A program made the translations under genes and the position numbers. Shown here piece after piece: positions 1 to 64,000 of a stretch of 64,000 bases of DNA. Source of the stretch: Methylocystis sp. SC2. GTDB taxonomy: Bacteria; Pseudomonadota; Alphaproteobacteria; Rhizobiales; Beijerinckiaceae. The stretch spans positions 1,334,501 through 1,398,500 of the forward strand of contig NC_018485.1 of the NCBI RefSeq assembly GCF_000304315.1. The letters run 5' to 3'. Every line of letters begins with the position of its first letter. Positions within the stretch are counted from its first letter, which is position 1. Below the pieces are notes generated by a model, which did no database searches, had not been told where the DNA came from, and saw nothing but the letters and a program-made list of their open reading frames with translations.

Positions 1-1017
1 GCGCTTTAGACCGGCTTCAGCCGACGGCCCCTTTGGATCGACGTCGGCCAGCAGAGCGCCGGTGGGACGATCGAGCCCGAGGCCGTCGGCGATCTCCTGC
101 GAGAGCGTTTGCAGCGTCGCGCCCATCCAGGCCCGCCGCACCTGCTTGCCGCCGCCCTTCGCGGCGGCGATCACGCTCTTGACCATATTGACGGGGATGG
201 CGAAGCCGATGCCGACCGATCCGCCGGACTTCGAGAAGATCGCGGAATTGATGCCGACGACGCGCCCGTTCATATCGACCAGCGGTCCGCCCGAATTGCC
301 GGGATTGATCGCCGCATCCGTCTGAATGAAGAAGCCATAGTCGCTGATGCCGACATGGGTGCGCGAAAGCGCCGAAATAATGCCTTGCGTGACCGTTTGA
401 CCGACGCCAAAGGGATTGCCGATCGCGAGCGTCAAATCGCCGACTTCGAGCGCGTCCGAATCGCCAAGCTCCATCGTCGGGAAATTGGCGCCGTCGACGA
501 GCTTCAGCACCGCGAGATCGGTGCGCGGATCGCGTAACAAAATCTTGGCGGCGAATTCGCGCTTGTCGGCGAGCGCCACCTTCACGTCGGTCATGCCCTC
601 GATCACATGGTTGTTGGTGACGACAAGGCCGCTCTGATCGACGATCACGCCCGAACCCAGCGATTGCGCCATGTTGCGCCCAGGCATGCCGCCGCCCTCG
701 CCAAAGAAGCGACGGAAGATCGGATCATCGAAAAGCGGGTTGGCGGGCATGCGCTCGACGCGCGACGCGAAGACGTTGACAACCGCCGGCTGCGCCTTTT
801 TGACCACCGGCGCGAAGGAATAAATCAGTTCGCCGCGGCTCGTCGGCACGGCGCGATCAGGCGCCGGCGGCGTAAAGCTCTCGACGCGGCCAGGCGGCCT
901 TGGCGAGACGGCCTGGGCCGGTTCAGCCGAGACTTCGGCGCGCGCGAAGGCCAGAGGCGCCGCGAGGGCGCAGGCGAGCGCCGCAGCCATAAAAATGTGA
1001 CGCGCCGAAATCTTCAT
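1..1017 (-). CDS. degP: DegP/HtrA-type periplasmic serine endopeptidase (3' end beyond window)
   Basis: Trypsin-like serine protease of the Do/HtrA family, which degrades or holds misfolded envelope proteins. Reading on the minus strand from an ATG at 1017 gives an Ala-rich signal peptide of about 27 residues (ending near AFARA), then the protease domain with the catalytic triad in order: His in TNNHVI (about residue 137), Asp in RTDLAVLKL (about 168) and Ser in GNSGGPL (about 243). The frame then enters the start of a PDZ domain (WMGATLQTLS) and is still open at base 1, so the rest of the PDZ region lies outside. It follows rplQ in the same direction after a 255-base gap, an order common in Rhizobiales. 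The gap probably carries its own promoter, though I see no convincing one. Confidence 0.93.
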   Translation of the reverse strand, partial: MKISARHIFMAAALACALAAPLAFARAEVSAEPAQAVSPRPPGRVESFTPPAPDRAVPTSRGELIYSFAPVVKKAQPAVVNVFASRVERMPANPLFDDPIFRRFFGEGGGMPGRNMAQSLGSGVIVDQSGLVVTNNHVIEGMTDVKVALADKREFAAKILLRDPRTDLAVLKLVDGANFPTMELGDSDALEVGDLTLAIGNPFGVGQTVTQGIISALSRTHVGISDYGFFIQTDAAINPGNSGGPLVDMNGRVVGINSAIFSKSGGSVGIGFAIPVNMVKSVIAAAKGGGKQVRRAWMGATLQTLSQEIADGLGLDRPTGALLADVDPKGPSAEAGLKR

Positions 1018-1272
1018 GAAGCGCTCCGTAGCTCGTTTTTGCCGGCGCATTTATAGACGCAAAGACTCGAGACGATAAGAATGCGCCGCAATGATCGCAC
1101 TGCGCGAGATGCGTCGTCGAGCGCCATCCGGAAGTATGGCGCGGCCATGGGCTTTCGCGCGAGGTTCTCGGACTTGCTCTGAAAACGCTTTCGGCGCCGC
1201 GTCCCGATAACCGAGATACGACGCCGCGATTGCTGACCTTTATGACGATCGAAGCGGTCGCCCTTGAGCCGC

Positions 1273-1686
1273 TTACGCCGCCGCCTCCGCTTCGTGGACC
1301 GGCCCGGAGTCCTGCCCCTTGGCGTTCACGTCGCGATCGACGAATTCGATGACCGCGAGCGGCGCATTGTCGCCATAGCGGAAGCCCGCCTTCAGCACGC
1401 GCGTATAGCCGCCGTTGCGATCCTTGTAGCGCGGTCCGAGCACGTCGAAGAGCTTGCCGACAAGCTTGACGTCCTTGATCTTGGCGATCGCCTGCCGGCG
1501 CGCATGGAGGTCGCCGCGCTTGCCGAGCGTCACCAGCTTTTCGACGACGGGACGCAGATCCTTCGCCTTTGGCAGCGTCGTGACGATCTGCTCATGCTTG
1601 ATGAGCGCCTGCGCCATATTGGCGAACATCGCCTTGCGGTGCTCATGCGTGCGCCCGAAGCGGCGCTTCTTGTGACCGTGATACAT
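1273..1686 (-). CDS. rplQ: 50S ribosomal protein L17
   Basis: 137 residues starting [20 protein letters not shown], the standard L17 start, with the conserved [20 protein letters not shown] core. L17 sits near the peptide exit tunnel of the large subunit. The tail after about residue 117 ([18 protein letters not shown]) is the variable alphaproteobacterial extension. It is the last gene of the ribosomal block, 118 bases downstream of rpoA, with a hairpin repeat in that gap. Confidence 0.98.
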
Positions 1687-1740
1687 GCGGCTCTCCGTTG
1701 ATTATGCGGCCGCCGTGCCAAGGAACGGCCGTCGATTATG

Positions 1741-1804
1741 GGCAGTCGGCGTTAGGCAATCGGCAGTCGAAATCCGACTGCCGAAGCCCGACTGACGACT
1801 GCCG
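1741..1804. repeat. Hairpin-forming intergenic repeat, copy 1 (rpoA-rplQ gap)
   Basis: Contains a perfect 9-bp inverted repeat, CGGCAGTCG at 1761-1769 and CGACTGCCG at 1775-1783. Further GGCAGTCGG and CCGACTG words lie around it. It starts directly after the rpoA stop codon on the transcribed strand. A closely related element lies at 3358-3420 after rpsM. There is no T-run, so it is not an obvious intrinsic terminator. Confidence 0.75.
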
Positions 1805-2824
1805 TCAGTAATGCTCCTCGAATCTCTTCGCGAGATCGTCGATGTTCTCCGGCGGCCAGCCGGGGACTTCCATGCCGAGATGCAGACCCATCTGCGCCAG
1901 CACCTCCTTGATCTCGTTCAAGGACTTGCGGCCGAAGTTCGGCGTGCGCAGCATTTCGGCTTCCGACTTCTGAATGAGGTCGCCGATGTAGACGATATTG
2001 TCGTTCTTCAGGCAGTTCGCCGAACGCACCGAGAGCTCGAGCTCGTCGACCTTCTTCAGCAGCGCCGGATTGAAAGCGAGCTGCGGAATCGACGGCGCGG
2101 CCTCTTCGCGGCGCGGCTCTTCGAAATTGACGAAGACGTTGAGCTGGTCCTGCAGAATGCGCGCCGAATAGGCGATCGCGTCTTCCGGGCTCATCGCGCC
2201 ATTCGTTTCGACGGTGAGCGTCAGCTTGTCATAGTCGAGAACCTGGCCCTCGCGGGTGTTTTCGACGCGATAGCTCACCTTCTTGACCGGCGAATAGAGG
2301 CTGTCGATCGGAATGAGGCCGATCGGGGCGTCTTCGGCGCGGTTGCGGTCGGCGGGCGCATAGCCCTTGCCGTTGGCGACGGTGAATTCGATGCGGATCT
2401 CGGCGCCTTCGTCGAGCGTGCAGATGACGAGCTCAGGGTTGAGGACCTGCACGTCGCCCGTCGTCTGGATGTCGCCCGCGGTGACGGCCCCCGGTCCCGT
2501 CTTCTTGAGCGTCAGGCGCTTCATGCCGTCGCCCTGATATTTGATGGCGATGTCCTTGATGTTGAGGACGATGTCGGTTACGTCCTCGCGCACGCCGGGG
2601 ATTGACGAGAACTCATGCAGCACGCCGTCGATGTGAATCGACGTGATCGCCGCGCCCTGCAAGGACGACAGCAGAATGCGGCGCAGGGCGTTGCCAAGCG
2701 TCACGCCAAAGCCGCGCTCCAGCGGCTCGGCGACGGCGGTCGCGACGCGCTTGGGATCGTCTCCGGCGGTGACTTCGAGCTTGTTCGGCTTGATGAGTTC
2801 CTGCCAGTTCTTCTGGATGCTCAC
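1805..2824 (-). CDS. rpoA: DNA-directed RNA polymerase subunit alpha
   Basis: RpoA dimerises to nucleate RNA polymerase assembly. Its C-terminal domain contacts UP elements and activators. The protein shows the N-terminal dimerisation domain ([18 protein letters not shown]) and the C-terminal helix-hairpin domain ([18 protein letters not shown]). I place the start at GTG 2824 ([18 protein letters not shown]), giving 339 residues, the usual alphaproteobacterial size. It is preceded by an AAGGAAAGG ribosome binding site seven bases upstream. The frame also extends to an ATG at 2899, but the extra 25 residues match no RpoA and lack a good binding site. It lies between rpsK and rplQ. Confidence 0.97.
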
Positions 2825-2910
2825 TTGGAGGCCTTTCCTTGAAGCTCCTGAGTGCGGCGTTGGGGCATGCGCCGCGCCGCGCGAAATCAAATCAGACAAT
2901 CTGAATGAAC

Positions 2911-3300
2911 TCAGACGCGGCGGCGCTTGCGCGGCCGGCAGCCGTTGTGGGGAATGGGAGTCACATCGCGGATCGACGTGACGGTAAAGCCCGCCGCCTG
3001 CAGCGCCCGCAGCGCCGACTCACGGCCGGAGCCCGGACCGGAGACTTCGACCTCAAGCGTGCGCACGCCGTGCTCGCCGGCCTTGCGGGCCGCGTCTTCG
3101 GCGGCCATCTGCGCGGCGTAGGGCGTGGATTTGCGCGAGCCTTTGAATCCCATCGAGCCCGCGGACGACCAGGACACAGTATTGCCCTGCGCGTCGGTGA
3201 TGGTGATCATGGTGTTGTTGAACGTCGAATTCACATGCGCGACGCCGGAAACGATGTTCTTGCGCTCGCGGCGACGAACGCGCGTTGTATCCTTAGCCAT
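2911..3300 (-). CDS. rpsK: 30S ribosomal protein S11
   Basis: 129 residues with the conserved [18 protein letters not shown] and [14 protein letters not shown] segments and the basic C-terminal tail [17 protein letters not shown] end ([15 protein letters not shown]). S11 forms the platform of the small subunit beside the mRNA exit. It sits between rpsM and rpoA, with a hairpin repeat in the upstream gap. Confidence 0.98.
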
Positions 3301-3357
3301 TGTTCAGTTTGCCTTTCGATATCGACGCCGCCGTAATTCCAGCGGCTCCACCTGATG

Positions 3358-3420
3358 GGGCAGTCGGCAGATCGGCAGTCGGCAATCGGGTTCCGACTGC
3401 CCAAGCCCTACTGCCGAAGC
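3358..3420. repeat. Hairpin-forming intergenic repeat, copy 2 (rpsM-rpsK gap)
   Basis: Perfect 9-bp inverted repeat GGCAGTCGG (3374-3382) and CCGACTGCC (3393-3401), with another CAGTCGGC word just before it and ACTGCCGAAGCC just after. It shares word order and sequence with the element at 1741-1804. Like that copy, it lies immediately downstream of a ribosomal-operon stop codon, here rpsM. Confidence 0.75.
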
Positions 3421-3427
3421 CCCGGAA

Positions 3428-3796
3428 TTACTTCTTCTTGCCGGCGATCGGCTTCGCCTTGCCCTTGCGGGTGCGGGCGTTGGTGTGCGTGCGCTGGCCG
3501 CGCACGGGGAGTTGGCGGCGATGGCGCAGGCCGCGATAGCAGCCCAGATCCATCAGACGCTTAATGTTGATCGCGACCTCGCGGCGCAGATCGCCCTCGA
3601 CCATGTAATCGCGGTCGATCGTCTCGCGAATTTGCAGGACTTCCGCATCGGTCAGCTGCGCCACGCGGCGTTCGGCCGGTATGCTCACCTTCTCGCAGAT
3701 CTCCGCCGCCTTTTTGGCGCCAATGCCGTGGATATATTGGAGCGCGATGACGACGCGCTTGTTCGTCGGGATATTGACGCCTGCAATTCGGGCCAC
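3428..3796 (-). CDS. rpsM: 30S ribosomal protein S13
   Basis: 122 residues starting [20 protein letters not shown], with the helix-two-turn-helix segment [14 protein letters not shown], the conserved [31 protein letters not shown] region and a Lys-rich tail. S13 contacts the P-site tRNA and the L5 bridge in the head of the small subunit. It follows adk after a 207-base gap. Confidence 0.98.
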
Positions 3797-4003
3797 TTTG
3801 TCTCTCCATGTGAGAAGGAGCCTTAAGCTCCGGGATGACGCCCGCGTCCGGTGGAGCCCGGCCCATGCGGACGGTTGTGAACCGTCTTCATACGAAAACA
3901 GGCCCCGCCCCCCAATTCGGGAGCCGGAGCCGACTGTCCAACAACGTGAAGACTGCCAATTTAGGGGCCAACGGGTTGAGGGTCAAGCGATTCCGCGAAA
4001 AAA

Positions 4004-4591
4004 TTAGCCGGCGCCCGACAGGGCGCGATCAATCTCCGCGGTCACATTTTCAATCGGCGCCATCCCGTCGATCCTGGTCAGCTCGCTACGCTTGGCGTAG
4101 TGCGCCGACACCGGGGCCGTTTGGGCCCGATAGGCTTCGAGCCGCGTCTTGAAGCTTTCCGGATTGTCGTCGGCGCGCACCACGCCGCCCGCGGCGCGGG
4201 TTTCATCCACCCGTTTGCGCATCCGGTCGACGAGCGCGCCTTCGTCCACGGCGAGTTCGAGCACGGCGTCGAGCGCCAAGCCCCTGCGCTCAAGAAGCTC
4301 CTGCAGCGCCTCGGCCTGGGCCACCGTGCGGGGGAAGCCGTCGAGGATGAACCCGCTGGCGCAGTCGGACGCGTCCAGCCGTTCGTCGATCAAGCCGATC
4401 ACGACCTCGTCCGGCACCAGCGCGCCGGCGTCCATGATCTCCTTGGCCTTGAGGCCGATCGGCGTTTTCGCGGCGACCGCGGCGCGCAGCATGTCTCCCG
4501 TCGACAGCTGCGGCACGCCGTGCTTTTCGACCAGACGCGCCGCCTGCGTTCCCTTGCCGGCCCCCGGCGGACCGAGCAGCACCAGCCTCAT
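4004..4591 (-). CDS. adk: Adenylate kinase
   Basis: 195-residue adenylate kinase catalysing ATP + AMP to 2 ADP. The P-loop [11 protein letters not shown] is at residues 7-17, the AMP-binding STGDMLR near 31, and the [15 protein letters not shown] signature near 80. The LID is the short form without zinc cysteines ([16 protein letters not shown]), usual for Alphaproteobacteria. The start overlaps the secY stop by ATGA, so the two genes are translationally coupled in the spc operon. Confidence 0.98.
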
Positions 4592-5928
4592 CGGGCGCGT
4601 TTCCCGCCGCGAAGCTTGGTCTTGCGAATCAGCCCCTCATATTGCTGCGCCTGCATATGACCGTGGATCTGCGCCACGGTGTCCATGGTGACGCTGACGA
4701 CGATGAGCAGCGACGTGCCGCCGAAATAGAACGGTAGATTGGCGTAGGCGATGAGTCCTTCCGGAATGATGCAGATGATCGCCAGATAGGCCGCGCCGAG
4801 CACCGTGATCCGCATCAGCACTTCGTCGATGAATTTCGCCGTGCGTTCGCCTGGGCGAATGCCCGGCACGAAACCGCCGTGCTTCTTGAGATTGTCCGCC
4901 GTCTCGACCGGATTAAAGACGATCGCGGTGTAGAAGAAGGCGAAGAACACGATCAATCCGACGTAAGCGAGCATATACAGCGGCCGCCCGTGGCCGAAAT
5001 AGGCGGAGATCGTCGCGAAGACGCTTTCGCTGCCGGTCGACTGGTAGAAATTCGCCACGGTCGTCGGCAGAAGCAGCAGCGACGATGCGAAGATCGGCGG
5101 GATGACGCCGGACGTGTTCAGCTTCAGCGGCAGGAAGGACGTCTGTCCTTCATAGACTCGGTTGCCGTGCTGGCGCTTGGGATAGGTGATCAGCAGCCGC
5201 CGCTGCGCCCGCTCCATGAACACGATGAAGGCGACGACGGCGAAGGACATGATGATGACGCCGATGATCAGCGCCGTCGAAATGGCGCCCTGCCGGCCCA
5301 ACTCCAAGGTCGAAACGATCGCCGATGGAAACGCGGCGACGATGCCCGCGAAGATGATGAGCGAGGATCCGTTGCCGATCCCGCGCGAGGTGATCTGCTC
5401 GCCAAGCCACATCAGAAACATCGTGCCGCCGACCAGCGTCACGACCGTGGTGATGCGGAAGAATATGCCCGGATCGGTGACGACGCCCTGCTGGCCCTCC
5501 AGCCCGATCGCCATCGCATAGGCCTGGAACGTCGCGAGCGCGACGGTGAGGTAGCGAGTGTATTGGTTGAGGACCTTGCGGCCCTGCTCGCCCTCTTTCT
5601 TCAGCGTCTCAAGCGTCGGAATGACCGACGTCAACAGCTGAATGATAATCGACGCCGAAATATACGGCATGATGTTGAGCGCGAAGATCGCGCGGCGCTG
5701 CACGGCGCCGCCGGCGAACATGTTGAAGAGCTCCAGCATGCCCTTCGACTGGCCGAAAAAGCTTTTCGCGAAGGCCTCGGGGTCGATGCCCGGCAGCGGC
5801 ACGTAAGTGCCAAGGCGATAGACGATCAGCGCGCCCAGCGTGAACAGGATGCGCTTTTTCAATTCCTCGGATTTGCCGAAGGCGGAGAGATTGACGTTGG
5901 CCGCGAGCTGCTCGGCTGCCGATGCCAT
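4588..5928 (-). CDS. secY: Protein translocase subunit SecY
   Basis: 446-residue channel subunit of the SecYEG translocon, an inner-membrane protein with about ten hydrophobic segments. Recognisable stretches are [12 protein letters not shown], the plug-region [26 protein letters not shown], and the cytosolic loop [13 protein letters not shown]. The C-terminal tail is [14 protein letters not shown]. It stands between rplO and adk, as is standard. The 151-base gap upstream (5929-6079) has no gene. Confidence 0.98.
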
Positions 5929-6079
5929 GAAGGAACTCCCCTTTCGCGCCGCTGTCGACGCGACGCATTTTGTTGGGCTCAGCGCTCGGAGCGTCGCCGT
6001 CGAGGCTTGCCCGCTCCGTTCGGAGCGTTTGGTATAAAACAGCGCAGCCGCTCATGCGAGAGCGGCCGCACATTTTGCT

Positions 6080-6556
6080 TTATTGCGCCGGCGTCTCGCC
6101 GGCGAGAAGTTTCACGGAGCCGCCGGCGCCCTCGATGGCCGCGACCGCCGATTTGGAGGCCGCCACGACCTCGAAGGCGAGCTTCGCCTTCAACTCTCCC
6201 TGGCCGAGGATCTTGACGCCGTCGCGCGGCCTGGTGACGACGCCGGCCGCAAGCAGCGCCTCGATCGTCACCGGCGCGGCGGCGTCGAGCTTGCCGGCGT
6301 CCAGCGCCTGTTGAATGCGCCCAAGATTGACCTCGTTGTAGTGGGTCGAGAACGGATTGTAGAATCCGCGCTTCGGCAGGCGCCGATGCAACGGCATCTG
6401 ACCGCCTTCGAAGCCCTTGATCGCCACGCCGGTGCGCGCCTTCTGGCCCTTGACGCCGCGCCCGCCGGTCTTGCCCTTGCCGGAGCCGATGCCGCGGCCG
6501 ACGCGCATGCGGTTCTTGCTCGCGCCGGGATTGTCGGTGATTTCATTGAGTTTCAT
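6080..6556 (-). CDS. rplO: 50S ribosomal protein L15
   Basis: 158 residues starting [22 protein letters not shown], followed by the Gly/Lys/Arg-rich extension ([20 protein letters not shown]) that threads into 23S rRNA, then the globular domain. It lies 10 bases after rpmD. Confidence 0.98.
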
Positions 6557-6566
6557 GGCCGCGTCC

Positions 6567-6776
6567 TCACTTCCCGTCGACGGTTTTGGCGTCGACGATT
6601 TTCACGAGATGCGCCACCTTGGCGATCATCCCGCGCACGGCCGGCGTGTCTTCCAGCGCGCGGCGGCGGCCGATGCGCGTCAGGCCGAGGCCAAGAAGCG
6701 TACGGCGCTGCCGTTCGGGACGGCCGATCGGGCTGCCGATCTGTTCGACGACGATCTGCTGCGTGCTCTTCGTCAT
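6567..6776 (-). CDS. rpmD: 50S ribosomal protein L30
   Basis: 69 residues with the L30 core [20 protein letters not shown] and [13 protein letters not shown]. The short bacterial form is complete. An AGGAGACGACCC ribosome binding site precedes the ATG. Order rpsE-rpmD-rplO as in other bacteria. Confidence 0.97.
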
Positions 6777-6787
6777 GGGTCGTCTCC

Positions 6788-7360
6788 TTACGCGTCGACG
6801 GCGTCGGCGTCGACGCCTTGACGGCGCGACTGCAGCACCGAAACTTTAAGCGAGCGGCGCGCCGCGACCGAGCGCGGCGAATCTTCGCGGCCGAGCGCAT
6901 CGAAGGTCGCGCGGATCATGTTGTAGGGATTGGACGACCCCTGGCTCTTCGCCACGACGTCATGCATGCCCAGCGTTTCGAAAATCGCGCGCATGGGACC
7001 GCCGGCGATGATTCCGGTGCCCGCCGGCGCCGCGCGCAGGATGACGCGGCCCGCGCCATGGCGCCCATGAACGTCATGATGCAGCGTGCGGCCTTCGCGC
7101 AGCGGCACGCGGATCAACGCGCGCTTGGCCGCTTCCGTCGCCTTGCGGATCGCCTCAGGCACTTCGCGCGCCTTGCCGTGTCCATAGCCGACGCGGCCCT
7201 TCTGGTCGCCGACGACGACGAGCGCGGCGAAGCCGAAACGCCGGCCGCCCTTCACCACCTTCGCGACGCGATTGATGTGGACCAGACGATCCACAAATTC
7301 GCCGTCGCGATCGTCACGATCCCGATCGCGGCCGCGACCGCCTTCTCCTTCACGCGCCAT
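6788..7360 (-). CDS. rpsE: 30S ribosomal protein S5
   Basis: S5 shapes decoding accuracy at the mRNA entry site. The start [17 protein letters not shown] at ATG 7360 (190 residues) is chosen because a GGAAG site lies just upstream. A GTG at 7375 would add five residues but lacks a binding site. The N-terminus is a charged Arg/Asp/Gly-rich segment before the conserved [20 protein letters not shown] and [20 protein letters not shown] motifs. The gap to rplR upstream (7361-7499) contains short GC inverted repeats but no gene. Confidence 0.96.
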
Positions 7361-7499
7361 TGTCTCTTCCGTCACTTACGCGGCGTGATGCGCCGCTCGC
7401 TTCCTTCACTGCCGACCCATTCGGATCGACGCCCGGCGCATCTGCGCCGGCACGCATTCCGCGCGAGAAGCGCCCGCCCTCAACGGCGCGCGCCCCCTG

Positions 7500-7862
7500 T
7501 TAGAACTCCAGACCGCCCTCGCGGGCGCCGTCGGCCAGCGCCTTGACGCGCCCGTGATACATGTATGCGCCGCGGTCGAAAACGACCTCCTTGACGCCCT
7601 TGGCGACGGCGCGCTCCGCGAGCAGCTTGCCGACGACCTTCGCCGCCTCGACGTCCGCGCCGGTCTTCAGACCCTCGCGGTTCGCCTTCTCGAGCGAAGA
7701 GGCGGCGACGACCGTCGCGCCCTTTTCGTCGTCGATAATCTGCGCGTAGATCTGCTTGGACGAGCGAAACACCGAAAGGCGCAACCGCCCCTTGGCGCGT
7801 TCACGGATCGCCCGGCGCACCCGCGCCTTTCGACGCTGTTCGACTTTGACATCCCTGGCCAT
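7500..7862 (-). CDS. rplR: 50S ribosomal protein L18
   Basis: 120 residues. Basic N-terminus [20 protein letters not shown], then [20 protein letters not shown] and the C-terminal [26 protein letters not shown] that is diagnostic of L18, the 5S rRNA-binding protein. It follows rplF after nine bases. Confidence 0.98.
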
Positions 7863-7871
7863 GGCGGGTCC

Positions 7872-8405
7872 TTACTTCTTCTTGCCTTCCTTGCGGAAGA
7901 TGAATTCATTGGCGTATTTGACGCCCTTCCCCTTATAGGGCTCGGGCGGGCGCAGGGCGCGGATCTCGGCGGCGACCTGGCCGACCTGGCGTCGATCCAT
8001 GCCGCTGACGCTGATTTCCGTCGGCTTCGGCGTCGCGATCGCGATGCCGGCCGGAATCGGATAGCTCACGTCATGCGAATAGCCGAGCGCGAGCTGCAGC
8101 GTTTTTCCCTGCACCGAGGCGCGATAGCCGACGCCGGTGATCTCGAGCTTCTTCTCAAAGCCGGTGGTCACGCCGACGACGATATTGTTGATCTGGGCGC
8201 GCGCCGTGCCCCACAGCGCGCGGGCGCGCTTGGTTTCATTGCGCGGGTCGACCGAGATGGCGTTGTCCTGCTGGACGACGGAAACGTCGTCGGGCGCCAG
8301 GAACTCCAGCTGGCCCTTCGCGCCCTTCACCTGCACGAGCTGACCGTCCACCTTGGCGGTGACGCCGGCGGGAATGACGACAGGCTTCTTGCCGATACGA
8401 GACAT
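7872..8405 (-). CDS. rplF: 50S ribosomal protein L6
   Basis: 177 residues from ATG 8405 ([20 protein letters not shown]), the canonical start and length. The open frame continues upstream to 8453 but those residues do not belong to L6. The C-terminal signature [28 protein letters not shown] end is present. L6 binds near the GTPase-associated centre. Confidence 0.97.
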
Positions 8406-8437
8406 GGTTGCAATTCCTGTTTGATGAGGCGCAAGGT

Positions 8438-8836
8438 CTAGAAGACCTTGCACAGCACCTCGCCGCCGACATTATTCTCGCGCGCCGCGTGATCGGCCAT
8501 GACGCCCTTCGGGGTCGACACGATGGTGACGCCGAGGCCATTCGCCACGCGCGGCACTGCGTCAACCGCCGCATAGACGCGGCGGCCCGGCCGCGACACG
8601 CGTTCGATCTGCTTGATGACCGGTTCGCCGTCGAAATATTTCAGTTCGATCTCGAACTCGGTCCGGCCATTGCCGAAGTCGGTGCTGCTATAGCCGCGGA
8701 TATAGCCCTCTTCCTTCAGCACGTCGAGCACATGCGCGCGCAGCTTCGAGCCCGGAGAGGACACCTTGTCCTTACGGCGCATCTGCGCGTTGCGGATGCG
8801 GGTGAGGAGATCGCCCAATGGATCGTTGATCGCCAT
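8438..8836 (-). CDS. rpsH: 30S ribosomal protein S8
   Basis: 132 residues: [20 protein letters not shown] at the start, and the C-terminal [29 protein letters not shown], which matches the S8 signature STPKGVM. S8 organises the central domain of 16S rRNA and, in enterics, is the translational repressor of the spc operon. Confidence 0.98.
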
Positions 8837-8846
8837 CTGCGTCTCC

Positions 8847-9152
8847 TTACCAGCTGGACTTCACGAGGCCGGGCACCAGGCCGCGGGACCCCAACTCGCG
8901 CAGCGCAATGCGCGACATTTTCAGCTTGCGATAAAAGCCGCGCGGACGGCCCGACACTTCGCAGCGGTTGCGCACGCGAACCGGCGCCGAATTGCGCGGG
9001 AGCTCAGCAAGCTTCAGACGCGCCTCGAACTGCTCTTCGACGCTCAGCGTCTTGTCGTTCGCGACCGCCTTCAGCCGCGCGCGCCGCCCGGCGTAGGACT
9101 TCACGAGCCTTCGCTTCCGCTTGTTGTTCTCAATCGCGCTTTTCTTCGCCAT
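8847..9152 (-). CDS. rpsN: 30S ribosomal protein S14
   Basis: 101 residues, the long zinc-free form of S14 typical of Proteobacteria (no CxxC pairs). Conserved C-terminal [34 protein letters not shown]. It lies between rplE and rpsH. Confidence 0.98.
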
Positions 9153-9199
9153 TACCAGTTTCGCCTTTCAGTATCCGCGTTTGAGGAGCCGTTACGCCC

Positions 9200-9913
9200 T
9201 CACTGCCGGAACGGGAAATTGAACGCCTTCAGCAAGGCGCGCGCCTCTTCGTCGGTCTTGGCCGTCGTGCAGACGATCACGTCCATGCCCAGGATCGACT
9301 CGGCCTTGTCGTAGTCGATTTCGGGGAACACGATGTGCTCCTTGATGCCGAGCGCATAATTCCCGCGTCCGTCGAACGACTTCGGATTCAATCCGCGAAA
9401 GTCGCGCACGCGCGGCAGCGCCACGGTGATCAGACGATCAAGGAACTCATACATCCGCGTCTTGCGCAGCGTCACCTTGGCGCCGATCGGCATGTTCTCC
9501 CGCAGCTTGAAGGTCGAGATCGCCTTGCGCGCGCGGGTGACGACCGGCTTCTGGCCGGCGATGAGGCCAAGGTCGCTCGCCGCCGACGTCGCCTTCTTGC
9601 TGTCGTTGACGGATTCGCCGACGCCCATGTTGAGCACGATCTTCTCGATCGTCGGCACTTCGAGCGCGTTCTTATAGCCGAACTGCTTCTGCAGCGTCTC
9701 GCGCACGACCTCTTCATAATGCTTCCGCATGCGCGGCACATAAGCGGCGTCCATGGCGACCGCAGCCGCGTCATCGCCGGATTTGGCCGGCTTTTCCTTG
9801 GCCGCAGGCTTTTCGGCCGATTTCGCGGCGGCCTTCTTCGGCTCCGCGCCTTCGGCGGCGGGCTTTTGAGCCTTGGCGGGCTTTTCGGCCTTGGGCTTCT
9901 TTTCCTCAGCCAT
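9200..9913 (-). CDS. rplE: 50S ribosomal protein L5 with long Lys/Ala/Pro-rich N-terminal extension
   Basis: The L5 core begins near residue 54 ([20 protein letters not shown]) and runs to the end, with the conserved [32 protein letters not shown] and [15 protein letters not shown] segments. Core length is the usual ~185 residues. In front of it are about 53 extra residues made almost only of Lys, Ala, Pro and Glu. The ATG at 9913 overlaps the rplX stop by eight bases. An internal ATG (M at about residue 51, before [10 protein letters not shown]) would give the standard protein, so the extension depends on the upstream start being used. Confidence 0.95.
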
Positions 9914-10223
9914 CGATCAATTCTCCGGAACGCTTGGCGACGCGGACCTTGCGGCCGTCGTCGAGAATCTTGAATCCAACGCGCGTCGCCTTGCCGTCCT
10001 TGGGATCGGCGACCGCCAGATTCGACAGATCGATCGGCGCGGCCTTGTTGATGATGCCGGCTTCGCGATCCTTGGTCTGACGCTGATGGCGCTTGACGAT
10101 GTTGACGCCGTCGACGACGGCGCGGCCTTCGGCGGGGATCACGCGCAGCACTTCGCCGCTGCGGCCCTTGTCGCGGCCGGCGAGAACGACGACTTTGTCG
10201 CCCTTCTTGATCTTGGCGGCCAT
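9906..10223 (-). CDS. rplX: 50S ribosomal protein L24
   Basis: 105 residues from ATG 10223 ([20 protein letters not shown]), a KOW-domain protein that initiates large-subunit assembly. The ATG shares one base with the rplN stop (TAATG), and the stop overlaps the rplE start by eight bases, so the three genes are translationally coupled. The open frame extends much further upstream, but that part is antisense-type shadow of rplN. Confidence 0.97.
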
Positions 10224-10591
10224 TACAGAACCTCCGGGGCGAGCGAGATGATCTTCATGTGGTTCTTGGCGCGCAGCTCGCGCGGCACCGGCCCGAATAT
10301 GCGGGTGCCGATCGGCTCCTTCTGATTGTTGATCAGCACCGCGGCGTTCGAATCGAAACGGATCACTGAGCCGTCGGAACGCTTGATGTCCTTCGCGGTG
10401 CGAACGACCACGGCCTTCAGCACGTCGCCCTTCTTCACGCGGCCGCGCGGAATCGCCTCCTTGATCGACACGACAATAATGTCGCCGACGCCGGCGTATT
10501 TGCGCTTGGAGCCGCCCAGCACCTTGATGCACATCACGCGGCGCGCGCCGGAGTTGTCGGCGACGTCGAGATTGGTTTGCATCTGAATCAT
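10223..10591 (-). CDS. rplN: 50S ribosomal protein L14
   Basis: 122 residues starting [20 protein letters not shown], the canonical L14 start, and ending [23 protein letters not shown]. It forms an intersubunit bridge. It follows rpsQ after an 84-base gap. Confidence 0.98.
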
Positions 10592-10675
10592 GGCTTACCC
10601 GCCTTTCGTTCCGGTCTGGTTTCGGCAAGCCCACTTTGGACCCGCCGACTTCGTCCGGACAGTTCGTTCCACCGA

Positions 10676-10918
10676 CTACGCCTCGGCCGTCGCTTCGACG
10701 ACCCGCCAGCGCTTCAATTTCGAGATCGGCGCGGTCTCTTCGATCGTCACCGAATCGCCCACCTTGAACGCGCCGTTCTCGTCATGGGCGTGATAGTTCT
10801 TCGTGCGGCGCACCGTCTTCTGGAACAGCGGGTGGGTGAAGCGACGCTCGACCTTCACCACCACGGTCTTGTTCTGCTTGTCGCTGACGACGACGCCCTG
10901 GAGAATTCGCTTCGGCAT
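10676..10918 (-). CDS. rpsQ: 30S ribosomal protein S17
   Basis: 80 residues: [20 protein letters not shown], the OB-fold core [27 protein letters not shown], and the [17 protein letters not shown] end. Six bases separate it from rpmC. Confidence 0.98.
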
Positions 10919-10924
10919 GGCGCT

Positions 10925-11137
10925 TTAACCTTGCTGTTCCGCGCGCTTTTGCGCGGCGATGGTTTTGGCGCGGGCGATGTCGCGACGAACGACGCGCACG
11001 CGTGAGGTGTTCTCGAGCTGGCCGGTCGCCCGTTGGAAGCGCAGATTGAACTGCTCCTTCTTGAGCTTCAGCACTTCGTCATTGAGCTGATCTTCGGTCA
11101 TCGCCTTGATATCGGAGAGGCGCTGTTTGGATTTCAT
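10925..11137 (-). CDS. rpmC: 50S ribosomal protein L29
   Basis: 70 residues of helical L29 ([20 protein letters not shown]), part of the polypeptide exit-tunnel rim. I use ATG 11137, six bases after the AAGGGGAAC site. A GTG codon directly before it (11140) would add one residue. It begins just past the rplP stop. Confidence 0.96.
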
Positions 11138-11147
11138 CACGTTCCCC

Positions 11148-11561
11148 TTATTCGGCGATGCGTTCGATGAAGCGCGTCTTGATCGGCAGCTTCGCCGCGG
11201 CGAGCGTCAGGGCCTCGCGCGCGATGGGCGCCGGGACGCCGTCGATCTCGAACATGATGCGGCCGGGCGCAACGCGCACGGCCCAGAATTCCGGCGCGCC
11301 CTTGCCCTTGCCCATACGCACTTCGGTCGGCTTCTTGGAGACCGGCACGTCCGGGAAGATGCGGATCCACACGCGGCCGGCGCGCTTCATATGGCGCGTC
11401 ATGGCGCGGCGCGCGGCCTCGATCTGGCGCGCGGTGATGCGCTCCGGCTCCAGCGCCTTAAGGCCGAACTGACCGAAGTTCAGCGAAAAGCCCGCCTTGG
11501 AGGCGCCACGGATGCGGCCCTTGAAGGCCTTGCGGAACTTGGTGCGTTTGGGTTGCAGCAT
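11148..11561 (-). CDS. rplP: 50S ribosomal protein L16
   Basis: 137 residues: [20 protein letters not shown] start, [30 protein letters not shown] core with the conserved arginine that bacteria may hydroxylate, and [14 protein letters not shown] end. L16 organises the A-site region of the large subunit. Confidence 0.98.
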
Positions 11562-11585
11562 GATTGCGCTCTTTAATCTTGTTCG

Positions 11586-12335
11586 TTACGCCGCGTCGCG
11601 CGGTTCGCGGTGCTCGCGACGGCGGCGCTCGCCGCCGCGGTCGCGATCGCCATGATCGCCGCCGGACGCCTGTTCGGCCGCCTTCTTGTCCTGCGCCATC
11701 GGATCATGCTCAAGGATTTCGCCCTTGAAGATCCAGACCTTGATGCCGCAAGCGCCATAGGCTGTGTGGGCGGTCGCCGTGCCGTAATCGACGTCGGCGC
11801 GCAGCGTGTGCAGCGGCACGCGTCCTTCGCGATACCATTCGAGACGGGCGATTTCGGCGCCGCCGAGACGGCCCGAACAATTGATGCGAATGCCCTGCGC
11901 GCCGAGCCGAATGGCCGACTGCACGGCGCGCTTCATCGCGCGGCGGAAGGCGACGCGACGCTCCAGCTGCTGCGCGATCGACTCGGCGACGAGCGCGGCC
12001 TCGGTTTCGGGCTTGCGCACTTCGACGATGTTGATGACGACTTCGCTGCCGGTGAGCTTGCCCACGAGCTTGCGGATCTTGTCGATGTCCGCGCCCTTCT
12101 TGCCGATGACGACGCCGGGCCGCGCCGAATAGATCGTCACGCGGCACTTCTTGTGCGGGCGCTCGATGACGATCTTCGACACCGCCGCCTGCTTCAAGGT
12201 TTTCGACACGGTTTCGCGGATCGCCATGTCCTCGTGCAGGAGCTTGGCGTATTCGCCCTTGCTGGCGAACCAGCGCGAATCCCAGGTGCGGTTGACGCCC
12301 AGTCGCAGCCCGATCGGATTAACCTTCTGACCCAT
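11586..12335 (-). CDS. rpsC: 30S ribosomal protein S3
   Basis: 249 residues: [20 protein letters not shown] start, KH domain with [17 protein letters not shown], and the C-terminal S3 domain ([31 protein letters not shown]). A charged tail rich in Gly, Asp and Arg follows residue 215. S3 lines the mRNA entry tunnel and has helicase activity with S4 and S5. Confidence 0.98.
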
Positions 12336-12348
12336 GGTTTTAAATCCT

Positions 12349-12735
12349 TTAGGCGTTGGCTTGCGCTTGGACTTCGCGCACGATGATCGTCAGATTGGCG
12401 AAGGGCTTCTCGACGCGGCTCGCCCGGCCGCGGGCGCGGGCGTGGAAGCGCTTCATCACCAGCGCCTTGCCGACAAAGGCCTGGGCGACGACGAGATCGT
12501 CGACGTCGAGACCGTGATTGTTCTCGGCGTTGGCGATGGCGCTTTCAAGCGCCTTCTTCACCTCATGCGCGATCCGCTTTCTGGAGAACTCCAGATCGGC
12601 GAGCGCGCGATCCACCTTCTTGCCGCGGATCAACTGCGCGAGCAGATTGAGCTTCTGCGGCGAGACGCGCAGCATGCGCGCGACGGCCTTCGCTTCATTT
12701 TCCGCAAGCCGGGGCGGATTGGCTTCCTTCGACAT
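12349..12735 (-). CDS. rplV: 50S ribosomal protein L22
   Basis: 128 residues with [23 protein letters not shown] and the C-terminal beta-hairpin region [27 protein letters not shown] that reaches into the exit tunnel. Its ribosome binding site (AGAGAGG) is supplied by a tandem duplication just upstream. Confidence 0.98.
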
Positions 12736-12740
12736 CGTGA

Positions 12741-12770
12741 GCCTCTCTTAGCCTCTCTTAGCCCCTCTTG
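12741..12770. repeat. Tandem 10-bp repeats between rpsS and rplV
   Basis: Two perfect head-to-tail copies of GCCTCTCTTA (12741-12750, 12751-12760) and a third 8/10 copy (12761-12770). They include the rpsS stop codon and create the Shine-Dalgarno-like AGAGAGG for rplV on the minus strand. Confidence 0.8.
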
Positions 12771-13036
12771 GCCTTCTTGTCGGCCGCATGGCCGTGGAAG
12801 GTGCGGGTCGGAGCGAATTCGCCGAATTTGTGCCCGATCATGTCTTCCGACACGGACACGGGAATATGCTTCTGGCCGTTGTGCACGCCGAAGGTCAGTC
12901 CCACGAATTGCGGGATGATCGTCGAGCGGCGGCTCCAGATCTTGATCACCTCGGAGCGGCCTGAACCACGCGAGGTCTCGGCCTTCTTGAGAAGATAGCC
13001 GTCGACGAACGGGCCCTTCCAAATCGAGCGCGCCAT
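12758..13036 (-). CDS. rpsS: 30S ribosomal protein S19
   Basis: 92 residues: [40 protein letters not shown] and [20 protein letters not shown], all hallmark S19 segments. It contacts tRNA and S13 in the subunit head. Three bases separate it from rplB. Confidence 0.98.
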
Positions 13037-13039
13037 GGG

Positions 13040-13879
13040 TTAGCCCTTCTTCTTGCGATTGTGTCGCGAGGACACAATGAAACGGTCGGTGGATTTATTG
13101 GTGCGGGTCTTCTTGCCCTTGGTCGGCTTGCCCCAGGGCGTGACCGGATGACGGCCGCCGGAGGTGCGGCCTTCGCCGCCGCCGTGCGGATGGTCGATCG
13201 GATTCATCGTGACGCCGCGATTGTGCGGGCGGCGGCCGAGCCAGCGTGAACGGCCGGCCTTGCCGATCGAGGTGTTCATATGATCGGGATTCGACACGGC
13301 GCCGAGCGTCGCGAAACACTGGCCGTGCACGAGGCGCTGCTCGCCGGAATTCAATCTGATGATCACATAGCCCTGGTCGCGGCCGACGATCTGCGCATAG
13401 GTGCCGGCCGACCGCGCGACGGCGCCGCCCTTGCCGATCTTCATCTCGACATTGTGCACGATGGCGCCGACAGGGATGTTGGCGATCGGCATGGCGTTGC
13501 CGGGCTTCACGTCCACCTGATTGCCGGCGATCACTTCGTCGCCGACGGCGAGCCGCTGCGGCGCGAGAATATAGGCGAGCTCATTGTCCGCATAGCGAAT
13601 GAGCGCGATGAACGCCGTCCGGTTCGGATCATATTCGAGCCGCTCGACCTTGCCGGCGACGTCGAGCTTGCGCCGCTTGAAATCGACGACGCGATAGGCC
13701 TGCTTATGGCCGCCGCCGCGAAAGCGCACGGTGATCCGGCCGGCGTTGTTGCGGCCGCCCTTTGAACTCTTGCCTTCGGTCAGGGTCTTGACCGGCTTGC
13801 CCTTGTAGAGCTCGCTGCGGTCGACGATGACGAGCTGGCGAAGGCTCGGCGTGACCGGCTTGAATGTCTTCAGCGCCAT
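13040..13879 (-). CDS. rplB: 50S ribosomal protein L2
   Basis: 279 residues. [20 protein letters not shown] near the start, and the C-terminal signature [20 protein letters not shown] with the conserved histidine needed for peptidyl transferase centre function. Order rplW-rplB-rpsS as in the standard S10 operon. Confidence 0.98.
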
Positions 13880-13900
13880 AGTTCTATCCTCACGCCTTCC

Positions 13901-14197
13901 TTACAGTCCGGTCGTCACGTCGATCTTGTGGCCCTCGGCGAGGGTCACGACCGCTTTCTTGACGTCGCTCTGCTGGCCGCGCTGACCGCGGAAGGTCTTG
14001 ACCTTGCCCTTGCGCACCAGCGTATTGACCGCCTCGACCTTGACGTCGAAGAGACCTTCGACCGCCGCCTTGATCTGCGGCTTCGTCGCGGTCTTGGCGA
14101 CCTTGAAGACCACCTTGTTGCTCTCGGAGGCGAGCGTCGCCTTCTCGGTGATGACCGGGGCGACGATCACGTCGTAATGACGAACGTCCTTGCTCAT
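13901..14197 (-). CDS. rplW: 50S ribosomal protein L23
   Basis: 98 residues ([40 protein letters not shown] segment). L23 is the docking site for trigger factor and SRP at the exit tunnel. Its ATG overlaps the rplD stop by four bases. Confidence 0.98.
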
Positions 14198-14814
14198 TTC
14201 AGTCGCGCCTCCAGCGCGTCCACTGCGGCGCGGGTCAACACCAGCTTCTCGCGGCGGAGGATGTCGTAAACATTGACGCCTTCGACGGGCAGGATGTCGA
14301 TCTTCGGGATATTGCGTGCGGCGAGCACGAAATTATGCTGCGGCGCGCCGCCGACGATGATGATCGCGTTCTCGAGACCGGTCTTGGCGAAACTCGACGC
14401 GAGCAGCTTCGTCCTGGGCTCGGCGAGCTCCGCCGACTCCCAAACGATGATGCCGCCGTCCTTGGCCTTCGCGGACAGAGCATGTTTCAAGGCGAGCTGG
14501 CGCACCTTCTTGGTCAGGTCATGCGCATGGCTGCGCACCACCGGACCGAAGGCGCGTCCGCCGCCGCGGAACTGCGGCGCGCGCGCCGAGCCGTGACGGG
14601 CGCCGCCGGTGCCCTTCTGCTTGTGCAGCTTCTTGCCCGAGCGCGCGATTTCGGCGCGGTTCTTCACCGCATGGGTGCCGGCGCGCCGCTTGGCGAGTTG
14701 CCAGCGGATCATGCGGAAGATCAGGTCCTTGCGCGGCTCAAGGCCGAAGACCTCATCGGAGAGTTCGATCGAACCGGCCGCCTGGCCGTCGAACGACGTG
14801 ACGTCGATCTTCAC
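14194..14814 (-). CDS. rplD: 50S ribosomal protein L4
   Basis: 206 residues with the extended loop [40 protein letters not shown] that enters the exit tunnel, and the C-terminal [20 protein letters not shown]. In enterics L4 also regulates the S10 operon. No such leader structure was looked for successfully here. Confidence 0.98.
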
Positions 14815-14817
14815 GGC

Positions 14818-15555
14818 TCAGTCCTCCTTCTTTTCTTCTTGCGGAGCGGCGTCCAAATTCGCGGCTTCACCCTGTCCGTCGCCGAGGCGGAATTTGCCCG
14901 GCTGCGGCGCATCCTTCGGCAGCGCGCGCTTCACCGCGTCGCGCACGAAAATCCAACCGCCGGCCGTGCCCGGCACCGCGCCTTCGACCAGCAGCAGTCC
15001 CCGCGCCGGGTCCGTCTGCACCACCCGCAGATTTTGCGTGGTGACGCGCTCGACGCCCATATGGCCGGCCATTTTCTTGTTCTTGAAAGTCTTGCCCGGG
15101 TCCTGACGGCCGCCGGTCGAACCATGCGAGCGGTGCGACACGGAGACGCCGTGGGTCGCGCGCAGACCGCCGAAGCCCCAGCGCTTCATCGGGCCGGCGA
15201 AGCCCTTGCCGGTGGAGGTTCCTGTCACGTCGACGAACTGGCCGACGACGAAATGATCCGCCGTGATCTCGGCGCCGATCGGCAGCAACTCTTCCTCTTT
15301 CACCCGAAACTCGGCGAGCTTCAGCTTCGGCTCCACCGAGGCCGCGGCGAACCGCGTGCGTTCGGCCTTCGAGACATTCTTGACCTTGGCGCGGCCGATG
15401 CCGAGTTGAACGGCGGTGTAGCCGTTCTTCTCTTGAGTCCGCTGCGCGACGACCTGGCAGCCGTCGAGCTTCAGGACCGTGACCGGCACATGCTCGCCCG
15501 CCTCCGTGAAGATGCGGGTCATTCCGACCTTTTGCGCGATGACGCCCGACCGCAT
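14818..15555 (-). CDS. rplC: 50S ribosomal protein L3
   Basis: 245 residues from ATG 15555 ([20 protein letters not shown]), the standard L3 start. The open frame runs a further ten codons upstream without similarity. The signature [20 protein letters not shown] near residue 130 is present. The acidic/Glu-rich tail EEKKED is an ordinary alphaproteobacterial extension. Confidence 0.97.
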
Positions 15556-15613
15556 GATCCAATCCTTCGCAAAGCGCGCTCGCATCCTTCAGCGAGCGCC
15601 GCCTGAATTCCGT

Positions 15614-15922
15614 TTAGAGCTTGATCTCGACATCCACGCCGGCGGCGAGATCGAGCTTCATGAGCGCGTCCACCGTTTGCGGGGTGGGATCGACGATGTC
15701 GAGAACGCGCTTATGCGTTCTGATCTCGAACTGTTCGCGCGACTTCTTGTCGATGTGCGGCGAACGGTTCACCGTGAATTTTTCGATGCGCGTCGGCAGC
15801 GGAATCGGACCGCGGACCTGAGCGCCCGTGCGCTTGGCCGTCGAGACGATCTCCTTCGTCGACGTGTCGAGAATCCGGTGATCGAACGCCTTGAGGCGAA
15901 TCCGGATATTTTGACCGTTCAT
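15614..15922 (-). CDS. rpsJ: 30S ribosomal protein S10
   Basis: 102 residues: [20 protein letters not shown], then the loop [20 protein letters not shown] and the end [13 protein letters not shown]10 is a head protein of the small subunit and, as NusE, part of transcription antitermination complexes. It follows tuf after 112 bases. Confidence 0.98.
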
Positions 15923-16034
15923 TTTTCCGTCCTTTAGGACCGCGAGCGGCTCTGCTCGCCTTCATGCGCCGCGCGCCGTTGCGCGCGGCTTCTTTCACAA
16001 GAGCGAGCGCTTGGCCCGCGGCCCGGGATTCGCT

Positions 16035-17225
<1,191 letters not shown>

Positions 17226-17271
17226 CGCCGTGCTCCTTTGAAGAGTACCTGTCGCCCCGTTGCGTTCGAGA

Positions 17272-19347
<2,076 letters not shown>

Positions 19348-19378
19348 GACGGTTGTCCTCGTAAGCTCGTGCTGCGCC

Positions 19379-20232
<854 letters not shown>

Positions 20233-20807
20233 TCAATAGGGTCCTTCGCGTGATTGCGAATGGCGGATGTCAAGGTGGCCTCGCCGCGCATGGCCTTAAA
20301 GGCACGCGCAAACGAGCGAAGCGCCGATGGCCGTAAGGGCCAAGGCGCTTCTAACGCAGAGGATCCCGTCGCCGGGATCGTGCCTTCCTGTCCGACGAGC
20401 TTTGGACGCGTTCTAACGTCCGAGCGCCGGTATGATTACCAATTACGTTTGGCGGTCACAGGCAAGGCGACAGCGTTTAAGTTCGAAGGATCGAGAGCGA
20501 GGCGCTCGCCGACGGCGTGAACTTACGGCCTGTCGAAAGTGGGCGGAACCTAATCGCGAGCGTGCGGCGCGTCAAGCGCAGAATGCGCGATTTTTCGAAT
20601 ATCGTCGCATGCCCGTCTGCGCGTCTGTGCTTGAGTCTTTCGCCGCCGCGCGCGTCTCGCATGCGCAAGCGTTCTACTCTGTGTCACGCCCGCCGCACGT
20701 CGCCAATCAATTTCGCGGTTAAGTCGGCAGTATTGGAGGCGCCGGCAAAATCCCGGCGGCCGCGGAACGGCTCCTCATCTTTCGCGTTAGCCCCCGGGGA
20801 GACGCCC
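20233..20807. promoter_or_regulatory. Divergent intergenic region between the str operon and the cyd genes
   Basis: No convincing gene in 575 bases. It must hold the str operon promoter (minus) and the cyd promoter (plus). The minus strand has a TTGACA word (20273 to 20268), but no good -10 at 17 bases from it. Short inverted repeats occur (GATCCC/GGGATC near 20361-20378 and GGACG/CGTCC near 20405-20422). An AT-richer patch near 20430-20450 could be promoter core. None is strong enough to name. Confidence 0.4.
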
Positions 20808-20960
20808 ATGTCGAAATTCCGTTGGCGCGGCCGAAGCTTAACCAAAGACATCAGCGCCGTGCTCACCGCCAAGGTCTTGGCCCTCGCCGCGATCTATTTC
20901 GCCTTCTTCGCCTCGAAGCCCGCGCTTCCCGGCGCGGCGCGCTGGCTGTTTGGACCGTGA
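20808..20960 (+). CDS. cydP: Small membrane protein, CydP-like cytochrome oxidase subunit
   Basis: 50 residues. Basic N-terminus MSKFRWRGRSLTKDISAVLT followed by one hydrophobic segment (AKVLALAAIYFAFFAS) and a short tail ending RWLFGP. This pattern, and its position immediately before cydA, match the small CydP-type proteins annotated as putative small subunits of bd oxidase. Known bd oxidases use one-helix subunits (CydX, CydH) to stabilise haem d. A GGGGAGA site lies 5 bases before the ATG. The stop codon TGA overlaps a possible GTG start for cydA (GTGA at 20957-20960), suggesting coupling. Assignment rests on pattern and context. Confidence 0.7.
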   Translation: MSKFRWRGRSLTKDISAVLTAKVLALAAIYFAFFASKPALPGAARWLFGP

Positions 20961-20968
20961 GCGCCGCT

Positions 20969-22561
20969 ATGGACGTCGTCGAGCTTTCCCGCCTGCAGTT
21001 CGCGCTCACCGCGCTGTACCACTTCCTCTTCGTGCCGCTGACGCTCGGGCTCTCGGTGCTGATCGCGATCATGGAGAGCGTCTATGTGATGACCCGCCGG
21101 CGCATCTGGCGGGACATGACGATCTTCTGGGGCATTCTCTTCGGCATCAATTTCGCCATGGGCGTCGCCACCGGCATCACCATGGAATTCCAGTTCGGCA
21201 CGAACTGGTCCTACTATTCGCAATATGTCGGTGACGTCTTCGGCGCGCCGCTCGCCATCGAAGGCCTGATGGCCTTCTTTTTGGAAGCGACCTTCATCGG
21301 TCTGTTCTTCTTCGGCTGGGACCGGCTGAGCCGGCCGGGCCATCTCGCGGTCACCTGGTGCGTGGCTTTGGGGTCGAATTTCTCGGCGCTGTGGATTCTC
21401 GTCGCCAACGCCTGGATGCAGAATCCCGTCGGCAGCCGCTTCAATCCGGACACCATCCGAATGGAGGTGACGGATTTCATGGCGGTCCTGTTCAATCCCG
21501 TCGCGCAGTCCAAATTTGTCCACACCGTCGCCGCGGGCTATGTCACCGGCGCGGTCTTCGTTCTGGCGATCAGCGCCTGGTATCTGCTGCAGGGCCGCCA
21601 TCGCGCCTTCGCGCTGCGCTCGATGACCGTCGCCGCCTCATTCGGGCTCGCCTCGGCGCTTTCGGTCGTCGTTCTCGGCGACGAGAGCGGCTACGCCACG
21701 ACCGAAAACCAGAAAGTGAAGCTCGCGGCGATGGAGGGCCTGTGGCGGACGGAGGCGCCGCCGGCGGCCTTCACCATTTTCGGCATCCCCAATCCCACGA
21801 CTCACGAAACCTCTTACGCCCTTCAGGCGCCCTGGATGCTAGGGCTCATCGCGACCCGCTCGCTCGACAAGGTCATTCCCGGAATCTTCGATCTGATCGA
21901 TGACGCCAAGACGCGCATCAGCCGCGGCGTCGAGGGCTATGAGGCGATGCGCCGCCTCAAGGGCGCGGCGCCGGACCCGGCGGCCCGCGAGATCATCGAT
22001 CGACGACAGAGGGATCTCGGCTATGCGATGCTGCTGCGCCGCTATACCGACAATCCTGCCGCCGCGACGCCCGAGCAAATCGAGAAGGCGGCCTGGGACA
22101 CGATCCCGAATGTGCCGGTGATCTTCTGGTCGTTCCGCGTCATGGTGGCGCTCGGCTTCTACTTCATCGCGCTCTTCTCCGCGATGTTCTATCTTTCGTC
22201 CAAGCGCGCCTTCGAAGAGCGGCGGTGGCTCCTGCACGTCGCGGTGTGGTCCTTGCCGCTGCCATGGATCGCGGCGGAGCTTGGCTGGATCGTCGCCGAA
22301 TACGGCCGCCAGCCATGGATCATCGAGGGCGTGCTGCCGACCTTTCTCGCCGCCTCTCCGATTAAGCCCGGCAACGTCTGGCTGAGCCTTTCGGGCTTTG
22401 TGCTGTTCTACACCGCGCTGCTCATCGTCGACGTATTCCTGATGGTGAAATACGCCAAACTCGGACCGACCGAGACGTGGCAGGTTCCCGATCTTGCGAC
22501 GCGGCAGGCGCCGCCCGGCGGCGCGCCGATGGGCGATCTGAGACCCATCGAGGAGGCCTGA
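20969..22561 (+). CDS. cydA: Cytochrome bd ubiquinol oxidase subunit I
   Basis: 530-residue inner-membrane subunit that binds haems b558, b595 and d and oxidises quinol. The haem ligands are visible: His in TALYHFLFVPLTLG near residue 18, His in SKFVHTVAAGY, and Met in VIFWSFRVMVALGFY. The segment between GDESGYATTENQKVKLAAME and NVPVIFW carries a long Q-loop as in the E. coli type. I use ATG 20969 (MDVVELSRLQFALTALYH). GTG 20957 is an alternative that would overlap cydP. cydB follows after one base. Confidence 0.97.
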   Translation: MDVVELSRLQFALTALYHFLFVPLTLGLSVLIAIMESVYVMTRRRIWRDMTIFWGILFGINFAMGVATGITMEFQFGTNWSYYSQYVGDVFGAPLAIEGLMAFFLEATFIGLFFFGWDRLSRPGHLAVTWCVALGSNFSALWILVANAWMQNPVGSRFNPDTIRMEVTDFMAVLFNPVAQSKFVHTVAAGYVTGAVFVLAISAWYLLQGRHRAFALRSMTVAASFGLASALSVVVLGDESGYATTENQKVKLAAMEGLWRTEAPPAAFTIFGIPNPTTHETSYALQAPWMLGLIATRSLDKVIPGIFDLIDDAKTRISRGVEGYEAMRRLKGAAPDPAAREIIDRRQRDLGYAMLLRRYTDNPAAATPEQIEKAAWDTIPNVPVIFWSFRVMVALGFYFIALFSAMFYLSSKRAFEERRWLLHVAVWSLPLPWIAAELGWIVAEYGRQPWIIEGVLPTFLAASPIKPGNVWLSLSGFVLFYTALLIVDVFLMVKYAKLGPTETWQVPDLATRQAPPGGAPMGDLRPIEEA

Positions 22562-22562
22562 A

Positions 22563-23708
22563 ATGCATATTCCTCTCGACTACGACACGCTTCGGGTCAT
22601 CTGGTGGGCGCTGCTTGGCGTCCTGCTGATCGGCTTTGCGGTCTTTGACGGCTTCGACCTGGGCACGGCGATGTTGTTGCCCATCCTCGGCCGCAGCGAC
22701 CAGGAGCGGCGCGTTCTTATCAACAGCATCGGTCCGGTGTGGGAGGGCAATCAGGTTTGGTTCATCCTTGGCGGCGGCGCGTCATTCGCGGCTTGGCCGC
22801 CGGTCTATGCCGCCGCCTTCTCCGGCTTCTACGTTGCGATGTTCGTCACGCTTCTGGCGCTGATCCTGCGGCCGGTCGCCTTCAAATTCCGCGGCAAGAT
22901 CGACAATGCGCTGTGGCGACAGACGTGGGACTGGGCGCTGGTTTTCGGCGGGCTGGCGCCCGCGCTGGTCTTCGGCGTCGCCTTTGGCAGTCTGCTGCAG
23001 GGCGTTCCGCTGCGCTTCGACGACGAGCTGCGCGCCATCTATGAGGGTTCGTTCTTTGAGCTTTTCACGCCTTTCGCGCTGCTTTGCGGCGCCGTCAGCG
23101 TCTGGATGCTCGTGATGCACGGCGCGGCCTATGTGCAGGCCAAGACCGTGGAGCCGATCGCGGCGCGCGCGCGCCGCGCCGGCATGATCGCCAGCATCGT
23201 CACTTTCGCGCTGTTCGCGATGGGCGGCGTCTATGTCTACGCCCACCTCAACGGCTATGCGATCGTTAGCGAGATAGCGCCCTCCGCGCCTTCCAATCCG
23301 CTGCGAAAGAGCGTCGAAGTCGCGGCCGGCGACTGGATGCTCAATTATGGGCGTTATCCATGGTCGGCGGCGGCGCCGGCGCTTGGTCTTCTCGGGGCGC
23401 TGTCGGCCGCCGCGATGTTCGCGCTGCGAAAGGAAGCCGCCGCCTTCATCTGCAGCGCCGCCGCCGTGACCGGCATCGTCGCGACGCCGGGTTTTGCGAT
23501 GTTTCCCTTTCTCATGCCGTCATCAATCGAGCCTGACGTCAGTCTGACGGCGTGGGACGCCTCATCGAGTCATTTGACGCTGTTCGTCATGCTCATCGCC
23601 GTCATCATTTTTCTCCCCATTGTTCTTGCCTATACCGCCTGGGTCTATCGGGTGCTGCGCGGAAAGGTGCCATCCCGTATCTTTGAGCCGGGCGGCCACG
23701 CCTACTGA
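22563..23708 (+). CDS. cydB: Cytochrome bd ubiquinol oxidase subunit II
   Basis: 381 residues, eight or nine hydrophobic segments, with the family start region LRVIWWALLGVLLIGFAVFD and the motif GPVWEGNQVWFILGGGASFA. It forms the heterodimer with CydA and supports high-affinity oxygen reduction under microaerobic conditions. Its ATG lies one base after the cydA stop. No CydX-like ORF was found downstream of it, and no cydCD genes are in the window. Confidence 0.97.
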   Translation: MHIPLDYDTLRVIWWALLGVLLIGFAVFDGFDLGTAMLLPILGRSDQERRVLINSIGPVWEGNQVWFILGGGASFAAWPPVYAAAFSGFYVAMFVTLLALILRPVAFKFRGKIDNALWRQTWDWALVFGGLAPALVFGVAFGSLLQGVPLRFDDELRAIYEGSFFELFTPFALLCGAVSVWMLVMHGAAYVQAKTVEPIAARARRAGMIASIVTFALFAMGGVYVYAHLNGYAIVSEIAPSAPSNPLRKSVEVAAGDWMLNYGRYPWSAAAPALGLLGALSAAAMFALRKEAAAFICSAAAVTGIVATPGFAMFPFLMPSSIEPDVSLTAWDASSSHLTLFVMLIAVIIFLPIVLAYTAWVYRVLRGKVPSRIFEPGGHAY

Positions 23709-23915
23709 GGGCGCAAGGCGTTATGCGCGTTTCGAGCCGGCGCCTTCTTCGCCATTCGGTTGCCTCGGGACAGGCGCAGATGCCAAATGCGTCGAATTCG
23801 TCTCATCTGCGCAGTTTGGTCGCATGCGGACGGCATTGCGCCTGGCGCGAGCCGGTCACATCATCGCCCGCTGCGACGGCGACGCCGCCGAAGTTCGTCA
23901 AGGAAGGAAGCTCGA

Positions 23916-24155
23916 ATGAGCCATGTTGCGCATGAGTTGCACGAAGAATTTCCCGAACACGCCGAGGCCATTCACATCCTAAAGACCGAGAACGCGCACT
24001 TCGCGCGCATCGCGGAAGACTATCACACGCTCAATCGCGCCATTCACCGCATGGAGACCAATGTCGAGCCGGCCGACGACGCGACGATCGAAGATTTGAA
24101 AAGGAAGCGGCTGGCGCTCAAGGACGAGATCGCCGGCTTCCTGGCGACGGCGTAA
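23916..24155 (+). CDS. DUF465/YdcH-family small protein
   Basis: 79 residues, helical, beginning MSHVAHELHEEFPEHAEAIH and ending DEIAGFLATA. The pattern of an N-terminal HxLxEEFPE segment, a middle HFARIAEDYHTLNRAIHRME and a C-terminal LKRKRLALKDEIA is that of the DUF465 (YdcH) family, whose function is unknown. AAGGAAGG precedes the ATG. The gene is 207 bases beyond cydB and may be independently transcribed. Confidence 0.85.
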   Translation: MSHVAHELHEEFPEHAEAIHILKTENAHFARIAEDYHTLNRAIHRMETNVEPADDATIEDLKRKRLALKDEIAGFLATA

Positions 24156-24214
24156 GCCTCACGCCCCCGCCCCTCCTCGCGGCGCGGGAGAGGGAGCGGG
24201 CCCCGCGCAGTTGC

Positions 24215-24245
24215 CGTCATGCCCGGCCTTGCGCCGGGCATGACG
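24215..24245. repeat. REP-like palindrome
   Basis: Perfect 13-bp arms CGTCATGCCCGGC (24215-24227) and GCCGGGCATGACG (24233-24245) around a 5-base loop. It lies between the convergent 3' ends of the DUF465 gene and the gene at 24351-24776. Similar CATGCCCG/CGGGCATG hairpins occur at 52427-52453. There is no T tail. Confidence 0.8.
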
Positions 24246-24350
24246 GGGCGACCGCGCCTATTTGAGTCTTGGAAGGCGCGCCACCGCGTGAACGGCCGCG
24301 ACAAGCGCGGCCATGACGCGGGGAACCGGCCGACCTGCCACGGCGCCGCG

Positions 24351-24776
24351 CTATCGATATTGCGCCGGCGGCTGCGGATTATTCGCGGGGTTGCTGTCGT
24401 GCTTGGTCAGGCGGGCGACCAGCGGACCGCCGACGAGGGGCTGCAGCTCCGCCTCCAGCGCGTCGGCGACGTCCTTGCCGTAGATTTCCTCGCCGGCGAC
24501 ATGGATCGAGAAGGCTTTGCTGTGCTTCTCGATTTTCGCCGGGTCTTCGATCACCGCCTTGGTCCATTTGTAGAGCGGGTAATTCTCCTCGCCGCGCTGT
24601 TCGGCCGCGGCGACATATTCGGAAAAGGCGTCGAGCTGGTTCCGAAGCTTCGCGTTATGTTTGGCGAGAATGTCGCTGAGCGGTTTTAACGCCGGATTTT
24701 CCGGATCCCTGCGCGCGAGCTTGGCCGCTGCGTCGACGAGATTGACTCGAACCTGATATGCCCAATCTTCGCTCAT
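24351..24776 (-). CDS. Conserved hypothetical protein, unrecognised
   Basis: 141 residues, no signal peptide or membrane segment. It is mostly helical and charged (DAAAKLARRDPENPALKPLS, AGEEIYGKDVADALEAELQP), with a Pro/Asn/Gln tail NPANNPQPPAQYR. The ATG at 24776 has GGGAG upstream. Codon use and GC match the neighbours, and the frame is long for its strand position, so I believe it is real. I do not recognise the family. It is convergent with the DUF465 gene and divergent from chvI. Confidence 0.7.
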   Translation of the reverse strand: MSEDWAYQVRVNLVDAAAKLARRDPENPALKPLSDILAKHNAKLRNQLDAFSEYVAAAEQRGEENYPLYKWTKAVIEDPAKIEKHSKAFSIHVAGEEIYGKDVADALEAELQPLVGGPLVARLTKHDSNPANNPQPPAQYR

Positions 24777-25262
24777 CGATCCACTCCCTGGGGCTGCCGC
24801 CGCCGCGCCGCGCTTTTTACTTGCGTCTTATGACCCGAACGGCGTCGGAGCTAAAAGAACCTCCAGCAGATTGGCGAAAACCCGAGATTTTCCAACCCCC
24901 GGGGCGCCGCCAGATTCTCGCTGTGGCCAAGCTATCCCATTGTCGTTATTATATTTAATCGCGCATGCCCTGGCACAAGGTGATTTTTCCAGAAATGCTG
25001 TGTATAAGCAGTACAGCGGCATCGAGGCGGCGCCGCCCCTTGGAAACGGACGTCGGCCACATTTCAGCCGCCTTGGCCTCGGACTTTGTCAGGTCGACGG
25101 CGCCTGTCGAAAGTCCCGCCGTCGAGTCGATAAGTGTGTCGACAGTAGAGCATCGACGTCGCGCCCTTCGAGGAGTCGGGGGCGGCCGTTTCGCGCGGAA
25201 CGCGCAGTCACGTCGCGCCGGCCCGGACGTTAAATTGCGGCCGCAAATAGCAAAGGGTGAAG
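24777..25262. other. Noncoding region upstream of chvI
   Basis: 486 bases without a supportable gene. An AT-rich patch at about 24940-24960 (TTATTATATTTAA) stands out and could be a promoter core for either direction. The frames here lack consistent codon use. Confidence 0.4.
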
Positions 25263-25961
25263 ATGCCGACCATCGCTCTCGTCGACGACGATCGAAACAT
25301 TCTCACCTCAGTCTCCATCGCTCTGGAAGGCGAAGGGTATCGCGTCCAGACCTATACCGACGGCGCGCAGGCGCTCGACGGGCTGCGCGCCAACCCGCCC
25401 GATCTGGCGATCTTCGACATTAAGATGCCCCGGATGGACGGCATGGAGCTTCTGCGTCGACTGCGGCAGAAGTCCGACCTCCCGGTGATTTTTCTCACCT
25501 CCAAGGACGAGGAAATCGACGAGCTGTTCGGCCTGAAGATGGGGGCGGACGACTTCATTCATAAGCCCTTCTCGCAACGGCTGCTCGTCGAGCGCGTCAA
25601 GGCGATCCTGCGGCGCGCCAATCCCAAGGAGGCCGCGGCGCAGAAGGAATCCGAGGCCAAGGTCCTGGAGCGCGGCGCGCTCGTGATGGACCCTGAGCGC
25701 CACACCTGCACTTGGCGCGGCGATCCGGTGGTGCTGACCGTGACCGAATTCCTGATTTTGCAGTCGCTGGCTCAGCGTCCCGGCGTCGTGAAGAGCCGCA
25801 ATGCGCTCATGGATGCGGCCTATGACGACCAAGTCTATGTCGACGATCGGACGATCGACAGCCACATCAAGCGCTTGCGCAAGAAGTTCAAGGTTGTGGA
25901 CAATGATTTCGAAATGATCGAGACGCTCTATGGCGTGGGCTATCGATTCAAGGAAGCCTGA
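25263..25961 (+). CDS. chvI: Response regulator ChvI
   Basis: 232-residue OmpR-family regulator. The receiver domain has the acidic pocket VDDD (7-10), phospho-acceptor Asp52 in [12 protein letters not shown] in [10 protein letters not shown], and Lys in HKPF. The winged-helix domain carries [20 protein letters not shown] and [17 protein letters not shown]. The sequence is close to ChvI/ExoR-pathway regulators of Rhizobiales that control envelope, exopolysaccharide and host or acid responses. ATG 25263 follows AAAGGGTGA. A GTG two codons upstream is an alternative. chvG follows after 22 bases. Confidence 0.95.
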
Positions 25962-25983
25962 GTTCTCGCGGAGGGGACGCGAG

Positions 25984-27909
25984 ATGGACGCAAGCATCGA
26001 GGGTGACGGCGACGTGACCGCCGTCGGCGACCCGGTCGCGGAAGCGCCGCCGCGTTCCGCGGTCCCGGCGGCAGCTCCGGCGCGCGACGCCGCGGCGGCG
26101 CGGGCGCGCCTGTGGCGGACAATCTCCATCCGCTTGGCGCGGGCGCAGCGAACCGTGCAACGAACTGTCCAGTCGCATCTATCGTCCTCGCTCACCCGAC
26201 GCATCGTCGTTCTCAATCTTGGCGGGCTGGTCGCGCTGCTCGCCGGGTTCCTCTACCTCAACCAGTTTCGCGAAGGTCTGATCGACGCCCGCGTGCAAAG
26301 CCTGCAGACGCAGGGCGAGATCATCGCCGCGGCGGTGGCGGCCTCGGCGACGGTGGACACCGACGCCATCTCCATCGATCCGGAAAAGCTGTTGAAGCTC
26401 GCGCCGGGAGAGAGCGCGAGCGGCGCCGACGGCGGATCGCCGCTGGAGTTTTCACTCAATCCCGAACGCGTCGGGCCGCTGCTGCGGCGTCTGGTGTCGC
26501 CGACGCGGCTGCGGGCGCGCATCTACGACCGCGACGGCTTTCTGCTGCTCGACTCGCGCTCCGTCTCCGGCCGTTCGAACATTCTGCGCTTCGACTTGCC
26601 GCCCGCGGCCGGCCAGCCTACGACCCTCGACGCCTCCTCCTTCCTCGAAAGATCGCTGGAGTTTGTCCAACGGCTGTCGCATCGGCCGGAGCTGCCGCTT
26701 TACGAAGACATCGGCATGGGCAATGGCAAAGCCTATCCTGAGGTCGGCAGCGCGCTCGGCGGCCACATTCATTCGGTGGTGCGCGCCAACGCCAGGGGCG
26801 AAACCATCATTTCCGTCGCCGTTCCGGTTCAGCGCTTCCGGTCGGTGCGCGGCGCGCTGCTCCTCTCGACCATGGGCGGCGACATCGACGCCGTCATCGT
26901 CACGGAACGCTGGGGCATCATCCGCATCTTTCTGGTCTCGGCCGGCGTGATGCTGCTGATCTCGCTGTTCTTCACCAACACGATCACCGAACCGATGCGC
27001 CGCCTCGCCGAGGCGGCCGAGCGCGTGCGGCGCGGCGTGAAGTCTCGCCAGGAGATCCCGGACTTCTCGGACCGGCCGGATGAAATCGGCCATCTTTCCG
27101 GCGCGTTGCGCGACATGACGAAGGCGCTCTACAACCGCATCGACGCGATCGAGCATTTCGCCGCGGACGTCGCGCATGAACTCAAGAATCCCTTGACGTC
27201 TCTGCGCAGCGCCGTCGAGACGCTGCCGATCGCCAAGACCGAGGAGTCGCGCGACAGGCTGCTCGCCATCATCAAACATGACGTCGGCCGGCTGGATCGT
27301 TTGATCAGCGATATTTCCGACGCGTCTCGTCTCGACGCCGAACTCGCCCGCGCCGACATGGACGTGGTCGATCTCGCGGCGGCGCTATCGACCGTCGTCG
27401 ACTTGGCGCGCGCCGTGGATCGCGGCGACCGCGTCAACATTCAACTGACCGTGCGCGCCTCGCCGCATGACGCGCCGCGCGGCCGCTGGCGCGTTCTCGG
27501 CAATGACTCGCGTCTCGGACAGGTGTTCAACAATCTGATCGACAATGGCCGGTCGTTTTCAAAGCCCGGCGGAGCCGTGCGCGTGCTGCTGTGGCCGGAG
27601 CGGGCTAAGGGGCCGGGAGGCCAGCAGATCGAGGGCTACGAGATCATCGTCGACGACGACGGCCCCGGAATTCCCGACGGCGCGTTCGATCGCATCTTCG
27701 AGCGTTTCTACACCGACCGCCCGGAACAGGGATTTGGCCAGAATTCCGGGCTCGGGCTCTCGATCTCCCGCCAGATCATCGAGGCGCATGGCGGACGCAT
27801 CCGCGCCCTCAACCGCACCCGCGCACATCCGCAGGGCACTGACGAGCCCCGCCGCGGCGACGCCGTGCTCGGCGCGCGCTTCGTCGTCTGGTTGCCTTCG
27901 GCGCGATGA
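25984..27909 (+). CDS. chvG: Sensor histidine kinase ChvG
   Basis: 641 residues. After an Ala/Pro-rich cytosolic N-terminus of about 50 residues comes TM1 (IVVLNLGGLVALLAGFLYLN), then a periplasmic sensor region (starting NQFREGLIDARVQSLQTQGE), TM2 (IIRIFLVSAGVMLLISLFF) and a HAMP linker. The kinase core has His398 in the H-box ADVAHELKNPLTSLR, the N-box FNNLIDNGRSF, the G1 box VDDDGPGIPDGAFDRIFERF and G2 GLGLSISRQIIEAHGG. It phosphorylates ChvI. In relatives the periplasmic inhibitor ExoR restrains it. No exoR is in this window. The stop overlaps the hprK start (ATGA). The N-terminus is longer than in typical ChvG. Confidence 0.95.
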   Translation: MDASIEGDGDVTAVGDPVAEAPPRSAVPAAAPARDAAAARARLWRTISIRLARAQRTVQRTVQSHLSSSLTRRIVVLNLGGLVALLAGFLYLNQFREGLIDARVQSLQTQGEIIAAAVAASATVDTDAISIDPEKLLKLAPGESASGADGGSPLEFSLNPERVGPLLRRLVSPTRLRARIYDRDGFLLLDSRSVSGRSNILRFDLPPAAGQPTTLDASSFLERSLEFVQRLSHRPELPLYEDIGMGNGKAYPEVGSALGGHIHSVVRANARGETIISVAVPVQRFRSVRGALLLSTMGGDIDAVIVTERWGIIRIFLVSAGVMLLISLFFTNTITEPMRRLAEAAERVRRGVKSRQEIPDFSDRPDEIGHLSGALRDMTKALYNRIDAIEHFAADVAHELKNPLTSLRSAVETLPIAKTEESRDRLLAIIKHDVGRLDRLISDISDASRLDAELARADMDVVDLAAALSTVVDLARAVDRGDRVNIQLTVRASPHDAPRGRWRVLGNDSRLGQVFNNLIDNGRSFSKPGGAVRVLLWPERAKGPGGQQIEGYEIIVDDDGPGIPDGAFDRIFERFYTDRPEQGFGQNSGLGLSISRQIIEAHGGRIRALNRTRAHPQGTDEPRRGDAVLGARFVVWLPSAR

Positions 27910-28370
27910 CGCCGCCGCAAGCGTCCGACTATGTGCACGCCACCGCGCTGGTTCTCGGCGAATTCGGCCTGCTGCTGCGCGGACCGTCCGGCGCCGGCAA
28001 GAGCGCGCTCAGCCTGCAGCTTGTCGCCGACTGGCGGGCGCGCGGCGCTTTCGCGGCGCTTGTCGGCGACGACCGCGTCGCGCTCGAAGCGCGTCACGGC
28101 CGCCTGATCGCAAGACCGCACCCGTCGATCCGCGGCATGATCGAGGCGCGCGGTCTCGGGCTGTTACGCGTCCCTTATGAGCCGGCCTGCGTCCTGCGGG
28201 GCGTCGTTGACCTTCTCGCGTCCGGAGAGTCGCCGAAACGATATCCCGATGCGGACGAAGCAAAGACTCGGTTGAGCGGCGTGACGCTGCCGCGTATGTT
28301 CGAAAACGCCGCAAACGTCGGGGCGGCGGCGCGGATTGCGGCTTACATTCAGAATGTTGCGACAAATTGA
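27906..28370 (+). CDS. hprK: HPr kinase/phosphorylase, short alphaproteobacterial form
   Basis: 154 residues, only the C-terminal catalytic domain of HprK, as is usual in Rhizobiales. Walker A GPSGAGKSAL at residues 26-35, then LVGDDRVALEARHGRLIARP and the signature region IRGMIEARGLGLLRVPYEPA. It phosphorylates the regulatory serine of HPr. Placed in the chvI-chvG-hprK-EIIA-HPr cluster, it links the regulatory PTS with ChvG-ChvI signalling. Its ATG overlaps the chvG stop. Confidence 0.95.
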   Translation: MTPPQASDYVHATALVLGEFGLLLRGPSGAGKSALSLQLVADWRARGAFAALVGDDRVALEARHGRLIARPHPSIRGMIEARGLGLLRVPYEPACVLRGVVDLLASGESPKRYPDADEAKTRLSGVTLPRMFENAANVGAAARIAAYIQNVATN

Positions 28371-28559
28371 CGGAGCCTCGCTGTTTTCGCTTGCCTATTT
28401 CGCCGCGTTGCACAAAATGTCGCCCCTGTTGAGCGGGGCGATCACGGCGGGCGCAACGGCTCCTCCTGGGATGCAATTTGGCTCCGTTCGCCCTTGCGGG
28501 CCGACGCATTTTACGAGACATCGGCGCGCAAGAGACGTCTTCATGAGTGGTAGGGTCGT

Positions 28560-28961
28560 ATGATCGGAATGGTCTTGGTGACCCATGGCCACCTTGCCAC
28601 TGAGTTTCGCGCGGCGCTCGAACACGTCGTCGGACCTCAAAAGCAGATTGCGGCGATCTCGATAGGGCCCGAGGACGATATGGAGCGCCGGCGCGGGGAT
28701 ATCATTGAGGCGATCCGCGAGGCCGACAGCGGCGACGGCGTGGTGCTGCTCACCGATATGTTCGGCGGCACGCCCTCCAATCTTGCCATATCCGTAATGG
28801 ATGGCGGAAAGGTGGAGGTTCTCGCGGGGGTCAATCTGCCGATGCTGATCAAACTCGCTTCGGTCCGCGATACGCAACCTTTGGAGCAGGCGGTGCTGCA
28901 GGCGCAGGACGCCGGCCGCAAATATGTTTACATCGCCAGCAAAGTGCTCAACGCAAAATGA
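28560..28961 (+). CDS. PTS EIIA component, mannose family
   Basis: 133 residues: MIGMVLVTHGHLATEFRAAL, with the phosphorylatable His9 in VTHGHLA, then VVLLTDMFGGTPSNLAISVM, typical of EIIA-Man (manX/ptsL-type). No sugar permease domain accompanies it, so it probably acts in regulation instead of transport. It overlaps the ptsH start by four bases (ATGA). The 189-base gap after hprK holds no gene and may contain a promoter. Confidence 0.95.
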   Translation: MIGMVLVTHGHLATEFRAALEHVVGPQKQIAAISIGPEDDMERRRGDIIEAIREADSGDGVVLLTDMFGGTPSNLAISVMDGGKVEVLAGVNLPMLIKLASVRDTQPLEQAVLQAQDAGRKYVYIASKVLNAK

Positions 28962-29275
28962 ATGACCTCGTGACCGATAAATTGCATCAGGCTGCGGCCG
29001 AAGACGTCTTGTCGCGGGAACTCGCGATCGTCAACAAGAAGGGGCTGCACGCCCGCGCAACCGCCAAATTCGTGCAGTGCTGCGAGAAGTTCGACGCCGT
29101 CATCACTGTTTCGAGAGGTGATGAAACGGTTGGCGGCAGCTCGATCATGGGCATTCTGACGCTGGGCGCAAGCCAGGGCGCGACCATCACCGTCACCGCG
29201 ACGGGACCGCAGGCGAAGGCGGCCCTCGACGCGCTGGAGACGCTCGTCGCCCACCGCTTCGGAGAGGACGAATAG
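28958..29275 (+). CDS. ptsH: Phosphocarrier protein HPr
   Basis: 105 residues. The EI-dependent phosphorylation site His31 lies in KKGLHARATAKFV, and the HprK target Ser62 in GGSSIMGILTLGAS. About 16 residues precede the normal HPr start (MNDLVTDKLHQAAAED). A shorter protein would need another start codon and none is well placed. EI (ptsP/ptsI) is not in the window. Confidence 0.96.
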   Translation: MNDLVTDKLHQAAAEDVLSRELAIVNKKGLHARATAKFVQCCEKFDAVITVSRGDETVGGSSIMGILTLGASQGATITVTATGPQAKAALDALETLVAHRFGEDE

Positions 29276-29443
29276 CGCGGCGCAAAACGCCGCCGCAAGC
29301 GAGCGCGCGCGAAAAACCCTGCACGCAGGCGGCCGGGCTCCATTGAGCGCGTCCGCCACGGTCGCCGCGTTAATTGAAGGCCTCGTGAAAGTCGCGATCC
29401 GTCGCAGTTTGCTGAACCCTCCCCTGCAGGCAGGCGTCGTCAC

Positions 29444-31258
29444 ATGTCCGTCTTTAAAGTTTACGTGCGGGTGCTGGGGCTTCTGCGTCCTGAGGCGCGG
29501 CTCGCGATCATCCTCGTTGCGGCCAATCTGGCGCTCGCCGTCTCCGCCTTCGCCGAGCCGATGCTCTTTGGGCGCATCATCGACCGCATGACGCGCGCGC
29601 AGGCGCCCGGCGCGACTTTGACATGGAGCGATCTGCTGCCGCTCGTGTCCGCCTGGGCCGCCTTCGGCCTGTTTTCGATCGGCGGCGCCATTCTCGTCGG
29701 ACTCAACGCCGATCGTCTGGCGCATCGCCGACGGCTGGCGATCATGTCGGATTATTTTGATCACGTTCTCAGCCTGCCGCTGAGTTTTCACAGCAACGTC
29801 CACTCCGGACGTCTCCTGAAGATCATGCTCGATGGCGCGAACGCCATGTCGGGGCTGTGGCTGTCGTTCTTTCGCGAGAACTGCGCGTCCTTCGTTGCGC
29901 TCTTCGTGCTCTTGCCGGCGACGCTGTTCGTCAATTGGCGGCTCGGCTCGCTGCTTGTGGCGCTTGTCGCGCTCTTTTATTTCGTGACGAGCTTCGTCCT
30001 GCGACGCACGGAAGATCTGCAGGGCCAGGTCGAGCGCTACAATTCGACGCTCGCCGAACATGCGTCCGATGCGCTTGGCAACATTCCGGTGGTGCAGAGC
30101 TTTACCCGCATCGAAAGCGAGTCGCATGCGCTGAACCGCATCATCGATGACGTCATCGCGGCGCAGATGCCGGTTCTCTCCTGGTGGGCCTTCGTCGCCG
30201 TCGCCAGCCGCGCCTCGGCGACGCTGACGATTCTGGCGATTTTCCTGCTTGGCGTCTGGCTGCATTTGCGCGGACAGGCGACGATCGGCGAGATCGTCGC
30301 CTTCATGAGCTTTGCAACGATGCTGATCGCCCGCCTCGAACAGGCGGTCGGCTTCGTCAATGTCCTGTTCCAGCAGTCCGCGAAGATTGCGGAATTCTTC
30401 GGCGTGCTCGACACGCCGGCGAGCGTCGCCGATCGCCCGCACGCCCGCGACGCGGGGCGGCTTGTCGGCGCGGTCGAATTCGACCACGTCGCCTTTTCCT
30501 ACGACGGGCGACGGCCGGCGGTGCGCGACGTGTCGTTTACGGCGGAACCTGGCGAGACGATCGCGCTCGTCGGCGCGACGGGCTCCGGCAAATCAACGAC
30601 GCTCGGGCTCCTGCACCGGGCTTTCGATCCAGACAGCGGCGCGGTGAAAATCGACGGCGTCGACATCCGCGAATTCACGCTGAGTTCGCTACGCCGCAAC
30701 ATCGGCGTCGTCTTTCAGGAGCCGATGCTGTTTGCGCGGTCGATCGAGGACAATCTGCGCATCGGCAATCCCGACGCGAGCGACGAGGAGATCGCGCATG
30801 CGCTCGAACTGGCGCAGGCGACGGAATTCGTCGCGCATCAGAGCGACGGGCGGGCGACGCGCGTCGGCGAACGCGGCCGCTCGCTCTCGGGCGGCGAGCG
30901 CCAGCGGCTCTCGATCGCAAGAGCGCTGTTGAAAAACCCGCCGATCATGGTCTTCGACGAGGCGACCTCGGCGCTCGATGCGACGACCGAGCGGATGATC
31001 CAGAAGGCGTTGGAGGCGGCGATGAAGGGCCGCACGACCTTCGTCATCGCCCATCGGCTGGCCACCGTGCGCAACGCCGACCGCATCCTCGTCTTCGATC
31101 AGGGCGAGATCGTCGAGAGCGGCGGCTTCGACGAATTGGTCGCGAAGGGCGGTCGCTTCGCCATGCTAGCGGCGGCGCAGTTCATGACCGAGCCGACCGT
31201 TTCGACGACGCCGCTTGACGGGGTTTACGAAGCCGGCGCGCAGCAGCCGGCGGGGTGA
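29444..31258 (+). CDS. ndvA: Cyclic beta-glucan export ABC transporter, NdvA/ChvA type
   Basis: 604-residue half-transporter. The membrane domain spans about residues 1-320 with six hydrophobic segments, beginning MSVFKVYVRVLGLLRPEARL and AEPMLFGRIIDRMTRAQAPG, the NdvA pattern. The ATPase domain has Walker A GATGSGKSTT, signature LSGGERQRLS, Walker B IMVFDEATSALD and the H-loop IAHRLATVRNADRILVF. NdvA/ChvA exports periplasmic cyclic beta-1,2-glucan made by NdvB, which is not here. Being next to chvI-chvG fits known control of envelope functions by that system. The gap 29276-29443 has no gene. Confidence 0.9.
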   Translation: MSVFKVYVRVLGLLRPEARLAIILVAANLALAVSAFAEPMLFGRIIDRMTRAQAPGATLTWSDLLPLVSAWAAFGLFSIGGAILVGLNADRLAHRRRLAIMSDYFDHVLSLPLSFHSNVHSGRLLKIMLDGANAMSGLWLSFFRENCASFVALFVLLPATLFVNWRLGSLLVALVALFYFVTSFVLRRTEDLQGQVERYNSTLAEHASDALGNIPVVQSFTRIESESHALNRIIDDVIAAQMPVLSWWAFVAVASRASATLTILAIFLLGVWLHLRGQATIGEIVAFMSFATMLIARLEQAVGFVNVLFQQSAKIAEFFGVLDTPASVADRPHARDAGRLVGAVEFDHVAFSYDGRRPAVRDVSFTAEPGETIALVGATGSGKSTTLGLLHRAFDPDSGAVKIDGVDIREFTLSSLRRNIGVVFQEPMLFARSIEDNLRIGNPDASDEEIAHALELAQATEFVAHQSDGRATRVGERGRSLSGGERQRLSIARALLKNPPIMVFDEATSALDATTERMIQKALEAAMKGRTTFVIAHRLATVRNADRILVFDQGEIVESGGFDELVAKGGRFAMLAAAQFMTEPTVSTTPLDGVYEAGAQQPAG

Positions 31259-31318
31259 GGATGCAAGCGCGCTGCGGAGAAGCAGGCCAGCGACGGATAA
31301 CCGCGAATCAGTCGCAAT

Positions 31319-31348
31319 AAAAAAGCCGCGCCCCTTTCGGAGCGCGGC
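31319..31348 (-). terminator. Intrinsic terminator of rpsF-rpsR
   Basis: On the minus strand a GC stem of ten pairs with one mismatch (31325-31334 against 31339-31348, loop TTTC on plus) is followed by six or more T. It sits 24 bases beyond the rpsR stop. It also lies between convergent ndvA and rpsR. Confidence 0.88.
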
Positions 31349-31371
31349 CGCAGGCTTTCATAGCGATCTTC

Positions 31372-31608
31372 TTAGCGGATCACGTAAGGCAGCAGGCCCA
31401 AGAATCGGGCGCGCTTGATCGCCTGGGCGAGTTCGCGCTGCTTCTTGGCCGAAACGGCGGTGATGCGCGAGGGCACGATCTTGCCGCGCTCGCTGATGTA
31501 GCGGGACAGCAGGCGCGTGTCCTTGTAGTCGATCTTCGGCGCGTTGGCGCCGGTGAACGGGCAGGACTTGCGGCGGCGGAAGAAGGGGCGGCGCGGTGCG
31601 GTGCTCAT
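31372..31608 (-). CDS. rpsR: 30S ribosomal protein S18
   Basis: 78 residues: [40 protein letters not shown] and [19 protein letters not shown], all diagnostic. S18 binds S6 on the 30S platform. Its ATG overlaps the rpsF stop (ATGA). rplI, often third in this operon, is absent. A terminator follows instead. Confidence 0.98.
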
Positions 31609-32060
31609 TCGACCTCTCCTTCAACCTTGCCTTCTTCGCGGCGCGGGCGACGCTCGGGCCGATCTCCGCGGTCGCCGCGATCCCCGCGCTCGCCTCTATC
31701 GCCGCGCGGGCCGCGGCGCTCGCCGCGGTCGTCGTCTTCACGTTTGCGAAGCTGGGCGGAAGGACCCTCCTCCAGCTCGTCGACGCGCAGCGTCAGCACG
31801 CGCAAAATATCTTCGTTGATGCTCTGCTGGCGCTGCATTTCGGCGATCGCCGCCGGCGGCGCGTCGATGTTCATCAGGGTGAAATGCGCCTTGCGGTTCT
31901 TGTTGATCCGATAGGCGAGCGATTTGACGCCCCAATATTCGATCTTGCCGACCGTGCCGCCGAGCGACGTGATGACATTTTTGAACTGCCCGGTCAGAGC
32001 CTCCACCTGCTGGGGAGACACATCCTGACGGGCGAGATAGACATGCTCGTACAGAGGCAT
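31605..32060 (-). CDS. rpsF: 30S ribosomal protein S6
   Basis: 151 residues from ATG 32060 ([20 protein letters not shown]). The ~100-residue ferredoxin-like S6 fold has [20 protein letters not shown]. After it a ~40-residue tail of Arg/Gly/Asp repeats ([20 protein letters not shown]) ends in acidic residues [10 protein letters not shown]. In E. coli the S6 tail receives added glutamates, and an acidic tail here is reminiscent of that. GGAAAGG lies nine bases before the start. The frame runs further upstream into a repeat region, which I exclude. Confidence 0.96.
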
Positions 32061-32207
32061 GGATTTTCGCCTTTCCGTTGCCGCGAGCCGCTCCGGCGCC
32101 AAGCCCTTCGAGCGATTCTTGGGGACCTGCCCCGGAAAGGCTCGAGAAGGAAAGTTCGAAGGCGGAGGCACGGGAAGACGGGAATAAACCCTCGCTCGTT
32201 GAGCTGC

Positions 32208-32358
32208 GCATATTCTTGTCCGAAAGCCGCATCGCACTTTTCGGGAATATGCGATCTCTGCATATTCTTGTCCGAAAACCGTTTTGCGCGTTTCGGGAAT
32301 ATGCGGTCTCTGCGCATATTCTTGTCCGAAAACCGCTTCGCACTTTTCGGGAATATGC
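32208..32358. repeat. Three tandem copies of a 45-bp palindromic repeat
   Basis: Copies at 32208-32252, 32260-32304 and 32314-32358. Each begins GCATATTC, ends GAATATGC and contains an inner inverted pair CCGAAAA / TTTTCGG (one mismatch in copy 1), so each can fold into one long hairpin. Spacers are 7 and 9 bases. The pattern is strongly reminiscent of the abundant dispersed palindrome of Rhizobiales with GCATGATC ends and the same CCGAAAA/TTTTCGG core (from memory). They lie about 150 bases upstream of rpsF and before the lipoprotein gene. The rest of 32061-32515 shows no gene. Confidence 0.9.
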
Positions 32359-32515
32359 GCTCGAGCGCTTCCGTTCAGCCCCCGGCCGGGAACGTCGCGA
32401 TCGGCGGTTTATACGCGGCTTTAAGCAGGATGCAAGAGCGCAAGGCCTCGCGGCTTGCCGCAGGGCGGCTCGGCCAGTATGGTCGCGCCGTCAAGCCGCC
32501 GCCAGGAAGGACGAG

Positions 32516-32653
32516 ATGACGCGGAAATTCCGAGTGTTCGCGCTGCTGGCGGCCCTCTCCGCGCTGCTGTCCGCCTGCGACAAATGCGGCGGCTTCCAGG
32601 AGCTCCGCGTTCCCGGCCAGCCCCACGCCTGCAGGGACGGCGTGGCGCGCTGA
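32516..32653 (+). CDS. Small lipoprotein
   Basis: 45 residues. MTRKFRVFALLAALSALLSAC is an n-region plus hydrophobic segment ending in a lipobox (LLSAC), so Cys21 would be lipidated and the mature part has only 25 residues (CDKCGGFQELRVPGQPHACR and a short end) with three cysteines. AGGAAGGACGAG precedes the ATG. Codon use fits the genome. Function is unknown. Short one-domain lipoproteins of this kind occur in Rhizobiales, but I cannot name the family. Confidence 0.65.
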   Translation: MTRKFRVFALLAALSALLSACDKCGGFQELRVPGQPHACRDGVAR

Positions 32654-32721
32654 CGCATTCCCCAGCCAGCGCAAGCCGTTTTAGAGTGTCGTCCTGACGA
32701 TTAGGCGCGCCGGAGCCCCCT

Positions 32722-33549
32722 TTGCCGAACGCCAGCACCTTCCTCGACATGAAGCGCCGGGGCGAGAAAATCGTCGTCGTCACCGCCTATGACGCGCCGA
32801 CCGCGCGCCTGGAGGTCGAGGCGGGGGCCGACATTATCCTCGTCGGCGACAGCGTCGGAGTGAATGTTCTGGGCTATGCGCATGAGCGCGAGGTGACGCT
32901 CGCCGACATGGCCCATCATATCGCCGCCGTGCGGCGCGGCGCGCCCGAGGTCTACATCATCGGCGATTTGCCCTATGCGACCTATGACACGGCGGAACAG
33001 GCGATCGAAAGTTCGCGACTCCTGCGCGAATCCGGCGCCGATTGCGTGAAATTCGAAGGCGCGCAACTCGACATCATGCGCGCCTTGACCGCGGCCGGCT
33101 TCGACGTGTGCTCACATCTGGGCCTCGAATCGCAGCATCACGACGTGAAGCGGCGCCAGGGCAAGACGGCGCAGGCCGCCGCGAAACTCTATGACGACGC
33201 GCTGGCGCTCGACGCCGCCGGACAGAAATTTGTGGTGCTGGAGCTCGTGCCGCAGGAGCTCGCGGCGCGGATCACGCAAGCGATCAGCGCGCCGACGATC
33301 GGCATCGGCGCCGGCGCGGCGACCGACGGACAGGTGCTCGTCGTCAATGATCTTGCAGGGCTCACCGCGCGTGAATTCAAGCACAACCGCCGCTACGGCG
33401 CCGTCGGCGCGGCGCTGCGCGAGGCCGTCGCGGCCTATGCGCGCGACGTGCGCGCCGGGCGCTTTCCGGGGGAGGAACACGCCTTTCATATGGCCGACGA
33501 CGAACGCGCCGCCTTCGAGCGGGCGGCGGGTCTTAAGCCGCTCCGATGA
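32722..33549 (+). CDS. panB: 3-methyl-2-oxobutanoate hydroxymethyltransferase (ketopantoate)
   Basis: 275 residues. PanB transfers a hydroxymethyl group from 5,10-methylenetetrahydrofolate to alpha-ketoisovalerate in pantothenate and CoA synthesis. Motifs: VVTAYDAPTARLEVEAGADI, LVGDSVGVNVLGYAHEREVT, YIIGDLPYATY and the C-terminal PTIGIGAGAATDGQVLVVND. The start is TTG 32722 (MPNASTFLDMKRRGEKIVVV). The next in-frame ATG (32749) would cut the N-terminus. The 3' end overlaps the convergent glycosyltransferase gene by 17 bases. panC is not adjacent. Confidence 0.96.
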   Translation: MPNASTFLDMKRRGEKIVVVTAYDAPTARLEVEAGADIILVGDSVGVNVLGYAHEREVTLADMAHHIAAVRRGAPEVYIIGDLPYATYDTAEQAIESSRLLRESGADCVKFEGAQLDIMRALTAAGFDVCSHLGLESQHHDVKRRQGKTAQAAAKLYDDALALDAAGQKFVVLELVPQELAARITQAISAPTIGIGAGAATDGQVLVVNDLAGLTAREFKHNRRYGAVGAALREAVAAYARDVRAGRFPGEEHAFHMADDERAAFERAAGLKPLR

Positions 33550-34888
33550 CGACGGGCGGCGCGCCGGCGAGACGCCGGCGCCACATGGCTTCAAACAGCG
33601 ATTCCAGCGCGCGCGTGTAAGAACGGACGTCGAAAAGCGCCGTCGTCAGGCGATTGGCGGCGAGCTTTCCCCGCAGTTCGGCGTAACGCACGGGATCGCC
33701 CGCCAAGACCAGCGCGATCTCTAAATATTCGTCAAAATCCGCCGCGATCAGCTCCGGCATTCCGATCGCATGCAAGAGGCTCCCGGCCACGCGCGAGGGA
33801 AAGGTGTCGCCGGCGCAGGTCACGATCGGCACGCCCGCCCATAGCGCGTCGCTCGCCGTCGTGTGCGATCCGAAGGGCGCGGTGTCGAGCGCGAGATCGG
33901 CGAGTTGCAGGCGCGCCAGATGTTCGGCCTGCGGCAAATGCGGCGCGAAGATCATCCGCGCCGCGTCAATCCCGCGTCGGCGCATTTCATTGCGCAGATT
34001 GCCTTCCGCCAGCATCGCCGCCGAGAGCCACAGCACCGCGCCCGGCGTCGCCTCGAGCAGTCGCGCCCAAAGATCGAAGATGAAGGGCGTGAGCTTATAG
34101 GCCTGATTGAAGCAGCAATAGACGAAGCCTTCCGCCGGCAGACCGGCGGCGGCCCGCGACGGCGGCGCGCGCAGCGGCGTCCCGCGCCCGTGCGGCTGAT
34201 AGGCGTGCGGCAGATAGGCGAAGGCTTCCGAATAGGCCGACGCCGACGACGGCGGCGTGACATAGCGATCGGTCACGATGTAATCGCACACGCCCGTTCC
34301 GAGCGTGCCGGGATAGCCGAGATAATTGACCTGAACGGGCGCGGGCCGCAGCATCATCACGCTGGTGCGCGCGCCATGAGTGAAGCCCTTGAGGTCGACC
34401 AGAATATCGACGCCATCCGCATTGATGAGGCGCGCGGCCTCAGCGTCGGTCAGCTGCGAAATATCGGCGAAAGCGTCGAAAGCGGCCCGCAGCCGGGTCC
34501 GCATCGCCCCCTCGACGCCGCAATAGCTATAAGCGCGGATCTCGAAGCGGGCGCGATCATGCGCCTCCAGCGTCTCGACGAGAAGATGCGCGGTCGCATG
34601 CTCGTGGAAGTCGTTTGACAGATAGCCGACGCGAATCCGGCTGCGGCGGGAAAGGTCGAAGCGCATGGCGAGGCTCGCGCGCAGCGGCCCCGCCGCCAAA
34701 AGCCGCGCGGCGGTCCAGCTCTCGGAACAGGCGCGCTGTTCGCCAGCGGTAATGCCGGGCTCCGACAGCAGGAGGAAGGGAGGCGTCGCCGGCCCGTCCG
34801 GCATGGCGAGCGCCGCCCGAATTTGCCCCGCGGCGGCGTCGAAATCGTCCCATTCGCACATGGCGCGGCTGCGAGATATGGATTTCAT
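33533..34888 (-). CDS. Family-41 glycosyltransferase (O-GlcNAc transferase-like/SPINDLY), no TPR repeats
   Basis: 451 residues from ATG 34888 (MKSISRSRAMCEWDDFDAAA), and the frame extends to 34969. The catalytic region of GT41 is clear: RIRVGYLSNDFHEHATAHLL, INADGVDILVDLKGFTHGAR, VNYLGYPGTLGTGVCDYIVT, FVYCCFNQAYKLTPFIFDLW and ALDTAPFGSHTTASDALWAG. Such proteins usually carry long N-terminal TPR arrays that choose the acceptor. Here only about 80 residues precede the catalytic domain. The substrate is unknown, perhaps surface proteins such as flagellin-type targets. The start is uncertain. Confidence 0.88.
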   Translation of the reverse strand: MKSISRSRAMCEWDDFDAAAGQIRAALAMPDGPATPPFLLLSEPGITAGEQRACSESWTAARLLAAGPLRASLAMRFDLSRRSRIRVGYLSNDFHEHATAHLLVETLEAHDRARFEIRAYSYCGVEGAMRTRLRAAFDAFADISQLTDAEAARLINADGVDILVDLKGFTHGARTSVMMLRPAPVQVNYLGYPGTLGTGVCDYIVTDRYVTPPSSASAYSEAFAYLPHAYQPHGRGTPLRAPPSRAAAGLPAEGFVYCCFNQAYKLTPFIFDLWARLLEATPGAVLWLSAAMLAEGNLRNEMRRRGIDAARMIFAPHLPQAEHLARLQLADLALDTAPFGSHTTASDALWAGVPIVTCAGDTFPSRVAGSLLHAIGMPELIAADFDEYLEIALVLAGDPVRYAELRGKLAANRLTTALFDVRSYTRALESLFEAMWRRRLAGAPPVVIGAA

Positions 34889-35059
34889 GGCGCCCTTTCG
34901 CGAGGGGCCAATCCGCACATCAGCCGGCCTTCGTGCGGGAAGCGATTTCCATGCCGCGCGCATGGTCATCGTGGCGAGTTGCCAGGACCGCCGCCGCCGC
35001 TAGAAGATATTCTCTTGCCGCGCCGCCATCCGGGCGGGCGATCCGCAACAAGGCTCATC

Positions 35060-36067
35060 ATGACGTCCGCCACGATCTCGAAAGAAGCGCCGGTCGGACT
35101 CCTTCTCGTCAATCTCGGCACGCCTGATGCGCCCGACGCCGCGGCGGTGCGGCGCTATCTGGCGGAATTTCTATCCGACCGCAGGGTCGTCGACCTCCCG
35201 CGCGCGCTATGGCTGCCGATCCTCTACGGCGTCGTGCTCAACACCCGCCCGGCGCGCTCGGCGAAGCTCTATGAATCGATCTGGAACGTCGACACGGGCG
35301 AAGGTCCGCTGAAGACCTTCACCCGCCTGCAAGCCGAGAAGCTGCAGGCGCGGATGGGCGCTTCCAATCTCGTCGTCGATTACGCGCTGCGCTACGGCGC
35401 GCCGTCGATCGCGACGCAGATCGAGTCGCTCATCGCGAAAGGTTGCACGCGGATCGCGCTGTTGCCGCTCTATCCGCAATATGCGTCATCGACCACGGGC
35501 TCCGCCGCCGACGCCGCTTTCGACGCGCTGCGCAAGATGCGCAAGCAGCCGGCGCTTCGCATCGGCGCGCCCTATTACGACGACCCCGCCTATATCGACG
35601 CGCTCGCCGCCAGCGTCAGGCGCGCGCGCGCCGCGCTCGATTTCGAACCGGAGGTCATCGTCGCGTCGTTCCATGGCCTTCCGCAGGCGCAAATCGACCG
35701 CGGCGATCCGTATCGCGCGCACTGCGAAGCGACATGGCGGCTGCTCTGCGAACGGCTCGGCATGAACGGCCAAAGCCTGCGCCTCGCCTTTCAGTCGCGT
35801 TTCGGGCGCGCGCGCTGGATCGAGCCTTACACGTCCGACGTCGTGACCGAACTTGCCGGCGCCGGCGTCAAACGCATCGCCGTCGTCGCGCCGGGATTTT
35901 CCGCCGATTGCCTGGAGACGATCGAAGAGCTTGGCGTCGAAATCCGCGATCTCTTTCTTGAGAAAGGCGGCGAGAAATTCGCCCGCCTACCCTGTCTCAA
36001 CGACAGCGACGAAGGCATGGCGCTGATCGAGACTCTGGCGAAGCGCGAGATTGCGGGGTGGATTTGA
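35060..36067 (+). CDS. hemH: Ferrochelatase
   Basis: 335 residues. It inserts Fe(II) into protoporphyrin IX, the last step of haem b synthesis. Motifs: GLLLVNLGTPDAPDAAAVRR, LLPLYPQYASSTTGSAADA, the metal-site His in VIVASFHGLPQAQIDRGDPY and Glu in PGFSADCLETIEELGVEIRD. Start ATG 35060 (MTSATISKEAPVG). The 171 bases before it contain no gene. It supplies haem needed by the cyd oxidase, but lies 12 kb away in a separate unit. Confidence 0.97.
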   Translation: MTSATISKEAPVGLLLVNLGTPDAPDAAAVRRYLAEFLSDRRVVDLPRALWLPILYGVVLNTRPARSAKLYESIWNVDTGEGPLKTFTRLQAEKLQARMGASNLVVDYALRYGAPSIATQIESLIAKGCTRIALLPLYPQYASSTTGSAADAAFDALRKMRKQPALRIGAPYYDDPAYIDALAASVRRARAALDFEPEVIVASFHGLPQAQIDRGDPYRAHCEATWRLLCERLGMNGQSLRLAFQSRFGRARWIEPYTSDVVTELAGAGVKRIAVVAPGFSADCLETIEELGVEIRDLFLEKGGEKFARLPCLNDSDEGMALIETLAKREIAGWI

Positions 36068-36100
36068 TACGGATTCCGCGCGATCCGTTCTCTTGGACGG

Positions 36101-36209
36101 TGTCATTCCCGGCAGGCCGAAGGCCTGACCGGGAATCCAGAGCAAATTCAAGAATGCTGGTCTTGCTCTGGATTCCCGATCGCGCGCGTTGCGCGCGTCG
36201 GGAATGACG
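36101..36209. repeat. Compound REP-like inverted repeat
   Basis: Outer arms GTCATTCCCG (36102-36111) and CGGGAATGAC (36199-36208) enclose three smaller hairpins: CAGGCC/GGCCTG, CCAGAGCAA/TTGCTCTGG and CGCGCG/CGCGCG. It lies between the convergent ends of hemH and the 36264-38543 gene, where such elements usually accumulate. Such structures can protect mRNA ends or be mobilised by REP-associated transposases, none of which is seen here. Confidence 0.85.
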
Positions 36210-36263
36210 TCGGAGCGGCGCAAAGAGAATTCGTGTCCCGCGCCAATTGCCGACATTCGCGCG

Positions 36264-38543
36264 TTATCTTCGCGACAATTCGGTCAGCAATCCGCGCAGC
36301 GGCTGAAATTCGAAGCGCACCTCATGGCGCCCTTCCGGAATCGCAACGGCCCGGAACATCACATTGGCGCGCAAAATCGGCGCCTCCGCGCCATCGACGT
36401 GCGCAAACCACCACGGATGCCAGACGTCGTTCAACACAAGCCAGCCGCCGCCCGGAGGCGCGCTGACCGCCGCGACGACGCGGTCGTTCTCGTAGGAGAG
36501 GATTTTCGCCGTCGCCGGCGGCGCGTCCTTGCGCGTATGGCAGATCGGCGGCGTCTCCAGGAGCACCGTCTCGCGATAGTCCGCCTCCGGCCACTCGCCG
36601 CTCTGCATCATCGCCGCGAAATCGACGTGGATGGCGCAGGTTGCGAGCATGACGCGCGGCATGGCGCGAGGATTTTCGTAAATGTGAACGTCGCCGATGC
36701 GCGTGAGCTCGACGAAGTCGCCATGCTTGTAATTCTCGTCGATCTTTTCGATGGGCGCGCCGGTCGCGATAAATCGCAGGCCGAGCATGTCCGACAGGAC
36801 CGAGCGATAGGCAGGATAGAGCTTGGAAAACTGGCGCTGCTCGGGAAGCGCGAGATGGTCTCCGGCGCCGGTTACGTCTTCGAAGAGCCGAAGCCGGATG
36901 GGATTGTAACCGAGATCATGATCGAAGCCGTGGACGAGCGACGCGTTCGGCCAATGGAAATCGATCGCCGCAAGTTCGACGCGGTCGCGACGATCCGGCG
37001 CCGCCGTTTCCTTGAGCTTGCCGCGCAGATAGGCGATCACCGGATCCTTGCCGTCGACCCGCAAGGCGTCGAACTGTTCAGGCGGCAAGGCCGTCGATTC
37101 ATTGGGTCCATTGCCGATCGTCAGATCGACGCCCATCAGCATGGCGACCGCCGCGAGCAGATAGGGGCCGCCCAACAGCCTGTCGCGAGTCGCGAGGACA
37201 AGCGCGATGGCGAGCGCGGCAAACATCGCGCTTATCGCGAGCGGCCAGGAGGCCTGATTAAGATGGCCCTTGGCGGCCGCGACAAGCAGCGCGACCGCGA
37301 ACAGCGCGGCGACGGCGCCGACAAGCCAAGCCGTGCGTGGCGTCGCCTCGCCGCGCTCAACGAGATTGAAGCCATAGCCCGCGAGAATCGCGAGCGTCGC
37401 GCCGAGCAAGAATGTCGCGTCGGCCGGCCGCCGCCAAAGGTCGACGCCCGGCAGATGATAGAAGAAGGCGAAGGCCGGCGTGTAGCGGCCCAGGGCGTAG
37501 AGCGCGAAAAACAGCGCGGCGGCGGCGAAGAAGCGGATTTCCTTATTCGACAGGAAGCGCCTGCCCAGCGACGCGAGCAACGATACGAGCGTCAGTTCGC
37601 CCAAGTAAACATTGGTCATGTTGCGCGCGAGGAATAGGTCGCGCTCTCCGACGGGGGGCCCCCAGAAGTTTTTAAGCGGACCGTCCGTTCCGAACATATT
37701 GGCGGAAATCAGCGTCCAGAAGGAGCCCGGCGGCAGCGAGCCCTTGAATGCGCCGTCGAGATCGATCTCGGGTCGGTTTGAATGCGCGGCGAGCTCCAGC
37801 GTGAACGCAAGCGGGACGACGATGATCGTCAGCCCCGTGAGCGCTCCGGCGGCGAGGGGCGCGACCGCGCTGAGTTTGGGCGATTCATCCGTCGCGACGC
37901 GATAGGCGGCGTAAGCGGACAGCATCAGCACGCCCAGAAACGCGACCTGGTCCCGTCCCAGCACCAGCAGCGCGGCGGCGGCGCCCGCCGCGGCGCCGTA
38001 GAGCGCCGACCGCCGATCGAGACCCCGCGCCAGCAGCCACAGCGTGACCGGCAGCCAGGCGAGACTCATGATCTGCCCGACATGCTGAATGCGCCACGCC
38101 GCCGAGCCGCCAAACGCGAATGCGAGAGCAGCCAGCAATCCTCCCGCGGCGCTCCAGCCGCGATCGCGAAAATAGGCGATGAGCGCAAGGCCGCCCATGG
38201 CCAGCATCGCGAAGACGATCGCGTCGGTCAGGACGAAGGACGGTTCGGGAACGAGCGCCGCCGCCAGCAGGAAAAACGGCGCGAAGATCAGCGATTGCGG
38301 ATCGGCGATCTGCGGCATCCCCGCAAAGACGTGCGGCGTCCAGAACGGCGACTGGCCGCTGTGCAGGGCATGGGCGAGAAAGGCGAATTGCGGAAAAAAA
38401 TGCGCCTTCGCGTCCCAGGGAATGGTGAGGCGCCCGGACAGCCAGGGAAAAGCGAGCGCCAGCGCGCAGACGAGGAAGAACGCCGCCGCGAGGGCGTAGG
38501 GCTGACCATCCGGGCGGCCGGCGTTTTTGCCGATTCGTTGCAT
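36264..38543 (-). CDS. Large polytopic membrane protein, YfhO-like
   Basis: 759 residues. About a dozen hydrophobic segments occupy roughly residues 15-490, followed by a soluble C-terminal domain of about 230 residues. The first loop has PWDAKAHFFPQFAFLAHALH and SPFWTPHVFAGMPQIADPQS, a pattern of GT-C type membrane proteins of the YfhO group, which in Firmicutes modify lipoteichoic acid. In Alphaproteobacteria the role is unknown and may be polyprenyl-linked sugar transfer. The stretch ENPRAMPRVMLATCAIHVDF and the final domain likely face the periplasm. It is monocistronic and convergent with hemH. Confidence 0.75.
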   Translation of the reverse strand: MQRIGKNAGRPDGQPYALAAAFFLVCALALAFPWLSGRLTIPWDAKAHFFPQFAFLAHALHSGQSPFWTPHVFAGMPQIADPQSLIFAPFFLLAAALVPEPSFVLTDAIVFAMLAMGGLALIAYFRDRGWSAAGGLLAALAFAFGGSAAWRIQHVGQIMSLAWLPVTLWLLARGLDRRSALYGAAAGAAAALLVLGRDQVAFLGVLMLSAYAAYRVATDESPKLSAVAPLAAGALTGLTIIVVPLAFTLELAAHSNRPEIDLDGAFKGSLPPGSFWTLISANMFGTDGPLKNFWGPPVGERDLFLARNMTNVYLGELTLVSLLASLGRRFLSNKEIRFFAAAALFFALYALGRYTPAFAFFYHLPGVDLWRRPADATFLLGATLAILAGYGFNLVERGEATPRTAWLVGAVAALFAVALLVAAAKGHLNQASWPLAISAMFAALAIALVLATRDRLLGGPYLLAAVAMLMGVDLTIGNGPNESTALPPEQFDALRVDGKDPVIAYLRGKLKETAAPDRRDRVELAAIDFHWPNASLVHGFDHDLGYNPIRLRLFEDVTGAGDHLALPEQRQFSKLYPAYRSVLSDMLGLRFIATGAPIEKIDENYKHGDFVELTRIGDVHIYENPRAMPRVMLATCAIHVDFAAMMQSGEWPEADYRETVLLETPPICHTRKDAPPATAKILSYENDRVVAAVSAPPGGGWLVLNDVWHPWWFAHVDGAEAPILRANVMFRAVAIPEGRHEVRFEFQPLRGLLTELSRR

Positions 38544-38573
38544 GCCACAGTTCTAGCGGCTCCGGGCCATGGC

Positions 38574-39125
38574 TCAAAGCTGCGCTTCAGGCGCCCGCCT
38601 GAGGCCGAAGCGCGCAGCGAGCGCGTCGATGTCAACCGTCGCACGGCGCTTGTCATCCGATTCCAGCAGGAGGCGCAACCCCATGCCGCGCAGCATGTCG
38701 ATAAAGGCGATGATATCGGGGTCGTCGGCGGTCCGTCCGAAGAGCGGCGCGAGCTGCTCGGCCACGCCGCGGGCGTGGGCGGCGAGCGTTGCGCGAATTT
38801 CCGCTTGGTCGCTCGCCTGCGCCACGACGCTTAAGAAGAAGCGCATCCTGTTGCGCTCGAACATGAGCGCGCGCACCGCTTCGACAGGATCGACGTCGCC
38901 GCCGATCGCACCGCGCTTGGGCTTATGCGCCTGAGCATGCGACGCTTCGAGCGTCGCGGCGAGCAAATCCGTCTTGCGTGGAAAATAATAGGTCAAATGC
39001 GACTGCCGCAGTCCGGCCGCGGCGGCGACGCGGGTTTGGGTCAGCGCGGAGACGCCTTCCTTCCTCAAGATTTTCAACGCGGCGTCCAGAATGCGCTGAC
39101 GCGCGCTTTTTTCGACCATCGCCAT
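38574..39125 (-). CDS. TetR/AcrR-family transcriptional regulator
   Basis: 183 residues. N-terminal helix-turn-helix: RQRILDAALKILRKEGVSAL, then TQTRVAAAAGLRQSHLTYYF with the YYFPRKTDLL end typical of TetR. The ligand domain is helical (RMRFFLSVVAQASDQAEIRA) and gives no hint of ligand. The gene is divergent from the copper-uptake-type genes, and a palindrome TTGGTA-N3-TACCAA lies in the 132-base gap (39209-39223), the normal place for a TetR operator. It is therefore the prime candidate regulator of the 39.2-47.0 kb locus. This is inference. Confidence 0.9.
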   Translation of the reverse strand: MAMVEKSARQRILDAALKILRKEGVSALTQTRVAAAAGLRQSHLTYYFPRKTDLLAATLEASHAQAHKPKRGAIGGDVDPVEAVRALMFERNRMRFFLSVVAQASDQAEIRATLAAHARGVAEQLAPLFGRTADDPDIIAFIDMLRGMGLRLLLESDDKRRATVDIDALAARFGLRRAPEAQL

Positions 39126-39208
39126 AAGCGTTCATTCAAACCTTCGCCGCGCCAGCGTCCTATCAAAAAAAACGCGCCGCGGAAACGCCTCTGACGCTTG
39201 CGCTATAT

Positions 39209-39223
39209 TTGGTAATATACCAA
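39209..39223. promoter_or_regulatory. Candidate operator 1: TTGGTA-N3-TACCAA
   Basis: Perfect 6-bp inverted repeat with central ATA. It overlaps a possible -10 box (TAATAT, 39213-39218) 16 bases from CTGACG (39191-39196), so binding would block transcription of the gene at 39258. On the minus strand it lies 84 bases before the TetR start. Confidence 0.7.
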
Positions 39224-39257
39224 TCTGGGTCGGCCACGCCGGCGTTGGAGAGGACTG

Positions 39258-39707
39258 ATGAGATTTTTTCTGATTTTGACGTTTAGCGCGGCGGCGTGCC
39301 TGAGCGCGCGCGCCGACGACGGATCCGAGGCGGCGCGCCGCCTGCTTTTCGAAACATTCGACAAGCCCGAAACGCGCCTTTTCGTGGATGCTGTCGTCGT
39401 TGCGGGCGACTCCGCCGTCGCTGACTGGCGTCAGGGCGAACTCGGCGGCCGGGCGTTTCTGACGCGCAAGGGCGAGGCGTGGAGCATCGCGCTTTGCGCC
39501 GGCGACGCCCTAAAGGACCGCGCCACGCTTGAAAAGCTCGGCGTTTCGAAAGCGAACGCCGAGGCGCTTGCAAGGCGGCTGGCGGCCGAAGAGAAGCGGC
39601 TCTCGCCCGAGGTCGTCGAGCGTTTCTCCCGATTTGACGGCATGGCCGCCGTCGAGGCGGATGGAAGCCATTCGCCGTTCGATCCCCATCACAAGCCTAT
39701 TCCCTGA
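39258..39707 (+). CDS. Secreted protein resembling copper uptake system-associated proteins
   Basis: 149 residues. Signal peptide MRFFLILTFSAAACLSARAD, then a small domain: LLFETFDKPETRLFVDAVVV, GDSAVADWRQGELGGRAFLT, WSIALCAGDALKD. The C-terminus ends in HSPFDPHHKPIP, with His residues that could bind metal. The combination of FDKPE, ADWxQGxxGGRAxL and LCAGDAL is what I recall for proteins annotated copper uptake system-associated, which accompany TonB receptors in copper-scavenging loci such as pcuABCDE of Bradyrhizobium. GGAGAGG precedes the ATG. It is directly downstream of candidate operator 1. Copper is inferred and not shown. Confidence 0.75.
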   Translation: MRFFLILTFSAAACLSARADDGSEAARRLLFETFDKPETRLFVDAVVVAGDSAVADWRQGELGGRAFLTRKGEAWSIALCAGDALKDRATLEKLGVSKANAEALARRLAAEEKRLSPEVVERFSRFDGMAAVEADGSHSPFDPHHKPIP

Positions 39708-39787
39708 CTGTCGCGCACTGTTGCGCCGAAGCAACAGCGACCGAAAATGCGCCCGTCAGGCCAGCCGAAGCGTTGCCAAGACGTCAT

Positions 39788-39802
39788 TTGGTAGATTACC
39801 AA
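39788..39802. promoter_or_regulatory. Candidate operator 2: TTGGTA-N3-TACCAA
   Basis: Perfect repeat of the site at 39209-39223, with centre GAT in place of ATA. It lies 73 bases before the next start codon at 39876. The same 12 specific bases in the same 6-3-6 layout 579 bases apart, both upstream of genes in the same pathway-like cluster, make chance unlikely. Confidence 0.7.
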
Positions 39803-39875
39803 CAATCATGCTTGGCGCTCCGGGCGCCCCCTTTCACGCCTTCGGCGAGACGCAGCCACGAGGATCCGAGACAAG

Positions 39876-40256
39876 ATGGCGGCCCTTGCGAGAACGCCTC
39901 GCTCGATGATTTTGCGGCGCATCGGGGCCCTTTGCATCGCGCTGCTTGTCGCGCTCGCGGCGGCGTCATCCTCGGCGCCGGCGCATCCCGCCCGTCCCGA
40001 GACGACCGCGCATTGTCTGGACACGCCTCAGCCGGCGCCGACGAAGCATCCGTGTGGCGGCGAGCAATGCTGCTTGCTGTGCGGTCACAGCCAGAAAGAC
40101 CTGGTTTTTCCTGTTTTTGAGCCCGCTTCGGCCGCCATCGCCTATGCGCCGCCACGCGCCGCAAGCCGCGCGTTCCGCGCCGTTCGGGCGCCGCCTGTAA
40201 AAGGCGTCCGCGCACATTCGCGCGCGGCACCGCGCGCGCCGCCCCGCTTCTCCTGA
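39876..40256 (+). CDS. Small secreted or membrane Cys/His-rich protein, DUF2946-like
   Basis: 126 residues. The N-terminal signal or anchor segment (MILRRIGALCIALLVALAAA) ends in SSAPAHP. Then come HCLDTPQPAP, KHPCGGEQCCLLCGHSQ with five cysteines and three histidines. The rest is Ala/Pro/Arg-rich. This matches small DUF2946-type proteins with a central CxxC-like metal motif found beside copper genes. The start at 39876 may instead be ATG 39906. It ends 55 bases before the TonB receptor, suggesting one transcript. Confidence 0.65.
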   Translation: MAALARTPRSMILRRIGALCIALLVALAAASSSAPAHPARPETTAHCLDTPQPAPTKHPCGGEQCCLLCGHSQKDLVFPVFEPASAAIAYAPPRAASRAFRAVRAPPVKGVRAHSRAAPRAPPRFS

Positions 40257-40311
40257 TCGCGACAGTCTTCCCTCAACGATCGCGCGGCGAGACGCCGCTC
40301 AGGAGATTTCC

Positions 40312-42675
40312 ATGTTCCGGACCGGCTTGCTGCGCGGCGCCTGCGCCGTCGCCCTTGTTCTATCTTTCGCGGACTCGAGCGTTTTCGCGCAGCAGAGTCT
40401 GCCGACCATCGACATTGGCGGCGTCAGGTCGCGCGTCGCCGGACGCGGCGGCGGTCGCGCCCCGTCTACGGCCACCCCGCCGGCCGCCCCCGCCACGCCG
40501 ACGCAAACCGGCGGCGGCGGCGGGTCGCTGACCGTGCCCTCGGTCGCCGAGCAGCGCCGCGAACTCATGCGCAACGTCGGCTCGGTCGCCTTCGTCGACG
40601 CCAATACGCCGGAGATTCAAACCCGCTACGTTCACGACCTGCGCGACGCGCTCAAGGACGTCCCGGGCGTCTATGTCGAAAGCCGCTACGGCCAGGAGCT
40701 GCGTCTGTCGATCCGCGGCTCGAATCTGACGCGCGACTTCCATCTGCGCGGACTGGAGCTGCTGCAGGACGGCATTCCGATGAATTACGCCGACGGCGGC
40801 GGCGACATGTATCAGATCGATCCCAAATATTTTCGCGCGATCGAAGTCCTGAAAGGCGGCAACGCCCTCGCCTATGGCTCCTCGACGCTCGGCGGCGCCA
40901 TCAATTTCATCTCGCCGACCGCCTATACGGCGCTCGCGCCGAACATGGCGTCGCTCGAGGGCGGCAGCTATGGAACCGTGCGCGGGCAAGCGCAGATGTC
41001 CCGCATCATCGGCAATTTCGATTTCCTCATCAACGGCACGTTCACCCATGCCGACAATTACAGAAAACATTCGACGACAGACTACACGCAGCTCAACGGC
41101 AATCTCGGCTATCGCTTCTCCAACGATCTCGAGACGCGGTTCTATTTCGGCGTCTATGACACGTGGCAATTGCTGCCGGGGCAGCTCAATGAATTCGACG
41201 CGCGCAATGATCCGCGGCTGTCGCTGCCGCCGTTTCCGCCGGGCTTCGGAGCGGACGGCTTTGGCGCCAATCAGGCGCGAAACGTCAAGAATTGGCGTAT
41301 TTCGAATAAGACCACGATCCTGAGCGAAATCGGCCGCATCGACCTCAACAGCTGGTACACGCATAATTATCTCTATCATCCGATCTTCGTGGTCATCGAA
41401 CAGGAAGGCGGAACCTGGGGATTCACGCCGCGCCTCACCTCGAATTTCCTCGTCGACGGCCACCCCAATGAGCTCATCCTCGGCGGCCGCGTCTGGGGCG
41501 GATCGTCGAGCGATAATTGGTTCGACAATTACAATGGCATGCGGCTCAATCCCTATGGCGGGATCCCCGCCAATTTCGCCAGTGCGCAGTTCTCCTTTCC
41601 ACCCTATTCGTTCAACGGACTCGCGCAATTTGGCGCGGCGAATTCGTGCTTCGGCTTCTGCGGCCTGTTCATCAATCCCGGATTGGATCCGCGTCTGCGC
41701 AACAACCGCGCGACGGCGCTCAATCTCGAAGCCTATTTCGAGAATCGCCTGCACATTGCGCCGCAGCTCATCTTCATGTTCGGCGCCAAGCTTTTCGCCG
41801 ATACGCGCCGCTATGCGGTTCTCGGCGGCATTCCCTTCGAGCCGGTTCCCGGCGTGTCGGACAAGGTCTACCGCGGCATCGTGCCGAAGGTCGGCCTGAT
41901 GTTCGAGCCGACGCCGGACATTCAATTCTTCGCCGACATGACCGGAAGCCGCGACGTGCCGGACTTCATCGACCTCACGCAAGGCGTGTTTCCGCCGCCG
42001 CGCGACGGCACGACCTTCACGCCGCTCGCGGCGCAGAAAGCCTGGACCGGCGAACTGGGGGCGCGCGGCGGATGGGACCGCTACACCTGGGACGTCACCT
42101 TCTACCATTCGGAACTGCAGGACGAATTGCTGAAGTTCACCACCAATCCCGGCCTCGGCATTCCGGCGACGACCTTCAACGCGAAGCGCACCATGCACCA
42201 GGGCGTCGAATTCGCGGCGAGCGCCGAACTCTTGCGCGACATTTTCGCGCCGGATGCGGGCGACGCGCTGAAGCTGTCGCAGGTCTGGACCTGGAACGAC
42301 TTCCGCTTCGTCGGCGATCGCGACTTCGGCGACAATACGCTGGCCGGCATTCCGCGCCACGTCTTGCGCACCACGCTGTCCTATTGGCGGCCGGCCGATG
42401 GCCTGTATTTCGCGCCGCAGATGGATTGGGTTCCGGCGGGCGCTTACGTCGACTACGCCAATACGCTGCAGGCGCCGGGCTATGTCTTGCTGGGCGTCCA
42501 GGCGGGCATGAAGCTGCCCTACGGTCTCTCGTTCTTCGTCGAAGCGCGCAATCTGACCAATCGCCACTACATCAGCGACGTGACGACGATCGTCGACGCC
42601 CGCGGTCTCGATCCGCGGGTCTTCTATCCGGGCACGGGACGCGTGATCTACGGAGGCCTAAGGCTCGCCTTCTAG
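40312..42675 (+). CDS. TonB-dependent outer-membrane receptor
   Basis: 787 residues. Signal peptide ending SVFAQ near residue 26, a Gly/Pro/Thr-rich linker (residues ~45-70), then the plug domain (LRDALKDVPGVYVESRYGQE, LRLSIRGSNLTRDFHLRGLE, EVLKGGNALAYGSSTLGGAI) and a 22-strand-type barrel ending GRVIYGGLRLAF with the terminal Phe needed for insertion. No N-terminal STN signalling domain. Such receptors take up metal chelates using TonB energy. Context suggests copper or a chalkophore-like ligand. AGGAGA lies before the ATG. The ligand cannot be read from sequence. Confidence 0.93.
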   Translation: MFRTGLLRGACAVALVLSFADSSVFAQQSLPTIDIGGVRSRVAGRGGGRAPSTATPPAAPATPTQTGGGGGSLTVPSVAEQRRELMRNVGSVAFVDANTPEIQTRYVHDLRDALKDVPGVYVESRYGQELRLSIRGSNLTRDFHLRGLELLQDGIPMNYADGGGDMYQIDPKYFRAIEVLKGGNALAYGSSTLGGAINFISPTAYTALAPNMASLEGGSYGTVRGQAQMSRIIGNFDFLINGTFTHADNYRKHSTTDYTQLNGNLGYRFSNDLETRFYFGVYDTWQLLPGQLNEFDARNDPRLSLPPFPPGFGADGFGANQARNVKNWRISNKTTILSEIGRIDLNSWYTHNYLYHPIFVVIEQEGGTWGFTPRLTSNFLVDGHPNELILGGRVWGGSSSDNWFDNYNGMRLNPYGGIPANFASAQFSFPPYSFNGLAQFGAANSCFGFCGLFINPGLDPRLRNNRATALNLEAYFENRLHIAPQLIFMFGAKLFADTRRYAVLGGIPFEPVPGVSDKVYRGIVPKVGLMFEPTPDIQFFADMTGSRDVPDFIDLTQGVFPPPRDGTTFTPLAAQKAWTGELGARGGWDRYTWDVTFYHSELQDELLKFTTNPGLGIPATTFNAKRTMHQGVEFAASAELLRDIFAPDAGDALKLSQVWTWNDFRFVGDRDFGDNTLAGIPRHVLRTTLSYWRPADGLYFAPQMDWVPAGAYVDYANTLQAPGYVLLGVQAGMKLPYGLSFFVEARNLTNRHYISDVTTIVDARGLDPRVFYPGTGRVIYGGLRLAF

Positions 42676-42757
42676 CGGCGCTTGGGCGATCGGCGAGGCA
42701 AGCCATATATAGGGCTGGCGCGCCGGCCGCCTTCGCCGGTCCGATGAAGGATAGCGC

Positions 42758-43471
42758 TTGTCGATTCACGCGACGCCGGAAAATCTCGCCGCTACGCGGA
42801 CAAGCGCGCCGATGCTGCGCGTCGAGGGGCTGCGAAAATCCTATCCGACGCCGCAGGGCCGCACTCCCGTGCTGCGCGGCGTGGACTTCACGCTCGCCGC
42901 CGGCGCCAGCCTGGCGCTGACCGGCGAATCCGGCAGCGGCAAGAGCACGCTCCTGCATCTGGTCGGCGCGCTCGACGACGCCGACAGCGGCGAAATCATT
43001 CTCGACGGCGTCGCGCTGACGCGGCTGTCGGAACATGCGCGGGCCGCCATCCGGCGCGAAAGGATCGGCGTCGTCTTTCAGCAGTTCAATTTGATTCCGA
43101 GTCTGACCGTTTGCGAAAACCTGGGCTTCCAGGCGCGACTGGCGGGGCGATACGATCCGGCGTGGCAGGAAGAGCTCACGGCGCGTCTTGGTCTTGCGAC
43201 GCTCGCCGCCCGCTATCCTGAGGAACTGTCCGGCGGACAGCAGCAGCGCGTCGCCATCGGCCGCGCGCTGGCCGTGCGCCCGAGGCTTCTGCTCGCTGAC
43301 GAACCCACCGGCAATCTCGACGAAGCGACCGGCGACGCCGTCATGGCGCTCGCCCTCGACCTCGTCGCCGCGACCGGCTGCGCCTTTCTTATGGCGACGC
43401 ACAGCGAACGGCTTGCGGCGCGGCTGCAACGGCGCGTGCGGCTGGAAACCGGTCTTCTGGCGACGCAATGA
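42758..43471 (+). CDS. ABC transporter ATPase, LolD/MacB (AttE-like) type
   Basis: 237 residues. Walker A GESGSGKSTL, Q-loop GVVFQQFNLIPSLTV, signature LSGGQQQRVAIGRAL, Walker B RLLLADEPTGNLD and an H-loop ATHSERLAARLQ. This subfamily pairs with FtsX-type permeases. The start is TTG 42758 after AAGGAT. ATG 42811 (MLRVEGLRKSYPTPQG) is an alternative that keeps the whole ATPase domain. The stop overlaps the permease start (ATGA), so they form one unit. It lies 82 bases after the TonB receptor. Confidence 0.93.
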   Translation: MSIHATPENLAATRTSAPMLRVEGLRKSYPTPQGRTPVLRGVDFTLAAGASLALTGESGSGKSTLLHLVGALDDADSGEIILDGVALTRLSEHARAAIRRERIGVVFQQFNLIPSLTVCENLGFQARLAGRYDPAWQEELTARLGLATLAARYPEELSGGQQQRVAIGRALAVRPRLLLADEPTGNLDEATGDAVMALALDLVAATGCAFLMATHSERLAARLQRRVRLETGLLATQ

Positions 43472-45936
43472 GAGAGATGCTCTGGACGCTGGCCGCGCTG
43501 ATCAGCCACTGGCGCCGACGGCCGGGCAATCTCGCGACGCTCGCGCTCGGCCTCGCCATCGCCACGGCGCTGTGGAGCGGCGTGCAGGCGCTGAACGCTC
43601 AGGCGCGCAACAGCTACGACGCCGCGGCGAACGCGATTTCGGGCGGCGGCGCGCGCACGCTCGTCGCCGCGCGCGGCGGGCTGTTCGATCAAGACCTGTT
43701 CGTGAAGCTGCGCCGCGCCGGCGTCGACGTCTCGCCGGTGCTGGAAGGCGCAGTCCGAATCGGAGAGAAGAATATTCGGATCGTCGGCGTCGAGCCGGTG
43801 TCGCTGCCGCGCGCTTCGCCAATCGCGCATAGGCGAAGCCGCGCTGACGTTCTGGAAGAATTCTTCTCCGGCCCGGGCCGCGGCTTTGCCGCCCCGCAGA
43901 CCCTGCGCCGGCTGGATCTTCTAGAGGGCGCGCAGCCGCGAACCGAGCGCGGTCGGCTGCTGCCGCCGCTTGCGGCGCTCCCCGAAGCGCCGCCCGGCGC
44001 AATCATCGTCGACATCGGCGTCGCCCAGCGCCTGCTCGATCGCCCCGGAAAACTCTCGCGCCTCGTCATCGCCGACGAGGAGGCGTTCGACAAGGCGCGG
44101 CTTAAGCCGATCGCCGGCGATGCGCTGCGGCTCGTCGCGCCGAACGATGACAGCGATCTGGGCCGTCTGACCGACAGTTTTCACCTCAATCTCACCGCCT
44201 TCGGCTTTCTTGCGTTCCTGGTCGGGCTGTTCATCGTGCACGCCGCTTACGGCCTCGCCTTCGAACAGCGACTGCCGACCCTGCGCACCTTGCGCGCGCT
44301 CGGAGTTGGGCCGCCCCATCTCATCGCGGCGATGGCCTGCGAAATCGCGATCCTGACGCTCTTGGCGGGCGGCGCGGGCGTCCTCGGCGGTCACGCGATC
44401 GCGCAGGCGCTTCTGCCGGATGTCGCAAAAAGTCTCGAGAGCCTCTACGGCGCGCAAATCTCCGATCGCCTTGCGCTCGATGCGCGTTGGTGGCTCTCCG
44501 GCCTCGCGATGGCGGGCGCCGGCGCGGCGCTCGCGGCGGCGAGCGGCCTGACGAAAGCACTGCGGCTGCCGGCGCTGTCATTCGCGCGTCCCATGGCCTG
44601 GCGCGGCGCGCATCACCGCTATTTGCGACGGCAGGCCGCGCTCGCGGCGCTCGCCCTTGTCGCGGCGGCTTGCGCCTATAGCTTCGGCGAGGGGCTCGCG
44701 TCAGGCTTCGCGATCATCGGCTTGGCGCTTCTCGCCGCCGCTCTCATTCTGCCGGTCGGCCTCGCCGGCGCCCTGGCGCTCGGCGAGCATTTCGCGCGCC
44801 GGCCGCTCGCCCGCTGGTTCTTCGCCGACGGACGCCAGGAAATTTCCGGTCTTTCGCTTGCGCTGATGGCGCTGCTGATCGCGCTTGCGACCAATATCGG
44901 CGTCGGCGGCATGGTCGAGGGCTTTCGCCAGACCTTCGATCGCTGGCTCGACGCGCGCCTCGTCGCCGAGATCTATTTCGAAGCGGCGACGCCCGCCGAT
45001 GCGCGCGACATCGAGGCGTGGGCGCGCACCCAGCCCGACATCGCCGCGATCCTCCCCGTCTGGCGCGCGAAGACGCGCGTCGGCGGATGGCCCGTCGATG
45101 TCGTCGGCATGACGCCTCACCAAACCTATACGGCGCATTTTCCGCTGATCGACGCCGCGCCGGACGCATGGACGGCGCTGCACGCCCAGGACGCCGTCCT
45201 CGTCAGCGAACAATTGGCGCGCCGTCTTGGTCTGACGGTCGACGAAACCCTCGACATTCCGACGTCGGGGCAAGACTGGCCCGCGCGCATCGTCGGGGTC
45301 TTTCCGGATTACGGCAATCCGAAAGGCCAGCTGCGCATTGATCACGAAAAGCTGAAGCGCTCTTTCGACGACGCCTCCGGCGTGCATTACAGCCTGCGCG
45401 TCGATCCGGGCGCCACGGCGCGCGTCATCGACACCATGCAGCAGCGCTTTGGCGGAAAAATCGCGCGCATCGTCGATCAGGGCGAAGTCAAAGCCCTGTC
45501 GACGGAAATCTTCGAACGCACATTCGCCGTGACGACGGCGTTGAACACGCTGACGCTGATCGTATCCGGCGTCGCGCTCTTCGCCAGTCTGCTGACGCTC
45601 AGCGACATGCGGCGCGCCCGCATCGCGCCGGTCTGGGCGCTGGGCGCGACGCGGCGAAAGCTGGCGGCGCTGGAAATGGCGCGGGTTTTGGGGTTCGCCG
45701 CCGGCGCCGCGGCTTTCGCGATCCCTCTTGGGCTGTTCATGACCTGGTGCCTCGTGGCCATCATCAATGTCGCCGCCTTCGGATGGCGACTTCCATTTCA
45801 TATGTTTCCGGCGCAATGGCTTGTGGTTTCCTGCATCGCGCTCGGGGCCGCATTCTTTGCGGCGCTTATTCCCTTCGCGAGGCTTGCGCGCGTTTCGCCG
45901 ACCGAACTGCTTAGGGTCTTCTCCAATGAACGCTAA
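43468..45936 (+). CDS. FtsX-type ABC permease, double domain (AttFG-like)
   Basis: 822 residues. N-terminal TM (RPGNLATLALGLAIATALWS), a periplasmic MacB-like domain, then FtsX helices (FGFLAFLVGLFIVHAAYGLA; LIAAMACEIAILTLLAGGAG). A second set follows from about residue 390, with a second extracytoplasmic domain (LVAEIYFEAATPADARDIEA) and final helices to VSPTELLRVFSNER. It is one chain where some relatives have two genes (attF and attG). Permeases of this kind extract lipoproteins or small hydrophobic molecules from the inner membrane instead of importing them. The 3' end overlaps the next gene by 11 bases. Confidence 0.9.
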   Translation: MREMLWTLAALISHWRRRPGNLATLALGLAIATALWSGVQALNAQARNSYDAAANAISGGGARTLVAARGGLFDQDLFVKLRRAGVDVSPVLEGAVRIGEKNIRIVGVEPVSLPRASPIAHRRSRADVLEEFFSGPGRGFAAPQTLRRLDLLEGAQPRTERGRLLPPLAALPEAPPGAIIVDIGVAQRLLDRPGKLSRLVIADEEAFDKARLKPIAGDALRLVAPNDDSDLGRLTDSFHLNLTAFGFLAFLVGLFIVHAAYGLAFEQRLPTLRTLRALGVGPPHLIAAMACEIAILTLLAGGAGVLGGHAIAQALLPDVAKSLESLYGAQISDRLALDARWWLSGLAMAGAGAALAAASGLTKALRLPALSFARPMAWRGAHHRYLRRQAALAALALVAAACAYSFGEGLASGFAIIGLALLAAALILPVGLAGALALGEHFARRPLARWFFADGRQEISGLSLALMALLIALATNIGVGGMVEGFRQTFDRWLDARLVAEIYFEAATPADARDIEAWARTQPDIAAILPVWRAKTRVGGWPVDVVGMTPHQTYTAHFPLIDAAPDAWTALHAQDAVLVSEQLARRLGLTVDETLDIPTSGQDWPARIVGVFPDYGNPKGQLRIDHEKLKRSFDDASGVHYSLRVDPGATARVIDTMQQRFGGKIARIVDQGEVKALSTEIFERTFAVTTALNTLTLIVSGVALFASLLTLSDMRRARIAPVWALGATRRKLAALEMARVLGFAAGAAAFAIPLGLFMTWCLVAIINVAAFGWRLPFHMFPAQWLVVSCIALGAAFFAALIPFARLARVSPTELLRVFSNER

Positions 45937-47029
45937 GGCCTCGAACGGTTCTCCCGAACGACGCTCGGCAATGTCGAGGCGATCGGCGCTGCTTCTCGCG
46001 CTGTCGTCGAGCGGCGCGTTGGCGCAAGGCTTCGGCGGTCTTGGCGCGACGGCGCCGGGGTTCGCGATTCCCCGACCCGGAACGCCGCTCGTCTTCCCGA
46101 AAGACCATGGCGCGCATCCCGATTTTCGCACCGAATGGTGGTACGTCACCGCAAATCTAAACGGCGACGACGGCGCCTCGTACGGCGTCCAATGGACGCT
46201 CTTTCGCTTTGCACTGGAGCCGAACGCGGCGCGGGCCGGCTGGGACGACCGCACCATCTGGATGGGCCATGCGGCGGCGACGAGCGCCAGCGACCATCTC
46301 TTCGCGCAGAAATTCGCCCGCGGCGGAATTGGCCAGGCGGGCGTCGCGGCTTCGCCCTTTCGCGCCTTCATCGACGACTGGGCTTTGGAAACGCGCGACA
46401 GTTCTGCGGATTCGGGAATAGAGCGGCTGCGCGTTTCGGCGGGCGACAGGAATTTCGCCTATGCGCTCGATCTCACAGCGACGGAGCCGGTCGTATTGCA
46501 AGGCGAAGGCGGCTACAGCCGCAAGTCCGAGGCCGGCCAGGCCTCCTATTATTACAGCCAGCCGTTCTTTACGGCGGAAGGCGCGTGGTCGATGAACGGA
46601 CGCAAAATCCAGGTCTCCGGCCGCGCCTGGATGGATCGCGAATGGTCGAGTCAGCCGCTAAGCCCTGATCAAAAAGGCTGGGACTGGTTTTCGCTGCACC
46701 TCGAGGGCGGCGCCAAGCTGATGCTGTATCGCATGCGCAGCGTCGAAGCGCCGTCGTTTCTCTTTGGAAATTGGATCGACGCCGACGGCGCGACGTCGAT
46801 GCTCGCGCGCGGCGACATCGTCATCGAGCCTCTGGAAACGACACGCATCGCCGATCGCGACGTGCCGATTCGCTGGCGCGTGAAGATCAAGAGCCGCGGG
46901 GTCGACGTCGAGACGCGGCCGCTCAATCCGAGAAGCTGGGTGGGAACCGATTTTTCCTATTGGGAAGGTCCGATCCGCATGACCGGTTCGCACAGCGGCG
47001 AAGGCTATCTCGAAATGACCGGCTATTGA
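45926..47029 (+). CDS. Secreted AttH/CrtC-like (lipocalin-fold) protein
   Basis: 367 residues from ATG 45926. An ATG at 45971 (MSRRSALLLALSSSGALAQG) would leave a cleaner signal peptide. Motifs: HPDFRTEWWYVTANLNGDDG, ASYGVQWTLFRFA, YSRKSEAGQASYYYSQPFFT, WMDREWSSQPLSPDQKGWDW and GSHSGEGYLEMTGY, which are those of AttH/CrtC (predicted secreted hydrolase or carotenoid 1,2-hydratase family, two lipocalin-like domains). Agrobacterium AttEFGH has the same order of ATPase, permeases and AttH. No carotenoid genes are nearby, so a carotenoid role is unlikely. Its ligand is unknown. Confidence 0.85.
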   Translation: MNAKASNGSPERRSAMSRRSALLLALSSSGALAQGFGGLGATAPGFAIPRPGTPLVFPKDHGAHPDFRTEWWYVTANLNGDDGASYGVQWTLFRFALEPNAARAGWDDRTIWMGHAAATSASDHLFAQKFARGGIGQAGVAASPFRAFIDDWALETRDSSADSGIERLRVSAGDRNFAYALDLTATEPVVLQGEGGYSRKSEAGQASYYYSQPFFTAEGAWSMNGRKIQVSGRAWMDREWSSQPLSPDQKGWDWFSLHLEGGAKLMLYRMRSVEAPSFLFGNWIDADGATSMLARGDIVIEPLETTRIADRDVPIRWRVKIKSRGVDVETRPLNPRSWVGTDFSYWEGPIRMTGSHSGEGYLEMTGY

Positions 47030-47039
47030 CGCTCCGCGG

Positions 47040-47468
47040 CTACGCGAAGACGTTAGCAAAAAAGCCCCTCGTCTCTCGCAGCTTCTTCAAATGTACGGCG
47101 GCGAGCTCCGACAGGCGCCGCTCGCCCGCACGCGTGATGACGACGAGCGAACGACGGCGATCGGTCGGGTCGGTCTTTCGCCGGACAAGCTTCGCCTGCG
47201 CGAGGCGCGACACGAGTTCCGCCGCGCTGTGATCGCGGATCATCAGCTGCTCGGCGAGTTCGCCGACGCTGATGTGTTTAGCGCCGCGATAGGTGCGCAC
47301 CACCAGCAGCGCCTGATACCACTGCACGGTCACGCCATGGTCCGCGGCGACCTGTTCGCTGAAGGCTAAGAACCTTCGCAAGGCGATGCGAAATTGCGCC
47401 AACGCGGCCAGGTCGTCTTCACTTGGCGCCTTGCGCGGGGTCCCTTGCGGCTGATCGCAGAGAGTCAA
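47040..47468 (-). CDS. MarR-family transcriptional regulator
   Basis: 142 residues, winged helix: LAEQLMIRDHSAAELVSRLA recognition region, then the wing KTDPTDRRRSLVVITRAGER. The start is TTG 47468, seven bases after AAGGGG. There is no better ATG upstream. It is convergent with the AttH-like gene, only 10 bases apart. A nested inverted repeat at 47479-47528 upstream may be its operator. The target genes are not evident. Confidence 0.9.
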   Translation of the reverse strand: MTLCDQPQGTPRKAPSEDDLAALAQFRIALRRFLAFSEQVAADHGVTVQWYQALLVVRTYRGAKHISVGELAEQLMIRDHSAAELVSRLAQAKLVRRKTDPTDRRRSLVVITRAGERRLSELAAVHLKKLRETRGFFANVFA

Positions 47469-47478
47469 ATGAAACCCC

Positions 47479-47528
47479 TTACTTCCCGAGTCGTTCTCGC
47501 GCTGGGCGACTCATTTGGAGTGAAGTAA
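47479..47528. promoter_or_regulatory. Nested inverted repeat upstream of the MarR gene
   Basis: Outer arms TTACTTC (47479-47485) and GAAGTAA (47522-47528). Inner arms GAGTCG (47488-47493) and CGACTC (47507-47512). It starts ten bases before the MarR start codon, consistent with an autoregulatory site or leader structure. Not tested. Confidence 0.4.
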
Positions 47529-47729
47529 TAGTGCGCGCGCCGCGCCAACGGGTCAATTCTGGTCCGCGTCGAAGCGCGCTTTATAATTGCGCGATGAAGC
47601 TCGTCAATCCTTGCAAGACAAGCGTCGGGGCGCGGCGGCGACTCCTCCCGCGCAAGCGGCGGGCGACGCCCTGCGGTCCGGCGACGGCGCCTGCGCCATA
47701 GGACGGATTTTGCTCATGCGTCTGGAATG

Positions 47730-47877
47730 CGGCATCGCTTCTCTCGCGAAAGGACTCCGGCGCCTCGAATGGAATGAGGTCATGGACAAAGTAGACAGGC
47801 TTATATCCGATCGCGCTGTGAGCCGGCGCATATACAAGCTCCGATCGACAAGAAATTGCGCGACATTGAAATAGATC
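47730..47877 (-). pseudogene. Fragment of a glycosyltransferase gene (group 1 type)
   Basis: On the minus strand a short open stretch reads GYKPVYFVHDLIPFEAPESF, with AHSAI just before it. This matches the block RPVFFVHDLIPITHPEYF found near the N-terminus of GT4-type glycosyltransferases. The surrounding frame has no complete gene, and the following 150 bases lose similarity. About 590 bases (47469-48061) around it contain no functional gene. A decayed remnant is the best reading. Confidence is limited because it rests on about twenty residues recalled from the family. Confidence 0.45.
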
Positions 47878-48061
47878 GCGCCATGCGGCGCCTCGCCCGT
47901 CGACCTTCCAAGATAAGGCGCCCGGCGGCTGCGCGCCGCGCTTGCGGCGCTCCTGCGAGTCGCCGATGATCCACGGCCCTGGCGCCCGCCTTAAATCCAG
48001 CTCAGGACATTTCCACAAAACTTTGGCGAGCTCGGCGCAGCGCGCGGATCCGGAGACGCTT

Positions 48062-48829
48062 ATGTCGGAAAAGATCATCGTTTCGAGAGATCTCGGGGTG
48101 TGGCGCCTGCTGATGAACCGCCCCGAAAAGAAGAACGCGCTTGATCGCGAAATGTATCGCGCCTTGATCGCCGCGCTCGACGAGGCGGCCCATGACGCGA
48201 CGGCGCGCGCCGTCGTCTTCGCCGGCGCGCGCGGCAATTTCACCGCGGGCAATGATCTCGCCGACTTTCGCGATTTTGCTCCCGGCCGAGATATTGCTCC
48301 TGGCGCGGAAACATTTCCGGCGCTGGCCTTCGTTCGCGCGGCGGCGGCCTTCGAGAAGCCGCTCGTCGCCGCCGTGACGGGGGACGCCGTCGGAATCGGC
48401 GCCACCCTGCTCTTCCACTGCGACCTCGTTTACGCCAGCTCGGAGGCGCGGTTCACGATGCCGTTCGTCGACCTCGCCCTGCCGCCCGAAGGAGGCGCAA
48501 GCCTGCTGGTTCCGCGCCGCTTCGGCATGGCGAAGGCGTCCCAATATCTGCTGCTTGGCGAGAGCTTCGACGGCGCCGAGGCGCTGCGTCTGGGCCTGGT
48601 CAACGCGCTGGCCCCACCGGAAGGCGTGCTTGATCTTGCAATGGACGCCGCGCGGCGTCTCGCGGCGAAGCCCAGCCAAGCGCTATTCGCGGCGCGGCGG
48701 CTGATGCGCGGCGACCCCAATGACATTCTGTCGCGCATCGACGCGGAAGCCGCGCTTTTCGCCAAGGCGCTGACGTCGCCCGAAGCGCGCGAGCGCTTCG
48801 CCGCCTTTTTCGCGTCCCGCGGGCGCTAG
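48062..48829 (+). CDS. Enoyl-CoA hydratase/isomerase family protein
   Basis: 255 residues from ATG 48062 ([20 protein letters not shown]). Crotonase fold: [20 protein letters not shown], the first oxyanion region [15 protein letters not shown], the second [20 protein letters not shown], and [20 protein letters not shown]. The glutamate pair of true hydratases (Glu in the E/D-rich helices) is not fully clear: this group contains isomerases and hydrolases too. It is a single gene with no fatty-acid beta-oxidation neighbours, so the substrate is unknown. Confidence 0.88.
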
Positions 48830-48948
48830 GCTTCAGCCCGTCGCGACCTTCGCCGCTTGCGTTGCGAACGCGCTTCTCCCAAATAATAGGCGGACATACG
48901 CGCCCGCGCCGCCAAGGGCGGGCGCTCACATGGGCTGATTGGAAGATT

Positions 48949-49932
48949 ATGCGCGATCCTTACGACGTTCTCGGCGTGCCCAAATCGGCGAGTCACGCCG
49001 AAATCAAGAAGGCGTATCGCCAGCTCGCCAAGAAATTCCACCCTGACCGCAACAAGGACGACCTGAAGGCCAAGGAGCGATTTGCCGAAATCAACTCCGC
49101 CTATGAAATCGTCGGCGACGAGACGAAGAAGGCGCAGTTCGACAAGGGCGAAATCGGTCCGGACGGGAAACCCCGCTTCACCGGCTTTGAAGGCTTCGGC
49201 GCGGGCGGAGGCGCCGGCCCCGGCGGCTTTACCCGCAGTTGGCGCCAGGCTGGCGGCGCGCCCGGCGGCGATCAGCATTTCGAGTTTCACTTCGGCAACG
49301 AGGCGCCCGGCGGCGGGCGGGCGGGCTTCGACCCTTCCGACCTCTTCGCCGATCTCTTTGGCGCCGGCGGGCGCCGTCGCGCCGGCACGCAGCCGACCCG
49401 CGGGGACGACGTCGTCGCCACCGCCACCGTGCCGCTGGAAACGGTCGCGCACGGCGGCTCGGCCCGAGTCATCCTGCCCAGCGGCCGCACGCTGGAAGTC
49501 AAAATTCCGGCGGGAATCGAGGACGGCAAGCAGATTCGGCTGCGCGGCCAGGGCCAGCCCGGCTCCATGGGGGGCGAACCCGGCGACGCGCTGATCACCG
49601 TGAAGGTCGCGCCGCATCCTTACTTCAAGCTGGATGGCCGCGACCTGCGGCTGGAGCTGCCGGTGACGGTTTATGAAGCCGCGCTCGGCGGACGGGTTCC
49701 GACCCTGACTCTGGACGGCAAGGTGGAGCTGACCATTCCGCCGCACTCCAACAGCGGGCGCGTGCTGCGGCTGCGCGGCAAAGGCCTTCCGGCGAGCGAC
49801 GGCAAAATAGCCGGCGACCTCTATGTCTCGCTGAAGATCATGCTGCCGGAAACGGCGTCGAGCGATCTCGACGCGCGGATGCGGGAATGGCGCGACGCGC
49901 ATCCCTATGATCCGCGCGCCAAAATGTCGTGA
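48949..49932 (+). CDS. DnaJ-family chaperone, CbpA-like (no zinc finger)
   Basis: 327 residues. J-domain with the HPD motif ([20 protein letters not shown]), a Gly/Phe-rich linker ([20 protein letters not shown]), then the two C-terminal substrate-binding beta domains ([40 protein letters not shown]). There are no CxxCxGxG repeats, so it is a type-II Hsp40 that stimulates DnaK. The start is ATG 48949. It is separated from fabI by the sigma/anti-sigma pair on the other strand. Confidence 0.92.
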
Positions 49933-49941
49933 GGTCCTCGG

Positions 49942-50835
49942 TTATTTAACCTGCGCAGGCGTCGCCGCGACCGCGGCGGCGGCGGCTTCCGCCGCGGCCT
50001 GCATCGCTTCGGGCGCCAAGGCGCCAACGAGCACGAAGGCGAAGCCCCCAGCCCGCCATTCTATGACCGAAACGCCCTGACCGCGCTGACCCGCCGGCGC
50101 GGCGAGCGCCTCCGCCCGCTCGAAATAAAGCCCAACCCGCCCGCCATCGTCGCGCTCATAGACGAGAAACGCCGCCGGCGCCGCGACGCCGGGCGCGACG
50201 CGTCCGCCAAGCAGCCGCAATCCGACGCCGCTCAAATCCGGCGCGCGTGAAAACCCCACGCGCTCCTGAAGCCACGCGAGCAGTTCGCCGCGCCGGCTGG
50301 CCTCGACCTCCACGGGTCGCGGGTCAAGAATGTAAGTCGCGTAGGTCAAGCCCGCCCGCGCGGCATAGCTCGTGGCGGCGATGGCGCGCGTCATCGGGCT
50401 CTGCGCCGGGGGACGGCTTGCCAGAAACAGCAACGTCGCCGCGGCGACGGCCGCGCCGGCAATGAGCGTCAGCAGCGTCGAAGCGAGCGCCTGACGCCGC
50501 CGGCTGGCGCGGATTTCGTCGAGCTTGCGCGTCGGACGCGGCGCGGCGCCGGGTCGCCCCCAATGGATGGCGCCGGTTTCGATCGGCCCCTGACCGGCGG
50601 GCGGGGCCGGCGGGCGCGCCGCCGCCTCCCGCAGCGACAGAGGCGGCGTCTCAAGCGCCACCGGCTCGAAAGCGGCGCGCAGCGCCGCGTTTTGTCGCCG
50701 CCAGCCTTCAACGAGCGCGGCGTCCTCGGGATGCTGCAGAAGATGGTCTTCGACCTTGCGCCGCCGCTCGGGGTCGAGTTCGCCATCCACGAGGGCGTGC
50801 AAATCGGCTTCTTCAATCAGCGCCGAGGGCGTCAT
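49942..50835 (-). CDS. Membrane-anchored anti-sigma factor-like protein
   Basis: 297 residues. The N-terminus LIEEADLHALVDGELDPERR, KVEDHLLQHPEDAALVEGWR resembles the cytosolic sigma-binding domain of RsiW/FecR-linked anti-sigma factors (without clear zinc ligands). A single TM (LASTLLTLIAGAAVAAATLL) follows at about residue 115, then a periplasmic region with an Ala-rich end. It lies two bases after the sigma gene in the same transcript, so a sigma/anti-sigma pair is the natural reading. The stimulus is unknown. Confidence 0.82.
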   Translation of the reverse strand: MTPSALIEEADLHALVDGELDPERRRKVEDHLLQHPEDAALVEGWRRQNAALRAAFEPVALETPPLSLREAAARPPAPPAGQGPIETGAIHWGRPGAAPRPTRKLDEIRASRRRQALASTLLTLIAGAAVAAATLLFLASRPPAQSPMTRAIAATSYAARAGLTYATYILDPRPVEVEASRRGELLAWLQERVGFSRAPDLSGVGLRLLGGRVAPGVAAPAAFLVYERDDGGRVGLYFERAEALAAPAGQRGQGVSVIEWRAGGFAFVLVGALAPEAMQAAAEAAAAAVAATPAQVK

Positions 50836-50837
50836 GC

Positions 50838-51338
50838 TTACTTCACGATCCGCAGATGCGAGGCGGCGCGGCGGCCGCCCTCCAAGGGCGCGACGGGCCG
50901 CAAGCCTTCCGCGCCGAGCGCCGCCCGCGCGCGCATCAGCCGCGCCAGCGCCGTTTCTCGGCTCGCGCCGACGATGCGCGCCGAGGCGTCATAGCCGAAG
51001 CCCTCGAGCGAGACGAGCAGCAACATGGCGCGCTCGTCGAAACAAAGACTTGCAAGCCCATGCACGACCGGCGGGTGGCGCGACGCCGGTCCTGGGGCGT
51101 TTGCGAGCTTTTTCTGAGCGAGCCCGACAAGCGCCGCATAGGCCTCGATTCGCGCTTCGGCGAGATCGGCGGGGCGCAGATCTCGCGCCCGAATCCGCGC
51201 GCCGACCAACTGCAGCGCGCTTTGCACGAGATCGTCGGCGATGGCGGGGCCCGCGCCGGCGCAAAGCGCGCGCGCATAGCGTCTCAGGGCCGGAGTCGCT
51301 CCGCCCAGACCCGCTATGATGTCGGCTCTTCTGCCCAT
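50838..51338 (-). CDS. ECF-like RNA polymerase sigma factor
   Basis: 166 residues from ATG 51338 (MGRRADIIAGLGGATPALRR). Sigma region 2 is recognisable but divergent (LRRYARALCAGAGPAIADDL, VQSALQLVGARI), and region 4 reads LASLCFDERAMLLLVSLEGF, GYDASARIVGASRETALARL. Many textbook region-2.4 residues are missing, so promoter recognition may be unusual. The frame runs further upstream, but into fabI on the other strand, so I stop at 51338. The next gene is its probable anti-sigma. The 217-base gap to fabI would carry both promoters. Confidence 0.75.
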   Translation of the reverse strand: MGRRADIIAGLGGATPALRRYARALCAGAGPAIADDLVQSALQLVGARIRARDLRPADLAEARIEAYAALVGLAQKKLANAPGPASRHPPVVHGLASLCFDERAMLLLVSLEGFGYDASARIVGASRETALARLMRARAALGAEGLRPVAPLEGGRRAASHLRIVK

Positions 51339-51555
51339 GCGGCCCGCTCCGCTCGGTCTTCTCGCCAGTCTGCGAAGCCAATGACGTTTCCTATCGAATG
51401 ATAGGGCATCGCCGCGCGATTGGCTATGCTTGGCCGTTCTGGCGCATCCGATTTCACATTCGCCGCCCCTGTGGCGCGAGGGTTTCCTTTGCGCCCAAAG
51501 CAGGCTAAACGGCGCGAGCCGCCGAGCGCTTTTCTCGCCCAGGACATAGACACGC

Positions 51556-52416
51556 ATGACACAGCAAGCTGCGCCCGCCGCCCTTTTCGCCGGACTGCTC
51601 AAGGGAAAGAAGGGGCTCATCCTGGGCGTCGCCAATAATCGCTCGATCGCCTGGGGAATCGCCAAGGCCTGCGCCGACGCAGGCGCCGAACTCGCGCTCA
51701 CCTATCAGATCGAAGCGCTGGAAAAGCGCGTGCGCCCGCTCGCGGCGGACATCGGCGCGACGGTCGTCGGGCGCTGCGACGTCGCCGAGCCGGAGACGAT
51801 GGACGCCGTCTTCGCCGAGATCGAAAAGCTCTGGGGCAAGCTCGATTTCGTCGTGCATTGCCTCGCTTATTCCGACAAGGACCAGCTCGACGGGCGCTAT
51901 GTCGAGACGACGCTGGAAAACTTTCAGATGTCGCTCAACATCTCCTGCTACTCCTTCACCGCGATCGCGCAGCGCGCCGAGAGACTGATGACGGACGGCG
52001 GCTCGCTGTTGACGCTGACCTATTACGGCGCCGAGAAATGGATGCCGCATTACAATGTGATGGGCGTGGCGAAGGCGGCTTTGGAGGCCTCGGTGCGCTA
52101 TCTCGCCGCTGATCTCGGCGTCAAGAACATCCGCGTCAACGCGATTTCGGCGGGGCCGATCAAGACCATGGCGGCCTCCGGCATCGGCGACTTCCGCTAC
52201 ATTTTGCGCTGGAACGAATATAATTCGCCGCTGCGCCGCGTCGTGACGATCGAGGAAGTCGGCGAGACGGCGGTCTATCTGCTGTCGCCGATGGCGCGCG
52301 GCGTTTCGGGCGAAGTGCTGCATGTCGACGCCGGCTACCATGTCGTGGGCATGATGAATCCGAGCGCCGCGCCGAAAATGGCCGATTTGCTGGCGCTGCT
52401 GCCGCAGGAGAAGTGA
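51556..52416 (+). CDS. fabI: Enoyl-[acyl-carrier-protein] reductase (NADH)
   Basis: 286 residues. It reduces trans-2-enoyl-ACP in the last step of fatty acid elongation. Rossmann start LKGKKGLILGVANNRSIAWG, the catalytic Tyr-Lys pair in WMPHYNVMGVAKAALEASVR (Y-M-G-V-A-K), and the substrate-binding region AISAGPIKTMAASGI. It is the target of triclosan in other bacteria. Start ATG 51556. A REP-like hairpin follows (52427-52453). Confidence 0.97.
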   Translation: MTQQAAPAALFAGLLKGKKGLILGVANNRSIAWGIAKACADAGAELALTYQIEALEKRVRPLAADIGATVVGRCDVAEPETMDAVFAEIEKLWGKLDFVVHCLAYSDKDQLDGRYVETTLENFQMSLNISCYSFTAIAQRAERLMTDGGSLLTLTYYGAEKWMPHYNVMGVAKAALEASVRYLAADLGVKNIRVNAISAGPIKTMAASGIGDFRYILRWNEYNSPLRRVVTIEEVGETAVYLLSPMARGVSGEVLHVDAGYHVVGMMNPSAAPKMADLLALLPQEK

Positions 52417-52426
52417 CGCGCCGCGT

Positions 52427-52453
52427 CATGCCCGCGCTTTTGTCGCGGGCATG
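52427..52453. repeat. REP-like palindrome after fabI
   Basis: Ten-base arms CATGCCCGCG (52427-52436) and CGCGGGCATG (52444-52453), loop CTTTTGT. Related to the 24215-24245 element. It begins 11 bases after the fabI stop, so may serve as its 3' end, though it lacks a T tail. Confidence 0.7.
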
Positions 52454-52506
52454 CGCGGTGAGCGGAAAATGCTTCCAACGCTCGCACAAATCGCTAAAAT
52501 TGCGCC

Positions 52507-52734
52507 ATGACGAAACTGCTCGAACAGGCCTTCGAGGCGGCCCGCAGCCTGCCGCGCGCCATGCAGGACGACATGGCCCGCATCATCATCGCGATGACGG
52601 GCGAAGAGATGCCGGCCGTTCAGCTCACCCCCGAAGAAGAAGCCTCGTTCGAGGAATCTCTGACGCAGGCCGAGCGCGGCGAATTTGCGACAGACGAACA
52701 AATTCGGGCCATCTGGGCGAAGCATGGGCTGTGA
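52507..52734 (+). CDS. Probable antitoxin of a ParE/RelE-type module
   Basis: 75 residues: MTKLLEQAFEAARSLPRAMQ, EEMPAVQLTPEEEASFEESL and DEQIRAIWAKHGL. This resembles RelB/ParD-like partners that bind a RelE/ParE toxin. The support is mainly positional: the stop (52732-52734) overlaps the GTG of a recognisable ParE remnant, as in toxin-antitoxin operons. The gene itself is intact, with no frameshift. Confidence 0.65.
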   Translation: MTKLLEQAFEAARSLPRAMQDDMARIIIAMTGEEMPAVQLTPEEEASFEESLTQAERGEFATDEQIRAIWAKHGL

Positions 52735-53005
52735 AGCTTCGCTACACGCAACGCGCCGCCGCTGAACTCGACGAGATTCTTTCTTTCATCGACGCGCTTT
52801 CGCCACAGGGCGCGCTCACAGCGTCAAAGCCCGAATTCAGGCGATGACGGCGCTCCTCCTGGAGCATCCACAAACCGGCTAAAACGGACTTCGCCGCATG
52901 GTGGTCTACCCTTACCCCTATCTGATTTTCTATCGCGCAACGGAAACCGAGTTTATCATCCACGGCATACGCCACGGCGCCCGCCGGCGATCCGCTACAA
53001 CGTGA
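52731..53005 (+). pseudogene. Broken ParE/RelE-family toxin gene
   Basis: Translation from GTG 52731 gives VKLRYTQRAAAELDEILSFI, DALSPQGA, the N-terminus of a ParE toxin, then shifts frame near 52809. Similarity continues in the next frame (HSVKARIQAMTALLLEHPQT), hits an in-frame TAA near 52880, and resumes with RRMVVYPYPYLIFYRATETE, FIIHGIRHGARR, the C-terminal block typical of ParE. So one frameshift and one stop disable it. The antitoxin before it is intact. Confidence 0.8.
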
Positions 53006-53073
53006 GCGGCCGGAACATTGTGCGGCTCTATGTCTGATATAAACGAGTCCGACATTTTGAGGCGAAAACATAA

Positions 53074-54384
53074 ATGATCAATGTAGCAAGAATTGCGGGT
53101 CCAATCTTTGAATTGCAAACTAACGCGTTCGGACGAATTACCGTTGACAATCTTACCATCACGCGTCTGGCGAAGATTGAGAAGGCCATCAAAGACCGAG
53201 GTGGAAACTCGCCGATTGAATTCATTGATATTCTTATCGGCACTCTGGCCAAAGATGAGAAGGGAAAGCATTTAACACCGGAGCAAATCGCATCTCTTTC
53301 TTCAGAAGAAAAAGAGCATTTTGCGGAGCAGCTATTAAATTACGTTGAATATATGTATCACGACCTTGTCATTGAACAATCGGAAAACGACAAAGGAGAA
53401 ACAACAGTTAGCTGCCGGAAGGGTGACGTTACTATTCCACGCAACGAGAACGAGTCCGCAACTGCATATTTGCAGCGTACATTTTCAAAATATCTCGAAA
53501 AACAGGCGAAAATATTCGAGGAAATTAGCCCGAAAGGCCTCAACGACTCGTTGGCGAAAAGCGTCTTGGGTTGGGCCTCGCCATCGACGCTTTCCGCGCT
53601 AACGCGAAATGCAAAGATTTCTGATCAAATAGCGCAAACCCTCGCTCTGACTCGCACGAATGACGCCTTATCTCGCTGGAACGATATCGCCAAGGCGTCG
53701 GACCCTCTAACGCGCTTGAGCGATATCTTAAAGCCCAACGATGCTCTTTCTCGTTGGAACGATATTAGCAGGGTCACAGATGGCTTCGCTGGCTTGAATA
53801 ATTCCATCAAGGCTGCGGAAGCCGCAAGCAAGGCCTTCAAAGCGGAGCATCTCACGCCGAAGATTAAGGACGTGTTTGGAGGAACTAAGTTTGAGATTCC
53901 CAAGCCACCCCCAAATCCAATACATGGCACCAATGAAAGATTGGATGGCCTGCTTGAAAGGTTCGAACGCTTCGAAACGCTTGCAGGGCAAACAGTGGAA
54001 CTCGTTCACAGCATGAATACAGCGGCTTCTGGGCTCCTTGAAGCATTTGCCAATGGAGCGCGGGACACGGAGAAATTTTCTCGTCGTTCCATCAAAATCG
54101 CATGGATTGCGCTGTCTGCGGCAATCGTTATGCCGATTGGTCAGACTGGCTACGACATATGGAAATCTCAGCAGCAGGATGCAGAAACGAAACGTCTCGT
54201 TCAAGGAGTCGTTCAGCAGTTTCTCGATACCGAGCAGAAGTCCTCGAATGGATTCAAGAACGCTATATCGGAACGTCTCAACCAATCCCAAGCGGATGAG
54301 GCCGATATTGCCAAGGCTCTTTTGTCCTTGAGCAGTGAAATTCGCGCTTTAAGGGAAAGTCAGCCCGACCGTCGCAAGAGGTAA
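53074..54384 (+). CDS. Hypothetical protein, 436 residues, single membrane helix; AT-richer island gene
   Basis: No recognised domain. Residues 1-190 are mixed polar (FGRITVDNLTITRLAKIEKA). Residues 196-231 contain NDALSRWNDI twice, 26 residues apart, separated by AKASDPLTRLSDILKP. A likely transmembrane helix is at 340-357 (IKIAWIALSAAIVMPIGQ), and the C-terminal 70 residues look like a coiled coil (ETKRLVQGVVQQFLDTEQKS, ALLSLSSEIRALRESQ). Base composition is visibly lower in GC than the neighbours, and rare-type codons are frequent, so it looks transferred. It stands between toxin remnants on both sides. I assign no function. Confidence 0.8.
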   Translation: MINVARIAGPIFELQTNAFGRITVDNLTITRLAKIEKAIKDRGGNSPIEFIDILIGTLAKDEKGKHLTPEQIASLSSEEKEHFAEQLLNYVEYMYHDLVIEQSENDKGETTVSCRKGDVTIPRNENESATAYLQRTFSKYLEKQAKIFEEISPKGLNDSLAKSVLGWASPSTLSALTRNAKISDQIAQTLALTRTNDALSRWNDIAKASDPLTRLSDILKPNDALSRWNDISRVTDGFAGLNNSIKAAEAASKAFKAEHLTPKIKDVFGGTKFEIPKPPPNPIHGTNERLDGLLERFERFETLAGQTVELVHSMNTAASGLLEAFANGARDTEKFSRRSIKIAWIALSAAIVMPIGQTGYDIWKSQQQDAETKRLVQGVVQQFLDTEQKSSNGFKNAISERLNQSQADEADIAKALLSLSSEIRALRESQPDRRKR

Positions 54385-54419
54385 AGTTTCGCAAGCGCAG
54401 TAAGCCGCGCCAACAGACC

Positions 54420-54505
54420 GCAATCGTCACGGCAGTTTTCCTCGTCAGCGTCGTTTTGCCGGAGCCGTTCGGACCGGCGAAGACGACGAGCTTCGGCGCG
54501 CTCAT
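54420..54505 (-). pseudogene. N-terminal stub of a zeta-toxin-like kinase gene
   Basis: From ATG 54505 the minus strand reads MSAPKLVVFAGPNGSGKTTL, then TRK, the P-loop start of zeta-toxin or AAA-type small kinases. Similarity stops after about 23 residues and the frame continues as unrelated sequence overlapping the end of the 436-codon gene. This is a truncated remnant, cut where the AT-richer segment begins. The rest of 54385-54612 contains nothing else. Confidence 0.65.
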
Positions 54506-54612
54506 CCAGAATTTCAGCCCGCCAGCTTGGCTTGCTTCGAAGATTTGTCGAAGGAACTCGCTTTGGCCGCCCCCGCTCGCCACTCTCTTCGTTACTGCAA
54601 CAGCGAGTTCTT

Positions 54613-56658
54613 CTACGCCGCCGGCTCCGCAAATCCCCTTTGCCTTAGCAGCGGCTCCACCGTCGGCATCCGCCCGCGGAAGGCCACATAGGCGTCCGCC
54701 GCGTCCTGTCTGCCGCCCGCGGCGTAGATGTGATCGCGCAGGCGCTGCGCGACCTCGGGCGCGAAGGGGTCGGCCGTTTCCTTGAAGGCTTCGAAAGCGT
54801 CGGCGTCGAGCGTTTCGGCCCAGAGATAGCTGTAATAGCCCGCCGAATAACCGTCGCCGGAGAAGATATGCGAGAAATGCGGCAGGCGGTGCCGCATGAC
54901 GATTTCCGGCGGCATGGAAATCCCCGCGAGGCTCTCCGTCTCGAAACCGCCCGCCTCGAAATCCGGCCCGACGCTTTGCATGTGGATGTCGAGATCGACA
55001 TGCGCCGAGGCGCAGAACTCGACCGTCGCGAAGCCCTGATTGAAATGGCGCGAAGCGGCGATGCGCGCGACGAGATCATCGGGAATGGGCGCGCCGGTCT
55101 CGGCATGCAGCGCGAATTTCTTCAGCACCGCCGGCTCCAGCAGCCAGTGCTCGTAAAGCTGCGAAGGCAGCTCGACGAAATCGCGCGCGACATTGGTGCC
55201 CGCGACCGAAGGATAGGTCACGTCCGACAGCATGCCATGCAAGGCATGGCCGAATTCGTGGAACAGCGTGCGGGCGTCGTCGAGGCTGAGCAGCGTCGCG
55301 GCGCCATCGGCGCCTTTGGTGAAATTCATCACATTGACGATGATCGGCCGGGTTTCGCCAGCGAGCTTGTGCTGCGCGCGGAAGTCCGACATCCAGGCGC
55401 CGCCGCGCTTCGAGGGCCGCGCAAAATAATCGGCAAGGAACAGCGCGACATGTTTGCCGTTGCTGTCCAGCACATCGAAGGCGCGCACATCCGGATGGTA
55501 GAGCGGCAGGCCTTTCTGCTCGACGAAGCGGAGGCCGAAGAGTTTTTGCGCGACGTCGAACGCCGCGGCGATCATGTTGTCGAGCTGGAAATAGGGACGC
55601 AGCGCGGCCTGATCGAGATCGTAGCGCTTCGCGCGCACGCGCTCGGCATAATAGCGCCAGTCATGCGCCGCGACGGTGAAATTCGCCCCCTCTTCCTCGA
55701 CCATCGCCTGGATCTGCGCCCGCTCCTCGGCGGCGCGCGTCAGCGCCGGCGCCCAGACGCGATCGATCAATTCGCGCACGGCGGCCGGCGTCTTCGCCAT
55801 CGTGTCATCGAGCTTGAAAGCGGCGAAACTGTCGAAGCCGAGCAGCTTCGCGCGCTCTTCGCGCAATTGCAGAATTTCGCGGATGAGCGGGCGGTTGTCG
55901 GTCGCGCCCGCATTCTCGCCACGGCTCGCCCAGGCGCGAAACACCGTCTCGCGCAGATCGCGCCGCGTCGAGCTTTGCAGAAAGACTTCCGCGCTGGAGC
56001 GCGACAGCGTTACGCCATATTTGCCGGGCGACCCACGCTCGGCCGCAATGCGCGCAGCGGCGGCGCGAAAGTCCGGCGAGAGGCCGTCGAGATCGCTTTC
56101 GTCGAGCAGCAGCAGCCATGATGATTCATCGGCCAGCACATTTTGCGAAAACCGCGTCGAGAGGCCCGCCAGCCGTTCGAGGATCGTTTTGAGACGCGCC
56201 TTGTCGGCGTCTTTCAGCTTCGCGCCGGCGCGCACGAAATTCTTATAGGTCAGCTCGAGAACGCGCCGCTGCTCCGGCGTCAAATCGATCGCCCCGCGCG
56301 TCTCGTAAAGCGCCTCGATCCGGCGAAACAGCGCGGGATTCATGGAGATGTCGCTGGAGTGACGCGAAAAGGCGCCGGCCATATCGCGCTCGATCTCCTG
56401 CAACTCAGGCGTCGTGTCGGCGGCGGCAAGATTCCAGAACACCGCTCCGACGTCGGTCAGAAGTCGCCCCGCCCGCTCCAGCGCGCCGATGACATTGTCG
56501 AAACTCGGCGACGACGGGTCGTTGGCGATGACGTCGATCTCGGCCTTGTGCTCAGCGAAGGCCGTTTCGAACGCCTCGCGGAAATGCGCGGGCCGGATCG
56601 CATTGAAAGGCGGCAGGCGGAAAGGGCCGCCCCACGCCATAAGGAGAGCGTTATCCAT
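54613..56658 (-). CDS. prlC: Oligopeptidase A-type M3 metallopeptidase
   Basis: 681 residues. The zinc motif HEFGH lies in DDARTLFHEFGHALHGMLSD, and a third ligand (Glu) about 27 residues later in FVELPSQLYEHWLL. The N-terminus MDNALLMAWGGPFRLPPFNA and PSFDNVIGALERAGRLLTDV match the OpdA/Dcp group. This cytosolic enzyme degrades peptides from proteolysis or signal sequences. The stop is at 54613, next to the decayed island. The M16 gene lies 49 bases upstream. Confidence 0.95.
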   Translation of the reverse strand: MDNALLMAWGGPFRLPPFNAIRPAHFREAFETAFAEHKAEIDVIANDPSSPSFDNVIGALERAGRLLTDVGAVFWNLAAADTTPELQEIERDMAGAFSRHSSDISMNPALFRRIEALYETRGAIDLTPEQRRVLELTYKNFVRAGAKLKDADKARLKTILERLAGLSTRFSQNVLADESSWLLLLDESDLDGLSPDFRAAAARIAAERGSPGKYGVTLSRSSAEVFLQSSTRRDLRETVFRAWASRGENAGATDNRPLIREILQLREERAKLLGFDSFAAFKLDDTMAKTPAAVRELIDRVWAPALTRAAEERAQIQAMVEEEGANFTVAAHDWRYYAERVRAKRYDLDQAALRPYFQLDNMIAAAFDVAQKLFGLRFVEQKGLPLYHPDVRAFDVLDSNGKHVALFLADYFARPSKRGGAWMSDFRAQHKLAGETRPIIVNVMNFTKGADGAATLLSLDDARTLFHEFGHALHGMLSDVTYPSVAGTNVARDFVELPSQLYEHWLLEPAVLKKFALHAETGAPIPDDLVARIAASRHFNQGFATVEFCASAHVDLDIHMQSVGPDFEAGGFETESLAGISMPPEIVMRHRLPHFSHIFSGDGYSAGYYSYLWAETLDADAFEAFKETADPFAPEVAQRLRDHIYAAGGRQDAADAYVAFRGRMPTVEPLLRQRGFAEPAA

Positions 56659-56707
56659 GACAGTCTCTTAGCAAGATGCCGACCATCGGCGGCGCTGTGA
56701 CAGGCCG

Positions 56708-57991
56708 CTACACCCCCGCGGGCTTCCCGACCACCGTCACCAGCAGGTCGCCGTCGCCCAAGAGCCGCTTCGCGCCGCGCTGACAATCCTCCATCGTCAC
56801 CGCGGCGATGCGGCCGTTCCGCTCATCGAGGAAGCTCGGCGCGAATCCATCGAGCTGCAAATTGACCAGCTGGCTCGCGATCTTGGTCGAGGTGTCGAAG
56901 CGCAGCGCATAGGAGCCGGTGAGGAATTTCTTCGCCTTGTCCAATTCATCCTCGGTCGGACCGTTGGCGACGAAATTTCTGAACTCTTCCTGGATCACGC
57001 CGATCGCTTCGCCGGCGCGCTCGTTCTTCGTCGCGGCGGCGCCGATCAGCATCGGACAATGGTCATATTCATTGAGATGCGAATAGACCGAATAGGCCAT
57101 GCCGCGCTTTTCGCGCACCTCGCGGAACAGCCGGGAGGTGAAGGTGCCGCCGCCGAGAATGTGGTTGGCGACGACCACGGCGTAATAGTCGGGATCATGT
57201 TTGGTGATCGACGGGCGCCCGAAGCGGATTGTCGATTGCGGCACGTCAAGATCGACGATCTGGCGCGTGCCGACATTAGCCACTGCGATTTCCGGGACGG
57301 GCGCGAGATCGTTCTGCAGCGCCAGCCCGCCGAAGGTCGCGTCAAGCAGATCGGAGAGCGTCGTCGCGTCGATCGCGCCGACGACTCCGATCTTGAGATC
57401 GCATCTCGCGAAGAGCCGCTCGCGCAGGGCGATGAGGTCCTCGCGCGAGAGCGTGTCGATCGACGCAAGCTCGCCGCGCACCGGGCGCCCATAGGGATGG
57501 TTCGGGAAGGCCGCTTCGCGGAAGGCCTTCGACGCCATCGAATCAGGGTCATTGGCGTCGCGCTTCAATTCCGCGGCGAGCTGGCTGCGCACGCGCGCGA
57601 CGTCGCCGGATTCGAGCCGCGCGTCATTGAGCGCGAGTTTTAACAGGCCGAAGGCCTTGTCGACATTGCGCGAGAGCGTCTGCAGGTGGCCCGAGATCGC
57701 GTCGCGATCGGCGCCGAAGCCGACATGAATCGCGAGATCGTCGATGGCGCGATGGAAGCCGCGCGCGTCATAGGGGCCGGCGCCTTCGTCGAGCGTCGAC
57801 GCGAGCAGCGTCGCCAGTCCGGGCTTATCCGCCGGGTCCTGCGACGCGCCGCCGCGGATCGCGAATTCGAGCGCGACGAGCGGCACGGCGTGGCTCTCCA
57901 CGAGCCAGGCCTCAAGGCCGGCCGGCGTCGTGATCCGCTGCACATGTTCGGCGCGGGAGGCGATGGTGACGAGGGGCGCGTGAGCGGTCAT
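56708..57991 (-). CDS. M16-family peptidase homologue lacking the zinc motif
   Basis: 427 residues from ATG 57991 (MTAHAPLVTIASRAEHVQRI), preceded by TAGGAACTGAA. The family fold is evident (HAVPLVALEFAIRGGASQDP, FGRPSITKHDPDYYAVVVAN, GTFTSRLFREVREKRGMAYS), but where active M16 enzymes have HxxEH it reads GLATLLASTLDEGAG, so it should be the non-catalytic partner. It follows the catalytic M16 gene after 84 bases, matching the two-gene form of bacterial pitrilysin-like peptidases that work as heterodimers. Confidence 0.92.
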   Translation of the reverse strand: MTAHAPLVTIASRAEHVQRITTPAGLEAWLVESHAVPLVALEFAIRGGASQDPADKPGLATLLASTLDEGAGPYDARGFHRAIDDLAIHVGFGADRDAISGHLQTLSRNVDKAFGLLKLALNDARLESGDVARVRSQLAAELKRDANDPDSMASKAFREAAFPNHPYGRPVRGELASIDTLSREDLIALRERLFARCDLKIGVVGAIDATTLSDLLDATFGGLALQNDLAPVPEIAVANVGTRQIVDLDVPQSTIRFGRPSITKHDPDYYAVVVANHILGGGTFTSRLFREVREKRGMAYSVYSHLNEYDHCPMLIGAAATKNERAGEAIGVIQEEFRNFVANGPTEDELDKAKKFLTGSYALRFDTSTKIASQLVNLQLDGFAPSFLDERNGRIAAVTMEDCQRGAKRLLGDGDLLVTVVGKPAGV

Positions 57992-58075
57992 TTCAGTTCC
58001 TAACGGAGGTCGGCGGTAAGTCATGGGTCGAGTCAGGCGTCGGCTTTGCGCCGACGGCCCGACGCGATCGTCGTC

Positions 58076-59401
58076 TCAGGCGGGAAGCAGAAAACCCGTG
58101 ACGGCCCTGCGCTTGTCGAGCCATTTGCGCGCGGCGTTTTGCACGTCCTCGGCCGTCACCTTCTCCATACGCTCGGGCCAGGCGACGACGTCGTCGATGG
58201 TGAGGCCGGTGGCCAACGCCTCGCCATACCAGCGGGCAAGCGAGACCTGGCTGTCCTGCGCGTAAACGGCGTCGGCGATCAGCCGAGTCTTGGCGCGCTG
58301 CAAATGCTCCGCCTCGATCGGCTCCTCGGCGAACCGCCGCAGCACGCGATCGATCGCGACGTCGAGGTCCTGGAGCGAAACGTCCGGCGCGGGCGTCGCA
58401 TAGACCCAAAGCCGCGTGTCGTCGACGGCGGAGCCCATGTAATAGGCGCCGGCGCCGACCGCGACCTGCTCCTCGACGACCAGCGCCTCATAGAGCGCGC
58501 TCGTGGGTCCGCCGCCGAGCATATAAGCGAGCGTCTCCAGCGCCTCGGCTTCGCCGGGCTGCGCCGTGCTGTAGGACGGCACCAGATAAACCTGCTCATG
58601 CGCCGGCTGCTCGACCTTCTCATCGCGCAGCGTCACCAGACGATGGGCGCGGTGCGGCGGCTCCTGGGCGCGGGCGCGCCGCGGCGGCGCGGCCTGCGCG
58701 GGAACCTTGCCGTAGGCATCCTTGGCGAGACGCTCGACCTCGTCAGCCTCGACGTCGCCGGCGACGATCAGGATGGCGTTTTCCGGCGTATAGAAGCGTT
58801 GGTAATAGGCGAGCGCATGTGTGCGATCGAGCCCCTCGATCTCGTGATTCCAGCCGATGATCGGGATGCCGTAGGGATGATGGGCGAAGAGCGCCGCCTG
58901 TACGGCCTCGTCGAGCTGGGCGGAAGGATCGCTGTCGGTGCGCATGCGGCGCTCCTCAAGCACCACGTCGCGCTCCGGATCGACCACCTCGTCGGTCAGA
59001 ACCAGATTGCGCATGCGATCGGCCTCGAACGCCATCAGCGTGGCGAGATGCTCCTTGCCGATGCGCTGGAAATAGGCCGTGTAATCATAGCTGGTGAAGG
59101 CGTTCTCCTGGCCGCCAAGTTCCGCGACAAGATTCGAGAATTCGCCCTGCGGATGATTCGTCGTGCCTTTGAACATCAGATGTTCAAGAAAATGCGCGAT
59201 GCCCGACTGACCGAGCGGGTCGTCGGCGGCGCCGTTTTTGTACCAGACCATATGCGTGACGACAGGCGTGCGCGCGTCGGGGATGACGACGACTTCCATG
59301 CCGTTGTCGAGCGTGAAGCTCGCAATGCTCGCGCGCGCAGGCCCCGGCGCGGCAGCCCCAGGCGCAAGCGAAACGGCTGACGCCTTCGTCTCAAATGACA
59401 T
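58076..59401 (-). CDS. M16-family zinc peptidase (catalytic)
   Basis: 441 residues. The inverted zinc motif HFLEH is in GQSGIAHFLEHLMFKGTTNH near residue 68, and the downstream Glu ligand lies in ERDVVLEERRMRTDSD. The C-terminal half has LGGGPTSALYEALVVEEQVA. Processing-peptidase or pitrilysin-like, in bacteria probably an envelope or cytosolic oligopeptidase. The start is ATG 59401 (MSFETKASAVSLAPGAAAPG), with no obvious signal peptide. Upstream, on the same strand, is the BamF-like gene. Confidence 0.94.
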   Translation of the reverse strand: MSFETKASAVSLAPGAAAPGPARASIASFTLDNGMEVVVIPDARTPVVTHMVWYKNGAADDPLGQSGIAHFLEHLMFKGTTNHPQGEFSNLVAELGGQENAFTSYDYTAYFQRIGKEHLATLMAFEADRMRNLVLTDEVVDPERDVVLEERRMRTDSDPSAQLDEAVQAALFAHHPYGIPIIGWNHEIEGLDRTHALAYYQRFYTPENAILIVAGDVEADEVERLAKDAYGKVPAQAAPPRRARAQEPPHRAHRLVTLRDEKVEQPAHEQVYLVPSYSTAQPGEAEALETLAYMLGGGPTSALYEALVVEEQVAVGAGAYYMGSAVDDTRLWVYATPAPDVSLQDLDVAIDRVLRRFAEEPIEAEHLQRAKTRLIADAVYAQDSQVSLARWYGEALATGLTIDDVVAWPERMEKVTAEDVQNAARKWLDKRRAVTGFLLPA

Positions 59402-59464
59402 GAACGGCCTTTCTCGCGGCGGCGGCCGCGTCTCGGAGAGTGTCTCTCCTATATAGGCCGTAAT

Positions 59465-60181
59465 TTAATTCTTGTCGTTGTCCGAGCTTCCGCGCAGGAA
59501 TTGCGGCATCACGGCGCTGAAGTTCGACAGCATATCGCCGCCTCGCGTGTCCGGGGCGGCGGAGCTGTAGGCGCCGGTCGCATGGGCCCCTCCGCTTCGC
59601 ATGTCCGGGGCGCCGGGGTTCGCGCCCGAAGCGCCGGCGGCGGAATTGTCCGCGCCGCCGCGTCCCCAGCTGAACGGGTTCCACCAGGAGCTCTTCTTGG
59701 CGGCTTCGGTCTCGCGGAGATTGTTGAGGTCCTGCGTCGGCCGGCGGTAGCCGGGCGGCGGCTCCGTCAGCATGATGCGGCTCGGCTCCTCGACGGCGGG
59801 CGCGGGCGGCGGACCGCCTGATCCAAAGGAAAGCACCCGCGCAATCACCCCGGGGCGCGGCGCCTCCGGCGGCGCGTTCGGCACCCGGGCGTAGCGGTTG
59901 ACGTTGCGGCGCCGCTCGGCCGAAAGTTCGGCGGGCCATTCGCCCGGCTTGGCGCCCCGCTCGCGCGGCGGCGGGAGGTCGCCGGCGCTCGGCGGCAAGA
60001 CGAGCTTCGGCCGTTCGCTATAATCGATCTTGCCGACGCCCTCGTCCGAAGACGCGCCGACCATCTCCATCATCGCCGACCATGTGGATTTATCGTCGCC
60101 GGCCAGAGCTGGCGCGGCCTGGATCGCCGCGAAACCGGCGAGAGCGTAAAGGGCGCAGCGCTGCGACTGAGCAAGCTTCAT
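59465..60181 (-). CDS. Secreted Pro/Gly-rich protein, DUF3035 (BamF)-like
   Basis: 238 residues. Signal peptide MKLAQSQRCALYALAGFAAI ending near APALAG, then a mostly disordered chain: GKIDYSERPKLVLPPSAGDL, PPPRERGAKPGEWPAELSAE. The motif RPKLVLPPSAGDLPPPR resembles the VVPPxxxLPPPRP block of DUF3035 proteins, described as the BamF subunit of the outer-membrane assembly machine in some Alphaproteobacteria. The rest is low-complexity Gly/Ala/Ser. It is placed between lspA and the M16 genes. A lipoprotein cysteine is not seen, which weakens the BamF assignment. Confidence 0.55.
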   Translation of the reverse strand: MKLAQSQRCALYALAGFAAIQAAPALAGDDKSTWSAMMEMVGASSDEGVGKIDYSERPKLVLPPSAGDLPPPRERGAKPGEWPAELSAERRRNVNRYARVPNAPPEAPRPGVIARVLSFGSGGPPPAPAVEEPSRIMLTEPPPGYRRPTQDLNNLRETEAAKKSSWWNPFSWGRGGADNSAAGASGANPGAPDMRSGGAHATGAYSSAAPDTRGGDMLSNFSAVMPQFLRGSSDNDKN

Positions 60182-60283
60182 CTGTCGGACTCCATTCGGG
60201 GCTCCGGTTATATGCGGCTACATGGACGCGACTTATTGGCGATTTAGTGGCGAAGACCGGGCCACGGCGCAACCAGAGCGCGT

Positions 60284-60874
60284 TCAAGTCTCGGCGCGCC
60301 GCTCCTGCGGCAGAAAAACGCCCTCAACGACGAGCAGCGCCACGCCCGCCGTGATGAAGACATCGGCGACATTAAACACGTAGTTCGCGAGAGGTCCGAC
60401 GGGCAGGCTGGTGTGCAGATAGAAGAAATCGGCGACCGCCCCCCGTGTGATGCGGTCGGCGGCGTTGCCGAGCGCGCCGCCGATGATCAATCCCAGCGCC
60501 ACAGCGGTCGCGCGGCTTTGCGTGCGCACCATCCAGATGGCCAGTCCGGCGATGATCGCGCCCTGCATCGTCAACAGCGCGAGTCGGGTCAAGGTTTCGT
60601 GGGCCGGAAACAGCGAATAGGAGACGCCATAGTTCCAGGACAGCACGACGTCGAGGAACGGCGCAAGGCTCATCGGCGGCCGGGCGGCGACGTCGAATAT
60701 ATTCAGCATCCAGAATTTATGCGCCTGGTCGAAGGCCAGAGCGGCGAGCGCCGCGGCGAGGCCCAGTGCGCGGGGGGAAAGTCTGCCAGACAAGCGGGAT
60801 CTCCATGACGCCACCGCAGCATTAAGCCGGATCAATCCGAAAAAGAAACGGCCCCGCTCATCCGACGAGATCAC
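60284..60874 (-). CDS. lspA: Lipoprotein signal peptidase (signal peptidase II)
   Basis: 196 residues. Four hydrophobic segments. The two catalytic aspartates lie in GGALGNAADRITRGAVADFF and YVFNVADVFITAGVALLVVE. It cleaves prolipoprotein signal peptides in the inner membrane after lipid addition. The N-terminus (MISSDERGRFFFGLIRLNAA) extends about 30 residues beyond typical LspA, so a later start is possible. It is first of the minus-strand run ending at prlC. Confidence 0.93.
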   Translation of the reverse strand: MISSDERGRFFFGLIRLNAAVASWRSRLSGRLSPRALGLAAALAALAFDQAHKFWMLNIFDVAARPPMSLAPFLDVVLSWNYGVSYSLFPAHETLTRLALLTMQGAIIAGLAIWMVRTQSRATAVALGLIIGGALGNAADRITRGAVADFFYLHTSLPVGPLANYVFNVADVFITAGVALLVVEGVFLPQERRAET

Positions 60875-61088
60875 TGGGCGACGATCGTCGTCCTTCTGCT
60901 GGAACCCATCCAGAACGGAGCCGGCGAAGGCGTTGATCTGAAGCTCTCCGCACCGAATTTGATCGCCTGTGCAAACGAACGGTGCGAGGCGCGGCGCCCG
61001 ACCGATTTCATGAAATGGCTAAGATCAGTCTTTAGGCTGCGCGTGGCTGCAGGGCCAAAAAACCCAAAATTCTGCGCCTTTCCCCAAC

Positions 61089-61117
61089 TTGACAGCGGTT
61101 GGCCTCGCCCATATCTG
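61089..61117 (+). promoter_or_regulatory. groES-groEL promoter
   Basis: TTGACA at 61089-61094 and TATCTG at 61112-61117, with an exact 17-base spacer. The bases around (CTTGAC and CCCATAT) also fit an alphaproteobacterial sigma-32 heat-shock promoter. The CIRCE operator starts seven bases downstream. The remainder of 60875-61088 shows no gene. Confidence 0.8.
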
Positions 61118-61123
61118 TGTGGC

Positions 61124-61160
61124 GCTTGCTGGCACTCATCGCAAGCGAGTGCCAGCAAGC
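61124..61160. promoter_or_regulatory. CIRCE operator (HrcA binding site)
   Basis: A 14-bp perfect inverted repeat (GCTTGCTGGCACTC at 61124-61137 and GAGTGCCAGCAAGC at 61147-61160) with a 9-base spacer. The core GCACTC-N9-GAGTGC is the hallmark of CIRCE, bound by the repressor HrcA. It lies in the groE leader, 63 bases before the groES ATG. The gene for HrcA is not in this window. Confidence 0.93.
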
Positions 61161-61222
61161 CTTCGCATATCCCTTTTTGACGGGGCCCGAACCCCGTCAG
61201 GTCAGAAAAGGAAAGATCAACA

Positions 61223-61510
61223 ATGACGTTCCGTCCCCTCCACGACCGCGTCGTGGTCAAGCGACTCGAAGGCGAGGAAAAAACCAAAGGCGGCATCATC
61301 ATTCCCGACACCGCGAAAGAGAAGCCGCAAGAGGGCAAAGTGATTTCCGTCGGCCCCGGCGCGCGCGACGAAAACGGCAAGCTGAACCCGCTGGACGTCA
61401 AGTCCGGCGACCGCGTGCTCTTCGGCAAATGGTCCGGCACCGAAGTCAAGATCGACGGCGACGACCTGCTCATCATGAAGGAAAGCGACATCCTCGGCAT
61501 CGTCGACTGA
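61223..61510 (+). CDS. groES: Co-chaperonin GroES
   Basis: 95 residues: [40 protein letters not shown] (mobile loop) and [20 protein letters not shown]. It caps the GroEL cavity as a heptamer. GGAAAG lies before the ATG. groEL follows after 37 bases. Confidence 0.98.
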
Positions 61511-61547
61511 CTCGACGCCGTTCGCTTCCAACTCAGGAGAATTGTAA

Positions 61548-63185
<1,638 letters not shown>

Positions 63186-63213
63186 GTCTCGCCACCAATC
63201 GCTGATCCAGTCA

Positions 63214-63242
63214 AAGTCCCGGGGAAACCCGGGACTTTTTTT
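63214..63242 (+). terminator. Intrinsic terminator of groES-groEL
   Basis: Perfect 11-bp stem (AAAGTCCCGGG at 63214-63224 and CCCGGGACTTT at 63229-63239), GAAA loop, and a run of T. It overlaps the 3' end of the convergent LysR gene by two bases. Confidence 0.95.
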
Positions 63243-64000
63243 ACGTTCCTTGTCGGCTTTGGGTCGCGCCGAATATGCCTTCGATCCAGGCCGTCACCGC
63301 CCTGATCCTTGGAACATGTCTGTCGCCGGGATTGACGAGCAGCCACACTTCGCGCTTGAGCACGGGCGCCTTGTCGCCGAGCCGGCGCAACCCAGACTCG
63401 CGATCGGCGATCAAACACGGCAGCAGCGACTTTCCGATGCCGATCTTTACGGCGTTGAGGGCCAGTTCGGAGTCATTGACGGCAAGGCTCGCCGGATGTC
63501 CCTGCCGACTGACCGCCCGATTGATCCAGGCGACGTGTGGAAGCCCGGCCATCTCCGCCTCGTAAGTGATCCATGAAAGCCGCCGCGCGTCCCCCGCGGT
63601 CGGCGCGTAGACGGCATAGTCGAGGTCTGCGATGCGACGCGTGATCGCTCGTTGATCTTCTCGCGGCCGCGCATGGCGAAGCGCGATGTCGGCGTCGCGA
63701 CGCATAACGCTGAGATTGCGCGGCTCGGCGATGATCTCGAGCGACAGTCCGGGATAGATTTGAGTCAGCCGCTCGACCGCGGGCAGCAGAAGCCGGCTTG
63801 CGATGAGCGGGATGGCGGTGATGCGGACGCTGCCGGTCGGCGCGGAGTCGGCGCCAGCCGACGCTTCGGCGATCGCGATCGCCTCTTCCTCCATGCGCTC
63901 CGCGCGTTCGATGATATACGCGCCGATCTCCGTCAGGCGCCAGCGAGGCTCGAACAGCGTCAATCCGAGGCCTTGTTCGATGCGCCGAACTCGCCGCGCC
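63241..64000 (-). CDS. LysR-family transcriptional regulator (N-terminus beyond window)
   Basis: The frame is open at base 64000, so the N-terminus lies outside. The visible part starts in the HTH-end region: ARRVRRIEQGLGLTLFEPRW, RLTEIGAYIIERAERMEEEA, the linker helix of LysR proteins. The effector domain follows (SVRITAIPLIASRLLLPAVE, SDSELALNAVKIGIGKSLLP-like VNDSELALNAVKIGIGKSLL). The regulated gene is unknown and probably lies to the right. Confidence 0.9.
   Translation of the reverse strand, partial: ARRVRRIEQGLGLTLFEPRWRLTEIGAYIIERAERMEEEAIAIAEASAGADSAPTGSVRITAIPLIASRLLLPAVERLTQIYPGLSLEIIAEPRNLSVMRRDADIALRHARPREDQRAITRRIADLDYAVYAPTAGDARRLSWITYEAEMAGLPHVAWINRAVSRQGHPASLAVNDSELALNAVKIGIGKSLLPCLIADRESGLRRLGDKAPVLKREVWLLVNPGDRHVPRIRAVTAWIEGIFGATQSRQGT

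Follow-up and report, generated by a model that had tools for sequence, protein, structure and literature searches.

Two short palindromes of the form TTGGTA-N3-TACCAA lie beside a divergent tetR gene in Methylocystis sp. SC2, and the locus raises the question of whether the TetR protein acts on them, in which direction and in answer to what signal. The window, by which we mean the whole 64,000-nucleotide stretch of DNA analysed, contains both of the perfect copies described in an earlier note (Table 1), and the statement made there that it holds no third remains true even when up to two mismatches are allowed. Dinucleotide shuffles of the window gave a mean of 0.07 matches, and none of 100 gave two. 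When the search proposed in that note was extended to the whole genome (3,773,444 bases, one contig), no scattered copies appeared: 3.77 Mb hold the two perfect copies and one more with a single mismatch, which falls within a 474-aa ORF. The motif is short and other genomes hold occasional perfect copies, as they would if the palindromes had arisen by chance; however, only about 0.04 perfect copies per genome are expected from the base composition of the window, against two found with their centres 579 bp apart, and the palindromes are conserved in relatives. On the genome count and the conservation, we rejected a chance origin, which we regard as extremely improbable. Alignment of 12 window-type sequences shows operator 2 without a mismatch in every one; operator 1 is intact in 10 and deviates at one base in L028 and L029. 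Conservation between tetR and site 1 is not limited to the operator, because further blocks are conserved there in the same 12 sequences.

Table 1. Features of the tetR locus, in window coordinates.
Feature	Position	Strand	Remarks
tetR, TetR-family regulator, 183 aa	38574..39125	-	alternative ATG at 39119
Predicted operator 1, TTGGTAATATACCAA	39209..39223	.	between divergent tetR and the gene at 39258
CuA, copper uptake system-associated protein (NF033672), 149 aa	39258..39707	+	124.1 bits, cut-off 50
Predicted operator 2, TTGGTAGATTACCAA	39788..39802	.	5' of CruR-like ORF and TonB receptor
CruR-like (DUF2946-type) ORF, 126 aa	39876..40256	+	hydrophobic N-terminus, CLLC, C-terminal RAPPRFS
TonB-dependent receptor, 787 aa	40312..42675	+	PF00593, PF07715; 55 nt 3' of CruR-like ORF
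ABC transporter ATP-binding protein	42758..43471	+	PF00005; presumed same transcript
MacB/FtsX-type permease	43468..45936	+	PF12704, PF02687; presumed same transcript
CrtC/lipocalin-type protein	45767..47029	+	PF07143, PF17186; start uncertain, listed ORF overlaps permease gene

Site 1 faces tetR on one side, at 83 or 89 nt depending on which of two possible ATGs is used, and on the other precedes the NF033672 gene by 34 nt; site 2 lies 73 nt from the ORF at 39876. The assignment of the regulator is based on an N-terminal helix-turn-helix (TetR_N, PF00440, 37.2 bits against a cut-off of 24) and on an AlphaFold2 model that is all-helical, has the TetR-family fold with a C-terminal ligand domain (mean pLDDT 80.7) and finds TetR-family proteins as its top Foldseek matches. 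The nearest solved folds include EbrR (3hta, 24-26% identity) and RcdA (7aco, 19%), which share the TetR fold with TM-scores of about 0.6; their entry titles name imidazole, proflavin, Tris and TMAO as ligands and carry no tie to this operator. The gene at 39258 justifies the description of the locus as a metal-uptake-type cluster, its product matching NF033672 well above the cut-off. In the class draw, NF033672 was found in 1 of 289 genomes, the window's own, and no wider context was gained. The TonB-dependent receptor does not belong to the copper-receptor model TIGR01778, against which it scores 18.9 bits, far under the cut-off of 472.45; its best matches among solved structures are YncD (91.6 bits) and PqqU (90.6 bits).

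A scan of the region for sigma-70-type promoters found no match, hence none overlapping the operators. A TATAAT occurs within TTGGTATAATACCAA of L032, L033, L034 and L056; by eye it has no convincing -35 partner, and we claim no sigma-70 promoter there. We also note, on the minus strand of the tetR leader between site 1 and tetR (window 39174-39188), a terminator-like stem with a T run after it; the A-rich block at the stem has changed little across the 12 aligned sequences. The stem could end or attenuate transcription toward tetR.

The association of this TetR with the palindrome was examined in named loci, the best 80 of 156 confirmed relatives, located by a contig scan with QSHLTYYF and TQ[PT][RK][VI]A[KA]AA. 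The recognition helix shared by the 80 is partly so by construction, because the scan used those patterns; positions 50, 51, 63, 94, 117 and 146 lie outside them. Among these best 80 of 156 loci, the site, with at most one mismatch, is present in 31/31 whose TetR scores at least 125 bits and in 0/49 below that score, a split chosen after the scores and motif matches were known. The named loci have no row between 114 and 125 bits; two TetRs from the order draw fall in this gap (tblastn 116 and 120 bits), and both have a four-base spacer. The retention of the site in relatives that keep tetR, a check that the earlier note had proposed, thus holds at every high-scoring locus, 25 of the 31 having at least one perfect copy, and a reversed-pattern control gave 0/31 and 0/49. 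Many of the rows are near-copies from Methylocystis, to which the nearest named relatives belong. Both sites are present in 11 of 13 Methylocystis-type loci. The other two, L034 and L035, have site 1; site 2 and the CruR-like ORF are missing, as is any full-length TonB match, L034 having a TonB remnant match of 168 nt (49% identity). Each of these two shares its assembly with a second tetR locus (L034 with L039, L035 with L041): L034 and L035 have the NF033672 gene and site 1, and L039 and L041 each combine tetR and a site with one mismatch with a CruR-like ORF and a TonB receptor.

Two draws of genomes gave a broader view. In the family draw, the TetR (E up to 1e-15) was found in 7 of 149 genomes and a perfect site in 8, with 6 having both, so that a perfect site is present in 6/7 TetR genomes against 2/142 others (Fisher p 1.4e-8, relatedness ignored). 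In the seventh TetR genome, G114, the site has one mismatch and is placed between tetR and a CruR-like/TonB pair; in G135, where TetR identity is 87%, both sites are retained. All four TetR genomes of genus g42 (probably Methylosinus) retain a perfect copy in the stretch that separates tetR from the NF033672 gene, and a copy with one or two mismatches lies 5' of what is likely to be the CruR-like start. G039 and G050, which have a site but no TetR match, carry it next to or inside other ORFs. The order draw comprised 297 genomes, of which 20 had a perfect site and at least 5 a TetR profile match, the two coinciding only in the window's genome; this TetR search scored no more than 11 candidates in any genome, and TetRs may have been missed. 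Of the other four TetR matches, that of G554 has a one-mismatch three-base site and three have the four-base spacer. The site alone is not diagnostic, because 19/292 order-draw genomes without a TetR match also have a perfect copy; on its own, a perfect copy at some other place in the genome is weak evidence, and it is the position beside an operon that carries weight. Five draw genomes (G042, G128, G135, G554 and G623) are not independent of the named loci, since they are apparently the genomes of L046, L042, L037, L050 and L057, respectively.

The lower-scoring TetRs have a related palindrome. At the 49 such loci among the best 80 of 156, TTGGTA-N4-TACCAA occurs within 300 bp of tetR in 40 (0-1 mismatch) or 45 (0-2), against 0 and 7, respectively, for the three-base spacer; as controls, a zero-base spacer matched in 7 of the 49 rows and a reversed four-base pattern in 2. 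Conversely, the four-base site was found in 2/31 high-scoring loci (L043 and L045), in each with one mismatch and either at the tetR start or a short way ahead of it. In the sister TetR genes (L059-L106) the four-base palindrome lies just 5' of tetR, and two copies (0-1 mismatch) are found 19-22 bp apart in 12 of the 49 sister rows among the best 80 of 156. A tree of 84 TetRs needs 2 changes of the three-base label, compared with a mean of 25.9 after shuffling; its well-supported branches force only one change, and some branches are long. A single change is seen in 1% of 200 bootstrap trees, a low share explained by the three-base L048, which sits near Stappia-like rows. From these comparisons, spacer length appears broadly to follow the TetR tree. 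At positions 50-51 the three-base group usually has RK and the 49 others (best 80 of 156) usually have TR, but these residues alone do not set the spacing, because KK occurs both in L048 and in Stappia-like four-base rows.

It could be argued that another regulator binds the palindromes and that tetR is a bystander, as the perfect sites in genomes with no TetR match (2/142 in the family draw, 19/292 in the order draw) might suggest. We consider this very unlikely, since site presence and spacing track TetR sequence over the best 80 of 156 loci, the site follows the TetR tree with the few label changes given above, and the site persists when the neighbouring genes change. The comparison leaves the link between TetR and palindrome well supported. 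A search for a published operator of identical sequence ranked a KstR2 paper first, but the motif in it, as given in the source text available, differs, and we rejected it; the open-licence PubMed Central literature, in the text accessible there, connected no TetR with this site or with a CruR-type leader.

The change of neighbouring genes is seen in Xanthobacter, Metarhizobium, Reyranella, Hyphomicrobium, Ensifer, Nitratireductor and others, where the site heads all or parts of a TonB-MFS-methyltransferase-tetR gene set, some of these sets including a saccharopine-dehydrogenase-like gene. These operons of other Alphaproteobacteria resemble the window in having the same TetR group and the same operator at the head. 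In the matched gene sets as a whole, the operator comes first and tetR is at the far end or divergent; in the TonB-MFS-methyltransferase operons it is at the far end and not divergent as in the window. Similar sets with the four-base site 5' of the TonB gene were found in the order draw (G576, G620 and G623, the last being the L057 genome). Bauldia L040 and Devosia L058 differ, as their divergent genes encode ABC substrate-binding proteins. No CruR-like ORF was found by the motif filter between the site and the first gene of the TonB-MFS-methyltransferase operons, and NF033672 had no match inside these gene sets except in Burkholderia paludis. At that locus (L044), the site is followed by a methyltransferase gene, a hydrolase/NF033672 ORF and tetR. 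The hydrolase and NF033672 genes are separate neighbours in Methylosinus-type loci, and we link the copper-type and TonB-MFS-methyltransferase operon types because L044 fuses these genes. The fused gene (L044 4565-5965) is a single 466-aa ORF with alpha/beta hydrolase and NF033672 domains and no stop inside. At L042 4565-5287, on a contig shared with L020, the alpha/beta hydrolase stretch adjoining the NF033672 gene has one in-frame stop. In Hyphomicrobium L050, a CXXC/RAPP ORF lies about 5 kb beyond tetR with a di-haem cytochrome c peroxidase gene between them, and the same region (6635-11660) contains a 946-aa ORF with a weak Plug match and a CRP-like ORF.

The operons of this other type bear on the direction of control. 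TetR proteins mostly repress. The first gene has its first ATG or GTG 10, 13, 17, 22, 23, 24, 25, 25 and 55 nt after the end of the site in 9 of 12 other-operon loci, and such short gaps favour repression over activation. The earlier note had proposed an autoregulated repressor or activator of the uptake system; the comparison supports the regulatory link, and the position of the site favours the repressor. An activator that binds the palindromes, allowed for in that note, could work at the three loci with longer gaps (96 or 186 nt in L053, 81 or 126 in L051, 178 in L055), since 81-186 nt would permit activation. At the other nine, eight of which have the site within 25 nt of the start, it is too close for a typical activator, and on this ground we disfavour an activator role as improbable. 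Repression thus remains our reading for both sites of the window.

The earlier picture of site 2 as lying upstream of a gene of the cluster stands, and the gene directly after it, left unnamed there, is a CruR-like leader ORF. In Bordetella, CruR (DUF2946) is described as stalling translation at RAPP when copper is absent, so that the downstream TonB receptor is made, and as leading to Rho termination when copper is present (PMC9426467). The Bordetella pertussis pair CruR-CrtA (bp2923-bfrG; PMC9426467, PMC12914433), as described in the portions of these papers available, resembles the window in having a small ORF with CXXC and a C-terminal RAPP directly 5' of a TonB-dependent transporter gene. 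The window ORF has both motifs, CLLC being its CXXC and RAPPRFS its C-terminus, with the TonB gene 55 nt downstream compared with 162 in Bordetella. It differs in the predicted TetR operator upstream, the word TetR being absent from the main text of PMC9426467, and in the gap from CXXC to RAPP, which is 50 residues in the window; the spacing reported for CruR/DUF2946 ORFs is 45, within one or two residues (PMC9426467). In a motif scan that covered gaps of 38-60, the gap is 50 in 13 window-type rows, 48 in Methylosinus-type rows and 47-51 over all printed rows beside a tetR, so it departs throughout from the expected 45 +/- 1-2. The window protein gave no match to PF11162 at E up to 10; among its counterparts, L024 scores 31 bits (above the cut-off of 23.7), L023 19.4 (below it) and L019 7.6, and L021 has no match. 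We therefore call the window ORF CruR-like and not a member of the family, as PF11162 is unmatched and the gap is 50 and not about 45. Methylosinus-type counterparts end in SSRAPPLFS, SSRAPPRFS or SSRAPPAFS. At L023 5281-8210 (G114), on the far side of tetR, there is another CXXC/RAPP ORF with an 821-aa ORF after it. Because site 2 precedes the CruR-like ORF and the TonB receptor, expression of the receptor is probably controlled twice in succession, first by TetR at the promoter and then by a nascent peptide that senses copper.

The identity of the signal that TetR would answer is a harder matter. Among the best 80 of 156 loci, three residues separate the three-base TetR group from the 49 others: H63 (30/31 vs 4/49), H117 (31/31 vs 3/49) and R146 (31/31 vs 2/49); M94 shows a similar preference (26/31 vs 3/49). 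In the AlphaFold2 model, H63, H117 and R146 sit in helices 51-66, 108-129 and 136-154, which belong to the region where TetR proteins usually bind their ligand. The near-restriction of these three residues to the group hints at a shared ligand site. One reading is that TetR itself senses copper, with H63, H117 and perhaps M94 binding the metal to keep the protein on the operators or take it off them. The genes of the window locus look copper-related, the two histidines are nearly specific to the group and M94 is enriched in it, and a copper-responsive TetR-type repressor, ComR of E. coli, has been described (PMC10141476). Against this, the window TetR has no cysteine, the CruR-like ORF is already predicted to sense copper for the receptor unit, and the same TetR group also heads TonB-MFS-methyltransferase(-dehydrogenase) operons in which we saw no copper-labelled gene. 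Direct copper sensing by TetR is conceivable but, in our judgement, rather unlikely. The link to copper-type uptake made in the earlier note is supported, the window having a copper-labelled gene (NF033672); copper is at most a candidate signal for TetR, since elsewhere the TetR/site pair heads operons without such a label. As these other gene sets lack copper-labelled genes, we favour a cargo ligand over free copper, and our preferred guess is a transported metal complex or an organic ligand. The available accounts of ComR (YcfQ) present it as a copper-inducible repressor of comC, which gives it the link to copper and the outer membrane in common with the window; they describe it as controlling comC and not its own expression (PMC10141476, PMC7558416), whereas in the window one site faces tetR itself, and the predicted operators, unlike the arrangement of ComR and comC, precede the NF033672 gene and the TonB receptor unit.

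We infer with good confidence that a TetR dimer represses through both sites, that a ligand lifts this repression and that a CruR-like gate stands before the receptor. The divergently encoded TetR would bind TTGGTA-N3-TACCAA as a dimer at the two places and would repress three promoters, those of tetR, the NF033672 gene and the CruR-like/TonB unit, possibly with the ABC genes behind this unit as well. The ligand that lifts repression would be the cargo of the uptake system, a metal complex or an organic molecule, more likely than the free copper ion. The second gate would be the nascent CruR-like peptide, predicted to read copper through its CXXC and, as with Bordetella CruR, to let the receptor be made only at low copper. 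More speculatively, and with clear reservations, we suggest that a TetR lifted by cargo, either a copper chelate or the ligand of one, and a copper-reading peptide in series would confine synthesis of the copper-type receptor to conditions in which cargo is present and copper is short, and that the choice of a three- or a four-base spacer between otherwise unchanged half-sites may keep sister regulons apart.

Bacterial copper acquisition is described as poorly characterised (PMC12914433), and copper is reported to decide which methane-oxidising enzyme some methanotrophs make (PMC6423226). A defined operator with its TetR offers a direct handle on a copper-uptake-type locus, and the three- and four-base spacers between the same half-sites in sister TetR groups are a tractable case of operator divergence. 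Taken with the CruR-like leader, the locus would be a case of control at transcription initiation and by a nascent peptide in series.
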